A DNA stretch of 64,000 nt from Zoogloeaceae bacterium G21618-S1 (lineage in GTDB: Bacteria > Pseudomonadota > Gammaproteobacteria > Burkholderiales > Rhodocyclaceae), in assembly GCA_027214125.1 (NCBI GenBank), contig JAPWHF010000003.1:186001-250000 (forward strand), read 5' to 3'. The translations under genes and the position numbers were made by a program. Each line of letters opens with the position of its first letter. Positions within the stretch are counted from its first letter, which is position 1. This document shows positions 1 through 64,000 of this stretch, piece by piece. The notes under the pieces are model-generated. The model ran no database searches. It had not been told where the DNA came from and saw only the letters and a program-made list of their open reading frames with translations.

Positions 1-47
1 CTGCGCCGACAAGGTTTTTGCCGCCATGACCAGCGGATGGGCGGCAC
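1..47 (-). CDS. 5' end of an unidentified gene downstream of ampG (partial)
   Basis: On the minus strand an open frame runs off the left edge just after the ampG stop. Possible starts are a GTG at 45-47 or an ATG at 25-27 (MAAKTLSAQ...). Only 9 to 16 residues are visible, too few for identification. The close spacing to ampG would fit a shared transcript. It may not be a gene at all. Confidence 0.25.
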   Translation of the reverse strand, partial: MPPIRWSWRQKPCRR

Positions 48-1361
48 TCACGGTTTGGTCCCCAAAGCGGCTTCGGGTCCCGCATGCCATGGCGCCACCT
101 TGAACAACAGCAGCATGCCAGGGATCGCTAGCAGGAAGCACAGCAAGAAGAAATTGAGCCAGCCCATGCCCTCGACCAGCCAACCCGCCGAGGCATTGAT
201 GAAGGTGCGTGGCACCGCCATCAGGCTGGTGAACAAGGCCAGCTGGGTGGCTGAGTAGGCCGGGTGGGTGGTGCGCGCCATGAAGGCGACAAAGGCGGTG
301 GTGCCCAGACCAGCGCCAACTGCCTCCCCGGCGATCACGGTGGCCAGCACCACCAAGCGCGACGCATCCGAGGGCGCCGGGCCCAGCCAGGCCAGCCAAA
401 CGAAACCGAGAATGGTGACGATCTGCACCACGCCAAATAGCCACAGCGCCCGGTTGATACCGATCTTGACCATCCAGATGCCGCCGAGAATGCCGCCGAT
501 CACCATCGGCCACAAGCCGGCGTTTTTGGCGATGACACCGATCTCGGTCTTGCTGTAGCCCATATCGAGATAGAAGGGCGTGGCCAGGGCGGTGCACAGC
601 GAATCACCGAGTTTGTACAAGAAAATGAAGACCAGTACCCACAGCGCCGATCGCACGCCGTGACGGCTGAAAAACTCATGAAAGGGCTCGATCACCGCAT
701 CGCGCAGAGTGCGTGGTCGGCCAATGGCGGACATCGGTTCGCGCACCATCACGGTCATGATCATGCCGGGCAGCATGAAGGCGGCGGTGATCAGAAAGAC
801 CTGCGACCAGGGCAGGTGATCGGCCAGAATCAAGGACAGCGAACCGGGCACCAGTCCCGAAATACGATAAGCGTTCACATGGATGGCATTGCCCAGACCG
901 AGCTCTTCATCGGCGAGGATGTCACGGCGAAAGGCGTCCAGCGCGATATCGAGTGTGGCGGAGCACAACGCGATCACGGCAGTGAGGGCAACTACCAAGG
1001 TAAGTTGTTCGGTCGGTGACAAGCGGCCCAGCCAGGCGATCGAGGCCAGCAAACCGAGCTGCGTCACCAGCATCCAGCTGCGTCGTCTGCCCAGAAAGGG
1101 CAGGATGCCGAAACGATCGAGCAGCGGCGCCCAGAGGAATTTCCAGGTGTAGGGAAACTGGATCAGCGCGAAGGCACCGATGGCTTTCAGCGACAGGCCT
1201 TCCGTTTTCAGCCAGGCCGGGATCAGGTTGAGTAGCAGGTAGAGCGGCAAACCGGAGGCAAAACCGGTGAAGATGCACACCAGCATCCGACGGTTCAGCA
1301 GCACATCGCGCCAGTTGCGGCGCTCTGTACCAGCGAGTGCGACATCAGCGGACTTTGTCAC
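48..1361 (-). CDS. ampG: AmpG-like major facilitator permease
   Basis: A 437-residue integral membrane protein of the major facilitator superfamily. The N-terminal stretch around residues 30-70 (FTGFASGLPLYLL followed by FPYTWKFLWAPLLDRF) is characteristic of AmpG/PAT-type transporters, which import GlcNAc-anhydromuropeptides from the periplasm for cell-wall recycling. The rest is a run of hydrophobic helices consistent with 12 or more membrane segments. It begins 15 bp after the stop of the lipoprotein gene at 1377-1844, so the two are probably cotranscribed. The fold and subfamily are clear; the exact substrate is inferred. A related MFS carrier of the acetyl-CoA/muropeptide transporter group is the main alternative. 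Confidence 0.85.
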   Translation of the reverse strand: MTKSADVALAGTERRNWRDVLLNRRMLVCIFTGFASGLPLYLLLNLIPAWLKTEGLSLKAIGAFALIQFPYTWKFLWAPLLDRFGILPFLGRRRSWMLVTQLGLLASIAWLGRLSPTEQLTLVVALTAVIALCSATLDIALDAFRRDILADEELGLGNAIHVNAYRISGLVPGSLSLILADHLPWSQVFLITAAFMLPGMIMTVMVREPMSAIGRPRTLRDAVIEPFHEFFSRHGVRSALWVLVFIFLYKLGDSLCTALATPFYLDMGYSKTEIGVIAKNAGLWPMVIGGILGGIWMVKIGINRALWLFGVVQIVTILGFVWLAWLGPAPSDASRLVVLATVIAGEAVGAGLGTTAFVAFMARTTHPAYSATQLALFTSLMAVPRTFINASAGWLVEGMGWLNFFLLCFLLAIPGMLLLFKVAPWHAGPEAALGTKP

Positions 1362-1376
1362 GATCAGGTGAATGCC

Positions 1377-1844
1377 TTACTTGACGGCATCGCCAGGGGC
1401 ATCCGCGGAGCGATCATCGCGAATCGCCTCGACGACATCCTTGCCCGCTTCCTTGACCTTGGCGGCCGCCTTGCGGGTGGCATCAAGGAAACGCGCAGCC
1501 GCTTCCGACGTAGCGGCGCCGGAATCGCGAATCTCCTCGATGGGCCCATCGCCGGCCAGATCGATCGGCACCAGGCTACGATCTTCAACCGGCGCGGCAG
1601 GCTGCTCCATCACCGGGGGCGCAGGAGTGGCTTCATCGGCTGTACCGGTGGCCACTTCTCCCAGTCTTTTCAGTGCTTCGCCGGCTTTTTCGAGGGCCTC
1701 TCGTGCCGCCACACCAGCATCCCGCAAGGCGGGGTCTGTCTGCTCTTCGACCGGCGCAGAGGCGGGCTCGGTCGTCGGTGCCGGGTCACACCCGACCAAC
1801 ACACTTCCACTCAACAACACATACAGCAGGGGCACCCGGCCCAT
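1377..1844 (-). CDS. predicted lipoprotein of unknown function
   Basis: A 155-residue protein starting MGRVPLLYVLLSGSVLVGC: a hydrophobic signal ending in an LVGC lipobox, with the lipidated Cys at residue 19. I chose the ATG at 1844 because the signal peptide begins there and a GGAGA ribosome site precedes it; a longer frame reaching 1940 has no signal. The mature part is charged, rich in Ala, Glu, Lys and Asp, and probably helical, with two similar segments (EALEKAGEALKRLGEVATG and a later AARFLDATRKAAAKVKEAGKDV). No known family is recognised. It lies between efp and ampG on the same strand, and a hairpin after efp suggests it has its own promoter. Confidence 0.7.
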   Translation of the reverse strand: MGRVPLLYVLLSGSVLVGCDPAPTTEPASAPVEEQTDPALRDAGVAAREALEKAGEALKRLGEVATGTADEATPAPPVMEQPAAPVEDRSLVPIDLAGDGPIEEIRDSGAATSEAAARFLDATRKAAAKVKEAGKDVVEAIRDDRSADAPGDAVK

Positions 1845-1971
1845 CACTTGTCTCCAGCCCGTCGACTTGAATTGGTCGATCAATACATGGATTGTCCCAC
1901 AGCTCGCCCCGGACGAACGGCCAGCCATGACCGTCGACACCTTTTGAAATCAATCCAGCCCTGAAATGACA

Positions 1972-1991
1972 CGAGGCCCTCGCGGGCCTCG
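1972..1991 (-). terminator. hairpin downstream of efp
   Basis: A perfect 8-bp stem, CGAGGCCC / GGGCCTCG, closes a 4-base loop and sits about 20 bases past the efp stop. The T-run on the minus strand is weak, so it may be a factor-assisted terminator or an mRNA-stabilising hairpin. Confidence 0.5.
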
Positions 1992-2012
1992 ACGTCCATT
2001 ACCTGTCCACGC

Positions 2013-2570
2013 TTACTTGACGCGGTTTTTGTACTCGTCGGTGCGGGTATCGATTTCGATCTTGTCACCGATCTCGACAAAGGCCGGCACCATCAGCTCG
2101 AAGCCCGTCGCGATCTTGGCCGGCTTGAGCACCTTGCCCGAGGTATCGCCCTTGACAGCGGGTTCGGTGTAGGTGACTTCACGCACCACCGAGTTGGGCA
2201 GATCCACCGAGATCGCCTTGCCGTTATAAAACACCACTTCGCAGGCCAGGCCGTCTTCGAGGTACTTGAGCGCGTCAGTCATGTTGTCGGCTTCGACTTC
2301 GTACTGCTCGTAGTCAGCGTCCATGAACACGTACATCGGGTCGGCAAAGTAGGAGTAAGTCACTTCCTTGCGCTCGAGCTGAACGACTTCGAACTTGTCG
2401 TCGGCCTTGTACACCGACTCCGAAGGCGCTGCGGTCAGCAGGTTCTTCAGCTTCATTTTCACGACCGCAGAGTTGCGGCCAGACTTGTTGTATTCGGTTT
2501 TTTGCACGACGAGCGCGTTGCCGCCCACCATGATCACGTTACCGGAGCGCAGTTCCTGAGCAGTTTTCAT
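2013..2570 (-). CDS. efp: elongation factor P (EarP-modified type)
   Basis: A 185-residue EF-P. It binds ribosomes stalled on polyproline stretches and promotes peptide bond formation. The tip of the first domain reads [11 protein letters not shown] with Arg at residue 32, the residue rhamnosylated by EarP, in place of the Lys34 used in the EpmA/beta-lysine pathway. The later DVATG-type C-terminal domain shows [16 protein letters not shown] and KIEIDTRT. The gene lies directly downstream of earP on the same strand (56 bp apart), so enzyme and substrate form an operon. Start ATG at 2570. Confidence 0.97.
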
Positions 2571-2626
2571 CGCGTATACCTGAGGGTCTTCGGACAGCAG
2601 CGAGGCTGCTCGTCATTTAAAACCGA

Positions 2627-3757
2627 CTATTTTACGTCGGGTTGAACCATTTTCACCAGCCTGTCGACCAGACCGTCCGTCGCCGCGAGCTGATCACACC
2701 ATTGCCGCGCGTGTCGGCGAAGCACCGGCAGTGCGGCCTGGAAACCCACCCAGGCGTCTTCCTGCGTGCCCGCACCATTCCAGTCTCGCCACATCGCCTC
2801 GACAACGGCTGCCGTTGCAGCATCTACCGTTTGCAGATAGCGACACAAAAACGCGTTCATTTTCTCTACATGTACCGCATCGGCTTGTGGATAAGCCTGC
2901 CAGACAAACGGCCGTGCGGCCCATTGCGCTCTAACAAAGGAATCTTCGCCGCGCACGAAATTTACATCGCACACGGCCAGCAGGCGGTCGTACTCATCCA
3001 TGGGCAAGAACGGCAAGGCACACACCGTCAGCGCTCCGTACTGCCGACAATCCCCCTCGGCCAGAGACGCCCCTAGCCAATGCGCCAGGCCACGCAGAGC
3101 CGTGCCTTCCGGCACCCACAATACGATAGGCGTATCGCTGACTTGCCAATCCCTCAAACGATGGGCCAGCTGCGGATTGTCGTAGGCAAACAGGGACATC
3201 CACTGTGCCGATGCCGACACCTCCGCACAACCATAGTCTGCCAACCAGTTGCGCCGTCCGTCCGGCGCTTGTGCAGCATCGCGCCGCGCCAACACCTCGG
3301 GCTCGCGTATCAATCCACCGCTGCGCGCCGTAAAGCCCGGGAAAAAAAAAGTTTTTGGCAAGCCTGTGGCCGGATCTGGCGAAGGCAGACCATGACACTC
3401 TTCGATCCAGTCTTCTGCACTCAGGTACTCAAGATTGATCCACACCGGTGGTGGTGTCGCAATGCGCATGGCCGCTAGATAGGCCGGTGGCAACTCGCAG
3501 GCAAACGCCTCGATCACGCATGCAGCGACGCTTGGCGAACGCTCGGCAAGCCCCCAAGGCTGCACCGCAACCCCCGATACGATGAACGGCACCGGCTTCA
3601 CTGGCGCTGTTGGCAACAATCGGCACAAGGTTTTCCAATCATCCACAAACAGCCGCACATGGTGTTCAGAATGCTGCGCCAAGGCACGCGCCAGACGCCA
3701 TGAAACACCGATATCCCCAAAGTTATCCACAACCCGGCAAAAAATATCCCACTGCAT
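2627..3757 (-). CDS. earP: EF-P arginine rhamnosyltransferase EarP (DUF2331)
   Basis: A 376-residue cytosolic glycosyltransferase that transfers rhamnose from dTDP-rhamnose to Arg32 of EF-P. The N-terminus MQWDIFCRVVDNFGDIGVSW is the family hallmark and contains the acidic residues Asp11 and Asp15. Near the C-terminus NFVRGEDSFVRAQWA is the conserved nucleotide-sugar binding segment. I chose the ATG at 3757 over a longer frame starting at 3874 because the conserved N-terminus begins there and a GGGAG site lies upstream. It is followed by efp, the substrate gene. Modification type and partner are therefore consistent within this locus. Confidence 0.95.
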   Translation of the reverse strand: MQWDIFCRVVDNFGDIGVSWRLARALAQHSEHHVRLFVDDWKTLCRLLPTAPVKPVPFIVSGVAVQPWGLAERSPSVAACVIEAFACELPPAYLAAMRIATPPPVWINLEYLSAEDWIEECHGLPSPDPATGLPKTFFFPGFTARSGGLIREPEVLARRDAAQAPDGRRNWLADYGCAEVSASAQWMSLFAYDNPQLAHRLRDWQVSDTPIVLWVPEGTALRGLAHWLGASLAEGDCRQYGALTVCALPFLPMDEYDRLLAVCDVNFVRGEDSFVRAQWAARPFVWQAYPQADAVHVEKMNAFLCRYLQTVDAATAAVVEAMWRDWNGAGTQEDAWVGFQAALPVLRRHARQWCDQLAATDGLVDRLVKMVQPDVK

Positions 3758-4270
3758 TTCGCGACGCTCCCAACAATCACGCAAATGTACACAACTGGCC
3801 TGACAGCCATGGGATGAATTGTGGACAAGCCGCGATTTTGGCACTGCCTCGAAAACCATGAACAATCCGTCCACACCGCAGACGCTGGCTTATCACCAAG
3901 TTTATCATTGACGTAAGTCACTGAAATAAATAATAAAAAAACACCTTTCCACAGAAAAGTGCCGAGCGTATACATTATTGTTATTTATATAAATAAAACA
4001 GTTAACACCCCTGTAGACAAAAGCCATGACCAAAAACACTGGGGTGTTTTTTTGATTTACAAAACCCACAATTCCTCCGGTTTTTCCGATACGATGGCGC
4101 CTCGATTCAAGGGCGAAAGCTCAGACAGACGCTTTTCGGCGCGCAATCATTCACAGGCCATGAATGACAGTGAAGCTGGAAGGGTTTCTGGCTTGCAGGA
4201 AAACAACGGTGGCGCTTGCAGCGGGGAAGTGACGGGGCAATCAGGACGATCGCCCGGAACGGTCGTCTGA
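3758..4270. other. AT-rich intergenic region with DnaA-box-like sites
   Basis: 513 bp between the earP start and the rsuA stop, without a convincing gene. It is clearly AT-rich for this genome (for example 3921-3941 and 3973-3999). It should hold the earP promoter on the minus strand. DnaA-box-like sequences are a perfect TTATCCACA at 3723-3731 (inside earP), TGTGGACAA at 3820-3828 and TCATCCACA at 3639-3647. TTGACGTAAGTCAC at 3908-3921 resembles an FNR/Dnr-type inverted repeat (TTGAT-N4-ATCAA with the inner pair changed). No replication or partition gene is nearby. Confidence 0.5.
4032..4053. terminator. short A/T-tract terminator-like hairpin
   Basis: AAAAACAC and GTGTTTTT form an 8-bp stem around a TGGG loop, flanked by A and T runs on both sides, so it could act in either direction. 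On the minus strand it would lie about 220 bp beyond the rsuA stop. The stem has little G+C. Confidence 0.45.
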
Positions 4271-4990
4271 TCAGCCGAAATCGGGAAAGTCGGCCAAGGC
4301 TGCGATATGGGTCTCGGTAAGCCAGGCCCAATCGCCCGGTTCCAGTACGGTGGGCAAATCAAAACCGCCGATGCGATCGCGATGCAAGGCCTCGACCCGG
4401 TTCCCCGCCGCCGCGACCATGCGTTTGACCTGGTGATACTTGCCCTGGGTGATGGTCATCCAGATCGTGTGAGTATCAATGGCTTCGACGGAAACGGCGG
4501 CGACCAGCTCACCGGGTTCATCGACCAGCTCCACCCCGGCGCGCAGCGCGGCCAGCAGTTCCGGTGTGTAGCCATGTTTGAGCGTTACCCGGTAGCGTTT
4601 GGGCGTCTGTTTCTTGCCTGAGCTCCACACATGGATGAACTGCCCGTCGTCCGAGAGCAGGATCAGGCCGGTAGTGTCCTGGTCGAGTCGGCCGATGGTT
4701 TGCACACCGCGTTCGCCCAACTGAGGCGGCAGCAGGTTGAACACCGAGGGGTGGTGCTTGGGCACCCGGCTGCACTCGAAGCCTTCAGGCTTGTAGAGCA
4801 TCAGATAGGCTTTCTCGTGGTAGGTCCATTCCTCGTCCTCCACGGTGAATACCAGACCGGCCGGATCGACCTCGGCATTAGGGTTTTTGATGAGCGCACC
4901 GTTGACGGTGACCAGGCCGGCGCTGACCAGCAGGCGACATTCTTTGCGACTGCCGAAACCCTGGGTTTGAAGGAGGCGAGCGATTTGCAT
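4271..4990 (-). CDS. rsuA: 16S rRNA pseudouridine synthase (RsuA family)
   Basis: A 239-residue RsuA-type enzyme that isomerises a specific uridine (U516 in E. coli) of 16S rRNA. Residues 1-60 form an S4 RNA-binding domain (SRKECRLLVSAGLVTVNG). The catalytic motif GRLDQDTTGLILLSDDG around residues 100-116 carries the conserved catalytic Asp. TPKRYRVTL and a YHQVKRM motif towards the C-terminus are family features. The gene is transcribed away from the SRPBCC gene at 5060, with only 69 bp between them. An RluE/RluF-type large-subunit specificity cannot be excluded from sequence alone. Confidence 0.88.
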   Translation of the reverse strand: MQIARLLQTQGFGSRKECRLLVSAGLVTVNGALIKNPNAEVDPAGLVFTVEDEEWTYHEKAYLMLYKPEGFECSRVPKHHPSVFNLLPPQLGERGVQTIGRLDQDTTGLILLSDDGQFIHVWSSGKKQTPKRYRVTLKHGYTPELLAALRAGVELVDEPGELVAAVSVEAIDTHTIWMTITQGKYHQVKRMVAAAGNRVEALHRDRIGGFDLPTVLEPGDWAWLTETHIAALADFPDFG

Positions 4991-5059
4991 GGCGACAGTT
5001 TACCGAATCGCTTAGCGCTTTACGCTACACTCCCGCCTCAATCGATTGGAGCTGGTGTT

Positions 5060-5533
5060 TTGGAGTTCGAACATCTGGTCGAGGTCAATCTTCTCGACGA
5101 CCCTGCCGTCCCGGATCTGACCCGTGAAGAAGTGTGGTTTGGTTTGCTGTGCCGAGCCGAAGATCCGCGTCCTTTCCTGCCGGGACTGGATACCAGCGAG
5201 GTGTTGACCCGCAGCGACACGGCACTGACGCGTCGCTTGAGTTTTGGCAAACTGCAGATTTTCGATGCAGTGCGTTGGCAGGCGATGGACTGGATTTGTT
5301 TCGAGTCGGCCGCCACGGCCGAGCACCCCGGTGGTCGGCTGACCATCACCGTTGAGCAACCCGAGCCCGACGGCGCGGCGTTGTTTTTGCGTTTTATCTA
5401 TCGGACGAGCTTGTCGGAAACCGCCGGCGAAGACGCCAAGTACGCCGACTATATGCGTTCTGCCTACCATCAGTCCGATGTGGACACGGTCAAGGTGGTG
5501 CGCATGATTGCCGAGTCCACCCGAACCGAATAG
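5060..5533 (+). CDS. SRPBCC family protein (DUF1857/AtaL-like)
   Basis: A 157-residue protein read from a TTG start. It matches the AtaL-like/DUF1857 group of SRPBCC (START-like) hydrophobic-pocket proteins: it opens LEFEHLVEVN and continues with LTREEVWFGLLCRAEDPRPFLPGL. The conserved C-terminal segment includes FIYRTSL and YMRSAYHQSDVDTV. The TTG at 5060 is preceded by GGAG eight bases upstream, and no in-frame ATG or GTG lies nearby. Ligand and role are unknown; members are found in varied contexts. The next gene, rdgC, follows 22 bp later on the same strand. Confidence 0.8.
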   Translation: MEFEHLVEVNLLDDPAVPDLTREEVWFGLLCRAEDPRPFLPGLDTSEVLTRSDTALTRRLSFGKLQIFDAVRWQAMDWICFESAATAEHPGGRLTITVEQPEPDGAALFLRFIYRTSLSETAGEDAKYADYMRSAYHQSDVDTVKVVRMIAESTRTE

Positions 5534-5555
5534 TTTCAGAAGAGAATCCTGCCTC

Positions 5556-6464
5556 ATGTGGTTTCGTAACTTGCAGTTATATCGTCTGCCGGTGCGCTGG
5601 GATATGCGCATCGACCAACTCGAAGACCAGCTCGCCCGACGCGCCTTCACGCCCTGCGGCTCGCAAGACCCGGAATCCCGCGGTTGGTTGCCGCCGGTGG
5701 CCGATGGCCCGCTGGTGCATGCCGTGGGTGGTCAGTGGCTGATCGCGCTGGGCATTGAGCACCGTTTGCTGCCCTCGTCGGTGGTCAAGCAGGAGGCCGA
5801 TGAGCGCGCCGCACGTATCGAGCTGGAGCAAGGCTTCAAGCCCGGCCGAAAGCAGATGAAAGATCTGCGCGATCAGGTGACCCAGGAGTTCATGCCGCGA
5901 GCCTTTACGCGTCGGCGCAAGGTGTATGCCTGGATCGATCCGCAGGATGGCTGGCTGGCCGTAGATGTCGCCAGCGTGACCCGCGCAGAGGATATTCTCG
6001 AAGCGCTGCGTCAGAGCCTCGACAACTTCCCGCTGACTCTGGTGCGCACCGAGTTGAGTCCGGTCTCGGCGATGAGTGACTGGCTTGCTGGTGGGGATGT
6101 GCCGGGCAATTTCACCATCGACATGGATTGCGAACTCAAGTCGATCACCGAAGACAAGGCCGCGGTGCGTTATGTGCGTCACAGTCTCGACGGTGATGAC
6201 ATTAAAACCCACTTGCAGGAAGGCAAGCTGCCCACCAAGCTGGCGCTGACCTGGAATGACCGGGTGTCCCTGCTGCTGACCGACAAGGGCGAGATCAAGC
6301 GTCTGCAGTTTCTTGATGTGGTGCAGGAAGAAGCCAGCGCCGCCAGCGAAGATGCGGCCGAGTTGTTTGATGCCCATTTCGCGTTGATGACCGGCGAGCT
6401 GCGGCAGTTGATTCCCGCGGTCATTGGTATTCTGGGTGGTGAGCTGGCCACACCGACGGTCTGA
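5556..6464 (+). CDS. rdgC: recombination-associated protein RdgC
   Basis: A 302-residue RdgC. This nucleoid-associated protein forms a ring around double-stranded DNA and limits RecA activity; in Neisseria it influences pilin variation. The N-terminus MWFRNLQLYRL and the motif FTPCGSQDPESRGWLPP at about residue 30 are diagnostic, as is LPREVKDEV-type DLRDQVTQEFMPRAF near residue 110. Start ATG at 5556 is preceded by AGAGAA. It is followed 7 bp later by a VanZ-like gene. Confidence 0.96.
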   Translation: MWFRNLQLYRLPVRWDMRIDQLEDQLARRAFTPCGSQDPESRGWLPPVADGPLVHAVGGQWLIALGIEHRLLPSSVVKQEADERAARIELEQGFKPGRKQMKDLRDQVTQEFMPRAFTRRRKVYAWIDPQDGWLAVDVASVTRAEDILEALRQSLDNFPLTLVRTELSPVSAMSDWLAGGDVPGNFTIDMDCELKSITEDKAAVRYVRHSLDGDDIKTHLQEGKLPTKLALTWNDRVSLLLTDKGEIKRLQFLDVVQEEASAASEDAAELFDAHFALMTGELRQLIPAVIGILGGELATPTV

Positions 6465-6471
6465 TATCAGC

Positions 6472-6807
6472 ATGACACCGGCGGTGCTCCGACTCTTTTT
6501 CTGGGCAGCGCTGGTGGCGGTGCTGGTCTTGTCATTGGTGCCCGTCCCAGCCGGGCACATGGTGTTTTCCTGGCAAGACAAACTTGAGCATGTGCTGGCT
6601 TTTTTTGCGTTGGGCGTGCTGGCCAGCCTGGCCTGGCCGGGGCGAACGGCGATGCTGGTGATCGGTCTGCTGGCCTATGGCGGTCTGATTGAAGTGGCGC
6701 AGTCCTTTACTGCCTATCGCATGGGCGATGCCGCCGACTGGCTGGCCGATGCCTTGGGCATCGGTCTGGCCATGGTGCTTGGTGCCTGGCGGCGCCGCTG
6801 CGCTTGA
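6472..6807 (+). CDS. VanZ-like small membrane protein
   Basis: A 111-residue protein with three or four membrane segments. It has the VanZ-family signature: an early hydrophobic helix, DKLEHVLAFFALGVLA at about residues 37-52, then GGLIEVAQSF and GDAADWLADALGIGLA. VanZ-like proteins are of uncertain function; the name comes from teicoplanin resistance clusters, but most members, such as this one, are unlinked to resistance genes. It follows rdgC by 7 bp and may share its transcript. Confidence 0.82.
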   Translation: MTPAVLRLFFWAALVAVLVLSLVPVPAGHMVFSWQDKLEHVLAFFALGVLASLAWPGRTAMLVIGLLAYGGLIEVAQSFTAYRMGDAADWLADALGIGLAMVLGAWRRRCA

Positions 6808-6876
6808 GCGATTGTTCCGGATTCAGCGGCCGTTTATGCTGTCGCAATCGATGTATCTCCGGGGTTCTGGCCTAGC

Positions 6877-7953
6877 GTGTCTCTCATCGGTTTCTTTCAG
6901 CGTAATCGCACATCACAATCGACACCGCGACGCGTCAGCCGCAGCCGTGTACTAGACCGCATTCGGAGCCGTATTGTGGCGGCGGGATTGGTGCTGGTGC
7001 TGATGTTGCTGATCGGCACCATCGGATTTCTGGTCATTGGGGGTGAATCGACAAGCTGGTCAGACGCCGTTTACATGACACTGATCACGCTCTCGACCGT
7101 GGGTTACAACGAGGTCGTGCCGATCGTAGGGGTGTGGGACCGGATGTTCACCGGGGTGATTTCCCTGGTCGGTTTCGGCGCGGTGACCTTCATGTTCACC
7201 ACCTTGTCGGTGTTTTTTCTCGAAGGCGATCTGGACGTAACGCTGCGGAGACGACGCATGGAAAAGCAAATCAGCAAGCTCAAGGCGCATTACCTGATCT
7301 GCGGGTTTGGTCGCGTCGGTCGCAATATTGCTGAAGAGCTCGATGCCACGCACCGGCCGTATGTGGCCATCGATATGGATGAGGAGCGTTTGGTGGCGGC
7401 GCGTGAGCGCCAGTCGGATCTGCTGTATCTGGTCGGCGATGCCAGCGATGACGATATCGTGCTCGCCGCCAATATCAAGAATGCAGCCGGTGTGTTTGCG
7501 GTGACCGATGATGACAGCCGCAACATGATGATCGCGCTCACCGCCAAGCAGCTCAATCCGGCGGTCAGGGTGGTGGCACGATGCATGGAGGTACGCAACA
7601 GTCTTAAATTGCGCAAGGCAGGCGCTGATGTAGTGATCTCGCCCGACTTCACTGGCGGGTTGCGTATCGCCTCGGCCATGTTACGGCCTGGCGCACTCAG
7701 CCTCATGGACGACATGCTGCGTTCAGATGCCGTGCATCGGCTCGAAGATATCGCCCTGCCGGCAGGTTTTGCGCCCACGACTGTTCGACAACTCGATTTG
7801 GCCGGATTGAACGTGGTGTTGCTGGGCATACGTGAACACGGACGATTCGATTTCAATCCGGGGCCGGACGTCGTGGTGTCGGCGGGCCATGTTTTGGTCG
7901 TGATGTGCGCGCCCCAGGCGCGTCAATCGCTGGAGCGGGCAATTCACGGTTGA
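6877..7953 (+). CDS. potassium channel protein with RCK/TrkA-N domain
   Basis: A 358-residue channel subunit starting at GTG. Residues 33-55 form a first membrane helix, then a pore loop with the selectivity filter TVGYNE (74-79), and a second helix ending before residue 110. An RCK/TrkA-N Rossmann domain follows (LICGFGRVGRNIAEEL) and a TrkA-C-like ligand domain ends the protein. The family forms tetrameric K+ channels gated by nucleotides or ions bound to RCK. It stands 69 bp after the VanZ-like gene and converges on znuA, with 6 bp between them. Confidence 0.92.
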   Translation: MSLIGFFQRNRTSQSTPRRVSRSRVLDRIRSRIVAAGLVLVLMLLIGTIGFLVIGGESTSWSDAVYMTLITLSTVGYNEVVPIVGVWDRMFTGVISLVGFGAVTFMFTTLSVFFLEGDLDVTLRRRRMEKQISKLKAHYLICGFGRVGRNIAEELDATHRPYVAIDMDEERLVAARERQSDLLYLVGDASDDDIVLAANIKNAAGVFAVTDDDSRNMMIALTAKQLNPAVRVVARCMEVRNSLKLRKAGADVVISPDFTGGLRIASAMLRPGALSLMDDMLRSDAVHRLEDIALPAGFAPTTVRQLDLAGLNVVLLGIREHGRFDFNPGPDVVVSAGHVLVVMCAPQARQSLERAIHG

Positions 7954-7959
7954 GGTGGT

Positions 7960-8886
7960 TCAGGGGGCGCCCAGACCCGTGATCAATGTCTCGGCGTTGT
8001 GCTGCATCAAACCCAGGTAGGTGCTGGCCGGTCCTGTTTTGGCCAGGGCGTCGGCATAGAGCAGACCACCACGGCGTGCGCCCGTGGCCTGGCGAATACG
8101 TTCGATCAGACGTTCATCTGCAAAAGATTCGAAAAACACCACTGGCACCTTCAATTGGCGTAGCTGGTCGATTAAGGCTGCCAGGTTTGCCGCCGACGGT
8201 GATGCTTCGTTTGACAGCCCGGCCGGGGCGACAAAGTGCAGGTCATACGCGTGGGCAAAATAGCCGAAGGCATCGTGTGGCGTGACCACCGTGCGCCGAT
8301 GTGCTGGTAGCGCAGAAAACCGGCGGCGTAGCTCGGCATCGAGGGCGTCGAGTTGCGCGTTGTAGGCCGTTGCCCGATCGGCGTAGTGCGAAGCACCGGC
8401 CGGATCGAGTGTACCGAGTGTTGCAGCAATCGCCCCAACATAGTGCTTGGCGTGATTGATATCGAGCCAGGCATGCGGGTCGGCCGCGCCGTGAGCGGCA
8501 TGTGCATGCGAGCCTGATGGTTCGTCATCGTGATCATCATGGGCATCGGCCATCAGCGGCGTGATGCCGTCCGACACCGTCAGTACACGCCCTTTGTATC
8601 GAGCCGCGGCCACCATGCGTGCAATCCACGGATCAAAGCCAAGACCATTGGCGATCACCAGATCAGTCTGGCTCATCCGGCGGATATCCGACGCCCGCGG
8701 GTCGAAGCCGTGGGCATCCTGATCGGGGCCGACGAGACTGCTTACCACCACCCGATCACCACCAACTTCATGGGCTAGATCCGCCAGAATACTGAAGGTA
8801 GCGAGCACACGGATCGGTGCCGTCTCAGCCAGCGTACTCGCGCTCAGCACACACAGCAGACTCATCATAAACAGGCGGTGCATCAT
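7960..8886 (-). CDS. znuA: zinc ABC transporter substrate-binding protein
   Basis: A 308-residue periplasmic cluster-A-1 metal-binding protein (ZnuA type). A signal peptide covers residues 1-20. Metal ligands are visible in DAHGFDPRASDIRRM, in PHAWLDINHAKHY and in TPHDAFGYFAHAYDL. Between them lies a His/Asp-rich loop of about 25 residues (HDDHDDEP...HAHAAHGAADPH) typical of zinc-specific members. It overlaps the permease gene by 4 bp and is the last gene of an operon headed by a GCAACA-type inverted repeat, which supports zinc rather than manganese. Confidence 0.92.
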   Translation of the reverse strand: MMHRLFMMSLLCVLSASTLAETAPIRVLATFSILADLAHEVGGDRVVVSSLVGPDQDAHGFDPRASDIRRMSQTDLVIANGLGFDPWIARMVAAARYKGRVLTVSDGITPLMADAHDDHDDEPSGSHAHAAHGAADPHAWLDINHAKHYVGAIAATLGTLDPAGASHYADRATAYNAQLDALDAELRRRFSALPAHRRTVVTPHDAFGYFAHAYDLHFVAPAGLSNEASPSAANLAALIDQLRQLKVPVVFFESFADERLIERIRQATGARRGGLLYADALAKTGPASTYLGLMQHNAETLITGLGAP

Positions 8887-9737
8887 CCGGTGGCTTCTCC
8901 CGTATGCCAGTGGCGGCGAGGCCGCAGTGCGCTGGCCATCAACACCAGCAGGTAGATAAGGCCCAGCGACATCACCACAGAGGGGCCGGCAGGCACATCG
9001 ATGTGATAGCTCAAGAGCAGGCCGCCCAGGCTACCAGCCAGCGCAAAGGCGACTGCCAGGGCGAGCATGGCGTCCAGCCGATCGGAAATGAGGCGGGCGG
9101 CAGCAGCGGGCAAGACCATGATGCCGACCGCCATCAGCGTGCCGAGGGCATGAAAGCCCGCCACGAGGTTCAGCACCGCCAGCAGCAGGAAGCCCATGTG
9201 CGCGATCGCACCCGGGCCGCCCGCCTGCCGCAGAAAGGCCGGATCGGCACATTCAATGACCAGCGGTCGGTACAGCAGCGCCAGACCGAAGAGCGATACG
9301 GTCGCAATGCCGGCGATCAGCATCAACGTGTCTGCGTCAAGCGAGAGTACCGAGCCAAATAGCACATGCAGCAAGTCGACGTTGCGGCTGCGCAGCGATA
9401 CCAGCAACACGCCGATGGCCAAGGAAATCAGGTAGAACGCCGCCAGACTGGCGTCCTCGCGCAATGCCGAACGCCGCGCCACCGCACCCGCGGCCAGCGC
9501 CACCGCGACGCCGGCCATGATGCCGCCCAGCGTCATGGCGCCCAGGGACATGCCGGCCACCAGATAGCCGATTGCCGCACCGGGCAAAATCGCGTGCGAG
9601 ATCGCGTCGCCCATCAGGCTCATCCGGCGCAGCAGCATGAAGACGCCAATCGGCGCCGCGCCCAGCGACAAGGCCACGCAGGCGGCCAGGGCGCCGCGCA
9701 TGAACTCGAATTCAAAGGGTTGGATCAGCCAGTTCAT
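8883..9737 (-). CDS. znuB: zinc ABC transporter permease
   Basis: A 284-residue ABC-3 family permease with about eight hydrophobic segments. The stretch LLRRMSLMGDAISHAILPGAAIGYL near residue 35 is the conserved ABC-3 signature. It forms the membrane channel for the zinc importer with ZnuA and ZnuC. Start and stop overlap the flanking znuC and znuA genes by 4 bp each, so the three are translationally coupled. Confidence 0.93.
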   Translation of the reverse strand: MNWLIQPFEFEFMRGALAACVALSLGAAPIGVFMLLRRMSLMGDAISHAILPGAAIGYLVAGMSLGAMTLGGIMAGVAVALAAGAVARRSALREDASLAAFYLISLAIGVLLVSLRSRNVDLLHVLFGSVLSLDADTLMLIAGIATVSLFGLALLYRPLVIECADPAFLRQAGGPGAIAHMGFLLLAVLNLVAGFHALGTLMAVGIMVLPAAAARLISDRLDAMLALAVAFALAGSLGGLLLSYHIDVPAGPSVVMSLGLIYLLVLMASALRPRRHWHTGEATG

Positions 9738-10492
9738 GCGCGTAGGGCGTTCCGCAGAAAGTCGTGGCGCGTGCTTTTGCCGTCGGCCGGGGTGGGGCGC
9801 AGGGTCAACAGTTCGACGGTGGGGGTGAGCTGGGCATGACTATCATCGACGGTCAGGCACAGCTCGAAACGCTGGCGCACCAGTTCGACATCGTGCAAAA
9901 CCACCAAGGTCGTGCGGCCTTCGGCATGCCAGCTATCGACCAGGGTCATCAGCGCTTCGCGCGTCGGACGATCGACGCCGGCAAAGGGTTCATCGAGCAG
10001 AAGCATGGCTGCGTCTTGCAGAATCAAACGCGCAAACCGGGCACGTTGTAACTGGCCACCCGAGAGTTCGCCGATCGGGCGTCGCGACAAGGCGCTCAGG
10101 CCGGTGCGTTCGAGTGCATTGGCAATCGATTGGCGCACCGCCGGGCTCATGCGCCGGAACACGCCCATGCGCTGCCAGGCACCCATGGCCACAAATTCAT
10201 ACACGCTGATCGGAAAGCGTCGGTCCACGGTTGCCGCTTGTGGCAGGTAACCCATGCGTGCGCAGGTTTCGCAGCGCCGCATCTGGCCGGCCATCAGCGG
10301 CAATTCACCGGCGATGGTACGCAGCAGGGTCGACTTGCCCGCGCCGTTGGCCCCGATGACGGCCACGCGTGCGCCGGCCGGCACCGCCAGCGACACATCG
10401 GAGACGGTGGTCTGGCCACCATAGCCGGCGCTCACACCGGTAAGCGTCAGGGCCACCGCGCTCACAGCAGCGCCCAGGCCATGACTGTCCAC
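9734..10492 (-). CDS. znuC: zinc ABC transporter ATP-binding protein
   Basis: An ABC ATPase of up to 252 residues. Visible are Walker A (GANGAGKSTLLR), the signature ELSGGQLQRARFARLI and Walker B (MLLLDEPFAGVD). It energises ZnuB. The ATG at 10492 gives an N-terminal extension; a GTG at 10465 overlaps the stop of the preceding small ORF (GTGA) and starts just before the conserved domain (VALTLTGVSAGYGG), so it is an equally good start. It leads the znuCBA gene set. Confidence 0.93.
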   Translation of the reverse strand: MDSHGLGAAVSAVALTLTGVSAGYGGQTTVSDVSLAVPAGARVAVIGANGAGKSTLLRTIAGELPLMAGQMRRCETCARMGYLPQAATVDRRFPISVYEFVAMGAWQRMGVFRRMSPAVRQSIANALERTGLSALSRRPIGELSGGQLQRARFARLILQDAAMLLLDEPFAGVDRPTREALMTLVDSWHAEGRTTLVVLHDVELVRQRFELCLTVDDSHAQLTPTVELLTLRPTPADGKSTRHDFLRNALRA

Positions 10493-10581
10493 AGCACGGC
10501 CGCCGCGGCCGCGGCAATGGCGAGCCGAGCGCCGACACCGAGAGTCAGCAAGGAATGAAAGGGGCGGACGTGCAAAGGCAT
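10462..10581 (-). CDS. 39-residue predicted membrane peptide heading the znu operon
   Basis: An open frame from ATG 10581 to a stop at 10462-10464. It has a basic N-terminus (MPLHVRPFHSLLTLGVGARL) followed by one alanine-rich hydrophobic helix (IAAAAAAVLWTVMAWALL). Its stop overlaps a possible znuC GTG start. The start lies 37 bp from a perfect GCAACA-A-TGTTGC inverted repeat, so any znu transcript starting there carries this frame. No family is recognised. It could be a real small membrane protein of the importer or simply a leader frame; coding is inferred only from position and hydrophobicity. Confidence 0.4.
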   Translation of the reverse strand: MPLHVRPFHSLLTLGVGARLAIAAAAAAVLWTVMAWALL

Positions 10582-10609
10582 GAATGCAACCAGTTCGACA
10601 AAATCAGGG

Positions 10610-10630
10610 TTTATACTGCAACAATGTTGC
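10610..10630 (-). promoter_or_regulatory. znu promoter with Zur-type operator
   Basis: GCAACAATGTTGC at 10618-10630 is a perfect 6-1-6 inverted repeat. On the minus strand it sits immediately upstream of a TATAAA -10 element (10610-10615), in the position of the -35/-10 spacer, a normal repressor placement. It precedes the small ORF and znuCBA. A related site lies in front of zur itself, so Zur is the likely ligand (inference). Confidence 0.65.
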
Positions 10631-10657
10631 GTTTAAATCAAGGCGTCGGCGAGGCGC

Positions 10658-11092
10658 TCAGGCGCCCTTGCCACAGGTCGGGCAGGCGCCATGCAGCACC
10701 AGTTCGGCCCGATCCAGTTGGTAACCACCGGGCAGATTCACCGCCACCGCCGGCTGCAGCCCTTCCAGGCACACCACCTTGCCGCAGCGGTCGCAATGAA
10801 AGTGCGCATGCTCATGCGGGCCGGAGGCGGCCACGCCAAAGCGCCGCGCGCGGTCATCACCGGCCATCTTGTGCGCCACACCCGATTCCACCAGCCAGTC
10901 GAGCGTGCGATACAGTGTGACGCGGTCGTGCTTGATGCCCTGTTCGGCCAGCGCAAGGCCGATTTCGTCATGGGTCAGCGACTGGTCTGCGGCGAGTAGG
11001 ATCTCGAGCACGGCCACACGGGTGCGGGTGACGCGCCCGCCCTGGGCGGTGATCAGCGATTCGGCAGCACTGAGATGAGTGTGAGTCGACAT
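10658..11092 (-). CDS. zur: Fur-family zinc regulator Zur
   Basis: A 144-residue Fur-family repressor. It contains the winged-helix segment (RVTRTRVAVLEILLAADQSLTHDEIG, HDRVTLYRTLDWLVESGVAHKM) and a structural zinc site of two CxxC pairs, CDRCGK and CPTCGK. The HEHAHFHC run provides the regulatory metal ligands. I chose ATG 11092 (MSTHTHLSAAES) because the domain starts there; a GTG frame from 11185 would run through the operator region. Zur rather than Fur is inferred from the adjacent znuCBA and ZrgA genes. It is transcribed towards znuCBA, with a second promoter between. Confidence 0.9.
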   Translation of the reverse strand: MSTHTHLSAAESLITAQGGRVTRTRVAVLEILLAADQSLTHDEIGLALAEQGIKHDRVTLYRTLDWLVESGVAHKMAGDDRARRFGVAASGPHEHAHFHCDRCGKVVCLEGLQPAVAVNLPGGYQLDRAELVLHGACPTCGKGA

Positions 11093-11121
11093 AGTGTTGC
11101 AAGTCAGTTGCAGGTGGTTTT

Positions 11122-11134
11122 GCAACATAGTAGC
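11122..11134. promoter_or_regulatory. second Zur-type operator between zur and the ZrgA operon
   Basis: GCAACATAGTAGC matches 10 of 13 positions of the perfect repeat at 10618-10630. Additional GTTGCA half-sites lie at 11096-11101 and 11107-11112. The cluster sits in the 114-bp divergent region between zur and the ZrgA-type gene and could control both. Confidence 0.5.
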
Positions 11135-11206
11135 ATTTGTGCCAGTCAAAGGCACCCCACCGACGGGTGGAGCCTGCCTGATCACTTCGAATGGATGACG
11201 GATTCA

Positions 11207-11752
11207 ATGACAACACGGCAAATGCTCAGTGGCCTGTGCCTGATGGCTTTCTCGCTGGGGGCGAGCGCCGCCGGTGGCGCCCATGAACACGGCGTGGCCC
11301 GTTTGAGCCTGGTGCAGGACAACACCACAGTCACCCTCGGTTTCGACAGCCCGCTCGACAGCCTTGTGGGCTTTGAACACGCGCCCCGCACCGAGGCGCA
11401 GAAAAAGGCGCTGACGCAGGCCCGCGTGACGCTGGAGGGCGCGGTGCAGGCGGTGGACTTGCCCGCTGCGGCCGCTTGCACACGGACATCGGTCGACATT
11501 GAGCTGCCCTTTGGTGAGCCTGGCGACAAGCACGCAGCGCACGCGGATGACCACTCCGGGCATTCCGACGCGGAAGCGGAATATGTATTCGACTGTGCGC
11601 ATCCGGCCGCGCTGACGCAGGTCACGGTCGGTCTGTTCAAGGCGTTTCCGCGACTGAAGCGCCTGGATGCCGAGGCCGCTACGGCGGCCGGCCAGGGCAA
11701 GGTCGTGTTGCGTCCTGCGCAGGCGACATGGTTGCTCCCGGCGGCACGGTGA
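11207..11752 (+). CDS. ZrgA-family zinc-uptake protein (DUF2796)
   Basis: A 181-residue exported protein with a signal peptide ending in GASA. The mature N-terminus GGAHEHGVARLSL and the body (FDSPLDSLVGFEHAPRTEAQKKAL) are the DUF2796/ZrgA pattern. A His/Asp patch follows around residues 105-125 (HAAHADDHSGHSDAEAEY). Two Cys flank the patch. ZrgA homologues are periplasmic zinc-binding proteins induced under zinc limitation. The start is uncertain: ATG 11207 begins a good signal peptide, ATG 11195 would add four residues. It is divergent from zur and heads an ABC operon. Confidence 0.85.
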   Translation: MTTRQMLSGLCLMAFSLGASAAGGAHEHGVARLSLVQDNTTVTLGFDSPLDSLVGFEHAPRTEAQKKALTQARVTLEGAVQAVDLPAAAACTRTSVDIELPFGEPGDKHAAHADDHSGHSDAEAEYVFDCAHPAALTQVTVGLFKAFPRLKRLDAEAATAAGQGKVVLRPAQATWLLPAAR

Positions 11753-12444
11753 GTCACCCGGCGGTTGCGCTGAGCGGGCTGCGTTTTCGCTGGCCGGGCG
11801 CGGCGCGGGACTGTCTCGACATCGCCGACTTCACGTTGGTGGCGGGTGAGCGGCTGTTTCTGCATGGGCCCAGTGGCAGTGGCAAGACCACGCTCTTATC
11901 GCTGATTGGCGGAGTGTTGCGCGCTGACGCCGGCACGCTGCAGGTGCTGGGCACCGATTTGTCGGCGCTGTCCGGGCCGCAACGCGACCGCTTTCGGGCC
12001 GATCACATCGGATTCATCTTTCAGCAGTTCAACCTGATTCCCTATTTGTCGGCGGCGGACAACATTGCCTTGCCGTGCCGGTTTTCGCCCTCCCGTGCGC
12101 AGCGGGCCGGCAATGTGGATGACGCCGTGGCGCGTCTGGCGGGGCATCTGGATTTGCCGGCGGATCTCCTCAAGCGACCGGCAGCCGAGCTAAGCGTCGG
12201 TCAGCAGCAGCGCGTGGCCGCGGCGCGGGCGCTGATCGGCGCTCCGTCGCTGATCATTGCCGATGAGCCCACCTCGGCGCTGGATGCCGCTCGGCAAGCG
12301 GCCTTTCTCGATCTGCTGCTCGGTGAGTGTGCGTCGGTGGGCGCGAGCCTGCTGTTTGTCAGCCATGACCTGCGGCTGGCCGAGCGCTTCGACCGCAGCG
12401 AGGCGTTGGCCGAGTTGAACGTCGCGGCGGAGGCGATGGTATGA
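11728..12444 (+). CDS. ABC transporter ATP-binding protein (MacB/LolD type)
   Basis: A 238-residue ATPase of the MacB/LolD group. Walker A is GPSGSGKTTLLSLIGGV, the Q-loop segment is FIFQQFNLIPYLSAADNI, the signature is the slightly variant LSVGQQQRVAAARAL, and Walker B is LIIADEPTSALD. A GTG at 11749 that overlaps the previous stop (GTGA) is an alternative start. Between a ZrgA-family gene and an FtsX-type permease it matches the second gene of the Pseudomonas PA4063-PA4066 zinc-responsive operon (established knowledge), where the complex assists zinc uptake. Confidence 0.9.
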   Translation: MVAPGGTVSHPAVALSGLRFRWPGAARDCLDIADFTLVAGERLFLHGPSGSGKTTLLSLIGGVLRADAGTLQVLGTDLSALSGPQRDRFRADHIGFIFQQFNLIPYLSAADNIALPCRFSPSRAQRAGNVDDAVARLAGHLDLPADLLKRPAAELSVGQQQRVAAARALIGAPSLIIADEPTSALDAARQAAFLDLLLGECASVGASLLFVSHDLRLAERFDRSEALAELNVAAEAMV

Positions 12445-13706
12445 GGCTGCCGCTGTGGCATCTGACTGTCGCCAGTATCCGCAACCGTGGCCTGGCCACG
12501 GTGCTGACCGTGGTTGCCATCGCGCTCAGCGTGTCTTTGCTGCTGGGGGTCGAGCGCCTGCGCAACGATGCCCGTGCCAGCTTTGCCAACACCTTGTCGG
12601 GCACCGACCTGATCGTCGGCGCGCGCAGTGGCGCGGTGCAGTTGCTGCTGTACTCGGTCTTTCATATTGGCGACGCGACCCATGATGTGAGCTGGTCGCG
12701 CATCGACGCCTTGCGCAGCCACAAGGATGTGGCCTGGCTGGTGCCGCTGTCGCTGGGTGATTCGCATCGCGGCTTTCGGGTGGTCGGCACCACAGCCGAT
12801 TTCTTCGCCCATGTGCAGACCGGCAACCGCCAGCCGCTGCGCTTTTCCGCCGGGCGGGCCTTCGACGGCGTGTTCGACGCCGTGGTGGGCGCCGAGGTGG
12901 CCGCGAGCCTGGGCTATGCGCCGGGGGCGAAGATCGTGCTCAGCCATGGTGCGGGCGAGTTTGCGGCGGCCGAGCATGGCGACAAACCCTTTACCGTGAC
13001 CGGCGTGCTGGCGCGCACGGGTACCCCGGTGGACCGCTCGGTGCTGGTTGGTCTGGCGGCGATCGAGGCGATTCATCTCGACTGGCAGGGCGGCAGTCGT
13101 ATCCCTGGCGTGGAGATTCCGGCGCAGTTTGTGGGCAAGTTCGACCTCAGCCCCAAGCGCGTCACCGCCGCGTTGATTGGACTGGAGCGGCGCTCGACCG
13201 TGTTCCGGGTGCAGCGCGAAATTAACACCTCGGACGGCGAGCCGCTGCTCGCCATCCTGCCCGGCGTGACGCTTGATGAGTTGTGGCGCGTGGTCGGCGT
13301 GGTCGAGCGGGTGTTGCTGGCGGTGTCGGCCTTCGTGGTCGCGGTCGGGCTGGCCGGCTTGGTGGCGACGCTGGTCAGCAGCCTGTCGGCGCGGCGGCGC
13401 GAGCTGGCCATTCTGCGCGCGCTGGGCGCCGGGCCGGGTGATGTGTTTGTGCTCTTGATGACCGAGAGCGTGCTGCTGGCAGTGGCCGGCTGCGTGCTGG
13501 GGGTGGCGTGCCTGTGGGCGCTCAGTGCCGGTATTGCGCCATGGCTGATGGCCGAGCATGGTGTGCAACTTGTGCCCCGTTTCGTGGATCAGAGCGAACT
13601 GGTGTGGCTGGTCGGTGTGGTGGCCGCCGCGCTGCTGGCCAGTGTGATCCCCGCCTGGCGCGCTTATCGCTATTCCCTCGCGGACGGCATGACCGTTCGC
13701 ATGTGA
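12441..13706 (+). CDS. FtsX/MacB-type ABC permease
   Basis: A 421-residue permease: one N-terminal membrane helix (residues 16-34), a periplasmic domain of about 240 residues, then three C-terminal helices separated by SSLSARRRELAILRALGAGPGDVF, the FtsX-domain cytoplasmic loop. This architecture belongs to mechanotransmission-type ABC systems rather than to channels. It overlaps the ATPase gene by 4 bp (ATGA). By synteny it is the PA4065-type component of a zinc-limitation system; the transported or extracted substrate is not evident from the sequence. Confidence 0.9.
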   Translation: MRLPLWHLTVASIRNRGLATVLTVVAIALSVSLLLGVERLRNDARASFANTLSGTDLIVGARSGAVQLLLYSVFHIGDATHDVSWSRIDALRSHKDVAWLVPLSLGDSHRGFRVVGTTADFFAHVQTGNRQPLRFSAGRAFDGVFDAVVGAEVAASLGYAPGAKIVLSHGAGEFAAAEHGDKPFTVTGVLARTGTPVDRSVLVGLAAIEAIHLDWQGGSRIPGVEIPAQFVGKFDLSPKRVTAALIGLERRSTVFRVQREINTSDGEPLLAILPGVTLDELWRVVGVVERVLLAVSAFVVAVGLAGLVATLVSSLSARRRELAILRALGAGPGDVFVLLMTESVLLAVAGCVLGVACLWALSAGIAPWLMAEHGVQLVPRFVDQSELVWLVGVVAAALLASVIPAWRAYRYSLADGMTVRM

Positions 13707-13713
13707 GACTGTC

Positions 13714-14322
13714 ATGACTCGACGTATTTTCCTCGCCCTGATTCTCCTTCCCCTGGTCGCCGTCTCGGTGTGGTTTGGGGTGTCGACTGCCGATGCGCAA
13801 AACACCGCCAAAAAGGACTATGCCGTCGGCGACCGCCTCGCCAAGCCCGCGGTTCCGCCCGTCGGCAGCTTCCGAACCATCACCTTTGACGACCTCATGC
13901 CGGCCGATTGGGACCCCAACGCGATCTTCAAACAGCTCGACATGGACAGCCTGAAAGACAATGACCCGCGCGCCATGGAGGTGATGGCCAAGATCAAGCA
14001 GGCCTGGGAGCAGGCGCCGGTGGTGCCGGCGCTCAACGGCCAGAAGATCCGCATGGCCGGCTTCCTCGTGCGTCTGGAGGGCGACGACAAGCACATCCGC
14101 GAGTTCCTGCTGGTGCCCTACTTCGGCGCCTGCGTGCATGTGCCGCCGCCGCCGGCCAACCAGGTGGTGCATGTGATTCCCGACCAGCCCGTGCCGGTCG
14201 GCCCCGACATGGGCGCAGTGTGGGTTAGTGGCACGATGCGCCTCGCCGCGTCGAAGACCGATCTGGGCGATGCGGGTTATCGCATTGCGGCGGTCAAGGT
14301 CGAACCCTACACCGGCGACTGA
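13714..14322 (+). CDS. DUF3299 protein of the zinc-responsive ABC operon
   Basis: A 202-residue protein with an N-terminal hydrophobic signal/anchor (residues 5-27). The DUF3299 core is visible: FDDLMPADWDP, GQKIRMAGFLVRLEG, and EFLLVPYFGACVHVPPPPANQVVHV, a Cys/His-containing segment that could bind metal. It begins 7 bp after the permease and is the PA4066 equivalent in the ZrgA-ABC-FtsX-DUF3299 arrangement. Probably periplasmic or membrane-anchored. Its precise role is not known. Confidence 0.85.
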   Translation: MTRRIFLALILLPLVAVSVWFGVSTADAQNTAKKDYAVGDRLAKPAVPPVGSFRTITFDDLMPADWDPNAIFKQLDMDSLKDNDPRAMEVMAKIKQAWEQAPVVPALNGQKIRMAGFLVRLEGDDKHIREFLLVPYFGACVHVPPPPANQVVHVIPDQPVPVGPDMGAVWVSGTMRLAASKTDLGDAGYRIAAVKVEPYTGD

Positions 14323-14332
14323 GCGGGTTTCG

Positions 14333-14671
14333 ATGCGTCGCGTCCACCGTCTCGGCCCGTTCATCGCCACGCTGCTGGCGGTGTGCGTGTGTCTGGCCCT
14401 GTTCGAGGGCCGGGTCCATCCGCTGAGCCACCTGACGACGCATGTCACCTCGACCACCGCCGCCGATGCCGTCGGCGAGGGCTCGCATCACGCCGAGGAC
14501 CTGCTCTGCCTCGACTGTGTCGCCACCGCGGCGTTCGCCGATCTGCTCGTCACGCCGGCCCGCGGGCTGACGGTCGCGGCACCCGGCGTGGACCGCGCCG
14601 GCCATCACTGGCGCGGCACCACACCCCGCCCGCGCGAACGCCAGCGCGCCCGCTCACCGCCCGCCATCTGA
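14333..14671 (+). CDS. small secreted or membrane protein with Cys/His motif
   Basis: A 112-residue protein starting at ATG 14333, 10 bp after the DUF3299 gene. Residues 10-25 are hydrophobic (ATLLAVCVCLALFEG), then come PLSHLTTH and a GSHHAEDLLCLDCVATAA segment with a CxxC pair and adjacent histidines. The C-terminus is basic and Arg/Pro-rich. The CxxC/His arrangement resembles DUF2946-type small metal-linked proteins but I cannot confirm membership. Its place between two metal-transport gene sets suggests zinc handling (inference). Confidence 0.6.
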   Translation: MRRVHRLGPFIATLLAVCVCLALFEGRVHPLSHLTTHVTSTTAADAVGEGSHHAEDLLCLDCVATAAFADLLVTPARGLTVAAPGVDRAGHHWRGTTPRPRERQRARSPPAI

Positions 14672-14779
14672 CGCCATTTCACTGATGAATCCCCCTGCCC
14701 GCCGCGCCCCTGCGCGCGCCGGGCGAGTTCCCGTGCGCCCGTGATCCGGCGCGCGGCATCCCGATTGGAGTCAGATTTC

Positions 14780-16138
14780 ATGGTTTTCAAACACTTCCCG
14801 AGCGCACCGCTGGCGCTCGCCCTCAGCCTCGTCGCAGTTCCGTCCCTGGCGGCCAGCGATGCCGAACTCGATGACCTGCGCGCCCAGGTGCGCGCCCTGC
14901 GCGACAGCTACGAACAACGGCTGGCCGAACTGGAGCGCCGCCTCGCCCGCCAGGCCGCCCTGGCTTCCGCACCGACCGCGGCTGGCGAAGGGCCGCGCGG
15001 CTTCAACCCCGAGATCTCGCTGACCCTGCAAGGCCAGTACCGTCGCATGAAGGACATCGACGAGCGTCACATCAGCGGCTTCGCCGCCCTCGCCGACCAC
15101 GACGACCACGAACACGGCGGCGAGCGCGGCTTCTCGCTCGACCACACCGAACTGGTGCTGGCCGCCAACATCGACAGCCACTACCGCGGCCTGGTGAACT
15201 TCGGCATCGTCGACGGCGAAGTCGAGGTGGAAGAAGCCTGGTTCCAGACCACCGGCCTGGGCCACGGCCTGTCGCTGCGTGGCGGCCGCTTCCTGTCCGA
15301 GATCGGCTACCTCAATGCCCAGCATGCCCATGCCTGGGACTTTGCCGACGCGCCGCTGATGTACACCGCGCTGTTCGGCGAGCATGCCAACTACGGCAAC
15401 GACGGCCTGCAGCTCAAGTGGGTGCTGCCCACCGACCTGTTCGCCGAAGTCGGCGTCGAGATCGGCCGCGGGGCCAAGTTTCCCGGTACCGACCGCGATG
15501 TGAACGGCATCGGCAGCAGCGCCATCTTCGCCCACCTCGGCGGCGACGTCGGCACCAGCCACAGCTGGCGCGCCGGGCTGTCTTACCTGAATGCGCGCGC
15601 CGCCGACCGCCACTCGCACTTCGAGGATGTTGGTGGCGAGGAGGTGACGGGCGACTTCACCGGCCGCAGCCGGATGTGGATCGCCGATGCGGTGTGGAAA
15701 TGGGCGCCCGACGGCAACGCCGGCGCGCGCGCGCTGACCCTGCAGGCAGAATTCTTCCAACGCCGCGAAGACGGCGACCTGAGCTGCGAGGGCGAGGCCG
15801 GCAGCGCCTGCGCGACGGCGGTCGACAGCGACTACCGCACCCGTCAGCGCGGCTGGTATGCCCAAGCGGTGTACAAGTTTCACCCGCAATGGCGCGTTGG
15901 CTTGCGCCATGACCGGCTGGATCCGGGCACCCGCGACTATGGCGACAACAACGCCAACATCGCGCGCGAGAACCACACCCCCAAGCGCAACAGTGTGATG
16001 GTGGACTGGAGCCCGAGCGAGTTCTCCCGCCTGCGTCTGCAACTGGCCCGCGACCAGTCGATGGCCGGCGAGACCGACAACCAGCTGTGGCTGCAATACG
16101 TGATGAGCCTGGGTGCGCATGGCGCACACAGCTTCTGA
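14780..16138 (+). CDS. porin-like outer-membrane beta-barrel protein in the zinc locus
   Basis: A 452-residue protein. A signal peptide (ending VPSLAA) is followed by a coiled-coil of about 35 residues (LDDLRAQVRALRDSYEQRL...), as in several trimeric porins, and then alternating strands such as EISLTLQGQYRRM and LSLRGGRFLSEIGYLN. It ends in Phe, the usual C-terminal barrel residue. A DHDDHEHGGE loop near residue 110 could bind metal. ATG 14780 is preceded by TTGGAG. It stands directly before a metal ABC importer, with 10 bp to that start, so it is a candidate outer-membrane zinc route; no TonB plug domain is visible. Confidence 0.75.
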   Translation: MVFKHFPSAPLALALSLVAVPSLAASDAELDDLRAQVRALRDSYEQRLAELERRLARQAALASAPTAAGEGPRGFNPEISLTLQGQYRRMKDIDERHISGFAALADHDDHEHGGERGFSLDHTELVLAANIDSHYRGLVNFGIVDGEVEVEEAWFQTTGLGHGLSLRGGRFLSEIGYLNAQHAHAWDFADAPLMYTALFGEHANYGNDGLQLKWVLPTDLFAEVGVEIGRGAKFPGTDRDVNGIGSSAIFAHLGGDVGTSHSWRAGLSYLNARAADRHSHFEDVGGEEVTGDFTGRSRMWIADAVWKWAPDGNAGARALTLQAEFFQRREDGDLSCEGEAGSACATAVDSDYRTRQRGWYAQAVYKFHPQWRVGLRHDRLDPGTRDYGDNNANIARENHTPKRNSVMVDWSPSEFSRLRLQLARDQSMAGETDNQLWLQYVMSLGAHGAHSF

Positions 16139-16148
16139 GGGGCCGACG

Positions 16149-17048
16149 ATGATACGGACGCTTCTTCTCGCCCTGCTGTGCCTGGGCCTGGCTGGCCCGG
16201 CCCGCGCCGGGCTCAACGTCTTCGCCACGCTCCCCGAATGGGGCGCGCTGGCACGCGTCATCGGCGGCGACGCGGTGAGGGTGTTCGTTGCCACCCATGC
16301 GCGGCAGGACCCGCACCACATCGAGGCCCGGCCCTCGCTGATCGCCCGCGCGCGGCAGGCCGACCTGGTGGTGGCCAACGGCGCGGAGCTGGAGATCGGC
16401 TGGCTGCCGGCGGTGCTCTCGGCCGCCGGCAATCGCGCCATCCAGCCCGGCCAGCCGGGCTACTTCGAGGCCGCCGCACAGGTGGCGCTGCTCGAGGTGC
16501 CGGTGCGGGTGGACCGCGCCGACGGCGATGTGCACCCGGCCGGCAATCCGCATATCGGCCTCGACCCGCGCCTGTTGCTGACGGTCGGCGCGGCGCTGCA
16601 GGCGCGCATGGCGGCGCTGGATCCGGCGCAGGCGGCGGTCTATGACGCCAATTGGTCGGCCTTCCGCACGCGCTGGCAGGCAGCCATCGACCGCTGGCAG
16701 GCACGCGCCGCGCCGCTGCGTGGCCAGGCCATCGTGGTGCACCACACCGCCTATCCCTACTTCACCCACTGGCTGGGGCTGACCCGGGCCGGCACGCTTG
16801 AGCCCAAGCCCGGCGTGGCGCCGGGTTCGGCGCATCTGGCGGCGCTGCGCGATGCGCTGGCCGGCCAGCGGGTGCTGGCCATCGTGCGCCCACCTTATGC
16901 GCCGGAGGGGCCGGGGCAGTGGCTGGCGGAGCAGAGCAACATCCCGCTGCTGCGCCTGCCGATCAGCGTCGAGCAGTCGGCGGACGAGACCGGGTTGAAC
17001 GCCTGGTTCGACGGCATGATCGACCATCTGCTGGCGCTCAGGCGGTGA
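16149..17048 (+). CDS. second metal ABC transporter substrate-binding protein
   Basis: A 299-residue cluster-A-1 metal-binding protein with a signal peptide ending in PARA. Metal-ligand segments are RQDPHHIEARPSLI, AGNPHIGLDPR and VVHHTAYPYF. Unlike the ZnuA at 7960-8886 it lacks a long His-rich loop. It starts at ATG 16149, with GAGGGG upstream, and its stop overlaps the ATPase GTG start by 4 bp. The three-gene importer is most likely for zinc given the neighbourhood, but manganese or iron cannot be excluded. Confidence 0.88.
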   Translation: MIRTLLLALLCLGLAGPARAGLNVFATLPEWGALARVIGGDAVRVFVATHARQDPHHIEARPSLIARARQADLVVANGAELEIGWLPAVLSAAGNRAIQPGQPGYFEAAAQVALLEVPVRVDRADGDVHPAGNPHIGLDPRLLLTVGAALQARMAALDPAQAAVYDANWSAFRTRWQAAIDRWQARAAPLRGQAIVVHHTAYPYFTHWLGLTRAGTLEPKPGVAPGSAHLAALRDALAGQRVLAIVRPPYAPEGPGQWLAEQSNIPLLRLPISVEQSADETGLNAWFDGMIDHLLALRR

Positions 17049-17620
17049 GGCCGCCGGGCAGCGTACTGCTGCGGGCGCAGGGGCTGGGCGTCGGCTACGA
17101 GCGGCCGCTGCTGCAGGGCCTGGACCTGCAGCTGGTGGCCGGCCGGGTCACCACGCTGCTCGGGCCCAACGGTGCCGGCAAGAGCACCGTGCTGCGCGCG
17201 CTCGGCGAGCCGCGGCTGCGCCTGGCCGGGCAGCTGTGGCAGGCGCCCGGCCTGCGCCTCGGCCATCTGGCGCAGGCCGCCGAGGGCCAGGCCGAGCTGC
17301 CGCTGTGCGGTCGCGAGTTGCTGGCGCTCACCGGGGCGTCCGCCGACGGCCTGCCGCCCTGGTTGGCCGACTGTCTGGACGCCCGGCTCGACCGCCTCTC
17401 GGGCGGCCAGCTGCAATACCTGCGCTTCTGGTCGATCGCCGCCGCGCCCTTTGATGTGCTGTGCCTCGACGAACCGGGCAACAATCTCGACGCGCGTGGG
17501 CTGGCGGCGCTGCGCGCTTGGCTGCACACGCCGCCGGTCGGACAGGCGGTGGTGCTGGTGACGCATGACGACAGCCTGGTCGACGCCGCGCGCCAGACCG
17601 TGATCCGAATTCCCTCATGA
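17045..17620 (+). CDS. second metal ABC transporter ATPase
   Basis: A 191-residue ABC ATPase, short for the family. Present are Walker A (GPNGAGKSTVLRALG), the signature LSGGQLQYLRFWSI and Walker B (VLCLDEPGNNLD). The signature is followed by QYLR rather than the common QRVALAR. A GTG at 17045 overlapping the preceding stop (GTGA) is the best start. It couples to the permease by a further 4-bp overlap. Confidence 0.88.
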   Translation: MRPPGSVLLRAQGLGVGYERPLLQGLDLQLVAGRVTTLLGPNGAGKSTVLRALGEPRLRLAGQLWQAPGLRLGHLAQAAEGQAELPLCGRELLALTGASADGLPPWLADCLDARLDRLSGGQLQYLRFWSIAAAPFDVLCLDEPGNNLDARGLAALRAWLHTPPVGQAVVLVTHDDSLVDAARQTVIRIPS

Positions 17621-18447
17621 ACCTCGATCTGATCTTCGACCCGCTGTTCCGCCTTCCCTTCCTCACCGGCCTGCTGCTGGCCGTCTGGCTGCCGGTGTTG
17701 GGCCTCTACCTGCGCCTGCGCGGCGAATGGCTGGCGGTGCTCGGCATGGCGCAGCTGGCCTCGGCCGGCGCACTCGGCGGGGCAGTGCTGGGGCTGCCGG
17801 TGGTGGCCGGCGGGGCGGTCGCCGGGCTGCTCGCGGCACTGGCCAAGTGGGGCTTGAAGCGGCCGAGCGACAGCGCCTATGCGGCGATGCTGCTGCTCGG
17901 CTGGGCGGCCGCGGTGGCGGTGATGAGCAACCACCCGCTGGCCGAGCAGGCTGCCGGGGCGGTGTTCGACGGGCAACTGTATTTCACCGGCGGGGGGCAT
18001 CTGGCCGCGTCGGCGGCAGTGCTGGGCATCGGCGTGCTGGTGCTGGTGCGCGCTCATCGCGCGATGTTGCGCGCGCGCGTCCATCCGGCGCTGGGGCCAC
18101 CGGATGCGGCCACCCGCCTGGCCTTCGACCTGGTGGCCGGCGCCAGCGTGGGGGTGGCGATTCTCTCGCTGGGGGTGATGGCCAGCTTCGCGCTGGCCTT
18201 TGTGCCGGCCTGGCGGGTGTTTGGCACGGCGCCGTCGTGGCGCTCGGCGCTGTGGCGGGCGATTGTGATCGGGCTGGTGGCTTATGTGTTGGGCTTTGTG
18301 GTGGCGCTGCTGTTCGATCAGCCCTTCGGGCCCGCCGGGGTGGCCGCCGTGTTGTTGGTTGCCCGGCTGGCGCCGCCGTGGCGGCAGCGTGCGGACCGCC
18401 GGGCTGGGGCACTGTCAGCGGGCGGCGAGATCGGAAAACTCGACTGA
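17617..18447 (+). CDS. second metal ABC transporter permease
   Basis: A 276-residue ABC-3-type permease with seven or eight membrane segments. The segment LRGEWLAVLGMAQLASAGALGG near residue 30 corresponds to the family's conserved cytoplasmic loop, but it is diverged from the usual RMSLMGDAISHAVLPG form. It completes the second importer. The locus then has a GC-rich hairpin (18489-18512) before uvrA. Confidence 0.85.
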   Translation: MNLDLIFDPLFRLPFLTGLLLAVWLPVLGLYLRLRGEWLAVLGMAQLASAGALGGAVLGLPVVAGGAVAGLLAALAKWGLKRPSDSAYAAMLLLGWAAAVAVMSNHPLAEQAAGAVFDGQLYFTGGGHLAASAAVLGIGVLVLVRAHRAMLRARVHPALGPPDAATRLAFDLVAGASVGVAILSLGVMASFALAFVPAWRVFGTAPSWRSALWRAIVIGLVAYVLGFVVALLFDQPFGPAGVAAVLLVARLAPPWRQRADRRAGALSAGGEIGKLD

Positions 18448-18597
18448 GTTCAGTGCCTTACGCAGCCATCCGGTAGGGGATGGGCCGTGCCACCGACGGC
18501 GGCGCCGGTGGCTGGGGTGCGGCGGCGGCGCAGAGAGCGCGAACTTTTCCGCCAATTGGGTATTCTCTTGAGGTTCACGCCGCCCGCCGAGACCTCC

Positions 18598-21500
18598 ATG
18601 CCCGACCCCAAGCCCGCCGACAGCATCCGCATTGTCGGTGCCACCCAGAACAATCTGAAAAACCTCGACCTGGAGATCCCGCTCGGGCAGCTGGTGGTGT
18701 TCACCGGGCCGTCGGGGTCGGGCAAGTCTTCACTGGTCTTTGACACGCTCTACGCCGAGGGCCAGCGCCGCTATGTCGAGACCTTCTCGCCCTATGCGCG
18801 GCAGTTTCTCGACCGCATGGACAAGCCGCATGTGACGCGCATCGAGGGCGTGCCGCCGGCGATCGCCATCGACCAGACCAACCCGGTGCGCACCTCGCGC
18901 TCGACGGTCGGCACCATGACCGAGCTGACCGATCACTTCAAGCTGCTCTTCGCCCGCACCGCGCATCTGCATTGCCGCGGCTGTGGCGCGGCGGTGCAGC
19001 GCGACACCCCGCAGAGTATCGCCGCCGCGCTTACCGAGCGCACGGCGGCGGCCGGCGATCCGCGCCTGCTGGTGACCTTTCCGGTCGAGGTGCCGGCGAA
19101 CTTTACCGAGGAGGAGATCCGCGGCTATCTCGAGCAGCAGGGCTACACCCGCATCCATGGCCGCGAGGGCGACAAGCTGTGGGTGGTGCAGGACCGCTTT
19201 CGTTTCGGTAACACCGAGGCGGCGCGGGTCGGCGAGGCGATCGAGGCGGCGCTGCGCACCGGCCAGGGGCGGCTGGCGGTGCGCGCCGTCGATGGCGAGG
19301 GCGCCGAGAGCGCGGTGTGGCGCTTCTCGGACGACTTCCACTGCGCCGACTGCGACATCCACTACGGCGAGCCGCTGCCCAGCCTGTTCTCCTTCAACTC
19401 GCCGCTCGGTGCCTGCGAAACCTGCCGCGGCTTCGGTCGCGTGATCGGCATCGACCACGGCCTGGTGGTGCCCGACGAGAGCAAGACGCTGGCGCAGGGC
19501 GCGGTGAAGCCCTGGCAGACGGCGAGCTATTCCGAATGTCAGGACGACATGGAGAAGATGGCCGCCAAGGCCGGCGTTCCGCTCGGCGTGCCCTGGCGCG
19601 ATCTGACCGACGAACAGCGCCACTGGGTGCTCGAAGGCGAGCCGCAGTGGAAGAACTGGAACCGCTCCTGGCCGGGCGTGTGGTACGGCGTGCGGCGCTT
19701 CTTCGACTGGCTGGAGAGCAAGGCCTACAAGATGCACATCCGCGTGCTGCTGTCGAAATACCGCAGTTACACGGAATGCCCGGCCTGCCAGGGATCTCGC
19801 CTGAAGCCGGAGAGTTTGCTGTGGCGTGTCGGCGATGCCGCGGCCGCCGACGCGGTGATGCCCGCCGCCGCGCGCTTCCTGCCACCGGGGCTGAATGGTG
19901 GGCGCGAACGCCTCGCCACGCTGCCGGGTCTGACCTTGCACGACCTGATGCAGCTGCCCATCGACCGCCTCGCCGGCTTCGTCGATCGCATCGAGGCCGC
20001 CGGCAGCTCGGCCGAGGACGAAGCCACGCGCATGGTCTGCGAGGAGATCCGCGCGCGGCTGCGCTATCTCACCGAGGTCGGTCTCGGTTATCTCACGCTC
20101 GACCGCCAGAGCCGCACGCTGTCGGGCGGCGAGGTGCAGCGCATCAATCTCACCACGGCGCTGGGCACCTCGCTGGTGAATACCTTGTTCGTGCTCGACG
20201 AACCGTCCATCGGCCTGCATCCGCGCGACATGGACCGCATCGTGCAGGTCATGCGTCGGCTGCGCGACGCGGGCAATTCGCTGGTGGTGGTCGAGCACGA
20301 CCCGGCGGTGATGCTGGCCGCCGACCACATCTTCGACATCGGCCCCGGCCCTGGCGAGCGCGGCGGGCAGATCGTGTTTTCCGGTACGCCGGCCGCGCTG
20401 CGCGCCGAGGGCACCACGCTGACCGCCGACTACCTGTCCGGCCGCAAGCATGTCGACCCGGGCACGGCGCAGCGCCCGGTCGATGCCGACACCCCGCGCC
20501 TCATCATTCGCGAGGCGCGTGACCACAACCTGCAAGGCATCGACGTCGCGCTGCCGCTGAACCGCATGCTGGTGATCACCGGCGTGTCCGGCTCGGGCAA
20601 GTCGACGCTGGTGCAGGACGTGCTCTACCCTTCTCTGCTCAAGCACTTCGGCCAGCCCACCGAGACCCCCGGCGCGCATGCCGGCATCGACGGCATCGAA
20701 CACATCACGGACGTGGTGATGGTCGACCAGTCGCCCATCGGCAAGAGCTCGCGCTCCAACCCGGTGAGCTATGTCGGTGCCTGGGACGCCATCCGCGCCC
20801 GTTTCGCCGCCCTGCCCGCCGCCAAGCAGCGCGGCTACACGCCCGGCACCTTCAGCTTCAACGCCGGCCAGGGCCGCTGCCCGACCTGCACCGGCTCGGG
20901 CTTCGAGCATGTGGAGATGCAGTTCCTCTCGGACGTGTACCTGCGCTGCCCGGACTGCGACGGCAAGCGCTACCGCCCCGAAGTGCTGGAGCTGGAGATC
21001 GACGGGCGCAACGTGGCTGACGTGCTGGAGATGACCGTCTCCGAAGCGCTGGCTTTCTTTGACGGTGACAAGGCCATCGCCACCGCACTGCAGCCGATCA
21101 TCGATGTCGGCCTCGACTATGTGCGCCTCGGCCAGCCGGTGCCTACGTTGTCGGGCGGCGAGGCGCAGCGCCTCAAGCTGGCGGGGCATCTGGCGGCGTT
21201 TGCGGCCAAGGCGGGCAAGCGCAAGAAGACCACCGAGCCGCCGACGGCCGGTGGCACGCTGTTTTTGTTTGATGAGCCAACCACCGGCCTGCATTTCGAC
21301 GACGTCGCGCGCCTGCTCGGCGCTTTCCGCAAGCTGGTCGACGCTGGTCATTCGCTGTTGGTGATCGAACACAATCTCGACGTGATCCGCGCGGCCGACT
21401 GGCTGGTCGATCTCGGCCCCGAGGGCGGCGAAGGTGGCGGCGCGCTGGTCGCCGAAGGCACGCCGGCGGACGTTGCAAAACACAAGACCTCGCACACCGG

Positions 21501-24180
21501 CCGCGCGCTGGCCGAGTACGAAGCGGCGCTGTCGGCCCCGCCGGTGCGCCTCGCCGCCGAGCCGGTAGTGGCCTACCGGGCGCGTGGCGACGGGGCGATC
21601 AGCATTCATCATGCGCGCGAGCACAACCTGAAAAACGTGGACGTGAAGATCCCGCGCAGTGGCTTCACGGTGATTACCGGCGTGTCCGGCTCGGGCAAAT
21701 CCACGCTGGCTTTCGACATCTTGTTTGGCGAGGGCCAGCGGCGCTATCTCGAATCGCTCAACGCCTATGCGCGACAGTTTGTGCAGCCGGCGTCGCGGCC
21801 GGACGTCGACGCCATCTACGGCATTCCGCCGACCGTCGCCATCGAGCAGCGCACCAGTCGCGGCGGGCGCAAGAGCACGGTGGCCACGCTGACCGAGCTG
21901 TACCACTTCCTGCGCCTGCTCTATGTGAAACTGGGCACCCAGTACTGCCCGGACTGCCAGGTGCCAGTGGCGCCGCAGAGCTTCGAGGCGATCATCGCGC
22001 GCATCAGCAGCGAGCATCGCGGCCAGTCGGTCGAGCTGCTTGCGCCGCTGGTAAACAACCGCAAGGGCTTGTACACCGACCTGGCCAAATGGGCGCGCGG
22101 CAAGGGCTACGAGCAGCTGCGGGTCGATGGCGAGTATCTGCCGACGCGCAAGTGGCCGCGCCTCGACCGCTACAAGGAACACACGCTGGAGCTGCCGGTG
22201 GGCATGGTCAAGGTGGCGCCCGAGCATGAAGCGCTGCTGCGCGAGCAGGTGCGCGAGGCGCTGGATGTGGGCAAGGGCGTGCTGCGGGTGTTGCGCCTGG
22301 GCACGCTGGGCGCGACGCCGGAAACCTTTTCCATCCATCGCGCCTGCTCGTGTTGCGGCAAGAGCTTTCCGGAACTGGACCCGCGCCTGTTCTCCTTCAA
22401 CAGCAAGCACGGCTGGTGCGGCGCGTGTTTTGGCACCGGGCTGGTGGTGGGCAAGGTCAAGGCGGAGGACGTGCACGAACTCGACTTCGCCAGCTTCGAC
22501 GAAGAGCCGAGCACGCCTTGCCCGAGTTGCGAGGGCACGCGGCTGAACCCGATCGCGCGCAATGTGCGCTACCGCGAGCAACCGATTTCGGCGTTGACTG
22601 CGGGATCGGTGGATGCGGTGGAAGCGTTTTTCAGCGATCTGCCGCTGGCCGGACGCGAGGCCGAGATCGCGCGTGACATCGTCAGCGAACTCGGCAGCCG
22701 CTTGAGCTTTTTGCAGCAGGTCGGGCTGGGCTATCTGGCGCTCGACCGCGCCGCGCCGACGCTCTCCGGTGGCGAGGCGCAGCGTATCCGCCTGGCCGCG
22801 CAGTTGGGCTCCAGTCTCACTGGTGTGTGCTACATCCTCGACGAGCCGACCATCGGCCTGCATCCGCGTGACAACCAGGTGCTGCTCGATACCCTGGCGC
22901 GGCTGGAGGCCAAGGGCAACACGCTGGTGGTGGTCGAGCATGACGAAGACACCATCCGCCGCGCCGACCATGTGATCGATCTCGGCCCCGGCGCCGGCAG
23001 CCGCGGCGGGCGCATCGTCGCCGAGGGCAATGCCGCGGCGCTGATGGCCGCGCCCGAGTCGGTGACCGGCCGCCATCTGCGCACGCCGCTGCAACACCCG
23101 CTGGCGCCACCGCGCCCGGTCAAAAAAGACACCGTCAGCCTGTGGCTGCGTGGCGCCAGCCTGCACAACCTGAAGGCGGTGGACGTGCGCGTGCCGCTGG
23201 CGCGGTTGAGCGTGGTGACCGGGGTCTCGGGCTCCGGCAAATCCACGCTGGCGCGCGACGTGCTGCTCGACAGCCTCAAACAACTGGTGGCTGGTGGCGC
23301 GCCGATCGGCTGCGCGGCCGTTGAGGGTTGGGAACAGATCGGCCGAGTGCTGGAGGTGGATCAGACGCCGATCGGCAAGACGCCGCGCTCCTGCCCAGCG
23401 ACCTATGTTGGCTTTTGGGACTTGATCCGCAAGTGCTTCGCTGACACCAACGAGTCGCGCATGCGCGGCTGGACGGCGGCGCGCTTCTCCTTCAACACCG
23501 GCGCCGGCCGTTGCCCGACCTGCGAGGGCCAGGGCCAGCAGCGCATCGAGATGAGCTTTTTGCCGGACGTGAAAGTGCCCTGCGAGACCTGCGCGGGCAA
23601 GCGCTTCAACCGCGAGACCCTGTCGGTGCGCTGGCGCGAGAAGAACATCGGCGAGGTGCTGGCGATGGATGTGGACACGGCGGTCGATTTCTTCGCCGCC
23701 CATCCGCGTATTCACCACACGCTGTCGCTGTTGCAGGACGTGGGCCTCGGCTATCTGACGCTCGGTCAGGCCAGCCCGACGCTGTCCGGCGGCGAGGCGC
23801 AGCGCATCAAGCTGGTGACCGAGCTGGCCAAGGCGCGCACACCGACCCGGCCGGGGCGCGGCGGTGGCGGCGCCAACACGCTGTACGTGCTGGACGAGCC
23901 GACTGTGGGTCTGCACATGGCGGACGTGGAAAAGCTGATTCATGTGCTGCACCGCCTGGTCGAGGCGGGCAACACGGTGGTGGTGATCGAGCACGATCTG
24001 GATGTGATGGCCGAGGCCGACTGGCTGGTTGATCTGGGGCCAGAGGGCGGCGACGGTGGCGGCCGTGTCGTTGGTTGCGGCGCGGTCGATGCGGTGTTGA
24101 AGGCGGGCGCAGGGCACACGGCGCGGCTGCTGGGTGAGTTCTTGCGGGTGCGCCGCTCGCGCGCGGAGGTGGTGACATGA
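18598..24180 (+). CDS. uvrA: double-length UvrA-type excinuclease subunit
   Basis: An 1860-residue protein, about twice the normal UvrA length (940). It is two UvrA units in tandem, each with two ABC ATPase heads. Walker A motifs lie near residues 37 (GPSGSGKSS), 662, 1028 and 1542 (GVSGSGKST each). Four LSGGE signatures and zinc-finger CxxC clusters ([33 protein letters not shown]) are visible. UvrA recognises DNA damage with UvrB in nucleotide excision repair. Tandem UvrA fusions are known in proteobacteria beside a normal UvrA and their role is unclear. ATG 18598 (MPDPKPADS) starts at the domain boundary; a longer frame from 18487 lacks homology. Confidence 0.9.
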
Positions 24181-24193
24181 AGGGGACGGCGGA

Positions 24194-24547
24194 ATGCGCA
24201 AGCCGATCTATCTGACCGCCGGCGCACTCGCCCTCGTTCTCGGCTTTGTCGGCATTTTTCTGCCGCTGTTGCCGACCACGCCCTTCGTGTTGCTGGCGGC
24301 ATTCTGCTTCGCTCGCGGCAACCCGGCCTGGGAGGCGCGGTTACTGGACGACCCACGCTTCGGGCCGTCGATCCGTGCCTGGCGCGAACGCGGGGCCATT
24401 CCGTCGCAGGGCAAGCGGCTGGCGGTGTTGATGATGCTGATCAGTGCGCTGGGGGGCTGGTTTCTGTTGCCGCCGGGCTGGCACATGGTGCCGGCCGGGT
24501 TTTGTGCCGTGGTGGGCGCCTGGGTGCTGACCCGGCCGTCGGCCTGA
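24194..24547 (+). CDS. YbaN-family inner-membrane protein (DUF454)
   Basis: A 117-residue protein with three hydrophobic segments. The conserved DUF454 pattern is visible: LGFVGIFLPLLPTTPFVLLAAFCFARG, then DPRFGPSIRAWRERGAIP. Function is unknown. It starts 13 bp after the uvrA stop and converges with the TonB receptor gene, whose stop lies 6 bp downstream. Confidence 0.88.
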   Translation: MRKPIYLTAGALALVLGFVGIFLPLLPTTPFVLLAAFCFARGNPAWEARLLDDPRFGPSIRAWRERGAIPSQGKRLAVLMMLISALGGWFLLPPGWHMVPAGFCAVVGAWVLTRPSA

Positions 24548-24553
24548 GCGTGT

Positions 24554-26596
24554 TCAGAAGCGCATGTCGAGGCCAAGATAGATTTGGCGTGACACGCGAT
24601 TGACCGGCTCACTGTTGTTCAGTTGCTGCGCCGGATTGGCCACTTCCTGGTGGCGGGGGCCCAGATTGAGCGCCGCCAGGGTCAGCCGGGCAGATTGCCC
24701 CGCCAGCCGGACCGGCCGGGACAGAGCGATATCCAGCGCGGTGTAGGCACGCACCACATAGGGCTGGCCGGCGAGGTAGCTGTCGCCGCTGGCCACCGGG
24801 CCGACCCGGGTGAGGTGCATCATGCTGCTCCAGCGCTGCGGCCAGCGCTGCATCCACATCAGGCTGGCGGTGTAGGGGGCAATCCCGGCTTCCACCTGGG
24901 CGTCGCCGGCGTCGCGCTGCAGCATGCTCCAGGCCAGGCGGACATCGCCGCCTCGCCAGGGGTGGGATTCCCATTGCAATTCGATGCCGCGGACGTTCAG
25001 GTCTTCGCCGAAGTTCTGCTCCTGGGTGGTGGGGATGTTCGCCGCGAGCAGCGGTGTGGGCGGCGGCGAGGTGACCTGCTGACGGATCACCAGGTCGCGC
25101 AGACGCTCCTGGAAAATGCGGATTTCGGCGGTACTGCGCGCCCAGTGAAGTTGCCGGATGTAGCCGAGCTCGAAGGTATCGGCGCGGGTCTGGCGCAGAT
25201 CCGGGTTGGGGATGAACGGTCGCGCCAGCAGTGCGCCGTTGACCGGGTGATAGATGCGCGTGTCACTGCGGAGCTCGAACGGGCTGGTGGTTCGCCAGGC
25301 GCGGGCGGCCCCGATCCGAAGTGTGTCGGCCGGTGTCAGGCGATGGTTGGCGTACAGGCGCGGACTGAATCGCCAGCCGTCATCATTGCTGCGCTCCAGC
25401 GCGAGGCCCAGATTGAGCTGGGTTGCGTCGGCGGCTTGCCATTCGATATTGCTGAACAGGCGATAGATCGGCACATTGACCGAAGCGTTGCTTGAGAAGC
25501 TGAAGGGCGACCGGGTCTGGGTCAGCGTGACTTCGGCGCCCCATACCCCGCGAACGGTTCTGGACCAGCGATCGCGCTGCTGGAATTCGATGCTGCTGCG
25601 CAAGTCCCGGCGGTTGCGCGAAAGTGGCACGTCCGGAATGCCCGGCGCGCCGCCGAGCCAGCTATCCTGGTAGTCGAGCTGGTGGTGATAGGCGCTCAGC
25701 GACCATTCACTGTCGATGCTGTCGACATGTTGCCAGCGCAGGTGGATCAGATGCGAGGTGTCTTCGCCGTCGCGCAAGGCATTGTTGCCAAAGGGCGAGT
25801 CCGGGTAGCCGCGCCCGGTCGTTTCGTGGGTGCTGCCGATGCGGAAGTTGAAGCTGTTTTCGGGGTTGATTTGCGCGTCGCCGCGCAGACTGACGCGCTG
25901 GGTGCGGCGGTGATCATGCAGGCCGCGAAATCCATTGTCGGTGTGTTCGCCGGCCGTGACGCGCAAGGCCATCGGCGAGGTGCCGCCGGCCCAGCCCACT
26001 TCGATGTCACGTATCGATGGATCACCGATGGCGACCTGCACATGGCTGCCGGGGTCTTCCGCCGCCGGATGGGTAATCAGGTTGACCGCGCCTTGCAGCG
26101 CACTGGCGCCATAGCTGTTTCCGCTGGCGCCGCGCACCACCTCGATGCGTTCAATTTCGCTGAGAAAGACGGGCAGGCCGCTCCATGCGGTGGTGCCAAA
26201 GCTGACCGGCACGTAGGTGGGCGCCCCGTCGATCAGCACCTGGAGTTCGCCCGGGATGGATTGTCCGAGGCCGTGATAGCTGACCCAGCTGGCGTTGCCC
26301 CGTTCCTGGCCGACCAGCATGCCTGGCACCAGCCGCAGCAGCCGCGCCAGATCGCGATAGCCGCTGCGTTCGATGGTACTGCGGTCGATGACGGACATCG
26401 CGCCGGGGGCGTCTTGCAGCGATTGGGGCAGTCGGGAGGCCGTCAGAACGACCGGCATGTGCTCGAAGTAGGCGTTCTCGCCCTCGTCGAGGACCGGCGA
26501 CGCCACGGCAAGCGCAGGCAGGCTCAGCAACAGGGAGACCGCAGACCATCGCCGGACGCGTTCTCCGATGGCAGCAGTCATCGCATCAGTCATCAT
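24554..26596 (-). CDS. TonB-dependent outer-membrane receptor
   Basis: A 680-residue receptor with a signal peptide (about residues 15-32). A plug domain follows (VVLTASRLPQSLQDAPGAMSVID, ERSGYRDLARLLRLVPGM, EIERIEVVRGASGNSYGASALQGAVNLIT) and a barrel of about 500 residues ending LGLDMRF with C-terminal Phe. A second Met at 26593 could be the start. The ligand is not evident; it carries no long His-rich loop, so assigning it to zinc because of proximity would be speculation. It is transcribed from a 143-bp region behind the protease gene. Confidence 0.9.
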   Translation of the reverse strand: MMTDAMTAAIGERVRRWSAVSLLLSLPALAVASPVLDEGENAYFEHMPVVLTASRLPQSLQDAPGAMSVIDRSTIERSGYRDLARLLRLVPGMLVGQERGNASWVSYHGLGQSIPGELQVLIDGAPTYVPVSFGTTAWSGLPVFLSEIERIEVVRGASGNSYGASALQGAVNLITHPAAEDPGSHVQVAIGDPSIRDIEVGWAGGTSPMALRVTAGEHTDNGFRGLHDHRRTQRVSLRGDAQINPENSFNFRIGSTHETTGRGYPDSPFGNNALRDGEDTSHLIHLRWQHVDSIDSEWSLSAYHHQLDYQDSWLGGAPGIPDVPLSRNRRDLRSSIEFQQRDRWSRTVRGVWGAEVTLTQTRSPFSFSSNASVNVPIYRLFSNIEWQAADATQLNLGLALERSNDDGWRFSPRLYANHRLTPADTLRIGAARAWRTTSPFELRSDTRIYHPVNGALLARPFIPNPDLRQTRADTFELGYIRQLHWARSTAEIRIFQERLRDLVIRQQVTSPPPTPLLAANIPTTQEQNFGEDLNVRGIELQWESHPWRGGDVRLAWSMLQRDAGDAQVEAGIAPYTASLMWMQRWPQRWSSMMHLTRVGPVASGDSYLAGQPYVVRAYTALDIALSRPVRLAGQSARLTLAALNLGPRHQEVANPAQQLNNSEPVNRVSRQIYLGLDMRF

Positions 26597-26700
26597 CTAA
26601 GCGGCGATCGGACAAACCCGCAGACTATACCGCAAGGGCGCAGATAGTTTGTGCGAAATGACCGCAGTGCAACGCGTTAGTTGTTCGGCATATACGGACG

Positions 26701-26720
26701 GCCGCCGCTCGTGGGCGGCG
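26701..26720 (-). terminator. possible hairpin terminator after the DegP-type gene
   Basis: GCCGCC and GGCGGC arms form a 6-bp stem with a 7-base loop, about 20 bp beyond the protease stop on the minus strand. There is no T-run, so the assignment is weak. Confidence 0.3.
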
Positions 26721-26739
26721 TGCCATCCGGGTGGGGCGT

Positions 26740-28209
26740 CTACTTTAATCGAACCCCGAGGTAGAGCCGTCCGTCGCCGCGCTGCACCAGTAGTGCAAAG
26801 CGGTCGCCGGCCTGTTCGAGCAGTTTGCGGAAGTCCGCTACGTCTTTGACCGGCGTGTTGTTCAGCGCCAGCACCACGTCGCCTTTCTGGATACCCGCGC
26901 GTGCGGCCGGGCCATCGACATCTTCGACCACCAGGCCGCCGGGCACCTTGAGCTGCTCGGCTTCAGCCGTGCTCAAGGGGCGGGCCGACAGGCCCAGCTT
27001 GCCGCCGGCATTGTGCTGACCGCCACCACGCGCCTGAAGGCGCTCGCTGTCTTGACCGCCTAGCGTGGCTTCGATGTTGCGCGCCTTTTTGTCGCGCCAG
27101 ATGTCGAGTTTGATCTCGGTCCCGGGCGGCATCTCGCCGATGATGCGTGGCAAGTCCGCCGAGTCGGCGATGCGGTTTCCGTTGACGCCGAGGATGACGT
27201 CGCCCGGTTGCAACTTGGCCTTGGCGGCCGCCGAGCCGGGTTCGACGCTGGAGACCAGGGCACCCTTCGGATCGTCCAGCCCGAAGGAGTCGGCCAGTTC
27301 CTTGTCCAGCCCCTGGATGATGACGCCCAGCCGGCCGCGGCGAACCACGCCGAATGCCTGCAACTGGTCTTTGACCTTCATGGCCACATCGATGGGGATA
27401 GCGAAGGAGATGCCCATGAAGCCGCCGGAGCGCGAGTAGATCTGCGAGTTGATGCCGACCACTTCACCGTTCAGGTTGAACAGCGGCCCGCCCGAGTTGC
27501 CGGGGTTGATCGCCACGTCGGTCTGGATGAAAGGCACATAGGTTTCATCCGGCAGGCGGCGCGCCTTGGCCGAGATGATGCCGGCGGTGACGGTGTTGTC
27601 GAATCCGAAGGGCGAGCCGACCGCCACCACCCATTCACCGACACGGGTTGCCTCCGGGTCGCCGATGCGCACGGTGGGCAGGTCTTTGGCGTCGATCTTG
27701 AGCAGGGCGACGTCGGTGCGCTTGTCCACGCCTTCGACTTTGGCCTTGAATTCGCGCTTGTCGGTCAGGCGTACGGTCACCTCGGTGGCATCGTCGACCA
27801 CATGCGCGTTGGTCAGCACATAGCCGTCGGCGCTGACGATGAAGCCCGAGCCCACGCCGCGGGCGATCTGCCGCCCGCCCTGACCCGGGACGCCCGGAAT
27901 GTTGGGGCCGCCCGGCATGCCGGGGACCGGGACGCCGAAGCGGCGCAGGAAATCGTAGAAGGGGTCTTCGGGATTGCCCATCGGGCTGGCGACTTGTTGT
28001 ACCACGCTGATGTTGACCACGGCCGGGCCCACGCGGGATACCAGCTCGGCAAAGTCCGGCAGGGTCTGGCGGGTGGCGGGCATTGCGGCGACCGGGGTCG
28101 CGACGGTGGCGTGGGCCTCGGTGAGGCCGGGCGAGAGATTCAGCCAGGCGACCAGGGCCAGTCCGGTGGCGCCGGCCAGCGCCGTGAGGCGGGGGGTGAG
28201 TCGGTTCAT
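26740..28209 (-). CDS. Do-family periplasmic serine protease (DegP/MucD type)
   Basis: A 489-residue HtrA protease of the periplasm with a signal peptide ending near EAHA. The catalytic triad is His136 (TNAHV), Asp166 (RTDVALLKID) and Ser239 (NPGNSGGPL). Two PDZ domains follow, near residues 280-370 (RGRLGVIIQGLDKEL) and 395-480 (GLVVEDVDGPAARAGIQKGDVVL). It degrades or refolds misfolded envelope proteins. ATG 28209 is preceded by AGGAGG; a longer frame to 28368 has no signal. A Gly/Pro-rich loop at 94-112 is typical of MucD relatives. Confidence 0.95.
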   Translation of the reverse strand: MNRLTPRLTALAGATGLALVAWLNLSPGLTEAHATVATPVAAMPATRQTLPDFAELVSRVGPAVVNISVVQQVASPMGNPEDPFYDFLRRFGVPVPGMPGGPNIPGVPGQGGRQIARGVGSGFIVSADGYVLTNAHVVDDATEVTVRLTDKREFKAKVEGVDKRTDVALLKIDAKDLPTVRIGDPEATRVGEWVVAVGSPFGFDNTVTAGIISAKARRLPDETYVPFIQTDVAINPGNSGGPLFNLNGEVVGINSQIYSRSGGFMGISFAIPIDVAMKVKDQLQAFGVVRRGRLGVIIQGLDKELADSFGLDDPKGALVSSVEPGSAAAKAKLQPGDVILGVNGNRIADSADLPRIIGEMPPGTEIKLDIWRDKKARNIEATLGGQDSERLQARGGGQHNAGGKLGLSARPLSTAEAEQLKVPGGLVVEDVDGPAARAGIQKGDVVLALNNTPVKDVADFRKLLEQAGDRFALLVQRGDGRLYLGVRLK

Positions 28210-28432
28210 GCGTCCTCCTGTGTCATCGGGGTGTCGACCTCGCCGTGCAAGCCGGCGCGTCGCCATCCCCGGCATCCTGCCATATCTGGGACACCGGGGC
28301 CTGTTTTGAAACGTCGCGCCGGTTGCGTGCGAATGCCGATTGGAACCCGGACTGTCCGGTTGCGTCATAGCCTGTGATAATCATGATGAAGCAGACCATG
28401 GAATCGCCAAACTGTTCCTGAAGGGAAAGAAC

Positions 28433-29371
28433 ATGACGCTGACCGATTTGAAATACATCGTGGCGCTGGCGCGGGAGTGCCATTTCGGCCGGGCCGCCGA
28501 ACGCTGCCATGTCAGCCAGCCGACGCTGTCCGTGGCGATCAAGAAGGTCGAAGAGGAGCTCGGTGTGATGCTCTTCGAGCGCGGCACCAGCGACGTCAAG
28601 GTGACGCAACTGGGCTTGCGCATTGTCGAGCAGGCGCAGCGGGTGCTGGTCGAGGCCGGCCAGATCAAGGAGATTGCCCAGGCCGGCAAGGATCCGCTGG
28701 GCGGCCCGCTGCGGGTCGGTGCGATCTTCACCATCGGGCCGTATCTGTTGCCTCGCCTGATTCCTCAGGTCAAGGCGCTGGCGCCGCGCATGCCCTTGAT
28801 TCTCGAGGAAAACTACACCGCCAGTCTGGCCGAGTCGCTCAAGCGCGGGGATCTGGATGTCGCCATTCTGGCGCTGCCCTTCGAGCAGCCAGGCCTGGTG
28901 GTTCAGCCGATTTATGAAGAGCCGTTCCGGGTGCTCATGCCGAGTAGCCACCCCTGGGCGCAGCAATCGGTGGTTGGCGCCCATCAATTGGCCGAAGATC
29001 AGTTGCTGCTGCTGGGGGCGGGCAACTGCTTCCGCGACCAGGTGCTCGAGGTTTGCCCTGAGTGCAGCGGCGTGGGCGGCCTGCAGCGGACCTTGCAGGG
29101 CAGCTCGCTCGAAACCATTCGGTTGATGGTGGCCAGCGGCATCGGCGTGACGGTGTTGCCGGCGACCGCGGCCGATGATCTGCCCGAACGCAACAGTCTG
29201 CTCGCAACCCGTCCTTTCGAGGCACCCGAGCCCTCGCGCACGATTGCGCTGGCCTGGCGTGTTACCTACCCGCGCAGCGGGGCGATCGACGTGATCCGCA
29301 AAGCCATTCTTGCCTGCGCCCTGCCAGGCGTGCGCCCGCTCGGTGCGGCCTGCCACGATGTGACGGTATAG
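28433..29371 (+). CDS. oxyR: peroxide-sensing LysR-type regulator OxyR
   Basis: A 312-residue LysR regulator with the helix-turn-helix in residues 1-60 (MTLTDLKYIVALARECHFGRAAERC...). The redox pair is at Cys199 and Cys208 within GNCFRDQVLEVC, exactly the E. coli OxyR positions and spacing. Peroxide oxidises the pair to a disulfide and switches target genes such as dps, which follows 105 bp downstream. ATG 28433 is preceded by AAGGGAAAGA. The gene is divergent from the DegP-type protease (223 bp between). Confidence 0.96.
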   Translation: MTLTDLKYIVALARECHFGRAAERCHVSQPTLSVAIKKVEEELGVMLFERGTSDVKVTQLGLRIVEQAQRVLVEAGQIKEIAQAGKDPLGGPLRVGAIFTIGPYLLPRLIPQVKALAPRMPLILEENYTASLAESLKRGDLDVAILALPFEQPGLVVQPIYEEPFRVLMPSSHPWAQQSVVGAHQLAEDQLLLLGAGNCFRDQVLEVCPECSGVGGLQRTLQGSSLETIRLMVASGIGVTVLPATAADDLPERNSLLATRPFEAPEPSRTIALAWRVTYPRSGAIDVIRKAILACALPGVRPLGAACHDVTV

Positions 29372-29476
29372 ATCACGTCAATCGACCGGATATGGAGAAT
29401 CGATTGGATTCCGCCATGCCAGACACGTAGGCTTGAATCATCACGAATCATTCACCACAGAACAAGGAGTGCCACT

Positions 29477-29947
29477 ATGGATATCGATATCGGCATCAGC
29501 AAAAAGGATCGCACAGCGATTGCACACGGCCTGTCGCGCCTGCTGGCGGACAGTTACACGCTGTATCTCACGACCCACAACTTCCACTGGAACGTGACCG
29601 GCCCGATGTTCAACACCTTGCACCAGATGTTCGAGGTGCAATACACCGAGTTGGCGCTGGCGGTGGACGCCATTGCCGAACGGATTCGCGCCCTGGGCGA
29701 GCCGGCGCCGGGCACCTACAGTGCCTTTGCCGAGCTGACCCGCCTGGAAGAGCCGCAGGGTGTGCCCAGTGCGGAAGAGATGATCCGTCAACTCGTGAAG
29801 GGGCAAGAAGCGGTGATTCGCACCGCCCGCGAGATCATGCCGGTGGTGGATGAGGCGGACGATGAGCCGACCGCCGATCTGCTGACGCAGCGCATGCAAG
29901 TGCACGAGAAGACCGCGTGGATGCTGCGCAGCATGCTGGCGAGTTGA
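29477..29947 (+). CDS. dps: Dps ferritin-like DNA-protection protein
   Basis: A 156-residue Dps/ferritin-like protein that oxidises Fe(II) with peroxide in a 12-subunit shell. The ferroxidase-site residues are in [27 protein letters not shown], the standard Dps motif, with Asp and Glu in the following helix ([12 protein letters not shown]). AAGGAG precedes the ATG. Its location directly after oxyR suggests peroxide induction. A strong terminator follows. Confidence 0.95.
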
Positions 29948-29968
29948 TCGGATCGATCCTTACGCCGC

Positions 29969-29995
29969 AACGGTCGGGGCAACCCGGCCGTTTTT
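29969..29995 (+). terminator. rho-independent terminator of dps
   Basis: A 10-bp stem AACGGTCGGG / CCCGGCCGTT with one T-G wobble and a GCAA tetraloop is followed by five T. It is 21 bp past the dps stop and just before the converging DUF924 gene end. Confidence 0.88.
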
Positions 29996-29998
29996 GAT

Positions 29999-30589
29999 TC
30001 AGAAGCCTGAGCCGGGCGTGTTGAGGAAGGCTTCTTCGGCCGGCGTGCTGGCACGGCCGAGAATCGCATTGCGATGCGGAAAACGGCCGAACTGTGTAAT
30101 CACCGCCTGGTGGCGCAGGGCGTAGTCATACGTGGAATCGAAGCCCGGGTGGGCGTCGTGGAGTGCCTTGAACAGGGCGACCGCACGGGTCTGGTCGGCC
30201 AGATCTTCGGCGTGTTCGAAGGGCAGGTAGGCGAATACTCGCTCGACCGGGATCAGCTGGGCATCGTGTCCAGGGTCGACCAGTGCATGCGCGGCGTCCA
30301 GGGCCAAGGCATCGCCGGCAAAGGCCCGAGGTGTGTCGCGGAACACGTTGCGGGTGAATTGATCGAGCAGCAGGATGCGCGCGAGGCCGCCGCGTTCGGT
30401 GGTGTCCCAGTCGGTCAGTCCGCCGGCCAGCGCCTGATCGATCAGTGCGCCGAAACGCTCGGTAATCGCGGCATCGGTGTCGTCACGCTTTTCGAACCAC
30501 AGGCGACGGTGGGTGCCGAATTCGGCACTGCCCGGCGCACCGAACCAGAAGTCGAGGACCTGGCGGGCGGCGTGGGGTAGCGTCGGCAT
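29999..30589 (-). CDS. DUF924 family protein
   Basis: A 196-residue soluble protein of the DUF924 family. Characteristic segments are VLDFWFGAP, RLWFEKRDDTDAAITERFGAL, ARILLLDQFTRNVFRDTPRAFAGD, YLPFEHAEDLADQ and QFGRFPHRNAILGR. The fold is all-helical and TPR-like; no activity is established. ATG 30589 starts the conserved region, seven bases from the topB stop, so it is probably the last gene of the LysM-dprA-smg-topB transcript. Confidence 0.88.
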   Translation of the reverse strand: MPTLPHAARQVLDFWFGAPGSAEFGTHRRLWFEKRDDTDAAITERFGALIDQALAGGLTDWDTTERGGLARILLLDQFTRNVFRDTPRAFAGDALALDAAHALVDPGHDAQLIPVERVFAYLPFEHAEDLADQTRAVALFKALHDAHPGFDSTYDYALRHQAVITQFGRFPHRNAILGRASTPAEEAFLNTPGSGF

Positions 30590-30596
30590 GGGCTGC

Positions 30597-33092
30597 TTAC
30601 TCGTCGCCCTTGGCGGCTTTCTTGGTGGGTTTCTTTGCGGCCGCCGGCTTTTTGGGTGCGCGCGGTTCGAACTCGAAGCCCACGCCACCGTCCGGCTTGC
30701 GCACCAGGAAGGCCGAGAACTTGCGCTTGGTCTTGTTCGACACGAAGCCCTTGAGCAGGTTGGTCTTGCCATCGGTGAGCAGCTTGCCCATCTGCTCGCG
30801 TTCGATCGGCTGCTGCAGGATGATCTTGCCGGAGCGGAAGTCGCAGGTCTTGTCGGGCCCGACCGATTTCTCGCAGACATAGGCCATACCGTGTTCGTAC
30901 ACCCTGGCCTGGCATTTCGGGCAGGCGCCCAGCGGCGTTTGTTCGGAGAAGTCCACCGGCTCGGCGTTTTCGTCGTCACGTGGTTGGCCGAAGTCGAAGG
31001 TAGGCATCATCTCGTCATTGAGCTTGATGTCGGCATTGAACAGCCGGCCCATCTTGTTGCGGAAACCCATCAGCGGGCCGACGTGGCCGTCGCGCAGCAA
31101 GGCTTCGATCTCGGGGATCTCGAACTGGCGACCGGCGACGATCTTCCAGGTGCTCCATTCGCAGGCCTGGCAGGCGAACTTCTTGTAGTTTTCCTTCACG
31201 ACCCCGCCGCACTTCGGGCAAGGGGTGGCCAGGGTGGTGAAGTCGCCCGGCACGGTGTCGGATTCATACTGCTTGGCGCGTTCGACCATGTCGCGCGCCA
31301 TGGTGGCGATTTCGTCCATGAAGGCGTCGCGGGTCAGCCCGCCACGCTCCATCTGCGAGAGCTTGTGTTCCCACTCACCGGTCAGTTCAGGTGACGTCAG
31401 CGCGGATACGCCCAGGCCTTTGAGCAGGGTGATCAGCGAGAAGGCCTTGGCGGTGGGGATCAGCTCCTTGCCATCGCGGTGCATGTACTGCTCACCGATC
31501 AGGTTTTCGATGATCTGCGCGCGAGTGGCCGGGGTGCCGAGGCCGCGGCCGGCCATGGCGGCCCGCAATTCTTCGTCATCGACCATCTTGCCGGCGCCTT
31601 CCATGGCCGACAGCAGGGTGGCTTCGTTGTAACGTGCGGGTGGCCGGGTCTGCTGGGCCTTGACCTCGATCTCGTCGGTGCTGACCTTCTCGCCCTGGGC
31701 CACCGGCGCCAGGGTTTCGGCGTCGTCGCTGGGCTTGTCGCGGCCAACTACCACCAGCCAGCCCGGCTTGACCATCACCTTGCCCTCGGTCTTGAAGGCT
31801 TCGCCTTCGACCCGGGTGATGCGGGTGGTGACGCGGAATTCGGCCGCCGGGTAGAACACCGACAGGAAGCGTCGGGTGACCAGGTCGTAGATCTTCTGTT
31901 CCGGCTCGGACAGCGTCTTGGGCGCCGTGCCGGTGGGGATGATCGCGAAGTGATCGGAAATCTTGCTGTTGTTGTAGATGCGCTTGTTCGGGCCGGCCCA
32001 GCCTTCGCGTTTGATCTCGTTGGCGAACTTGGCGTACTCGGCGGGCAGGTTGCCGAGCACCTCCTTGACCGTGTCGACATAGTCTTCGGGCAGGGCGCGG
32101 GCGTCGGTACGCGGATAGGTCAGCACCTTGTGGCGCTCGTACAGCGCCTGGGCGACCTGCAGCGTGGCGCGGGCCGAGAAGCCGAAGCGGCCATTGGCCT
32201 CGCGCTGCAGGCTGGTCAGGTCGAACAGCAGCGGCGAGAGCTGGGTGGAGGGCTTGGACTCTTCTTCGACCGTGCCGGGTTTGCCGTCGCACTTCGCACG
32301 GATCGCCTCGGCGCGGGCGACATCCCACAGCCGCTCGGCGCGGGCGTGTTCGTCGTCGTTCTTCTTGAAGCCTTCGTCAAACCAGCGGCCGGCGTAGCTG
32401 CCGTCGGCACAGCCGAAGCTGGCGTGCAGTTCCCAGTAGTCGCGGGCCTTGAATTCGCGGATGCGTTGCTCGCGTTCGACCACCAGTGCCAGGGTCGGTG
32501 TTTGTACCCGGCCGACCGTGGTCAGGTGGAAACCACCGGTTTTGGAGTTGAAGGCGGTCATCGCCCGGGTGCCGTTGATGCCGATCAGCCAGTCGCTCTC
32601 GGCACGCGACACCGCCGCCTGGCGCAGACCGTCGACTTCGTCAGCCGAGCGCAGATGGGAGAAACCGTCGCGAATCGCGCCGGTGGTCATCGACTGCAGC
32701 CACAGACGCTGCACGGGCTTCTTGGTTTTGGCGTGTTCGGCGATGAAGTTGAAGATCAGCTCGCCCTCACGCCCCGCGTCGCAGGCGTTGATCAGGCCAT
32801 CGACATCCTTGCGCTTGATCAGCCGGGTCAGCAGCTTGAGGCGGTCTTCACTCTTGGCGATGGGCTGCAGTGCAAAGCGCGAGGGCACCACCGGCAGGTT
32901 GGCGAAAGACCATTTGCCGCGCTTGACCTCTTCGTCTGGCGGCACGGTCAGCTCGAGCAGATGGCCCACGGCCGATGCCAGCACGTAGTCGTCTGACTCG
33001 AAATAGTCCTTCTGGCGGGTAAAGCCGCCCAGTGAACGGGCGATGTCCTGCGCGACGGACGGTTTCTCGGCGATGATCAGTTGTTTGCTCAT
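30597..33092 (-). CDS. topB: DNA topoisomerase III
   Basis: An 831-residue type IA topoisomerase, which passes single strands and resolves replication and recombination intermediates. A Toprim domain opens the protein (IIAEKPSVAQDIAR; DAGREGELIF at about 105-114). The catalytic Tyr is at 326 in VLTYPRTDARALP. The C-terminus has a four-Cys zinc finger (CPKCGG...CQAC), then a second Cys-rich domain (CPKCQARVYEHG) and a Lys-rich tail. Length and tail fit betaproteobacterial TopB. Confidence 0.95.
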   Translation of the reverse strand: MSKQLIIAEKPSVAQDIARSLGGFTRQKDYFESDDYVLASAVGHLLELTVPPDEEVKRGKWSFANLPVVPSRFALQPIAKSEDRLKLLTRLIKRKDVDGLINACDAGREGELIFNFIAEHAKTKKPVQRLWLQSMTTGAIRDGFSHLRSADEVDGLRQAAVSRAESDWLIGINGTRAMTAFNSKTGGFHLTTVGRVQTPTLALVVEREQRIREFKARDYWELHASFGCADGSYAGRWFDEGFKKNDDEHARAERLWDVARAEAIRAKCDGKPGTVEEESKPSTQLSPLLFDLTSLQREANGRFGFSARATLQVAQALYERHKVLTYPRTDARALPEDYVDTVKEVLGNLPAEYAKFANEIKREGWAGPNKRIYNNSKISDHFAIIPTGTAPKTLSEPEQKIYDLVTRRFLSVFYPAAEFRVTTRITRVEGEAFKTEGKVMVKPGWLVVVGRDKPSDDAETLAPVAQGEKVSTDEIEVKAQQTRPPARYNEATLLSAMEGAGKMVDDEELRAAMAGRGLGTPATRAQIIENLIGEQYMHRDGKELIPTAKAFSLITLLKGLGVSALTSPELTGEWEHKLSQMERGGLTRDAFMDEIATMARDMVERAKQYESDTVPGDFTTLATPCPKCGGVVKENYKKFACQACEWSTWKIVAGRQFEIPEIEALLRDGHVGPLMGFRNKMGRLFNADIKLNDEMMPTFDFGQPRDDENAEPVDFSEQTPLGACPKCQARVYEHGMAYVCEKSVGPDKTCDFRSGKIILQQPIEREQMGKLLTDGKTNLLKGFVSNKTKRKFSAFLVRKPDGGVGFEFEPRAPKKPAAAKKPTKKAAKGDE

Positions 33093-33208
33093 GGCATGCG
33101 GAAGAACCGGCGGTGCCGGTCAGGGTTCCCGGAAAATCAAGTGGTTAAAGCGCGACATCTTAAGGATGCCGCGGCGGCGCGTGCAAGCGCCCCAGGCAAT
33201 TGCACGCT

Positions 33209-33673
33209 TCAGTGGAGGATCGGCGAGATGTCGTCGTCCTCGCTCAGCAATTCGTCGAGCACCAGCGAATCCATTGGATATGCCTGTTTCCACAGCACGA
33301 TCAGCACAATGACTTTCAGTCGCGAGACCGACACATGGCTGTCGGGCAGCGCCATCAGTCGATCAAGGATGAGCTCGCGGTTGGCGCCATCGAGCACGCC
33401 GGAGTCTTCAAGAAACAGCAGGAAACCAGTGCCTTCGCGCCCCAGCTTGGCGGTTTCTTCGGCCGAATACAAGCGCATCGCACCGGCGCTGGGTGCGCTG
33501 AAAGCGGTGTACTCATTGGCCGTCTGGTTCAGATCCGACAGCCATTCAAGGGCGTCGCTGATCTCGTCTTCCTCGAAGCCAGCGGCCGTCAGTCGGCGAG
33601 CCAGTTGCTCCGGCGCCGGGCAGGCTTCAGCGTGGATATAGGTTTCGAAGAGATAAACGAGAACATCAAACAT
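33209..33673 (-). CDS. smg: Smg protein (DUF494)
   Basis: A 154-residue Smg-family protein starting MFDVLVYLFETYIHAEACP. The family is usually found beside dprA, as here (16 bp from its stop), and its role is not established. FEEDEISDALEWLSDL and the acidic C-terminus (LDELLSEDDDISPILH) are conserved features. Confidence 0.93.
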   Translation of the reverse strand: MFDVLVYLFETYIHAEACPAPEQLARRLTAAGFEEDEISDALEWLSDLNQTANEYTAFSAPSAGAMRLYSAEETAKLGREGTGFLLFLEDSGVLDGANRELILDRLMALPDSHVSVSRLKVIVLIVLWKQAYPMDSLVLDELLSEDDDISPILH

Positions 33674-33688
33674 GAATAAGTGGGGGCT

Positions 33689-34792
33689 CTATGTGAGTCG
33701 CTGGAAGCGGCCGCCGGGCAGGCGTGCCAGATGACCGTCCAGTTCCAGTGAAAGCAGAATGGCGCACAGCGCATCGGCCGTCAAGCCGGTACGGGCCGCG
33801 AGTGTATCAAGGCTCACGGGATCGTGACCGAGCGCTGCCAGCAGGCGGTTGCTGGTTTCGTCGGTCTTGGCAACCGGTTCGGCCGGCGTGTCGAGGGGCG
33901 TTGGCGGCATGCTGGCGTAACCTGAAAAGACGGCTTCTTCGAGGATATCCTCGGCCGTCTCGACCAGTTTTGCGCCGTCGCGGATCAAGCGGTGACAGCC
34001 TTTGGATTGCGGCGAATGAATCGACCCGGGGATGGCAAAGACCTCGCGGCCTTGTTCGCTCGCCAGCCGCGCGGTGATCAGGGAACCGCTGTTCAGGGCG
34101 GCTTCGACCACCAGCACGCCCTGGGCCAGACCGGAGATGATGCGGTTGCGACGGGGAAAGTTGTGTGCCGCCACCTGGGTGCCCAGCGGGAACTCGGTGA
34201 CGATGGCGCCACGCTCGAGGATGCGCCGCGCCAGCGCCTGGTTACGCGCCGGATACATACGGTCGGCGCCGGTGCCGATGACGGCGACGGTGGCGCCGTC
34301 GGCGTCCAGCGCGCCCGCATGAGCGGCGGCGTCGATACCCAGTGCCAGACCGCTGATGATGTTAAGCCCCGAACGTGCCAGCGCGCCCGCAAAGGCAGCA
34401 GCATTGGATTCGCCTTGAGGCGTGGCACTGCGCGCGCCGACAATGGCCAGCCCCGGCCGGTTCAGAAGGCGGACATCGCCTTTGACGTAGAGCAGCGTGG
34501 GTGGGTCTGGCAGCTCCAGCAGGCGCTGGGGGTAGTCGGCGTCGGCCAGGGTCAGCAGGGTGTTGCCGGGCTGTTCGGCCCAAGTCAGCGTGGCGGCGAT
34601 GGCCTCGGCCGCATCGTGATCATGCAGCGCGCGTGCGAGCTTGTCGCCGATGAGCTCGGCGAGCGCGCTCTGGCGGGCGGCAAAAATCGCTTTAGGGAGT
34701 CCGAAGGCGGTCAGTAAACGGCGCTGACGCTCACCGCCGATACCGGGGATGAGCGTCAGGCGTAGCCAGTCGGCCAGTTCGTGGGATGACAA
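33689..34792 (-). CDS. dprA: DNA processing protein DprA
   Basis: A 367-residue DprA/Smf, which binds incoming single-stranded DNA and loads RecA during natural transformation. The Rossmann-fold core shows AIVGARSATPQGE, SGLALGIDAAAHAGAL, GTGADRMYPARNQAL and FPRRNRIISGLAQGVLVVEA. A winged-helix-type domain ends the protein (LAARTGLTADALCAILLSLELDG). It lies 8 bp after the LysM gene and before smg. Confidence 0.95.
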   Translation of the reverse strand: MSSHELADWLRLTLIPGIGGERQRRLLTAFGLPKAIFAARQSALAELIGDKLARALHDHDAAEAIAATLTWAEQPGNTLLTLADADYPQRLLELPDPPTLLYVKGDVRLLNRPGLAIVGARSATPQGESNAAAFAGALARSGLNIISGLALGIDAAAHAGALDADGATVAVIGTGADRMYPARNQALARRILERGAIVTEFPLGTQVAAHNFPRRNRIISGLAQGVLVVEAALNSGSLITARLASEQGREVFAIPGSIHSPQSKGCHRLIRDGAKLVETAEDILEEAVFSGYASMPPTPLDTPAEPVAKTDETSNRLLAALGHDPVSLDTLAARTGLTADALCAILLSLELDGHLARLPGGRFQRLT

Positions 34793-34800
34793 CCCGTTGA

Positions 34801-35829
34801 TCAGGGGGTGCGCACCGTATCGCTGACCTTGACCGGTGCCGTGGCGTCGACCACCAGGCCGTAGGACACGCGGTCAAATACGCGAAACAGGAAGACCAGA
34901 CCGTAGCGATGTTCCGGCAACTGGAAGCGTTCTTTCTTGTTGGTGTCTTCGTCCTTGTATTCCACCGAACCACGATGGCGGTAAAGCGCCAGGACGTGAC
35001 CGACTTCGGCCCCGTCCTGCTGGCCGACGCCGAGGGTGATAACGCCTTGCCGGCCGGTTTCACTGACGCCGCCGTAGATGGCGATGACGCGGCCTTCGAC
35101 GCTGGCGGTGGGGGCGTGCGGTACGTAGGACAGCAGTTCGGGGCGGTCAGCCGGCAGCATCAGCTCGCCGGTGCCGATTTCCTGGCGGGCCATGGTGATT
35201 TCGAGCGCGGCCGGCTCACCCGGCTGGGTGACGTCGGCGGTGCCCAGATGCACGGCTTCATAGCCGAGAATCTTTTTGGTCAGCGGATCGGTCAGCGGCT
35301 TGGCCGGGCGGTAAATGTGCCAGGTGTTCACGCCGGCATCGACATTCTTGGCAAACACGGTGTCACCCTGACCGGTGAAGAGCCGGTTTTCCTGGGTGGC
35401 GACGATGGTGGCCGAATGCGCGATGCGCTTTTCGTCCACCACCAGCGGATGGGTCAGGAAAGGCGCGATTTCGTTTTGCGGGATGCTGGGAATCGCCTGA
35501 TCGGTCGTTTCCGAGTAGATCTGCGGCTGCAGCTTGCCGTCGCCGACCCGGCGACCCAGGCGCAGATAGGGGCCGCTGCGATCGAGGACGATGATCTGGC
35601 CGGGGTAGATCAGGTGTGGGTTGCGGATCTGATCCTTGTTGAGTTGCCACACTTCCGGCCAGCGCCACGGCTCTCGCAGGAACTTGCCGGAGATACCCCA
35701 CAAGGTGTCGCCTTTGCGCACCGTGTGACTGTCTGGCGCGTTCTGTGCCAGCTCGACAGGTGAGGCGGCCAGGGCCGGTTGGATGAGGGCGGCGACGCCA
35801 ATGACTAGAGAGAATATAATGCGGATCAT
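34801..35829 (-). CDS. LysM peptidoglycan-binding protein
   Basis: A 342-residue exported protein: a signal peptide (to about residue 21, ALAAS), then a LysM domain near residues 34-85 (HTVRKGDTLWGISGKFL ... NPHLIYPGQIIVL), then a C-terminal domain of about 240 residues without a named fold. Its position upstream of dprA is shared by many betaproteobacteria. ATG 35829 is chosen because the signal begins there. It is divergent from def. Confidence 0.9.
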   Translation of the reverse strand: MIRIIFSLVIGVAALIQPALAASPVELAQNAPDSHTVRKGDTLWGISGKFLREPWRWPEVWQLNKDQIRNPHLIYPGQIIVLDRSGPYLRLGRRVGDGKLQPQIYSETTDQAIPSIPQNEIAPFLTHPLVVDEKRIAHSATIVATQENRLFTGQGDTVFAKNVDAGVNTWHIYRPAKPLTDPLTKKILGYEAVHLGTADVTQPGEPAALEITMARQEIGTGELMLPADRPELLSYVPHAPTASVEGRVIAIYGGVSETGRQGVITLGVGQQDGAEVGHVLALYRHRGSVEYKDEDTNKKERFQLPEHRYGLVFLFRVFDRVSYGLVVDATAPVKVSDTVRTP

Positions 35830-35960
35830 CACTCGCTTCCGTTTCGATGCAGGCGGCATTCCGACGCCCTGCCGGGAATTCGTACCATCAATGACGGTCA
35901 TAACTCCCGGAAGTTGAGCGTTCCGATGACAAATGTGCATCATCGGGGATGGCAAATTAC

Positions 35961-35987
35961 TTGAAATTCTGCACGTAATCCCATAAC
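35961..35987 (+). promoter_or_regulatory. candidate def promoter
   Basis: TTGAAA at 35961-35966 and CATAAC at 35982-35987 with a 15-bp spacer would start transcription only a few bases before the def ATG at 36001. No ribosome-binding sequence precedes that ATG, so the mRNA could be nearly leaderless. The spacer is shorter than ideal. Confidence 0.35.
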
Positions 35988-36000
35988 GCGGCAAGCTTTT

Positions 36001-36504
36001 ATGGCACTACTACCAATACTACATTTTCCTGATCCACGACTTCACACCAAGGCCGTCCCGGTAGCCAGGGTGGATGATCGCATTCGCGCGTTGATCCGCG
36101 ATATGGCTGAAACCATGTACGAGGCGCCGGGCATCGGTCTGGCGGCCACGCAGGTCAACGTCCATGAGCGCGTGGTGGTCATCGACGTGAGCGAAGACCA
36201 ATCGAGCCTCCAGGCTTTCATCAACCCCGAGATCCTTGAGCGCTCCGGCGAACAGGTGGGTGAAGAAGGCTGCCTGTCCGTGCCTGGCGTTTACGACAAG
36301 GTGGTGCGCGCCGAGCGTGTGAAAGTCCGCGCGCTGAACGAAAAGGGCGAATCCTTCGAGCTTGAGGCCGACGGCTTGCTGGCGGTGTGCATCCAGCACG
36401 AGCTCGACCATCTCGATGGCAAGGTGTTTGTCGAGTACCTGTCCTTGCTCAAGCAAGGCCGCATCAAGAACAAATTGGCCAAGCGCGCGCGCATTACCGC
36501 CTGA
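36001..36504 (+). CDS. def: peptide deformylase
   Basis: A 167-residue metalloenzyme that removes the formyl group from nascent proteins. All three motifs are present: GIGLAATQ (44-51), EGCLS with ligand Cys91, and HELDH with ligands His133 and His137 and catalytic Glu134. It is followed by fmt, the gene for the formylating enzyme, 19 bp later. Confidence 0.97.
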
Positions 36505-36523
36505 GGGCGAGGCGGATCATTCC

Positions 36524-37462
36524 ATGAGAATTGCGTTTGCCGGTACGCCGGCGTTTGCCGCAACGGCGCTCACTGCCCTGATCGACGGCGGCTTCGAGGT
36601 CGTGCTGGTGCTGACCCAGCCGGACCGCCCCGCTGGGCGCGGCATGAAGCTGCAGCCTAGTGCCGTCAAGCAGGTGGCGCTGGCGCACGGCATCCCGGTT
36701 GATCAACCGGAGAAGCTGCGCACACCCGAACAGCAGTCCGCGTTGCGCGCTGTCGAGCCCGACGTGCTGGTGGTGGCCGCCTACGGACTGATCCTGCCGC
36801 AGGCGGTGCTCGACATCCCGCGCATCGGCTGTCTCAACATCCACGCCTCCTTGTTGCCGCGCTGGCGCGGGGCGGCGCCCATCCACCGCGCGATCGAGGC
36901 GGGCGACACCGAAACCGGCATCACCATCATGAAGATGGATGCCGGTCTCGACACCGGTGACATGTTGCTGCGCCAGGCCGTGCCCATCCCGCCCGACGCC
37001 ACCACCGCCAGCCTGCACGACACCCTCGCCACGCTCGGCGGCGAGATGATTGTCGATGCGATCTGCCGGCTCGCCATCAAGAACCTGGAGGGCGAGCGCC
37101 AGCCGGCCGAGGGCGTGACCTACGCACACAAGATTGCCAAGGCCGAGGCTCGCCTCGACTGGCATCGGCCGGCGATCGAACTGGCGCGTCAGGTGCGGGC
37201 CTTCGACCCCTTCCCCGGGGCGGTGGCCGAGTTGGATGGACGGTTGATCAAGCTCTGGCAAGCCAGTCCGGCCGACGATAGCGGTGCGCCGGGTACGGTG
37301 CTCAAGGCCGATGCCGAGGGTGTGCTCATCGCTTGCGGCGATGGTGCCTTGCGGGTGACGGTGTTGCAGCAGCCGGGTGGACGCCGGGTGTCGGCGGCCG
37401 AGTTTCTGCAGGCCAGCCCGCTGGTGGCCGGCGCGCAACTGGCGCTTGCGCCGACGCATTGA
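36524..37462 (+). CDS. fmt: methionyl-tRNA formyltransferase
   Basis: A 312-residue enzyme that formylates initiator Met-tRNA with 10-formyltetrahydrofolate. The N-terminus [16 protein letters not shown], the folate-site motif [16 protein letters not shown] (about 104-119) and [19 protein letters not shown] are diagnostic. A C-terminal OB-type domain follows. ATG 36524 begins the conserved domain. It is paired with def. Confidence 0.97.
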
Positions 37463-37491
37463 ATCTTTCTGTCTGACCCCCATCTAAGTGT

Positions 37492-37512
37492 GCGCGGAGG
37501 TGTGCTCCGCGC
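37492..37512. promoter_or_regulatory. perfect hairpin in the htpX leader
   Basis: GCGCGGAG and CTCCGCGC form a perfect 8-bp stem with a 5-base loop. It is 30 bp past the fmt stop and 20 bp before the htpX ATG, with the GAGGAA ribosome site between. There is no T-run. It could be a weak terminator or a 5' leader structure. Confidence 0.45.
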
Positions 37513-37531
37513 TTGATGACGAGGAATTTCA

Positions 37532-38368
37532 ATGTTCGGTAACTGGATCAAAACCTCTCTGCTGATGGCCGGCATCGTCGCTTTGTTCGGCGTGATCGGC
37601 GGCATGATCGGTGGCCAGCAAGGCATGCTGCTGGCGCTGCTGTTCGGCGGCGGGATGAACGTCTGGGCCTACTGGTTTTCGGACAAGATGGTGCTCAAGA
37701 TGTACAAGGCGCGCGAAGTCGACGCCAGCACCTCGCCCTACCTTTACAACATGGTGCGCGAGCTGGCCGGTCGGGCCGAGTTGCCGATGCCCAAGGTGTA
37801 CATTATCGACGAGGCGCAGCCCAATGCCTTCGCCACCGGCCGCAACCCCGAGCACGCCGCTGTGGCCGCAACCACTGGCATCATCCGCATGCTCTCGGAG
37901 CGCGAATTGCGCGGCGTGATGGCGCACGAACTGTCGCACGTCAAGAACCGCGACATCCTGATCTCGACCATTTCGGCCACGGTGGCCGGTGCCATCTCGG
38001 CGCTGGCGCAGTTCGGCATGTTCTTCGGCGGGCGCGGTGAAGACCGGCCCAATCCGGTGGTGTCGATCATCATCATGATCCTCGCACCGATTGCCGGCAT
38101 GCTCATCCAGATGGCCATCTCGCGTACCCGCGAGTTCGGGGCTGACCGTGGCGGTGCGGAGATTTCCGGCGACCCCGCCGCACTGGCCGATGCCCTGGCC
38201 AAGATCGACGCCTACGCCCGCGGCATCCCCATGCACACTGCGGACGAGCACCCCGAAACCGCGCAGATGATGATCATGAATCCGCTCTCTGGCGGCGGGT
38301 TGAAGGGCTTGTTTTCGACTCACCCGGCGACCGAAGAGCGTATCGCCCGCCTGCGCGCCATGCGCTGA
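37532..38368 (+). CDS. htpX: membrane metalloprotease HtpX
   Basis: A 278-residue inner-membrane zinc protease of the M48 family, involved in membrane protein quality control. Two N-terminal helices (residues 8-25 and 30-48) precede the active site HELSH at 132-136 (ligands His132, His136; catalytic Glu133). Two further helices lie near residues 150-195. [12 protein letters not shown] provides the third ligand Glu. Clear ribosome site GAGGAA. A strong terminator follows its stop. Confidence 0.96.
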
Positions 38369-38396
38369 TTTTTGCGCTGTCGCGACCTGCACCGCG

Positions 38397-38427
38397 TGCG
38401 CGGCCTTCGGGTCGCGCATTTTTTTTT
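38397..38427 (+). terminator. rho-independent terminator after htpX
   Basis: A 9-bp stem (TGCGCGGCC / GGTCGCGCA with one G-T wobble), a TTCG tetraloop and a run of nine T. It separates the def-fmt-htpX block from the two-component system. Confidence 0.93.
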
Positions 38428-38476
38428 GGATTCACCGCATGCTCTAATCGGGCTCTTCGTAGTGAGGAATGTGGGC

Positions 38477-39847
38477 ATGGGCGCAGAGCAGCACATCGAC
38501 AAATCAACCGAGGCACGTTTGGCGTGGTCGGACTACGCGGTGCTGGTGGTCGATGACGAAGCCGGCATGCGCAGCTTCTTGCAGCGGGCGCTCAGTGCGC
38601 GAGGTTGCGCTGTGGAAGTCGCCGATAGCGCCGAATCGGCGGCCGTGCTGTTGGCGGATGCGCATTTTGATGTGATCGTCCTCGACATCGCCCTGCCCGG
38701 CAAGGCCGGCATCGCCTGGCTGCGCGAGCTGCGCGCCGGCGCTTTCTCGGGTGACGTGGTGCTGATCACCGCTTTTGCCGACATGGAAACCGCCATCGAT
38801 GCGCTGCGCGCCGGCGCGGCGGACTTCATTCTCAAACCCTTCCGGGTCGACCAGATCATCAATTCGCTCACCCGTTGCTTCGAACGTGGCCGGCTGACCC
38901 GAGAGAACTACGTGCTGCGGCGCGAAGTCGCCGGGCTGGCGGGCGGCACCGAAGGGCTGGTCAGCCAGTCGCAGGCGCTGCGCCAGGTGTGGAGCCTGAT
39001 CAAGCGGGTGGCGCCCACGCCCAGCACGGTGCTGATTCAGGGTGAATCGGGCGTTGGCAAAGAGCTCGCCGCGCGCGCGCTGCACCAGATGAGCGCCCGT
39101 GCCGAGCGGCCTTTCGTGCCGGTGAACTGCGCCGCGGTGTCCGCCGAGTTGATCGAGAGCGAGTTGTTCGGTCATGTAAAAGGGGCGTTCACTGGCGCTA
39201 GCGAGAGCCGTAGCGGCTTGTTTACCTATGCCAGCGGTGGCACGTTGTTTCTCGATGAAATCGGTGAACTGCCGCTGGCGCTGCAGACCAAGCTGCTGCG
39301 AGCGCTGGAAGAACAACGCGTGCGGCCGGTGGGCTCGACCAAGGAGATTCCGGTCGATGTGCGCGTGGTGGCTGCCACCAATCGCGACCTGCGGCTCGAG
39401 GTCGCGGCAGGGCGTTTCCGGCAGGATCTGTTTTATCGCCTCGAAGTGCTCACCGTCATCATCCCGCCGCTGCGTCGGCGCACGGACGACATCGTGCCGC
39501 TGGCCGAGCACTTCAACGCTCAGCTGGCCACTCGTCTGGGCCTGCCGCCTTTGCCGATGACGCCCGAAGTGGCAGCGCGTCTGGTGGGTTATGCCTGGCC
39601 GGGCAATGCGCGGGAGTTGCGCAACTTCATCGAGCGGGCGCTGATTCTGGGGCATTTTCCGGTCGAGGCGCCGGCGGCCCTGGGGGGCGAGGCCTTGCCG
39701 CTGACGCTGGCCGAGGTCGAGCGTCGCCATATGGAGGCCGTGCTGCGCCAGTGTGGCGGCAACAAGACCCAGGCGGCCGAGCTGCTTGGCGTGTCGCGCA
39801 AGACGCTGGAGCGCAAGTGCGCCGAGTGGGCGACTGACGCTGAGTGA
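38477..39847 (+). CDS. sigma-54-dependent response regulator (NtrC family)
   Basis: A 456-residue regulator: a receiver domain (residues 20-135) with phospho-acceptor Asp70 in [10 protein letters not shown], an AAA+ domain with Walker A GESGVGKE (189-196) and the sigma-54 contact loop GAFTGA (236-241), and a Fis-type helix-turn-helix at the C-terminus ([21 protein letters not shown]). ATG 38477 follows AGGAATG and lies after the htpX terminator. It overlaps the sensor kinase by 1 bp (TGATG). The paired inverted repeats at 41935-41976 are its probable binding sites, and the formate dehydrogenase operon is its probable target. Confidence 0.93.
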
Positions 39848-41934
39848 TGAATCCGCTCACTGCACTGCGCGCGCGCTTCTCGGCATCGGTCAGGGCCAAA
39901 CTGCTGGCCCTGGTGCTGGCGCCTTTGCTGATTGGCGTGCCGGTGCTGCTGACATTGGTGTGGACCTGGGGCAACGACACCTACGAGCGCTTGCTCAAGG
40001 CCAAGGTTCAGGCCGATCTGGTGATTGCCCACGAGTATTTTGATCGGGTACAGCAGGGCGTGGGTCGCGATCTGCAGGCCTTGGCCGGTTCGAGCCGCCT
40101 AGCGACTGATTTTCCCGACGGCACGGCGCAGGCCATGACTGAACTGCTCGCCAGCATGGGCGTACGCTACGGGCTGGATTTCCTGCATCTGCTGGATACG
40201 CGGGGGCGGCCGATGGCGTCGGCGCGCGGCCCGCTCGGTCCGCTGCCCGATCGGACGCGCTGGTCGGCGGTTGCGGCGGCCGTATCCGGCGCGGCGCATA
40301 CCAGCATCGAGGTGTTCAACCCAGAGGAACTGGAGGCCATCGACCCGGTGCTGCGGCGGCGCGCGCACATTACGCTGGTGCCGACCCCGGCGGCGCGGCC
40401 GGATGACCGTGCCAGCGAAGAGCGCGGGCTGATGATCCACGCGGCTGCACCGATCTACGACCGCACCGGCAGTTTCATTGGTGTGCTCGAAGGCGGCATC
40501 TTGCTCAATCGCAATCTCGGCATGGTCGACCGGATCAACGCCATCGTCTATCGCGACGGCTCCTTGCCCTTGGGCAGCCGGGGCACGGCCACGCTGTTTC
40601 TCAACGACACCCGCGTGGCCACCAATGTGCATCTGTTTGAAGGTGTGCGGGCGCTGGGCACGCGAGTGTCCGACGCGGTGCGTACGCAGGTGCTCGACAC
40701 CGGGCGGGTGTGGCTCGATACCGCCTTCGTGGTGAATGATTTTTATGTCTCCGGCTACGAGCCCTTTTTTGATGGCCGGGGCGAGCGGGTCGGCATGTTG
40801 TATGTCGGCTTTCTCGAGACCCCTTACCGCGAAGCCAAAGAAACGGTGATGGGCGTGCTGTTTGGCATCTTCCTGGTCATATCTGTGATCGGCAGCCTGG
40901 TGTCGCTGCGCTGGGCGCGCAGCATCTTCCGCCCCATCGAGCGCATGAATGCCGTGATTCAACGCGTCGAGCAAGGCGACGCCTCGGCACGGGTCGGGCC
41001 GCTGACCAGTCGGGACGAACTCGGTCGGCTGGCGCTCGAGTTCGATCATCTGCTCGACACCCTGGCCGGCAAGCGCGAAGAACTGCAGCGCTGGGCCGAT
41101 GAGCTCGACCGAAAGGTCGCCGCGCGTACCGCCGAGCTGGCGGAGGCCAACGCCACCTTGCGCAAGGCGCAGGAGCATCTGGTGATGAGCGAGAAGCTGG
41201 CCGCCGTGGGCGAGTTGACGGCCGGCGTGGCGCATGAAATCAACAACCCCGTCGCGGTCATCCAGGGCAATCTGGATGTGTTGTCGGACATTCTCGGTGA
41301 CGCTGCCGCGCCGGTGCGCGAGGAGATCCGTCTCATTCACCAACAGACCGACCGCATCCGACAGATCGTCACCAAGCTGCTGCAGTTCGCCCGGCCGGGC
41401 GAGTTTGCTGGCTATACCGAACGGGTGGATATCGCGACGTTGATTGCCGACAGTCTGGTGCTGGCGCGTCATACCTTCGACAAGCGTGGCATCGAGGTGC
41501 AGCGAAGCGATGAGGCAACCGTCGATGTCGAGATCAATCGCAGCGAGCTGCAGCAGGTGCTGATCAACCTGATCGTCAATGCCGTGCAGGCCATGGGCGA
41601 GGGCGGACTGCTCACGTTGGGTAGCGATGACTGGGTCGAGGGTGACACCACCGTTGGTGTGCGCCTGCGCGTAACCGACACCGGTGTTGGCATTCGCGAA
41701 GCCGACTTGCAGCATATTTTCGACCCCTTTTTCACCACCAAGAAAGGCCATGGCACCGGTCTCGGCCTGTCGATCAGTCAGACGCTGGTCCAGCGCTACG
41801 GCGGCCGCATCACCGTCGATAGCCTGGCCGGCCGCGGAACCACCTTCTGCATCTGGTTGCGCAGCACGCCCGAATACGATGAGAGCCCCAATGCACCGGG
41901 CTTTCGGGAACGCTGGTATCGGCCGGCAGAGTGA
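39847..41934 (+). CDS. membrane sensor histidine kinase, partner of the NtrC-type regulator
   Basis: A 695-residue kinase. A membrane helix at about residues 22-42 is followed by a Cache-like extracytoplasmic domain of about 280 residues (LHLLDTRGRPMASA; FLNDTRVATNVHLFEG), a second helix near 335-357, a HAMP domain (RPIERMNAVIQRVEQGDASARV), a coiled-coil, a HisKA domain with phosphorylatable His463 in VAHEINNP, and a HATPase_c domain (DTGVGI, GTGLGLSIS). The signal is unknown; the operon downstream suggests formate or a respiratory cue (inference). It ends one base before the first of two regulator-type repeats. Confidence 0.93.
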   Translation: MNPLTALRARFSASVRAKLLALVLAPLLIGVPVLLTLVWTWGNDTYERLLKAKVQADLVIAHEYFDRVQQGVGRDLQALAGSSRLATDFPDGTAQAMTELLASMGVRYGLDFLHLLDTRGRPMASARGPLGPLPDRTRWSAVAAAVSGAAHTSIEVFNPEELEAIDPVLRRRAHITLVPTPAARPDDRASEERGLMIHAAAPIYDRTGSFIGVLEGGILLNRNLGMVDRINAIVYRDGSLPLGSRGTATLFLNDTRVATNVHLFEGVRALGTRVSDAVRTQVLDTGRVWLDTAFVVNDFYVSGYEPFFDGRGERVGMLYVGFLETPYREAKETVMGVLFGIFLVISVIGSLVSLRWARSIFRPIERMNAVIQRVEQGDASARVGPLTSRDELGRLALEFDHLLDTLAGKREELQRWADELDRKVAARTAELAEANATLRKAQEHLVMSEKLAAVGELTAGVAHEINNPVAVIQGNLDVLSDILGDAAAPVREEIRLIHQQTDRIRQIVTKLLQFARPGEFAGYTERVDIATLIADSLVLARHTFDKRGIEVQRSDEATVDVEINRSELQQVLINLIVNAVQAMGEGGLLTLGSDDWVEGDTTVGVRLRVTDTGVGIREADLQHIFDPFFTTKKGHGTGLGLSISQTLVQRYGGRITVDSLAGRGTTFCIWLRSTPEYDESPNAPGFRERWYRPAE

Positions 41935-41976
41935 GACATTTTGTCCGCTCAGAGGCATCCAAAGAGACAAAATGTC
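41935..41976 (+). promoter_or_regulatory. two enhancer-like sites upstream of the sigma-54 promoter
   Basis: GACATTTTGTC at 41935-41945 and GACAAAATGTC at 41966-41976 are exact reverse complements of each other, each built of GACA/TGTC arms. Their centres are 31 bp apart, close to three helical turns. They lie about 90 and 120 bp upstream of the predicted transcription start, the usual place for binding of NtrC-type activators. No other feature explains them. Confidence 0.75.
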
Positions 41977-42033
41977 TTGTTTGGTGCGGTGCGCTAAAAC
42001 GCTAAGCCATTCGCTTGAAAGGGTTTTTGCGTT

Positions 42034-42049
42034 TGGCACGAAAACTGCC
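42034..42049 (+). promoter_or_regulatory. sigma-54 (-24/-12) promoter of the formate dehydrogenase operon
   Basis: TGGCACGAAAACTGCC matches the RpoN consensus: the GG and GC dinucleotides are separated by exactly 10 bp. Transcription would start near 42060, about 78 bp before the GTG of the first gene. Confidence 0.85.
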
Positions 42050-42137
42050 TTGAATCTCTTCAAATAACGGCTTCACAGCCGGCTTGACGTGCATCTAGCG
42101 TTATCCGCCGGGCTGCATAACGCCACGAGGGGACAAG

Positions 42138-44228
42138 GTGAGTTTCAACACAAGCAAGGGCGCACCCGCTGCGGCCGACTGCGATACCGTACTGTGCCGT
42201 TGCCAGGGCCGCGTGGCCGACGCCGCCATCGAAGGCGTGGCTGCAGATGCGCGGATCGCCATCACCGACGGGCTGTGTCGCAATGGCGGTTCCGCCGGTT
42301 TGCCTGCTTCGGTGCGCCAGATCGGCTGTACCCGCGAGGCGCCGATGATTGAAGCCGCGGTGCCGGCCGATCGTGCCCTGCGTTTTTTCCCCGCCCGTGA
42401 ATACGCCAGCGGCGGCATGGCCGACGCGCCGCGTCTGGCCGCGCTGATCGCCATGGCCCGCCTGCCCGAGCCGCCGCCGGTCGATTCGGTGGCCTACACC
42501 AGCGCCGGCCGCCTGGCCATTGTTGGCAACGGCCCGCTGGCCATGGCCTGGGCGCAACGTCTGCACGGCAAGGCCGACGGTCAGTTGCAGGTCACCGTAT
42601 TTGCCGACGACGAGCAGCCCCTGCCCGCCGCCAGTCCGCGCCGGGTGCCGGTGCATCGGGCACGGCAGATCAATGTCGAGGGCTGGCTGGGCGAGTTCCA
42701 GATTGGCTGGACGCCGGGCAATGCGGTTGATGCTTCCGCCTGTACCGGTTGCGGCGCTTGTCTCACCGCCTGCAGCTCCGACGCCATCGTGCGCGACGGT
42801 GTGGCCGCCTACGTGGATGCCGCGCGCTGCAATGACAAGCGCCGTTGCATCGAGGTCTGCGAAGTCGGTGCCATCGATTTCAGCTTCACCCCGCGCACCG
42901 CCCGTTTCGACCTGGTGCTCGACCTCTCCGACACCCCGCGTCTGGCCATGCCGCATCTGCCGCAGGGCTATTTCGCGCCCGGCAGCGATGTGCTGGCCCA
43001 GACCGAAGCCGCACTCGCGTTGACCGAGCTGGTCGGCGAATTCGACAAGCCGCGCTTCTTTGACTACGACCGCGCCAAGTGCGCCCATTCGCGCAATCGC
43101 ATCGACGCCTGTTCGCGCTGCATCGACACCTGTTCCACCTCGGCCATCCGCGCCGACGGCAACGGCGTCTTCGTCGAGCCGCATCTGTGCATGGGCTGTG
43201 GCGCCTGTGCCAGTGTCTGCCCGAGCGGCGCGATGCGTTACAACTACCCCTCGGTGGTCGAGATCGGCCAGCAGATTCGCGCCGCGCTGGCGGCGTGGGC
43301 GCAGGCCGGGGGCGCCGCGCCGACCCTGCTCTTGCATGGTCGCGACCAAGCCAGCGCGCTCAAGGCCTGGACCGAAACCGAGTCGCTCGCCGCGCCCGTG
43401 CTGCCGCTGGCAGTGCATGATGCGGCCAGCGTCGGCCCCGATCTGCTGCTCTACGCGCTGTGCGCGGGCGCCGGTCGCGTGGTGATCTGGCAAGCGGCCG
43501 ATGCACCGGTCACCTACCAGGCCTCGGCCGGGCGGGCGGTTCGCTTTGCCGACGCCGTGGTGTCGGGCCTCGGCCTGGCGCCGGCCGGTGAGCGCTTTGC
43601 CACCGTGTCCGCCGATGCGGACGCCCTGATGGCCAGCCTGGGCACGACCGCGCCGGCCATCGGTGCCCCGGCCCGCTTCCATCCGCAGCTCGACAAGCGC
43701 GCCACACTCGATCTGTGCTTTGCTCATCTGGCCACGCTGGCCGTGCCCGAGGCGCTGGCTGAACCGCTACCGGTGCCGGCCGGCAGTGCCTACGGCACGG
43801 TCGCGGTCGCTGGCGACAAATGCACGCTATGCCTGTCCTGTGCCAGCGCCTGTCCGGCGCAGGCCCTGATGGACGACACCGAAGCGCCGCGCCTGCGCAT
43901 TCGCGAAGCGAGCTGTGTGCAATGCGGCTTGTGCGTCGCCACCTGTCCGGAAGACGCCATCACGCTGGTGCCGCGCCTCAACCTCGCCGCAGCCGCCAAG
44001 CAGCCGGCCGTGCTGCATGAAGACACGCCCTGTACCTGCCTGCGTTGCGGCAAGGCCTATGGTTCCAGCGCCACGGTGCGCACCCTGATGGACCGCCTCA
44101 TCGGTAACCCCCACTTCGCCGCCCCCGAGCAGCGTCGCCGTCTGCAGATGTGTGGCGACTGCCGCGTGATCGACATGATGTCGCCGTCCGACGGCCAGCG
44201 CGAAACCACCATTCAGGACCTCTCATGA
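42138..44228 (+). CDS. multi-cluster 4Fe-4S protein of the formate dehydrogenase operon
   Basis: A 696-residue iron-sulfur protein beginning at GTG, with GAGGGGA upstream. Four regular CxxCxxCxxxC motifs are visible: CTGCGACLTAC (about residue 200), CMGCGACASVC (about 353), CTLCLSCASAC and CVQCGLCVATC (about 561-600). Irregular Cys clusters lie between, and a CTCLRCGKAYG...CGDC zinc-ribbon-like end closes the protein. The N-terminus (LCRCQG, GLCRNGG) also has cysteines. It is a large ferredoxin-like protein associated with Tat-exported formate dehydrogenases. It has no export signal, so it is probably cytosolic. The exact role (electron carrier or assembly) is not known. Confidence 0.8.
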   Translation: MSFNTSKGAPAAADCDTVLCRCQGRVADAAIEGVAADARIAITDGLCRNGGSAGLPASVRQIGCTREAPMIEAAVPADRALRFFPAREYASGGMADAPRLAALIAMARLPEPPPVDSVAYTSAGRLAIVGNGPLAMAWAQRLHGKADGQLQVTVFADDEQPLPAASPRRVPVHRARQINVEGWLGEFQIGWTPGNAVDASACTGCGACLTACSSDAIVRDGVAAYVDAARCNDKRRCIEVCEVGAIDFSFTPRTARFDLVLDLSDTPRLAMPHLPQGYFAPGSDVLAQTEAALALTELVGEFDKPRFFDYDRAKCAHSRNRIDACSRCIDTCSTSAIRADGNGVFVEPHLCMGCGACASVCPSGAMRYNYPSVVEIGQQIRAALAAWAQAGGAAPTLLLHGRDQASALKAWTETESLAAPVLPLAVHDAASVGPDLLLYALCAGAGRVVIWQAADAPVTYQASAGRAVRFADAVVSGLGLAPAGERFATVSADADALMASLGTTAPAIGAPARFHPQLDKRATLDLCFAHLATLAVPEALAEPLPVPAGSAYGTVAVAGDKCTLCLSCASACPAQALMDDTEAPRLRIREASCVQCGLCVATCPEDAITLVPRLNLAAAAKQPAVLHEDTPCTCLRCGKAYGSSATVRTLMDRLIGNPHFAAPEQRRRLQMCGDCRVIDMMSPSDGQRETTIQDLS

Positions 44229-44851
44229 GCACTGCCGCCCTGCTTGCCGAATCGCCCGAGCTGTCGCCCGAAGACGCCGACCGCGCCGGTTTCTATGGCG
44301 TGCTGGCCAATTTGATGGCGGCGCCGCCCAGCGATGCATTGTTGGCCGCGCTGGCGGGCGCCGAACGTCTGCAGGCCGACGCTGCCGTGCCCGAAGGCGA
44401 GGCGCTGGCCAATGCCTGGGCGCAACTGTGCGATGCCGCCGGTCAGTGCGAGGGCGAGCGTGTGCGCAGCGAGTGGAATGCCTTGTTCTGCGGCACGGGC
44501 CGACCGCCGGTGCTGCCCTACGCGTCGTTTTACGAAACCGGTTTTCTGATGGAAAAGCCGCTGGCCCGTGTGCGCGACGACCTGGCCGCGCTTGGCCTGG
44601 CGCGCGAGACCGGATGCGGTGAGCCCGAAGACCACCTCGCTGCGCTGTGCGACGCGATGCGCGCGCTGATCAGCGAAGGCCGCGGCATTGATGTGCAGTA
44701 TCCGTTTTTCAAACGCCACCTTCAGCCGTGGATCGGTCGTTGCTGTACCGACCTGATGGCGGCAATCGACGCGCGCTTTTACCGCGCGGTCGGCGCATTT
44801 ACCGCAGCGTTCTTCGCCGTCGAGGCGCGGGCGCTGAGTTTCGAGACCTGA
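44225..44851 (+). CDS. TorD-family molybdoenzyme chaperone
   Basis: A 208-residue all-helical protein of the TorD/DmsD chaperone family. Conserved features include RAGFYGVLANLM near the start, VRSEWNALFCGTGRPPVLPYASFYETGFLMEKPLARVRDDL in the middle and EDHLAALCDAMRAL. Such chaperones bind the twin-arginine leader of molybdoenzymes and delay export until the cofactor is inserted; FdhA two genes downstream is the evident client. ATG overlaps the preceding stop by 4 bp. Confidence 0.87.
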   Translation: MSTAALLAESPELSPEDADRAGFYGVLANLMAAPPSDALLAALAGAERLQADAAVPEGEALANAWAQLCDAAGQCEGERVRSEWNALFCGTGRPPVLPYASFYETGFLMEKPLARVRDDLAALGLARETGCGEPEDHLAALCDAMRALISEGRGIDVQYPFFKRHLQPWIGRCCTDLMAAIDARFYRAVGAFTAAFFAVEARALSFET

Positions 44852-44895
44852 ACCAAGAGTCAAGCGCACCAAGCGCTAATCGGGGAGACATCAAG

Positions 44896-45132
44896 ATGAG
44901 TGAGACACGCGAAACGCCCACCCGCGAACCGGAGAGCACGCCATCGAGCTTTGGCCGCCGGAGCTTTCTGTTTGCCGCGGCCGGCACCGGCGCAGCCGGC
45001 GTGGCCGCCGTCACCGGCATGGGCAAGCCCACGCCTGCGCCGGTCGAAGCGCTCAGCGAACCCGATGGCGGTGCTTCGGGCTACCGCGAGACGGCGCATG
45101 TGACCCGTTACTACCGCTCCACCCGTCTGTAA
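44896..45132 (+). CDS. formate dehydrogenase region Tat-target small protein
   Basis: A 78-residue protein with a twin-arginine leader: FGRRSFLFAAAGTGAAGVAAV. The mature part is short and ends SGYRETAHVTRYYRSTRL, the conserved tail of the small Tat proteins that precede formate dehydrogenase alpha-subunit genes. GGGGAGA is the ribosome site. Function unknown; it may associate with the enzyme during export. It lies 11 bp before fdhA. Confidence 0.87.
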   Translation: MSETRETPTREPESTPSSFGRRSFLFAAAGTGAAGVAAVTGMGKPTPAPVEALSEPDGGASGYRETAHVTRYYRSTRL

Positions 45133-45143
45133 GGGAGACGACC

Positions 45144-48044
45144 ATGCTGGTTAAAAAATCCAACCGGGCCACGACGCCCGCAGGCAGCGGACTGAACGAA
45201 GCGCTCAGCGGTCGTGCCACGCCGACGCGTCTCGATAGACGCAGCTTTCTCAAGCGCTCCGGCCTTACCGCGGGCGCGGGTGCCATCGGCGCCAGTCTGC
45301 CGTTTGCCATGGTCAAACCGGCCGAGGCCGCCAAGGCCGCCAGTGCGGGCGACATCGTTGTCAAACGCACGGTGTGCACGCACTGTTCGGTCGGCTGTGC
45401 CATCGACGCTGAAGTGAAGAACGGCGTGTGGGTCGGTCAGGAGCCGGTTTTCGATAGCCCGATCAATCTCGGCGCGCACTGTGCCAAGGGCGCCTCGGTG
45501 CGCGAGCACGGCCACGGCGAGCATCGTCTGCGCACGCCGATGAAGCTGTCGGGCGGCAAGTGGGTGCGCATGAGCTGGGAAGACGCGGTCACTGAGGTCG
45601 GCGACAAGCTGATGGCGATTCGCGACAAGCACGGCGCCGACGCCACGCACTGGATTGGTTCGTCCAAGCACTCCAACGAGCAGGCCTATCTGTTCTGCAA
45701 GTTCGTCAGTCTGTTCGGCACCAACAACATGGACCACCAGGCGCGTGTCTGTCACTCCACCACGGTGGCGGGGGTGGCGAACACCTGGGGGTATGGTGCG
45801 ATGACCAACTCCTACAACGACATGCAGAACTCGAAGGCGATCTTCTTTATCGGATCGAATGCCGCCGAAGCACACCCGGTGTCGATGCTGCACATCCTGC
45901 ATGCCAAGGAAGGCGGCGCCAAGGTGATCGTCGCCGATCCGCGCTACACCCGCACGGCGGCCAAGGCCGATCAGTTCGTGCGCCTGCGTTCGGGCTCTGA
46001 CATTCCGCTGATCTATGGCGTGATCCGTCACATTTTCGAGAACGGTTGGGAAGACACGAAGTACATTGAAGATCGGGTCTATGGCATGGATCAGATCCGC
46101 GCCGCGGCCATGGAGTGGACCGGTGACAAGGTGTTTGAAGTGACCGGTGTACCCGATGAAGAGGTGCGCCAGATTGCTGAAACCATGGCCATGAACCGCC
46201 CGTCGACGGTGGTGTGGTGCATGGGCCAGACCCAGCACACGGTGGGCAACGCCATCACCCGCATGATGTGCGACCTGCAGCTGGTGCTCGGCAACGTTGG
46301 CATCGCCGGCGGCGGCACCAACATCTTCCGCGGTCATGACAACGTGCAGGGCGCGACCGACATCGGCCCCAACCCGGATTCACTGCCCGGTTACTACGGT
46401 TTGTCGACCGGCGCCTGGAAGCACTGGGCGGCGGTGTGGGGTGTCGATTACGAGTGGATCAAGGCGCGCTTCGTCAGCCAGGCCATGATGGAGAAGCCGG
46501 GGATCACCGTGTCGCGCTGGATTGACGGCGTGACCGAAAACCCCGAGCTGGTCGATCAGGCCACCAACATCAAGGCCCAGATCTTCTGGGGCATGGCACC
46601 CAACTCGCAGACCCGTGGCAAGGACATGCTCGAGGCCATGAAGGCGCTGGAGATGCTGGTGGTGGTCGATCCCTACCCGTCGGCGACTGCAGCCATGGCC
46701 GCCTCGGTGCGCAGTGACGGGGTGTATCTGCTGCCGGCGGCGACCCAGTTCGAGACCTACGGCTCGGTGACCGCCTCCAACCGGTCGCTGCAGTGGCGCG
46801 AGAAGGTCATCGAACCGCTGTTCGAGTCCAAGCCCGACCACACCATCATGTACGCCTTTGCCAAGAAATTCGGCATCGCGAACGAATTGTGCAAGAACAT
46901 CAAGATCGCCAAGGACGCCAAGGGCTGGGACGAGCCCGATGTGGAAGACATCCTTCGCGAGATCAACCTCGGCACCTGGACCATCGGTTACAGCGGTCAG
47001 TCGCCCGAGCGGCTCAAGCTGCACATGCAGCACATGAGCACCTTCAATCCGCGCACGCTCAAGGCCGAAGGCGGCCCCTGTGATGGTGATTACTTTGGTC
47101 TTCCGTGGCCGTGCTGGGGCAACCCGGAGCTCAAGCATCCGGGTTCGCCCAACCTGTACGACACCACCCGTCATGTGATGAACGGCGGCGGCAACTTCCG
47201 CGCGCGTTTCGGCGTGGAAAAAGACGGGGTGTCGCTGCTCGCGGGTGATGGCTCCTCCTCGCTCGATGCCGATCTGAAGATGGGCTACCCCGAGTTCGAC
47301 CATGTGCTGATGAAGAAGCTCGGCTGGTGGGACGAACTCACCGACGCCGAGAAGACCGCCGCCGAGGGCAAGAACTGGAAGACCGACCTGTCCGGCGGGA
47401 TGATCCGCGTGATCATGAAGAACCACGGCTGCATGCCCTACGGCAACGCCAAGGCGCGCGCCGTGGTGTGGAACTTCCCCGATGCGGTGCCCAAGCATCG
47501 CGAGCCGCTGTATTCGACCCGCCCGGATCTGGTCGACAAGTACCCGACTCATGAGGACAAAAAAGCGCACTGGCGTCTGCCCACACTCTTCAAGACGGTG
47601 CAGGACCAGTACCGCGACGTGGGCAAGGACTTCCCGCTGATCATGACCTCCGGTCGTCTGGTCGAGTACGAGGGCGGTGGCGAAGAGACCCGTTCCAACC
47701 CCTGGCTGGCCGAGTTGCAGCAAGACATGTTTGTCGAGCTCAACCCGCGCGCCGCGGCTGATCGCGGCATCGTCGATCAGGACTGGGTGTGGGTGAAGTC
47801 GCCGACCGGCGCACAGCTCAAGGTGCGCGCACTGGTCACGCCGCGGGTGGGGCCGGACACGGTCTTCCTGCCCTTCCACTTCTCTGGCCGCTGGATGGGC
47901 GAGGACATGCTCAAGTACTACCCGGAAGGTGCGGCGCCGATCGTGCGTGGCGAGGCGGTCAACACCGCCACCACCTACGGTTACGACGTGGTGACGATGA
48001 TGCAGGAATCCAAGAGCACGGTGTGCCAGGTGATGAAGGCCTAA
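45144..48044 (+). CDS. fdhA: formate dehydrogenase catalytic (alpha) subunit, Mo/W-bis-MGD
   Basis: A 966-residue periplasm-facing enzyme oxidising formate to CO2. A Tat leader is visible (DRRSFLKRSGLTAGAGAIG). One [4Fe-4S] cluster is bound by CTHCSVGC and a later HCAKG. The metal ligand is Cys203 in ARVCHSTTVAG (codon TGT, not the UGA used for selenocysteine). Molybdopterin-binding regions follow (WIGSSKHSNEQAYL; IFFIGSNAAEAHP), and the C-terminal domain contains GRLVEYEGGGEETRSNPWL. It is the third gene downstream of the sigma-54 promoter gene 42138 and is followed by its Fe-S subunit. Confidence 0.95.
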   Translation: MLVKKSNRATTPAGSGLNEALSGRATPTRLDRRSFLKRSGLTAGAGAIGASLPFAMVKPAEAAKAASAGDIVVKRTVCTHCSVGCAIDAEVKNGVWVGQEPVFDSPINLGAHCAKGASVREHGHGEHRLRTPMKLSGGKWVRMSWEDAVTEVGDKLMAIRDKHGADATHWIGSSKHSNEQAYLFCKFVSLFGTNNMDHQARVCHSTTVAGVANTWGYGAMTNSYNDMQNSKAIFFIGSNAAEAHPVSMLHILHAKEGGAKVIVADPRYTRTAAKADQFVRLRSGSDIPLIYGVIRHIFENGWEDTKYIEDRVYGMDQIRAAAMEWTGDKVFEVTGVPDEEVRQIAETMAMNRPSTVVWCMGQTQHTVGNAITRMMCDLQLVLGNVGIAGGGTNIFRGHDNVQGATDIGPNPDSLPGYYGLSTGAWKHWAAVWGVDYEWIKARFVSQAMMEKPGITVSRWIDGVTENPELVDQATNIKAQIFWGMAPNSQTRGKDMLEAMKALEMLVVVDPYPSATAAMAASVRSDGVYLLPAATQFETYGSVTASNRSLQWREKVIEPLFESKPDHTIMYAFAKKFGIANELCKNIKIAKDAKGWDEPDVEDILREINLGTWTIGYSGQSPERLKLHMQHMSTFNPRTLKAEGGPCDGDYFGLPWPCWGNPELKHPGSPNLYDTTRHVMNGGGNFRARFGVEKDGVSLLAGDGSSSLDADLKMGYPEFDHVLMKKLGWWDELTDAEKTAAEGKNWKTDLSGGMIRVIMKNHGCMPYGNAKARAVVWNFPDAVPKHREPLYSTRPDLVDKYPTHEDKKAHWRLPTLFKTVQDQYRDVGKDFPLIMTSGRLVEYEGGGEETRSNPWLAELQQDMFVELNPRAAADRGIVDQDWVWVKSPTGAQLKVRALVTPRVGPDTVFLPFHFSGRWMGEDMLKYYPEGAAPIVRGEAVNTATTYGYDVVTMMQESKSTVCQVMKA

Positions 48045-48056
48045 GGGGAGACGAAC

Positions 48057-48686
48057 ATGGCGAGAATGAAATTCCTGTGCGACACCGAGCGCTGCATCGA
48101 ATGCAACGGTTGCGTGACCGCCTGTAAAAACGAGCACGAAGTGCCCTGGGGTATTCAGCGGCGACGCGTGGTGACGATCAATGATGGGGTGGTCGGGCAG
48201 GAGAAATCCATGTCGGTCGCCTGTATGCATTGCTCCGATGCGCCCTGCATGGCGGTGTGCCCGGTTGATGTGTTCTACCGCACCGAAGACGGCGTGGTAC
48301 TGCATGACAAGGACGCCTGTATCGGTTGCGGCTACTGCTTCTACGCCTGCCCCTTCGGCGCGCCGCAGTTCCCGCAGACAGGCACTTTCGGCCAGCGCGG
48401 CAAGATGGACAAATGCACCTTCTGCGCCGGTGGCCCGGAAGCCGATGGCTCGGATGCCGAGTTCGAAAAATACGGCAAGAACCGCCTCGCCGAAGGCAAG
48501 CTGCCAATGTGTGCCGAGATGTGCTCGACCAAGGCGCTGCTCGGCGGTGATGGCACGGCACTGGCCGACATCTTCCGCGAGCGCGTGGTTCGCCGCGGCG
48601 GCAGCGGCGCCGAGATGATCGGCTGGAACACGGCGTATGGCAGTGGCGAGCAGAAGCGTCAGCAGACCCGCGGAGGTGACAAATGA
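48057..48686 (+). CDS. fdhB: formate dehydrogenase iron-sulfur (beta) subunit
   Basis: A 209-residue ferredoxin-type subunit with four Cys groups for four [4Fe-4S] clusters: CIECNGCVTAC, CMHCSDAPCMAVC, CIGCGYCFYAC and CTFC...CAEMC. It passes electrons from the catalytic subunit to cytochrome b. It lacks a signal and is presumably carried out by the Tat leader of FdhA. It starts 12 bp after fdhA with AGGGGAGA upstream and overlaps the lipoprotein gene by 4 bp. Confidence 0.95.
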   Translation: MARMKFLCDTERCIECNGCVTACKNEHEVPWGIQRRRVVTINDGVVGQEKSMSVACMHCSDAPCMAVCPVDVFYRTEDGVVLHDKDACIGCGYCFYACPFGAPQFPQTGTFGQRGKMDKCTFCAGGPEADGSDAEFEKYGKNRLAEGKLPMCAEMCSTKALLGGDGTALADIFRERVVRRGGSGAEMIGWNTAYGSGEQKRQQTRGGDK

Positions 48687-48907
48687 ACACGACGCGAACC
48701 GCGCTCCTGATCGGCGCCGCGATGGCCCTGGCCGCCTGCGGCGAGGCGCCCCAGGTGACAAACTACAAGGCCGGCACCTATTCCGGCAAGCCCGACACCC
48801 GCCCGTGGGAGTCGGCTGCCTATGGCGGCGACAAGGCCCTGTGGGAGAGCGACATGCGCGCTCGTGCCCGCAAGCAGACCGAAATCGGCCGCATGCCCCC
48901 GGGCTGA
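48683..48907 (+). CDS. small lipoprotein within the formate dehydrogenase operon
   Basis: A 74-residue lipoprotein with a signal ending LAAC and Cys19 as the lipidated residue. The mature part is only about 55 residues and includes YKAGTYSGKPDTRPWESAAYGGDKALWE. The ATGA overlap with fdhB and the AGGAGG before the next gene show it belongs to the operon. No family is recognised. It could tether or stabilise the periplasmic complex, but that is only a guess. Confidence 0.78.
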   Translation: MNTTRTALLIGAAMALAACGEAPQVTNYKAGTYSGKPDTRPWESAAYGGDKALWESDMRARARKQTEIGRMPPG

Positions 48908-48918
48908 GGAGGACCACC

Positions 48919-49914
48919 ATGTGCGCACACCTCATCGTGACATTGCGGGCCGTGCTGCTGGCGGCCGCCCTCGGTCTGGGCTGGATGGCTGCGCCAGCGG
49001 TGGCCGCGCCGCCGGACAACAACGCCGACGTCTATCGCGCCGTGCGCGAAGGTACGGCCCAGTCCATCACCTTCACCGCGCCGGCCGATCGCATGCTGAT
49101 CCAGTCCGAAGGGCAGACCTGGCGGCAGTGGCGCAACGGACCGATCACCCAGATCGGTGGCTGGATGCTGGCCGGCGTGTTTGTGGCGCTGGTGCTGTTC
49201 CGTCTGGTTCGCGGCAAGATCATGCTGGAGGGGCCGCCGACCGGGCGACTGATCCAGCGCTTCTCAACCGTCGAGCGCATGACCCACTGGACGGTGGCGC
49301 TGAGCTTCGTGCTGCTGGCGATTACCGGCCTGACGCTGCTGTTTGGCAAGCATGTGGTCATTCCGTTGATCGGCTACAGCGCCTTCTCATGGATCGCGGC
49401 ACTGGGCAAGAACGTGCACAACTTTGTCGGCCCGCTATTCTTTGCTTCAACCCTGGTGATGGTGGCCTTGTTTGCCCGTGACAACGTGTGGCAGGCCATC
49501 GACGCGCTGTGGATTCGCAAGGCCGGCGGCTTGCTGTCGGGCGAGCATGTGCCTTCGTGGCGCTTCAACTTCGGCGAGAAGACCTGGTTCTGGATCGGTG
49601 TGGTCATTCTTGGCCTGCTGGTTGGCATCACCGGGCTGGTGCTCGACTTCCCCGGCAATGGCCAAATCCGCCAGGACATGCAGCTGGCGCACATCATCCA
49701 TACCAGCGGCGCACTGATCTTCATCGCCTTGTCGCTAGGCCATATCTACATCGGTAGCGTCGGCATGGAAGGCTCGCTGGAGTCGATGAAGACCGGCTAT
49801 GTCGACGAGACCTGGGCCAGGGAACACCACGAGTACTGGTATCGCGAGGCCAAGGGCGGTAGCGGTGCGGCACCCGTGGCGCCGGGGTCGGCGCGGCCAT
49901 CGACCGCGCATTGA
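48919..49914 (+). CDS. fdhC: formate dehydrogenase cytochrome b (gamma) subunit
   Basis: A 331-residue membrane subunit. It has an N-terminal signal-like segment (AVLLAAALGLGWM), a short extracytoplasmic stretch, then five membrane helices. Candidate haem-ligand histidines are in ERMTHWTVALSFVLLAITG, KNVHNFVGPL and HIIHTSGALIFIALSLGHIYIG. It accepts electrons from FdhB and reduces the quinone pool. It closes the operon, before a strong hairpin shared with mobA. Confidence 0.93.
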   Translation: MCAHLIVTLRAVLLAAALGLGWMAAPAVAAPPDNNADVYRAVREGTAQSITFTAPADRMLIQSEGQTWRQWRNGPITQIGGWMLAGVFVALVLFRLVRGKIMLEGPPTGRLIQRFSTVERMTHWTVALSFVLLAITGLTLLFGKHVVIPLIGYSAFSWIAALGKNVHNFVGPLFFASTLVMVALFARDNVWQAIDALWIRKAGGLLSGEHVPSWRFNFGEKTWFWIGVVILGLLVGITGLVLDFPGNGQIRQDMQLAHIIHTSGALIFIALSLGHIYIGSVGMEGSLESMKTGYVDETWAREHHEYWYREAKGGSGAAPVAPGSARPSTAH

Positions 49915-49927
49915 GTGGTTGGATGCA

Positions 49928-49952
49928 GCCGTGGTGCATGCCGCACCACGGC
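49928..49952. terminator. bidirectional terminator between fdhC and mobA
   Basis: A perfect 10-bp stem GCCGTGGTGC / GCACCACGGC with a 5-base loop lies between two converging genes. No long T-run flanks it, so termination is inferred from position and stability. Confidence 0.65.
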
Positions 49953-49959
49953 CGGTCGA

Positions 49960-50556
49960 TCAGACGGTGGCTTGACCGTGCCGTGCCAATTCGTCAACGG
50001 TGTTGATATTGGCGAAGGCTTCCGGGCAGTCGTCAAAATCGACCACCACGTGTTTCTGGGTGAATACCCAGCGGTCGATCTTGCGTTCGCCCGCAGCCAG
50101 ATAGGCTTTCAGCGCCGGTGCGGTGCGGGTGTGGGCGAGGAGAAACACCGGCTGCAACTGGTCGTCCGAGCGGACAATCGCCACGTCGGCGTCGGCCGCT
50201 TCGGCGGCATCGAGCAGCCGGGTGACCAGATCGCGCGGCACAAAGGGCGAATCGCAGGGGCAGGTCACTATCCAGCCCTCGGTGTTGCCGAGGTGGGCGA
50301 GGCCGGCATCGAGCCCGGCCAGTGGGCCGACATAGCCGCTGTGGCGGTCGGTCAGTACGGGAATGCGGAAGCGGGAATAGACCTCGATGTTGCGGTTGGC
50401 GTTGATCAGCAGCGCATCGACTTGCGGGTGCAGACGCGCCAGCACATGGTCAATCATCGGGCGGCCATCGAGCATGACCAGCCCCTTGTCGGCACCGCCC
50501 ATGCGGCGGCCGAGTCCGCCGGCCAGGACCAGGCCGGAAATACGTGGGTGACTCAT
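49960..50556 (-). CDS. mobA: molybdenum cofactor guanylyltransferase
   Basis: A 198-residue nucleotidyltransferase adding GMP to molybdopterin to make MGD, the cofactor form needed by FdhA. The N-terminal motif LAGGLGRRMGGADKGLV, the PLAGLDAGLAH segment and CDSPFVPRDLV (metal-binding Asp) are all present. It overlaps fdhD by 4 bp and sits beside the enzyme that uses its product. Confidence 0.95.
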   Translation of the reverse strand: MSHPRISGLVLAGGLGRRMGGADKGLVMLDGRPMIDHVLARLHPQVDALLINANRNIEVYSRFRIPVLTDRHSGYVGPLAGLDAGLAHLGNTEGWIVTCPCDSPFVPRDLVTRLLDAAEAADADVAIVRSDDQLQPVFLLAHTRTAPALKAYLAAGERKIDRWVFTQKHVVVDFDDCPEAFANINTVDELARHGQATV

Positions 50557-51431
50557 TCAGGGGTTCTCGTGATGCGGTGCGGATGAGTGTAGACCAGATG
50601 ACGACCAACACGCGCCCGACAGATCAAGGTCACACCCATTTCCTGGGCCAGTGCGAGGGCCATCTGGGTCAATCCCGAGCGCGACACCAGGAAGGGAACG
50701 CGCATCTGGACGGCCTTCATGACCATTTCGGAGGTCAGCCGGCCGGTGGTGTAAAAAATTTTTCCGATGCCGGATTCTTCGTCCAGCCACATGAAGCCGG
50801 TGATGGCATCGACTGCATTGTGCCGGCCGACGTCCTCAACGTGATAGAGCAGCGGTGCCTCGGGCGTGTTGTGCAGCAGCGCGCAGCCATGCACCGAACC
50901 GGAGCGCTTGTAGATGGTGTCGAGCGCGAGGATGCGGGCCAGTGCCGCATCGAGCGTGGCGATCGGCAAGGTCGCGTCGGTGTCCAGCGGGCGCAACTCC
51001 TCCAGCCAGTTGCCGAACATCGTCCCCTGGCCGCAGCCAGTAGTGACGGTGCGTTTGGCCATGCGCTCGGTCGGCGGGCGCTGGCTTCGGGTGGTGACTG
51101 CGCAGGCGCCGGTCGTCCAGTCCACATGCACCGAGCACAGATCGGTCAGCGATTCGACCAGGCCCTGGTTGCGCAAATAGCCCATGATCAAGGCCTCGGG
51201 CGCCTGACCGAGCGTCATCAACGTGACCACCTCGTGCTTGTCGAGATACACCGTGAGCGCATGCTCGCCCGGCACCTCGACCTCGCGCGGCAGGCCTTCA
51301 TGGTCGATCACCTGTGTTGTCGCCGTGGCCGCACGTCGCGCGCGGGTAATCGACAGGCGTGGCGCATCGGGCCCGTTGCCGAGCGGAATGTCGATGGGGG
51401 CGTCGGTGTCGATGCGTGATGTCTCCGTCAT
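50553..51431 (-). CDS. fdhD: formate dehydrogenase accessory sulfurtransferase FdhD
   Basis: A 292-residue FdhD, which carries sulfur from a cysteine desulfurase to the Mo-bis-MGD cofactor of formate dehydrogenase. Family features are EVPGEHALTVYLDKHEVVTLMTLG, LHNTPEAPLLYHVEDVGRHNAVDAI and TGRLTSEMVMKA. The active-site loop reads TTGCGQGTMFG: only one Cys is present where E. coli has CxxC. ATG 51431 begins the conserved part; a TTG frame to 51452 is an alternative. It is divergent from the DUF3305 gene. Confidence 0.93.
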   Translation of the reverse strand: MTETSRIDTDAPIDIPLGNGPDAPRLSITRARRAATATTQVIDHEGLPREVEVPGEHALTVYLDKHEVVTLMTLGQAPEALIMGYLRNQGLVESLTDLCSVHVDWTTGACAVTTRSQRPPTERMAKRTVTTGCGQGTMFGNWLEELRPLDTDATLPIATLDAALARILALDTIYKRSGSVHGCALLHNTPEAPLLYHVEDVGRHNAVDAITGFMWLDEESGIGKIFYTTGRLTSEMVMKAVQMRVPFLVSRSGLTQMALALAQEMGVTLICRARVGRHLVYTHPHRITRTPE

Positions 51432-51494
51432 TTCGGGGGCGCCCTGGCGCAACGGGGCTGTCTCGGTTTATGTTTGAAGCGGTATTTTAGGGCT

Positions 51495-51509
51495 TGTTCA
51501 CCGTGAACA
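51495..51509. promoter_or_regulatory. perfect palindrome in the fdhD/DUF3305 divergent region
   Basis: TGTTCACCGTGAACA is a perfect 7-1-7 inverted repeat located between the fdhD and DUF3305 starts, about 20 bp upstream of the latter's GTG. Its placement fits an operator, but it does not match the GACAAAATGTC sites upstream of the fdh operon or the FNR pattern. The regulator is unknown. Confidence 0.45.
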
Positions 51510-51529
51510 GGCTGTCGGGAGAAGCAATC

Positions 51530-52030
51530 GTGTCAGACCTACCCAGCCCAGGACTTGAAGCGCTCACCGGCGCCGACCAGCTCGCCGTGTGTTTCGCCCG
51601 CCAAACCGTGGATGGCAATCCATGGATTGATCATCGATGGGCGCTGGTGGGCCTGGCCTTTGGCGAGGTGCCACAACCCGATGGCCCCGACCAGGTGGTG
51701 GTCTCCGGGCTCAGGCTTGAGCTGCATGGTGATGAGGCCGAGGGCTATCACATGAACACCTGTGCCGACGAACCCTCCTTGTTTTTCATGCTGCGGCCCG
51801 CCAACGAAGACCAGCCCGACGGGCCGCCCACCGTGGTCGCGGTGAGCGCCAACTTTTACGAGGCCGCGCGCTGGATGGATGCCGGCGAAAGCGTCGAACG
51901 TCTGCCCTTGCCCGACGGTTGGTGCGAGATCATCGCCGCCTTTGCGCGGGCCCACTGGCGCGAGCCGGAGAAAAAGCGTGGCAAGCGCTACGCCGCCACA
52001 GGAGACCACCGTGACCGACCGGGACACTAA
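51530..52030 (+). CDS. DUF3305 protein of the formate dehydrogenase locus
   Basis: A 166-residue cytosolic protein of the DUF3305 family, recurrent beside formate dehydrogenase genes. Visible conserved parts are ARQTVDGNPWIDHRWALVGLAFG, GLRLELHGDEAEGYHMN and SLFFMLRP, then VSANFYEAARWMDAGE. I chose GTG 51530 because GGGAG lies about 10 bases upstream; frames starting at 51494 or 51503 have no such site. It overlaps the DUF3306 start. Function unknown; assembly of the enzyme is a reasonable guess. Confidence 0.82.
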   Translation: MSDLPSPGLEALTGADQLAVCFARQTVDGNPWIDHRWALVGLAFGEVPQPDGPDQVVVSGLRLELHGDEAEGYHMNTCADEPSLFFMLRPANEDQPDGPPTVVAVSANFYEAARWMDAGESVERLPLPDGWCEIIAAFARAHWREPEKKRGKRYAATGDHRDRPGH

Positions 52031-52604
52031 ATCGCCCGTGCCGGCGGTAACTGCCGAAGAGGCCGGCTTCCTGCGGCGCTGGTCGCAGCGCAAGCAAGCC
52101 ATTGCGCGCGGCGAGGCGCCGCCCGAGCCGGTCGTCCCACCGGCGCCGCTCAGTGCATCAAGCGCGGCGGTCGACGCACGCGACGCGCTGCCGCTGCCCG
52201 ATCCCGCCTCACTGACGCTGGCCGACGACTTCAGCGCCTTTTTGCGTCCCAAGGTGCCCGCCGCGCTCAAGCGACAAGCCATGGCGCAGTTGTTTTCGGA
52301 CCCGCACTTCAATCAGGTCGATGGGCTGGACATCTATATGGACGACTACAACCTGATCCCCGACATGGACGACGCCTACCGCGGCCTGTTGCGCCACGCC
52401 CGCTCAGTGCTCGACCCCACGCCCGCCAGAACGCTCACCGAGATGGAAGACGAAGCGATTGCCGCGCAAAAAGCGCGTGACGAGGCGGCAGCGGATGTGC
52501 CCGAACCCATCGTTGAGGCCACCCCGGATGCCCAGCCGACGGACGGTGCGCCGAGTGCCGACCCCGCCGAGCCGGATGAGCCGCCGATATCGGACAAGGT
52601 TTAA
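52011..52604 (+). CDS. DUF3306 protein of the formate dehydrogenase locus
   Basis: A 197-residue protein from GTG 52011 (GGAGACCACC upstream). The conserved core is FLRRWSQRKQ near the N-terminus, then LADDFSAFLRPKVPAALKRQAMAQLFSDPHFNQVDGLDIY and MDDYNLIPDMDDAYRGLLRHAR. The last 60 residues are acidic and Pro/Ala-rich. It starts inside the DUF3305 gene (20-bp overlap) and the two are normally found together near formate dehydrogenases. Function unknown. Confidence 0.82.
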   Translation: MTDRDTKSPVPAVTAEEAGFLRRWSQRKQAIARGEAPPEPVVPPAPLSASSAAVDARDALPLPDPASLTLADDFSAFLRPKVPAALKRQAMAQLFSDPHFNQVDGLDIYMDDYNLIPDMDDAYRGLLRHARSVLDPTPARTLTEMEDEAIAAQKARDEAAADVPEPIVEATPDAQPTDGAPSADPAEPDEPPISDKV

Positions 52605-52935
52605 GCCGTGGTCCGCGTCGAGGCGGGCAACTGATCGCTGACCGTTCCTTGTTTTTGGCGCTAAATCGCGCCGTGTTTCCGTTTTTGGTTGCCTGACGTC
52701 GTTGACGCGTCACGCGCCATCTTGGTGCGTATCGACACGTAACACATTCACATATTGGCGATTGACGCGCGATGCGGTCGGCATGCTAGTCTTGAGGCGC
52801 AATCAGCCCGTTGGCATGTCGCGCCGCGCCTGTATCGTTAGCCGATGCATGTCGTGTGAGTGCCCCCCCCAGACAGGCAGCTGGCGGATGTGTTGTGCTC
52901 GAACCCCTTCAATGACTTTTCAGGATAACTCTCGA
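52605..52935. other. intergenic region upstream of the PEP-CTERM protease
   Basis: 331 bp with no convincing gene. It should contain the protease promoter. A C8 run lies at 52863-52870. A GG-N10-GC match at about 52756 (TTGGCGATTGACGCGC) resembles a -24/-12 element only partly, with GCGC replacing TTGC, and is not claimed. Confidence 0.4.
52657..52672 (+). terminator. weak terminator-like hairpin after DUF3306
   Basis: GGCGC and GCGCC arms (5 bp, 6-base loop) lie 52 bp past the stop, flanked by T-rich stretches (GTTTTT before, GTTTCCGTTTTT after). Confidence 0.4.
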
Positions 52936-53964
52936 ATGAACTTCCCTATGCAATCGCGCGGGCGCCTGTCACGGCTTACGCACTTGATGGTCAGCAGCGG
53001 CCTCGTCGTCGGCTGCCTGGCCTTTGGCAGCAGCGCCAATGCCTCGATCAGTTTTACCTTTGACTATTCTGACAACACGGCGGGCGCAGGTTTTCTGGAT
53101 GCCACCTTCGGTGTCGACCGGCAGAACGCACTGGTTACCGCAGGCAATGCCTTTTCCAGCCTGTTCGGCCAGTACTTTACGAATTCCGCCAACATCGTCT
53201 TGAAAGTGACCTCGTCGGACGATCCACAGTCCAGCAACCTGGCGTCTGCCGGTTCGGAGGCGACGTGGGATGGCGTCACCAGCGGCTTTACCTACCAGGA
53301 AGTTGTCCGCAACAAGTTGCTGACCGGAACTGACTTGAACGACGGTGCTGCCGATGGCTCGGTGAATGTTAACTGGGGTCAGCCATGGCATCTTGATCTG
53401 AGCAGCGAAGCGCCTTACGGCCAGTACGACTTCTACTCCACCGTATTTCACGAATTCACCCATGCGATCGGCTTCTCGTCGAGCATCAACCAGGACGGTA
53501 CGTCGGCTTTTGGTGCAGGCGAAAAGGTGTGGAGCGCCTTCGATGAATTCCTCGGCGACAAGAACGGCAACCGGGTGATCCAGCCCGACTATTCGCTCGA
53601 CCCGGCCGCCTGGGCGGCCAGCACCGGCGGCGCAAGCCCGGCCGAGGGCATGTTCTTCTATGGCGCCTACGCGATGGCCGCCAACGGTGGCAATCCGGTG
53701 GGCCTCTACAGTCCGACGACTTGGGAAGACGGCTCGAGCGTGTCTCACCTCGACACCGACAACCCCGCGCTGGAAGCCATGATGATGACGCATGCCGGTC
53801 CGGATGGTCCGTCGCCGCGCGTGTTCTCCGCTGTTGAAGTCGGTGTCCTCCGCGACCTGGGCTACACCGCCGTCGCTGCTGTGCCGGAACCCGAAACCTA
53901 CGCCATGATGCTGGCGGGTCTCGGCCTGGTCGGTTGGCAGGTTCGCCGTCGTCGCGCGGCTTGA
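52936..53964 (+). CDS. PEP-CTERM-anchored zinc metalloprotease
   Basis: A 342-residue secreted protein. A signal peptide ends near ANAS. The zinc site is HEFTHAIGF (ligands His172 and His176, catalytic Glu173), of the NF038122-like metalloprotease type. The C-terminus is a PEP-CTERM sorting signal: VPEPETYAMMLAGLGLVGW then RRRRAA. PEP-CTERM proteins are processed by exosortase in bacteria making exopolysaccharide; no exosortase gene is in this window. CAGGA precedes ATG 52936. The next gene starts at the stop (TGATG). Confidence 0.87.
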   Translation: MNFPMQSRGRLSRLTHLMVSSGLVVGCLAFGSSANASISFTFDYSDNTAGAGFLDATFGVDRQNALVTAGNAFSSLFGQYFTNSANIVLKVTSSDDPQSSNLASAGSEATWDGVTSGFTYQEVVRNKLLTGTDLNDGAADGSVNVNWGQPWHLDLSSEAPYGQYDFYSTVFHEFTHAIGFSSSINQDGTSAFGAGEKVWSAFDEFLGDKNGNRVIQPDYSLDPAAWAASTGGASPAEGMFFYGAYAMAANGGNPVGLYSPTTWEDGSSVSHLDTDNPALEAMMMTHAGPDGPSPRVFSAVEVGVLRDLGYTAVAAVPEPETYAMMLAGLGLVGWQVRRRRAA

Positions 53965-54548
53965 TGACGCATCGCCGCAAGGCAACCAGCCCCCGTCGTT
54001 CGGGGCTGGTTTCTCGCGTTCGACACCTGCTTGCCGGTGTGTTCGTCGTATCGGTCGGTGTCGCGGCGGGAGCGGCCATGGCTGCTGACGCACGCCTGGG
54101 GCCAGAGGGGCCGCCGCTGCGCTATCCGGTCGATGGCGTCAGCGTTGCCATTCGCCAGTTGCCCGGCTCGGTCCGTGGTGCGCAAACGCGTCGGTTGGTG
54201 CTGCCAGGCGCCGGGCGTGCCACGCTCACCCGCGGGGAGGCGGTGGCCTCGTTTGACTACGCTGCAGCCGACCTGATGGGTGTGCTCAACACGCTTTATC
54301 GTATGCGCTTCTTCGATCTACCCACCGATCTGGTGGCGCGGTACTCGGTGTACCTGAACGACGACGGCGTGGTCGGCACCAGCCACATGCGTTTGCTTGA
54401 TCGTGCGAGCACCGAGGTATGCGTGCGCCTCGCGGACTACGAAAAATGTGTGCGCTACGCCGACGGCGAGCCGGCCGCACTGGACGCGCTGGTGCGTCAG
54501 CTCAACGCCGAGGCAGACCAACGGGTGGCCGCCGCACGGACGAAGTAA
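53964..54548 (+). CDS. exported protein of unknown function
   Basis: A 194-residue protein with a signal peptide (residues 20-45, ending AAMAADA). It starts at the ATG within TGATG, directly coupled to the PEP-CTERM protease. The mature part resembles no family I recognise. It includes LPGAGRATLTRGEAVASFDY, ADLMGVLNTLYRMRFFDLP and DRASTEVCVRLADYEKCVRYADG with two Cys 7 residues apart. Periplasmic location is likely; a role as partner of the protease is inferred from coupling only. Confidence 0.72.
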   Translation: MTHRRKATSPRRSGLVSRVRHLLAGVFVVSVGVAAGAAMAADARLGPEGPPLRYPVDGVSVAIRQLPGSVRGAQTRRLVLPGAGRATLTRGEAVASFDYAAADLMGVLNTLYRMRFFDLPTDLVARYSVYLNDDGVVGTSHMRLLDRASTEVCVRLADYEKCVRYADGEPAALDALVRQLNAEADQRVAAARTK

Positions 54549-54595
54549 TACTTGCCGCGCCGCTTCGCCAGGGGCGAGGTGGCTGGAGAGCGATC

Positions 54596-54630
54596 ACGGG
54601 CGCGCCTTTAAAAGGCACGCCCGTTTTTTT
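54596..54630 (+). terminator. strong rho-independent terminator after the PEP-CTERM pair
   Basis: A 13-bp stem starting ACGGGCG and ending CGCCCGT, with one internal C-A mismatch, a small A/T loop and seven T after it. It isolates the protease pair from the injection-system genes. Confidence 0.9.
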
Positions 54631-55168
54631 ATCACCGGCCAGACGACAAGAAAACATCTTGTTGCAAACGAGATCGCGAGCTCGGCGCGGCGCACTGCTG
54701 TGTATCCGATTGGGATGCCGTTGCTGTCTGTCTGTTCTGACACATCACGCTATCTGCCGGATTTGTCGACACATTCTTTAACGTTGTCGATGACGTGGCT
54801 TTTTACTCTGATGGCATTTTCTGGCTGCGTCGGCGGGCTGTATGTCGGGCGCCAGCGACTGTTTTTCAGCGTTTCAGGTTGCATTCGAATGGCATCGTTT
54901 CTAGATTGAAAAGGCATTGAATCACCCGTTCCGCCCACGTCGACGCCACACAAGGCCGTCGGTGTTTCGGGGCAGGACGTCACCGTGACCCGGCTGCGTC
55001 GATCCACGCGCCGTCGCGGCAACCGTTGTCGTCTGCTTCGATTGGGAAACCGTCCGAGTGGCATCGCGTGGCCTTGGTGCCAGCGAGAGCGCCGGGCTGA
55101 TAGAGAACCGGGCCGGCAAGTTGCCACGGTGGCGCTTGCCGGCTTCTCAGCACTGAGGAGTCACGACC
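54631..55168. other. leader and promoter region of the injection-system operon
   Basis: About 540 bp without a convincing gene, lower in G+C than its surroundings (54730-54925). TTGCAT at 54879-54884 and TAGATT at 54902-54907, 17 bp apart, are a weak candidate sigma-70 promoter. If used, the mRNA leader would be about 255 bases and end in a large hairpin at 55112-55143. Confidence 0.4.
55112..55143 (+). promoter_or_regulatory. nested hairpin just before the sheath gene
   Basis: GCCGGCAAG (55112-55120) pairs perfectly with CTTGCCGGC (55135-55143). Inside it GCCA and TGGC form a second stem. It ends 10 bases before the TGAGGAG ribosome site (55154-55160) of the sheath gene. No T-run follows, so a role in mRNA stability or translation is more likely than termination. 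Confidence 0.55.
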
Positions 55169-56758
55169 ATGCCGTCTGCCTTGACCTATCCCGGCGTCTA
55201 TGTGGAAGAAGTGCCCAGCGGGGTGCGCACCATCACCGGGGTTGCCACTTCCATTACCGCCTTTATCGGTCGCGCCCTGCGTGGACCGGTCAACACGCCG
55301 GTGCGGGTGCAGAGTTTTGCCGAGTATTCGCGCCTGTTTGGCGGGCTCTGGCAACCCAGCACCCTGAGCTATGCGGTGAATCAGTTCTTTCAGCACGGCG
55401 GCAGCGACGCGCTGATCGTACGGGTGTTCAATGGCACGGTGTCGACCAGCACCGCGACCATGACGCTGGCAACGGCGGGCGGTTCCCTGGTGCTCGAAGC
55501 GGCCAGCCCCGGCACCTGGGGCAGCGCCTTGCGCGCCACGGTGGATCACGCCACCCGCGACACCGCCGACACCCTGCTGTTCAACCTGCTCATCGAGGAG
55601 CTCGACCGCCCCGGGGGCACGCGGGCCATTGCCTCCGAGCAGTTCCGCAATGTGTCGGTGGACCCGACCAGCCCGCGCTTCGTGAATACCGTCCTCAACG
55701 AGCAGTCGGCGCTGGTTAACGTGCGGACATCGGCGCCGGCCACTGAAAGCCCGAGCAACGCCACGGTGTCGGTGGCCAACCCGGACGGCACGGCGACCGC
55801 CGCCGGGTCGCTCGGCACCGACGGCAACCCGATTGCCGATGCGCAGATCACCGGCGATCAGAACGCCCGCACCGGCATCTTCGCGCTGGAGTCGGCGGAT
55901 CTGTTCAATCTGTTGTGCATCCCGCCGCGCACGCCGACCAACGACCTGGCCAATGCCACCTGGGCTGCCGCCGCTGCCTACTGCCAGACGCGCCGTGCGA
56001 TGCTGATTGTCGATTCGCCAGCCGCCTGGACGGCCAACCCGAGCACGGCGATTGCCACCGCCGTGGCCGGTGTCAACACGCTACGCGGGGCCATTGGCAA
56101 TGACGCGGCGATCAACGCCACCGCCTACTTCCCGCGCCTGCGCATGCCCGATCCGCTGTCCGAAAACCGCCTCGCCGACTTCGCCCCCTGCGGCGCAGTG
56201 GCCGGCATCATCTCGCGCACCGACGTGCAGCGCGGGGTGTGGAAAGCCCCGGCCGGGCTGGCCGCCAGCTTTTCCGGTGCGCAGGGTCTGACCTACACCA
56301 TGACCGACCCGCAAAATGGCCAGCTCAATCCGATTGGCCTCAACTGCCTGCGCAGCTTCCCGGTGACCGGCCATCTGGTGTGGGGCTCGCGCACCCTGGC
56401 GGGGGCCGATCTGCTGGCCTCGGAGTGGAAGTACCTGCCGGTGCGCCGGCTGGCATTGTTCCTTGAAGAGAGCCTGTTCCGCGGCACCCAGTGGGTCGTG
56501 TTCGAGCCGAACGACGAACCGCTGTGGGGCAACATCCGTCTCAACATCGGCGCCTTCATGCAGACGCTGTTCCGCCAGGGGGCCTTCCAGGGCGCCAGCC
56601 CGCGCGACGCCTATTTTGTGAAGTGCGACCGCGAGACCACCACCCAGAACGACATTGACCGCGGCGTGGTGAACATTCTCGTCGGTTTCGCGCCGCTCAA
56701 GCCGGCCGAGTTCGTGGTGCTCAAAATCCAGCAGATGGCCGGCCAGATCGAGGCCTGA
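55169..56758 (+). CDS. contractile injection system sheath protein
   Basis: A 529-residue phage-tail-sheath protein. The N-terminus YPGVYVEEVPSGVRTITGVATSITAFIGRA is diagnostic. The conserved C-terminal domain contains NPIGLNCLRSFPVTGHLVWGSRTL, WKYLPVRRLALFLEESLFRGTQWVVFEPND and QNDIDRGVVNILVGFAPLKPAEFVVLKIQQ. It polymerises around the tube and contracts to fire. It is the first gene of the operon; only one sheath gene is seen here, while Afp and PVC clusters have several. No capsid, integrase or lysis genes are in the window, which favours an eCIS over a prophage. Confidence 0.95.
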   Translation: MPSALTYPGVYVEEVPSGVRTITGVATSITAFIGRALRGPVNTPVRVQSFAEYSRLFGGLWQPSTLSYAVNQFFQHGGSDALIVRVFNGTVSTSTATMTLATAGGSLVLEAASPGTWGSALRATVDHATRDTADTLLFNLLIEELDRPGGTRAIASEQFRNVSVDPTSPRFVNTVLNEQSALVNVRTSAPATESPSNATVSVANPDGTATAAGSLGTDGNPIADAQITGDQNARTGIFALESADLFNLLCIPPRTPTNDLANATWAAAAAYCQTRRAMLIVDSPAAWTANPSTAIATAVAGVNTLRGAIGNDAAINATAYFPRLRMPDPLSENRLADFAPCGAVAGIISRTDVQRGVWKAPAGLAASFSGAQGLTYTMTDPQNGQLNPIGLNCLRSFPVTGHLVWGSRTLAGADLLASEWKYLPVRRLALFLEESLFRGTQWVVFEPNDEPLWGNIRLNIGAFMQTLFRQGAFQGASPRDAYFVKCDRETTTQNDIDRGVVNILVGFAPLKPAEFVVLKIQQMAGQIEA

Positions 56759-56773
56759 TCAAGGAGAACGCAG

Positions 56774-57298
56774 ATGGCACAGTTCAGCGTCAACACACAG
56801 CGCTTCGACCCGTACAAGAACTTCAAATTCCGGGTGATCTGGGATGGCCGTGCGGTTGCCGGCATCAGCAAGGTCGGTGCGCTCAAGCGCAGCACCGAGC
56901 TGGTCGAGCACCGCGAAGGCGGTGATCCGAGCACCTCGCGCAAGTCGCCCGGGCGCACCAAGTTCGAGGCGATCACGCTGGAGCGTGGCGTTACCCATGA
57001 CGTCGAGTTCGAGCAGTGGGCCAACAAGGTGTGGAATTTCGGCTCGGGCCTGGGCGCCGAGGTCTCGCTCAAGGATTTCCGCAAAGACCTGATCATCCAG
57101 GTCTTCAACGAAGCCGGGCAACTCGTGCTGGCCTACAAGGTGTATCGCTGCTGGGTGTCTGAATACCAGGCCCTGCCCGATCTCGACGCCAATGCCAACG
57201 CCGTCGCCATCCAGACGCTCAAGCTGGAGAACGAGGGCTGGGAGCGCGACTACGATGTGACCGAGCCGAGCGAACCGAGCTTCACCGAACCGGCCTGA
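56774..57298 (+). CDS. contractile injection system inner tube protein
   Basis: A 174-residue T4 gp19-like tube protein. Typical segments are YKNFKFRVIWDGRAVAGISKVGALKRSTELVEHREGGDP, PGRTKFEAITLERGVTHD, FEQWANKVW and the C-terminal ALPDLDANANAVAIQTLKLENEGWERD. It stacks in hexameric rings inside the sheath. It starts 15 bp after the sheath gene with AAGGAGAA upstream. Confidence 0.95.
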   Translation: MAQFSVNTQRFDPYKNFKFRVIWDGRAVAGISKVGALKRSTELVEHREGGDPSTSRKSPGRTKFEAITLERGVTHDVEFEQWANKVWNFGSGLGAEVSLKDFRKDLIIQVFNEAGQLVLAYKVYRCWVSEYQALPDLDANANAVAIQTLKLENEGWERDYDVTEPSEPSFTEPA

Positions 57299-57302
57299 GA
57301 CC

Positions 57303-58013
57303 ATGCTCGCCATTCGCCCGGAACGCCTGCTGTCGGTCTGGGAGCAGGGCGCACGACGCCATCCGATCGATCGCGCCTTGCTGCTCTACGCCCTCGCCGC
57401 GCCCGATCAGCCCGTTGACCAGCTGGCCGATGCGCCTTTGGGCGCGCGCAATGCCGCGCTGATGGCCTTGCGCCGCGCCAGTTTTGGTGCGCGTCTGGCG
57501 TCCTGGGTCGATTGCCCGGCCTGCGGCGAGCGGATGGAGTTCGCGCTCGACGCGGCGGATCTGCCGCCGATGCCGGTTGAAAGTGCGGACCCGATTCTCG
57601 TCGCCGGCCATCGTTTTCGGCGCCCGACCAGTCGGCATCTGGCCGCGCTGGTCAATGCCGACGACCCGGAAGCCGCTGCCCGGCAACTGCTGCGCGACTG
57701 CGCCGAATCGGTCGAAGCCTTGCCGCGCGATGACGCCGCGCTGGCCGAACTGCTCGACGCCGCCGAAGCCGCCATCGAAGCGGCCGACCCCTGGGCCGAA
57801 CTCTCGCTGGCGATCGCCTGCCCGGCCTGCGCCCACGAAACCGAGGCCAGTTTCGACATCGCCAGCTATCTGTGGGAAGAGCTCGACAGCCACGCCCGGC
57901 GCCTGCTCGACGATATCCACGCGCTGGCGGCCGCCTACGGCTGGACCGAGCCGGCAATTCTCGCCCTCAGCGACGCCCGTCGCGCCGCCTACCTCGCCCG
58001 GGTGCGCGCATGA
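57303..58013 (+). CDS. T4 gp26-like baseplate protein/chaperone
   Basis: A 236-residue protein of the T4 baseplate (gp26/51) type, which follows the tube gene in many eCIS and T4-like loci. Residues 1-60 are helical (RPERLLSVWEQGARRHPIDRALLLYALA). Two CxxC pairs, CPACGERMEFAL (about 74) and CPACAHETEASFD (about 178), can form one zinc-ribbon-like unit. The C-terminal half contains SYLWEELDSHARRLLDDIHALAAAYGWTEPAIL, the most conserved family segment. It starts 4 bp after the tube stop and overlaps the next gene by 4 bp. Confidence 0.8.
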   Translation: MLAIRPERLLSVWEQGARRHPIDRALLLYALAAPDQPVDQLADAPLGARNAALMALRRASFGARLASWVDCPACGERMEFALDAADLPPMPVESADPILVAGHRFRRPTSRHLAALVNADDPEAAARQLLRDCAESVEALPRDDAALAELLDAAEAAIEAADPWAELSLAIACPACAHETEASFDIASYLWEELDSHARRLLDDIHALAAAYGWTEPAILALSDARRAAYLARVRA

Positions 58014-58792
58014 GCGGCCTGTTCCGGCGCCTCGCCCGCCACGCCACCGGCCAGTCGCCGGCCACCGTGCACGCCGTGGCCCGCCTGCCGTTCCAGGCGC
58101 CGCCGGAGCTGCGGCCGACCGAGGAAGGCGTGGCCCCGTTGATGGCGCCGGTCGATGGTGCCGACGCCTCCCGAGGCGGCGCGCCCGCCGTGCCGATGCC
58201 AGCCACGGCAACCGAGGCGCCGCCGCATCAGCTCACGCCCCGCTCGGACACATCCGCGCCGACAAGAGCTCAAATACCCCCGCGTGTTCGCACGCCGCAA
58301 CGCACAACGGACAGCGCGGCAGCGCCGACATCGACACCGACGCCCGCCCGTCGGGCCCGTGCGCGAGCGTCTGTCACTGATCGCGCCCAGCCCGGCCGCG
58401 ACCCGCGTGGCGCCGACACCCACGATGCCGTACGGGCTGAAACGCCAAGCGTGCCCGATCGCTTGCTCGATCCTGTCGCAGCGGCCACGGTGGAGGTCGC
58501 ATCGCCTCGAACCGGCGAACAGGGCGCCCTCGGTGCGACACTCACGATTGCACTGCCCGCGCCCCTGCTGCCCACGCAAACGACCTCCGCCGAGCCGAGT
58601 CCGTCCAAACCCGTCTTGGCGACCGCGACCGCGCGCCCCGCCCCCGAACCCACCGAAGTCCACGTCCACATCGGCCGCATCGAAGTCACCGCCGTGCAGG
58701 CTCCCGCGCCCGCCAAACGCCCGGCGCGCACTGGCCAGGCGCCGATGTCGCTGGACGCCTATCTGGCCAAGCGCCAGCGGAGCCCCTCATGA
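58010..58792 (+). CDS. mostly disordered injection-system protein with a conserved C-terminal motif
   Basis: A 260-residue protein. A short helical N-terminus (MSGLFRRLARHATG) is followed by about 180 residues of Pro/Ala/Thr/Arg-rich, probably disordered sequence. The C-terminus has EVHVHIGRIEVTAVQAP and GQAPMSLDAYLAKRQRSP, a motif that recurs in small proteins before DUF4255 genes in eCIS loci (from general knowledge; no alignment done). It overlaps neighbours by 4 bp on both sides. Role unknown; an assembly adaptor is plausible. Confidence 0.65.
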   Translation: MSGLFRRLARHATGQSPATVHAVARLPFQAPPELRPTEEGVAPLMAPVDGADASRGGAPAVPMPATATEAPPHQLTPRSDTSAPTRAQIPPRVRTPQRTTDSAAAPTSTPTPARRARARASVTDRAQPGRDPRGADTHDAVRAETPSVPDRLLDPVAAATVEVASPRTGEQGALGATLTIALPAPLLPTQTTSAEPSPSKPVLATATARPAPEPTEVHVHIGRIEVTAVQAPAPAKRPARTGQAPMSLDAYLAKRQRSPS

Positions 58793-60099
58793 GTACCGCC
58801 CTGGCCATCGCCGGCGTCACCGCCGTGCTGCGCGACCGACTCAACGATGGGCTGGTCAATCACAATGTGGCCGGCGTCACCGGCAGCACGGTGTCGGTCA
58901 CCGTGTTGTCGCCCGACCGCGTGGTGGCCAGCGGCGGCAGCGAGGCCAGCGGGCTCAACGTGTTTCTCTATCAGGTCACGCCCAACACCGGCTGGCGCAA
59001 CGAAGGCCTGCCCTCGCGCGACCCCTCCGGCCGCCATCGCCTCAGCAACGCGCCGTTGGCGCTCGATCTGCACTACCTCATTTCGGCCTACAGCGGCGAC
59101 GACCTGCACGCCGAGATCCTGATCGGCTACGCCATGCAGCTCATGCACGAGTTTCCGGTGATCACCCGCGAGATGATCCAGACCGCGCTCAACCCCTCGC
59201 CCGATGTCGGCCTCGACCTGCCGCCGGCCCTGCGTGCGCTGGCCGAGTGCGGGCTGGCCGATCAGCTCGAACAGCTCAAGATCACCCCGCAGTTTCTCAA
59301 CATCGAAGAGATGTCCAAGCTGTGGACCGCCACCCAGTCCAACTACCGGCCGTCCATCGCCTACCAGGTGTCGGTGGTGCTGATCGAAGCCACCCGCCCG
59401 ACGCGCCCCGGCTTGCCGGTGCTCAGTCGCGGCGAGGTCGATCCGGTGTCCGGTCGCGAGCGCGGCGTGGTCGTCACCCCTAGCCTGATTCCGCCGCTGC
59501 CCATGCTCGAAGCCGTGGTGCCGGCCGGCCATCAGCCGGTGGTGCGCCTTGGCGAATCGACCAGCCTCGAAGGCCATCACCTCGACGGCACGGCGCGCGA
59601 GGTGCATCTGCGCAACGAGCGCTTCGGTGTGGATGAACTCATCGCCGCCACCGGTCCCAACGCCGCCGACCGCATGGTGCTGGTCATTCCGGTCTCGCGC
59701 GCGGCGGACTTTCCGGTCGGGGTGTACGACGTCACCGGCCATGTCGTCCGTCCGGGCGACACCCATGCCCGCGAAACCAACCGCCTCGCCGCCATCGTCG
59801 CGCCCAATATCACCAATCTGCCGCAGGCCGTGGTGCGCGACGGCGCCGGCGACGCCCACATCACGCTCACCTTCACCCCCGCGCTGCGCCCGGGGCAGAC
59901 CGTGTCGCTGCTCATCGGGCAGGTCGAAGTCGGCCCCGAGAGCTTCGTCGCGCCCACCACCACGCTCGACTTCATCGTCGAAGACGCCGACCCCGGCGCC
60001 CCGCTGGCCCGCCTGCGCATCGACGGCATCGAAAGCCCGGTGGCCGACCGCAGCACCACGCCGCCCACCTTCTTCAACCACCGCATCACCATCACATGA
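58789..60099 (+). CDS. DUF4255/Afp16-like tail terminator, extended form
   Basis: A 436-residue protein. The first 190 residues are a DUF4255 (Pvc16_N) domain: VTAVLRDRLNDGL, GLNVFLYQVTPNTGWRNEGLPSRD, APLALDLHYLISAYSGDDLHAEILIGYAMQLMHEFPVI. In Afp/PVC the related protein caps the tube-sheath end and sets length. The remaining 240 residues include two stretches of beta-rich, Ig-like sequence (MLEAVVPAGHQPVVRLGESTSLEGHHLDG; VRDGAGDAHITLTFTPALRPGQTVSLLIG). It is longer than the roughly 290-residue canonical Afp16. ATGA overlaps at both ends. Confidence 0.87.
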   Translation: MSTALAIAGVTAVLRDRLNDGLVNHNVAGVTGSTVSVTVLSPDRVVASGGSEASGLNVFLYQVTPNTGWRNEGLPSRDPSGRHRLSNAPLALDLHYLISAYSGDDLHAEILIGYAMQLMHEFPVITREMIQTALNPSPDVGLDLPPALRALAECGLADQLEQLKITPQFLNIEEMSKLWTATQSNYRPSIAYQVSVVLIEATRPTRPGLPVLSRGEVDPVSGRERGVVVTPSLIPPLPMLEAVVPAGHQPVVRLGESTSLEGHHLDGTAREVHLRNERFGVDELIAATGPNAADRMVLVIPVSRAADFPVGVYDVTGHVVRPGDTHARETNRLAAIVAPNITNLPQAVVRDGAGDAHITLTFTPALRPGQTVSLLIGQVEVGPESFVAPTTTLDFIVEDADPGAPLARLRIDGIESPVADRSTTPPTFFNHRITIT

Positions 60100-62009
60100 A
60101 CGCCCCACGCGAGCTCGACTGGACCACCGCCAACCAGCACCTGCTGGTGGCCGAGTTCGCACGTCTGCGGGCGCGGCTGGGCGAGGGCGATACGGCCGAG
60201 GCCGACCAGCAGTGCCAGGCGGCCGGGCAGTGTCTGCCCGCGCCGGCGGCCATTGATACCCTGGTGGCCTTGTTTGAACTCAGCGACTTCGAGCGCGACC
60301 TGCTCCTGCTGGCGGCTGGCGCCGAGATGGACGCCCGCCTCGCCGCGCTGTGTGCCGAGGTCGCCGGCCTGCCGCAACGCCCGTGGCCGACTTTTGGTCT
60401 GGCACTCGCCGCCCTGCCCGACCCGCACTGGAGCGCGCTCACCCCGGTGGCGCCGCTGCGCCGCTGGCGGCTGATGGAGGTCGACGAGAGCGCCGGCCTC
60501 ACTGCCGGCCGCCTCAGGCTTGACGAGCGGGTGCTGCACTTCATCGCCGGCCTCAACTATCTCGACCACCGCCTCGCCGCCCTGCTCGAGACCGTACCGC
60601 CCGCCGCGCTGATGGCCGCGGCGCACCGGCAGCTTGCCGAGCGCATCGCCGCCCAACTCGGCGATCAGGCCGGCCGCCTGCCCGTGGTGATGCTCACCGG
60701 CGACGATGCCGACGGCCAGCAGGATGTGGCCGACACCGTGGCGCAGACGCTGGGGGTGTCGCTGTTTCGCCTGCGCGCCGCCGATATTCCGACGGCGCCA
60801 CACGAGCAAGCGTCGCTGCTCAGCCTGTGGCAGCGCGAAGCCGCGCTGCTCGGCGCCGCTCTGCTGGTGACTCACACCGATGAGGCCGCGGCGACAGTCG
60901 GCCGCTTCCTCGATCAGATTGATGGCCTGGTGATCGTTGCCGGTGCTGTCGCGCCGTCCATCGACGGCGACCGCCTGCACTTCGTCGCCGACAAGCCCGA
61001 AGCTCCCGGCCAGCGCGCGCTGTGGCAGGCCGCGCTGGGCGAGGCGGCCGATGCGCTGTCCGCCACGCTCGACGGCCTCGCCAGCCAGTACCGTCTCAGC
61101 GCGCGGCGCATCGCTGCCAGCGTGCGCCAACTCGATACCATCGATCCGGCGCAGGCTGCCGCTGCGCTGCACCGGCGCTGCCGTGGCGACGGCAACGCGC
61201 TGAGCGATATGGCCCAGGCCATCGACGTGCGCGCCAATTGGGACGACCTGATCCTGCCCGAAGCCCAGCGCCGCGCCCTGCAACAGCTCGCGGTGCACGC
61301 CCGCCACCGCATCACCGTGCATCACGACTGGGGCTTTGCCGGCAAGAGCGCACGTGGCCTCGGCATCGCCACCTTGTTCAGCGGCGACAGCGGCACCGGC
61401 AAAACCCTGGCCGCCGAAGTGCTGGCCGGCGAACTCGGCCTCGCGCTCTACCGCATCGACTTGTCGGCGGTGATCAGCAAATACATCGGAGAGACCGAAA
61501 AGAACCTGCGCAAGGTCTTCGATGCGGCCGAAGACATCGGCGCGTTGCTGCTCTTCGACGAGGCCGACGCGCTCTTCGGCAAGCGCAGCGAGGTCAAGGA
61601 CAGCCACGACCGCTACGCCAACATCGAAGTCAGCTACCTGCTCCAGCGCATGGAGGCCTACCGCGGGCTGGCGATCCTCACCACCAATCACAAGTCCGCG
61701 CTCGACACCGCCTTCAGCCGCCGGCTGCGCTTCGTGGTGCATTTCCCCTACCCCGACGCCGTTCAGCGCGACGCCATCTGGCGCAGCATCTTCCCTGCCG
61801 CCACGCCGCTGGGCGATATCGACTACGCCAAGCTCGCCCGGCTCAACGCCACTGGTGGCAGCATCCGCAACATCGCCCTCTCGGCCGCCTTTCTCGCCGC
61901 CGAAGCCGGCACGCCGGTCAGCATGGCCCACCTGCTGCGCGCCGCCCACCTCGAAGCCGCCAAGCGCGAGAAGTCGCCCACCGACGCCGAAACCCGGGGG
62001 TGGGTATGA
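60096..62009 (+). CDS. Afp15-like AAA+ ATPase of the injection system
   Basis: A 637-residue cytosolic ATPase. The C-terminal AAA+ domain has Walker A GDSGTGKT (430-437), Walker B LLLFDEADALFGKR, sensor-1 LTTNHKSALD and an arginine finger region FSRRLRFVVHFPYPD. The central part (about 200-400) looks like a second AAA module but its P-loop is degenerate (TGDDADGQQ) and probably inactive. The N-terminal 150 residues resemble the winged-helix region of Afp15/Pvc15. The partner ATPase in Afp is needed for assembly; here it follows the tail terminator gene. Confidence 0.92.
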   Translation: MNAPRELDWTTANQHLLVAEFARLRARLGEGDTAEADQQCQAAGQCLPAPAAIDTLVALFELSDFERDLLLLAAGAEMDARLAALCAEVAGLPQRPWPTFGLALAALPDPHWSALTPVAPLRRWRLMEVDESAGLTAGRLRLDERVLHFIAGLNYLDHRLAALLETVPPAALMAAAHRQLAERIAAQLGDQAGRLPVVMLTGDDADGQQDVADTVAQTLGVSLFRLRAADIPTAPHEQASLLSLWQREAALLGAALLVTHTDEAAATVGRFLDQIDGLVIVAGAVAPSIDGDRLHFVADKPEAPGQRALWQAALGEAADALSATLDGLASQYRLSARRIAASVRQLDTIDPAQAAAALHRRCRGDGNALSDMAQAIDVRANWDDLILPEAQRRALQQLAVHARHRITVHHDWGFAGKSARGLGIATLFSGDSGTGKTLAAEVLAGELGLALYRIDLSAVISKYIGETEKNLRKVFDAAEDIGALLLFDEADALFGKRSEVKDSHDRYANIEVSYLLQRMEAYRGLAILTTNHKSALDTAFSRRLRFVVHFPYPDAVQRDAIWRSIFPAATPLGDIDYAKLARLNATGGSIRNIALSAAFLAAEAGTPVSMAHLLRAAHLEAAKREKSPTDAETRGWV

Positions 62010-62260
62010 CGCGCATCGTTCTGCACATCGACAAGCTGGTGCTTACCGGCATCGACCGGCACGACGCCGATGCCGTCGCCGCTGGCGTGCAGGCCGAGCT
62101 GCAACGCCTGCTCGCCCAACCTGGTGCGGCCGGCACGCTGACGGGCGGCGGTGATCGGCGCCGCATCCATGCCGGCGCCGTGTCATTGACGCAAGACGGG
62201 GGTGGCCGGGCCATGGGGCAGGCCATCGCCGGGCGCATCGTGCAGGCGGGCAAGCCATGA
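62006..62260 (+). CDS. small conserved-looking injection-system protein
   Basis: An 84-residue soluble protein starting MTRIVLHIDKLVLTGIDRHDADAVA, with a predicted beta-strand then helix (AGVQAELQRLLAQPG) and a C-terminal GRAMGQAIAGRIVQAGKP. It overlaps the ATPase stop and the next start by 4 bp (ATGA at each). Small proteins of this type sit next to DUF4157 genes in eCIS clusters; I know no assigned function. It may assist loading of the neighbouring protein. Confidence 0.7.
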   Translation: MTRIVLHIDKLVLTGIDRHDADAVAAGVQAELQRLLAQPGAAGTLTGGGDRRRIHAGAVSLTQDGGGRAMGQAIAGRIVQAGKP

Positions 62261-64000
62261 GCCAGAGCACCGCGCTTCGCGCTGCGCAGCCGACGCCTGC
62301 TACCGATACCGGGGTGTTGCAGCGCCAGTGCGCCTGCGGCCAGGCGGCCGGCCCGCTCAGTGGCGAGTGTGAAGACTGCGCCCGCAAGCAGGCGCTCGGC
62401 CTTCAGCGCAAGCTGGCCATCGGCCGCAGCGACGATCCGCTCGAAACCGAGGCGGACCGCGTGGCCGAGGCCGTCATGCGTCAGCCGGACGCTGGCGCGG
62501 CACAGCGGGGCCACGGCAGGCCAAGGGCCAGCATGTCGGTGTCCCACCACATCCAGCGGCGCGCGGTCGCGTCGCCGCACGAAGGCGGGGTGCCGCCCGT
62601 GGTGCACGAAGTGCTCAGCGCGCCCGGCCGCCGGCTCGACGCGTCGGCGCGGCAGTTTTTCGAGCCGCGATTTGGCCGTGACTTCGGCGACATTCGCATC
62701 CACACCGGGCCGCGCGCCGACGCCTCGGCGCAGGCCGTGGGCGCGCGGGCCTACACGGTGGGCCGCGATGTCGCCTTTGCCGACGGACACTACGCGCCCG
62801 ACACCGCCACGGGCCGGCAACTGCTGGCCCATGAATTGACCCATGTCGTCCAGCAGCGCGGTGGTGCGGCCATGCTGCGCCGCGCGCCGGCCCCGTCGCC
62901 GGTGCCCGGTGGCGTGCCGGGCGGCGTACCGGGCGTGCCCGGCGGTGCCTTGCCGCCCGGTCGCATACCCGGCATGCCGCCCACCGCGGCCCCGACCGCG
63001 CAGCCGTCGGTGCCGGCCAGTGCCGTGTGCCCGGCCTGCGCCTGCAACGCCGATCAGGTGACCCGCATCGAGGCGGGCCGCAGCAAGGCCAAAAGCGTGT
63101 TCGACCGCGCGGCCGCTTTGCTGGTGAGTCCGGCGCCGGCCATCGCGCGGCAGTTCGAGAACACCTTCGGTTCGGGCAGCAACACCCCCAAAACCCTGGC
63201 CGAGACCGCCGACCGCTACCGCGCCGCGGCCAGCTTTCTGGGGCAGAGCACGGTGTCCGATCCGCCCGGCTCGGGCACGGTGCACTGCGACCCGACCAAC
63301 AGCACCGATCTGTGCCGCACCGGGGCTACCGCCCACTATGGCCAGGGGCATATCGTGGTGTGCACCGGCAGTCCGGCGGCCAGTCAGATGCTCAACCCAC
63401 CACGCGCGCCGACGGTCTATCGCGTCGAGGGCGAGGCGGGCAGCACCGAAGGCGTCCGCCAGGTGCCCGACGCCGCCGCCACCGACGCCGCCCAGGCCGC
63501 CTCCGACGCGGGCTTTGCCACGCGTGTCACGGCGGTGATGGCGCACGAGGCGATCCATCACGTGGTGCAGCCGGGCATCGTCGATATCTACACCAATGAA
63601 CGCCTGTTCCAGTTTCTCGGCGCGGGCTCGAAGAAGCTCGATGTCGACCTCTCTCCGCTGGCCTTGCAGAACCCCGACAGTCTGGTGCTGTTCGCATTTC
63701 GCGGCGTGGTTGCCGATGCAGGCGCCGATGCCCTGCCGGGCGCCGACGCGGCACTCGAAAGCTCCGAGAAGTTCTCCGGCAAGCTCGCCGTGCGGCCGGT
63801 GCTCGGGCGGCGCCGGGCCCGTCTGAGCGTGGCGCTGGCCGAAGAGGCGATCGCCCAGGCCGGTGAGCGGCTCGGCGTGCTGCTGACGGAAGTCCAGTCG
63901 GTGCAGGGTGGCCCGAGCCAGTGGTCGGCTTTTCCGGCGTTGTCGCAGCAGGTTGTCACTTCGCTGACCACGCTGGGCAAGGAGACCGATTTTGGCCAGC
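62257..64000 (+). CDS. DUF4157 protein, candidate injection-system cargo (partial, runs off the window)
   Basis: At least 581 residues, open to the window end. Residues 26-45 hold a Cys motif (CACG...CEDC) followed by LGLQRKLAIG, a typical eCIS DUF4157 N-terminus. The DUF4157 domain (about 110-205) contains FFEPRFGRDFGDIRIHTG, ARAYTVGRDVAF and the metallopeptidase-like HELTHVVQQ (His192, Glu193, His196). A Gly/Pro-rich linker follows (about 209-250), then a second domain with a separate HEAIHH (His430, Glu431, His434). DUF4157 is enriched among eCIS-associated toxins/effectors (established), so this is the best cargo candidate. Start ATG overlaps the preceding stop by 4 bp. Confidence 0.82.
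   Translation, partial: MSQSTALRAAQPTPATDTGVLQRQCACGQAAGPLSGECEDCARKQALGLQRKLAIGRSDDPLETEADRVAEAVMRQPDAGAAQRGHGRPRASMSVSHHIQRRAVASPHEGGVPPVVHEVLSAPGRRLDASARQFFEPRFGRDFGDIRIHTGPRADASAQAVGARAYTVGRDVAFADGHYAPDTATGRQLLAHELTHVVQQRGGAAMLRRAPAPSPVPGGVPGGVPGVPGGALPPGRIPGMPPTAAPTAQPSVPASAVCPACACNADQVTRIEAGRSKAKSVFDRAAALLVSPAPAIARQFENTFGSGSNTPKTLAETADRYRAAASFLGQSTVSDPPGSGTVHCDPTNSTDLCRTGATAHYGQGHIVVCTGSPAASQMLNPPRAPTVYRVEGEAGSTEGVRQVPDAAATDAAQAASDAGFATRVTAVMAHEAIHHVVQPGIVDIYTNERLFQFLGAGSKKLDVDLSPLALQNPDSLVLFAFRGVVADAGADALPGADAALESSEKFSGKLAVRPVLGRRRARLSVALAEEAIAQAGERLGVLLTEVQSVQGGPSQWSAFPALSQQVVTSLTTLGKETDFGQ

Follow-up and report, generated by a model that had tools for sequence, protein, structure and literature searches.

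Cargo proteins that join a DUF4157 domain to a second HExxH motif are already known from eCIS. Cgo1 of AlgoCIS carries two HExxH sites and fills the tube (Xu 2022, PMC8894135), and in the available text of that report it inhibits E. coli independently of both sites, point mutants of both motifs having stayed toxic. The association of DUF4157 with effectors is likewise on record in the accessible parts of PMC8213781 and PMC11297309, the latter giving 983 of 1130 predicted eCIS DUF4157 effectors without an annotated payload. As far as the accessible text of Zhang 2012 (PMC3482391) extends, the DUF4157 signature is HExxHxxQ-E with the Glu on a helix after HExxH, autoproteolysis is predicted for this N-terminal metallopeptidase, and the words 'deuterolysin' and 'aspzincin' have 0 occurrences. 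Excerpts of two further papers show the label M35 applied to T6SS VgrG2b-type toxins (PMC10673891) and the same toxins classed as Glu-zincins (Wood 2019, PMC6899460). Asp-zincins are defined by HEXXHXXGXXD (PMC3890501) and M35 by the motif GTXDXXYG (PMC7215534, PMC12924839), again according to the portions available. A search of freely accessible journal papers returned neither an eCIS payload of the Asp-zincin or deuterolysin kind nor a paper joining Denitromonas with contractile injection.

The locus described here begins in the window, the whole analyzed stretch of 64,000 nucleotides (C33:186001-250000 of the parent genome), and continues beyond it:

55169..56758, + strand, tail sheath (Pfam Phage_sheath_1C 2.7e-10)
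56774..57298, + strand, tail tube protein, gp19 (Pfam 1.6e-44)
57303..58013, + strand, T4_baseplate-like protein (Pfam 9.2e-06)
58010..58792, + strand, eCIS operon gene of unassigned function, without a Pfam match at E up to 0.01
58789..60099, + strand, Pvc16-like protein (Pfam Pvc16_N 1.2e-49)
60096..62009, + strand, eCIS AAA+ ATPase, Pvc15-like by position (Pfam AAA 7.5e-25)
62006..62260, + strand, small protein of 84 aa, encoded between the ATPase and the cargo gene, with relatives also in two congeners that have other cargo
62257..64000, + strand, gene A, probable eCIS cargo, running on past the window (677 aa in full)
C33:250287-251858 (L005:4288-5859), beyond the window, gene B, 523 aa including the start Met, DUF4157 with a DUF922-like HEQGH C-terminus
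C33:251855-253225 (L005:5856-7226), beyond the window, gene C, 456 aa, a third DUF4157 protein

Gene C is followed by a CIS_tube-like protein, a base_V spike, a PAAR-like protein and gp25, and further downstream by two TIGR02243 baseplate proteins and one DUF6519 protein. The sheath, tube, baseplate proteins, base_V spike, ATPase and Pvc16 exceed their Pfam cut-offs, with PAAR and CIS_tube below theirs, and this sheath-to-baseplate gene set identifies an eCIS operon, in the middle of which genes A, B and C encode three DUF4157 proteins. Gene A is thus encoded where an eCIS cargo or PVC toxin would be. The DUF922-like match of gene B falls below the cut-off (E 1.1e-05, 26.1 bits, cut-off 27) and the C-terminal half of gene C has no Pfam family; with genes A and B in one operon, two different zincin-like payloads, one Asp-zincin-like and one DUF922-like, adjoin each other. 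Overlaps of 4 bases join the ATPase, the small protein and genes A, B and C in series. The overlaps behind the translational coupling proposed in a first-pass annotation of this DNA are real, but they recur all the way from the ATPase to gene C. The small protein, which has no family by Pfam, is possibly a loading adaptor. Its relatives occur at genus loci that reach the same place (L007, L008, L010, L029, L167 and L168, in part), and gene C, which lacks leader cysteines in the window genome, comes after gene B in L005, L007, L008, L010 and L167. Another HExxH protein of the window (52702-53964, HEFTHAIGF) lies outside the eCIS operon and ends in what is presumably a PEP-CTERM sorting signal.

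The product of gene A is laid out as follows, all on the + strand:

62329..62379, +, Cys-rich N-terminal motif CxC-x10-CxxC, residues 25-41
62431..62478, +, ExEAD helix DPLETEADRVAEAVM, about residues 59-74, with E63 as candidate third zinc ligand of DUF4157, upstream of HExxH
62635..62865, +, eCIS_core / DUF4157 domain, residues 127-203 (Pfam PF13699, E 2e-32)
62830..62844, +, HELTH (HExxHxxQ), residues 192-196
62881..63012, +, Pro/Gly/Ala linker, residues 209-252, from sequence
63028..63726, +, Asp-zincin-like (deuterolysin/M35-like) domain, about residues 258-490
63544..63561, +, HEAIHH, residues 430-435, with predicted ligands H430 and H434 and predicted catalytic E431
63583..63585, +, D443, predicted third zinc ligand (HExxH-x8-D, GxxD), invariant in 9/9 rows of alignment A4
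63670..63681, +, NPDS, equivalent of the M35 NADS/NADN motif, residues 472-475, its N, D and S invariant in 9/9 A4 rows
63727..64000, +, C-terminal helical tail, residues 491-677, continuing past the window, without clear family and with low-confidence predicted helices

Starting with the ATG at 62257, the frame meets no stop before the window ends (581 aa), and the parent genome supplies the rest up to a TGA stop at C33:250290, 290 bases past the window end, giving a full gene of 677 aa that includes a tail of 187 residues. Of the ten cysteines, 25, 27, 38 and 41 belong to the leader, and 258, 261, 263, 344, 353 and 369 to the second domain. PF13699 matches at 111.7 bits against a curated cut-off of 22, and its signature HExxHxxQ is present as HELTHVVQ; beyond eCIS_core, Pfam returned no match up to E 1 and NCBIfam, PADLOC and PHROGs returned nothing. 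The first-pass description of a DUF4157 protein with a Cys-rich CxC...CxxC N-terminus and two HExxH sites, HELTH and HEAIHH, holds for the complete protein.

Profile comparison and structure prediction support an Asp-zincin-like second domain of predicted deuterolysin fold. The predicted fold of the domain is that of an Asp-zincin, and by sequence it combines HExxH with an Asp as third ligand, H430, E431, H434 and D443 being invariant in 9/9 A4 rows; in the HMMER alignment to 1eb6, D443 aligns with the Asp of deuterolysin GTED. The M35 motif GTXDXXYG is degenerate (GIVDIYTN, agreeing at G and D alone), so we file the domain as Asp-zincin-like and not as a member of M35. Aspzincin_M35 (PF14521) matched neither gene A (E up to 1) nor the separate domain of L007, L008 and the window (E up to 10), and phmmer found no PDB match with gene A, nor did a Denitromonas-only profile. 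The assignment is carried by bridging sequences, since searches of Pfam, NCBIfam and PDB with gene A alone left the domain unmatched. hhalign probabilities for the domain are 74% and 82%, not >95%, and a joint HMM of 9 M35 and 4 bridging domains reaches gene A at 0.039 and its orthologs at 7e-4 to 0.015. The structure model and the profile are not fully independent, because the model alignment contained three M35-like viral-contig rows; an AlphaFold model of the entire C-terminal half, with a pLDDT of 42, was left out of the fold search, in which a family missing from the VIA-align list does not count as excluded. The NPDS columns are lost in the MAFFT alignment without bridging rows L148/L149 (A6), and the N and D are kept in an alignment with viral-contig rows (A7). 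Five DUF4157-Aspzincin proteins (L012, L022, L148, L149, L051) have the domain order of gene A, DUF4157 and then Asp-zincin; L051 and L148 lie above the Pfam cut-off for PF14521, and L012, L022, L148 and L149 share 22-27% identity with L007 over the domain. An orphan payload missed by Pfam thus becomes a recognizable protease fold once bridging cargos from other lineages are used.

The second zinc-peptidase domain proposed in the first-pass annotation is accordingly borne out, and its statement that this domain resembles no known family is right for single-sequence searches of Pfam, NCBIfam and PDB but wrong at the level of profiles and folds. Gene A was also considered as a structural component, and no match to any such component was found; the second HExxH falls at the deuterolysin zinc site. 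Neither DUF922 kinship of the second domain (score 17.2) nor homology of the tail to those of L148/L149 (12.9 against a best of 16.9 in 50 shuffles) was supported. The separate C-terminal part of L007 weakly matches phrog_1958 'minor tail protein' (0.0031, residues 297-385, in the tail), and that of L008 matches DUF7032 at 0.11.

That the second HExxH arose by chance is ruled out by its invariance in orthologs, by conservation in A4 and by shuffling. HEAIHH is invariant in 5/5 aligned orthologous sequences, one of which (L009) is a 3' part only, and its H, E and H are invariant in the 9/9 divergent rows of A4. Among DUF4157 proteins, HExxH occurs in the C-termini of 14/44 clusters (25/75 proteins, 11 of these 25 being genes A, B and their orthologs), whereas 500 residue shuffles produced on average 0.33 such clusters and never more than 3. 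The 75 proteins remain from 114 after removal of cut proteins, C-termini <60 aa and those without HExxH in the core; they come from loci fetched with gene A and the best-scoring survey loci, a biased sample, and 14/44 is therefore not a population frequency. The precedent of Cgo1, whose toxicity in the available account does not depend on either motif (PMC8894135), raises the alternative that both zinc sites of gene A are catalytically idle or dispensable and that the cargo effect needs neither. We regard this as improbable, since the ligand and catalytic residues of the second site are the same in 9/9 divergent sequences, a constancy not to be expected of idle sites.

The cysteines of the second domain bear on where such a protease could act. 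C263, C344, C353 and C369 fall on four deuterolysin cysteines in the HMMER alignment to 1eb6, and we take those four to form two disulfides in deuterolysin, 6-78 and 85-103. In A4, C344 and C369 are invariant in 9/9 rows and C353 is kept in 8/9; retention of C263 is limited to the five orthologs, with a gap or another residue in the remaining rows, L148 and L149 having a Cys two columns before the C263 column. If these cysteines pair, folding and activity of the payload should be confined to an oxidizing place, and their retention suggests that in the cytoplasm and the tube, both reducing, it is probably unfolded or inactive. The DUF4157-Asp-zincin cargos L148 and L051 have a peptidoglycan-binding domain as well, with a weak OmpA match in L148, a hint at bacterial envelopes as the target. 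An Asp-zincin effector acting in the cytosol of a eukaryotic target, like NleC/GtgA, rather than on an envelope, is in our estimate the least probable of the alternatives.

The first HExxH departs from its published description. Gene A has no ExEA within 80 residues after HExxH, where the Glu helix of Zhang 2012 would lie; its ExEAD helix instead stands 129 residues before HExxH, which we read as another position of the same helix; the DUF4157 membership of gene A by Pfam stands. Among the 97 sufficiently complete DUF4157 proteins out of 114 (the remainder being cut or without HExxHxxQ), a strict ExEA occurs solely upstream in 65 and solely downstream in 12, flanks the core on both sides in 0 and is missing from both in 20, and a looser pattern gives 73, 12, 1 and 11, respectively; residue shuffles predict ExEA in 4.7% (150 residues) or 2.6% (80 residues) of proteins. 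The upstream and downstream helices resemble each other (ND..YEQEAD.MAD.VM and NDD..LE.EAD.MGAKA), although L055, one of the 12 downstream cases, shows no such likeness, and gene C with its orthologs accounts for four of the 12. Within this one operon the helix is upstream in genes A and B and downstream in gene C. In the window genome, gene C has no leader and a stretch with QREGEARQAAHSV directly after HExxHxxQQ; its ortholog in congener G357 has no such stretch and a leader with DALERDADRTAARVL before the core, the rest being alike. BepA (M48) is a weak match (0.039) for a DUF4157 profile that includes the upstream helix, and the helix of the profile falls on the BepA ExEAD behind HExxH, in a second stretch that is not significant alone. 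On these sequence comparisons we hypothesize that the third-ligand helix of DUF4157 may be swapped or permuted in position, a reading that gains weight because gene C orthologs have the helix on opposite sides; in the literature as far as it was accessible, our search found no paper concerning such a permutation. The role of DUF4157 can thereby be tested by residue, genes A and B against gene C in one operon and against the opposite arrangement in the gene C ortholog.

The C-terminal half of gene A is narrowly distributed. Three Denitromonas loci (L007, L008, L010) and one locus of a MAG (L009) contain it. Strong E-values were obtained in 6/249 genomes of the family, every one from that genus, and 6/10 genomes of the genus have it (6/8 of good quality). 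A single-sequence query with the part inside the window found 1/299 genomes in a phylum sample, its own, and plasmid records, phage records and IMG/VR contained none. Weak matches of profile A2 in 20 further family genomes (E 0.008-0.1), many of them in repeated short frames with a stop, were taken as chance.

Congeners G357 and G472 have a syntenic eCIS without the Asp-zincin (best pieces: for G357, sheath 80%, tube 92%, ATPase 66% and small protein 63%; for G472, sheath 74%, tube 91%, ATPase 60% and small protein 45%). At the place of gene A, G357 encodes DUF4157 with a weakly Tlde1-like domain (L167:9164-10954; 0.0095, below cut-off), whose HG...SxGCI we take to be the motif of L,D-transpeptidases; relatives of genes B and C come next, at 73% and 65%, respectively, in the C-terminal part, the B relative having its two halves in different frames. 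The single cargo of G472 (L168:6890-8848) joins DUF4157 to Tse3_N (5.1e-8) and to a region with HETGH that weakly resembles M90 (2.7e-4, below cut-off), and has a weak ATLF match elsewhere. A syntenic eCIS in Luteimonas (L021, tube 85%) has a weakly DUF922-like DUF4157 protein. The N-terminal part is thus constant and the payload is swapped at the same locus among relatives, the pattern of PVC polymorphic toxins; a machine that is kept while its payload changes is the mark of an effector module.

This exchange also bears on the possibility that the domain with the second HExxH serves in processing and is not itself the toxin, the chain or a neighboring cargo being cut by this domain or by DUF4157. 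The Pro/Gly linker between the domains, the further DUF4157 cargos next door and the autoproteolysis predicted for the N-terminal domain in the accessible text of Zhang 2012 (PMC3482391) speak for such a role, yet the Asp-zincin occupies the place of the toxin, and syntenic loci have other domains instead of it, whereas processing for the operon would favor its retention, and DUF4157 itself has already been proposed as the processing domain. We consider this role unlikely. Rather, gene A is probably an effector of the surrounding eCIS that combines a DUF4157 loading module with an Asp-zincin protease payload, and the eCIS cargo assignment of the first-pass annotation is strengthened by operon context and by cargo swapping in congeners.

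A mechanism consistent with these sequence features, which we consider likely, would have the N-terminal half (Cys-rich leader, ExEAD helix and DUF4157) serve as a common module through which the cargoes of the operon are recognized and loaded into the tube, and which may process cargo too. After the Pro/Gly linker, the C-terminal half would be the payload, a protease in which H430, H434 and D443 would hold zinc and E431 would be the general base; behind the protease comes a helical tail to which we assign no role. Probably inactive or unfolded before release, the payload would become active after delivery into an oxidizing compartment, for example the periplasm of a target bacterium. The residues E431, D443, C263/C344 and C353/C369 are pinpointed as exact test targets. 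More tentatively, and in our view with the odds against it, the DUF4157 of eCIS cargo could be a permuted M48-like Glu-zincin with the ExEAD helix in front of or behind HExxH, on one side only, gene A then pairing a front-helix loading or processing protease with a disulfide-gated Asp-zincin payload that is off in the producer and on only in an oxidizing target compartment. If true, this would explain how the cargo is made without a recognized immunity gene.

The closest known systems share some features with gene A and differ in others. Like Cgo1 as described in the available text, it has a predicted disordered N-terminus, a central DUF4157 with HExxH and a second HExxH toward the C-terminus, as a probable eCIS tube cargo; the comparison is by description, the C-terminal domain of gene A is Asp-zincin-like, and loading of Cgo1 was shown by cryoET, whereas that of gene A is proposed here from sequence. 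With the PVC-metallopeptidase toxins of PMC3482391, as far as its accessible text describes them, it shares a constant N-terminal DUF4157 and a swappable C-terminal toxin, zincins (ALF, HopH1, Tox-MPTase3) included, but its DUF4157 has the ExEAD helix upstream. The VgrG2b C-terminal domain (Wood 2019, PMC6899460) is, in the excerpt available, likewise a DUF4157-labelled zinc peptidase and an antibacterial toxin in the periplasm; it differs in belonging to the T6SS, in that the DUF4157-type domain is itself the toxin, and in its downstream third ligand, E983. With deuterolysin, GfMEP and AsaP1 (MEROPS M35), finally, gene A shares the predicted fold, HExxH with an Asp ligand, the N-x-D motif and aligned cysteines, and it differs from them as an eCIS cargo fusion with a degenerate GTXDXXYG, extra inserts and a long C-terminal tail.
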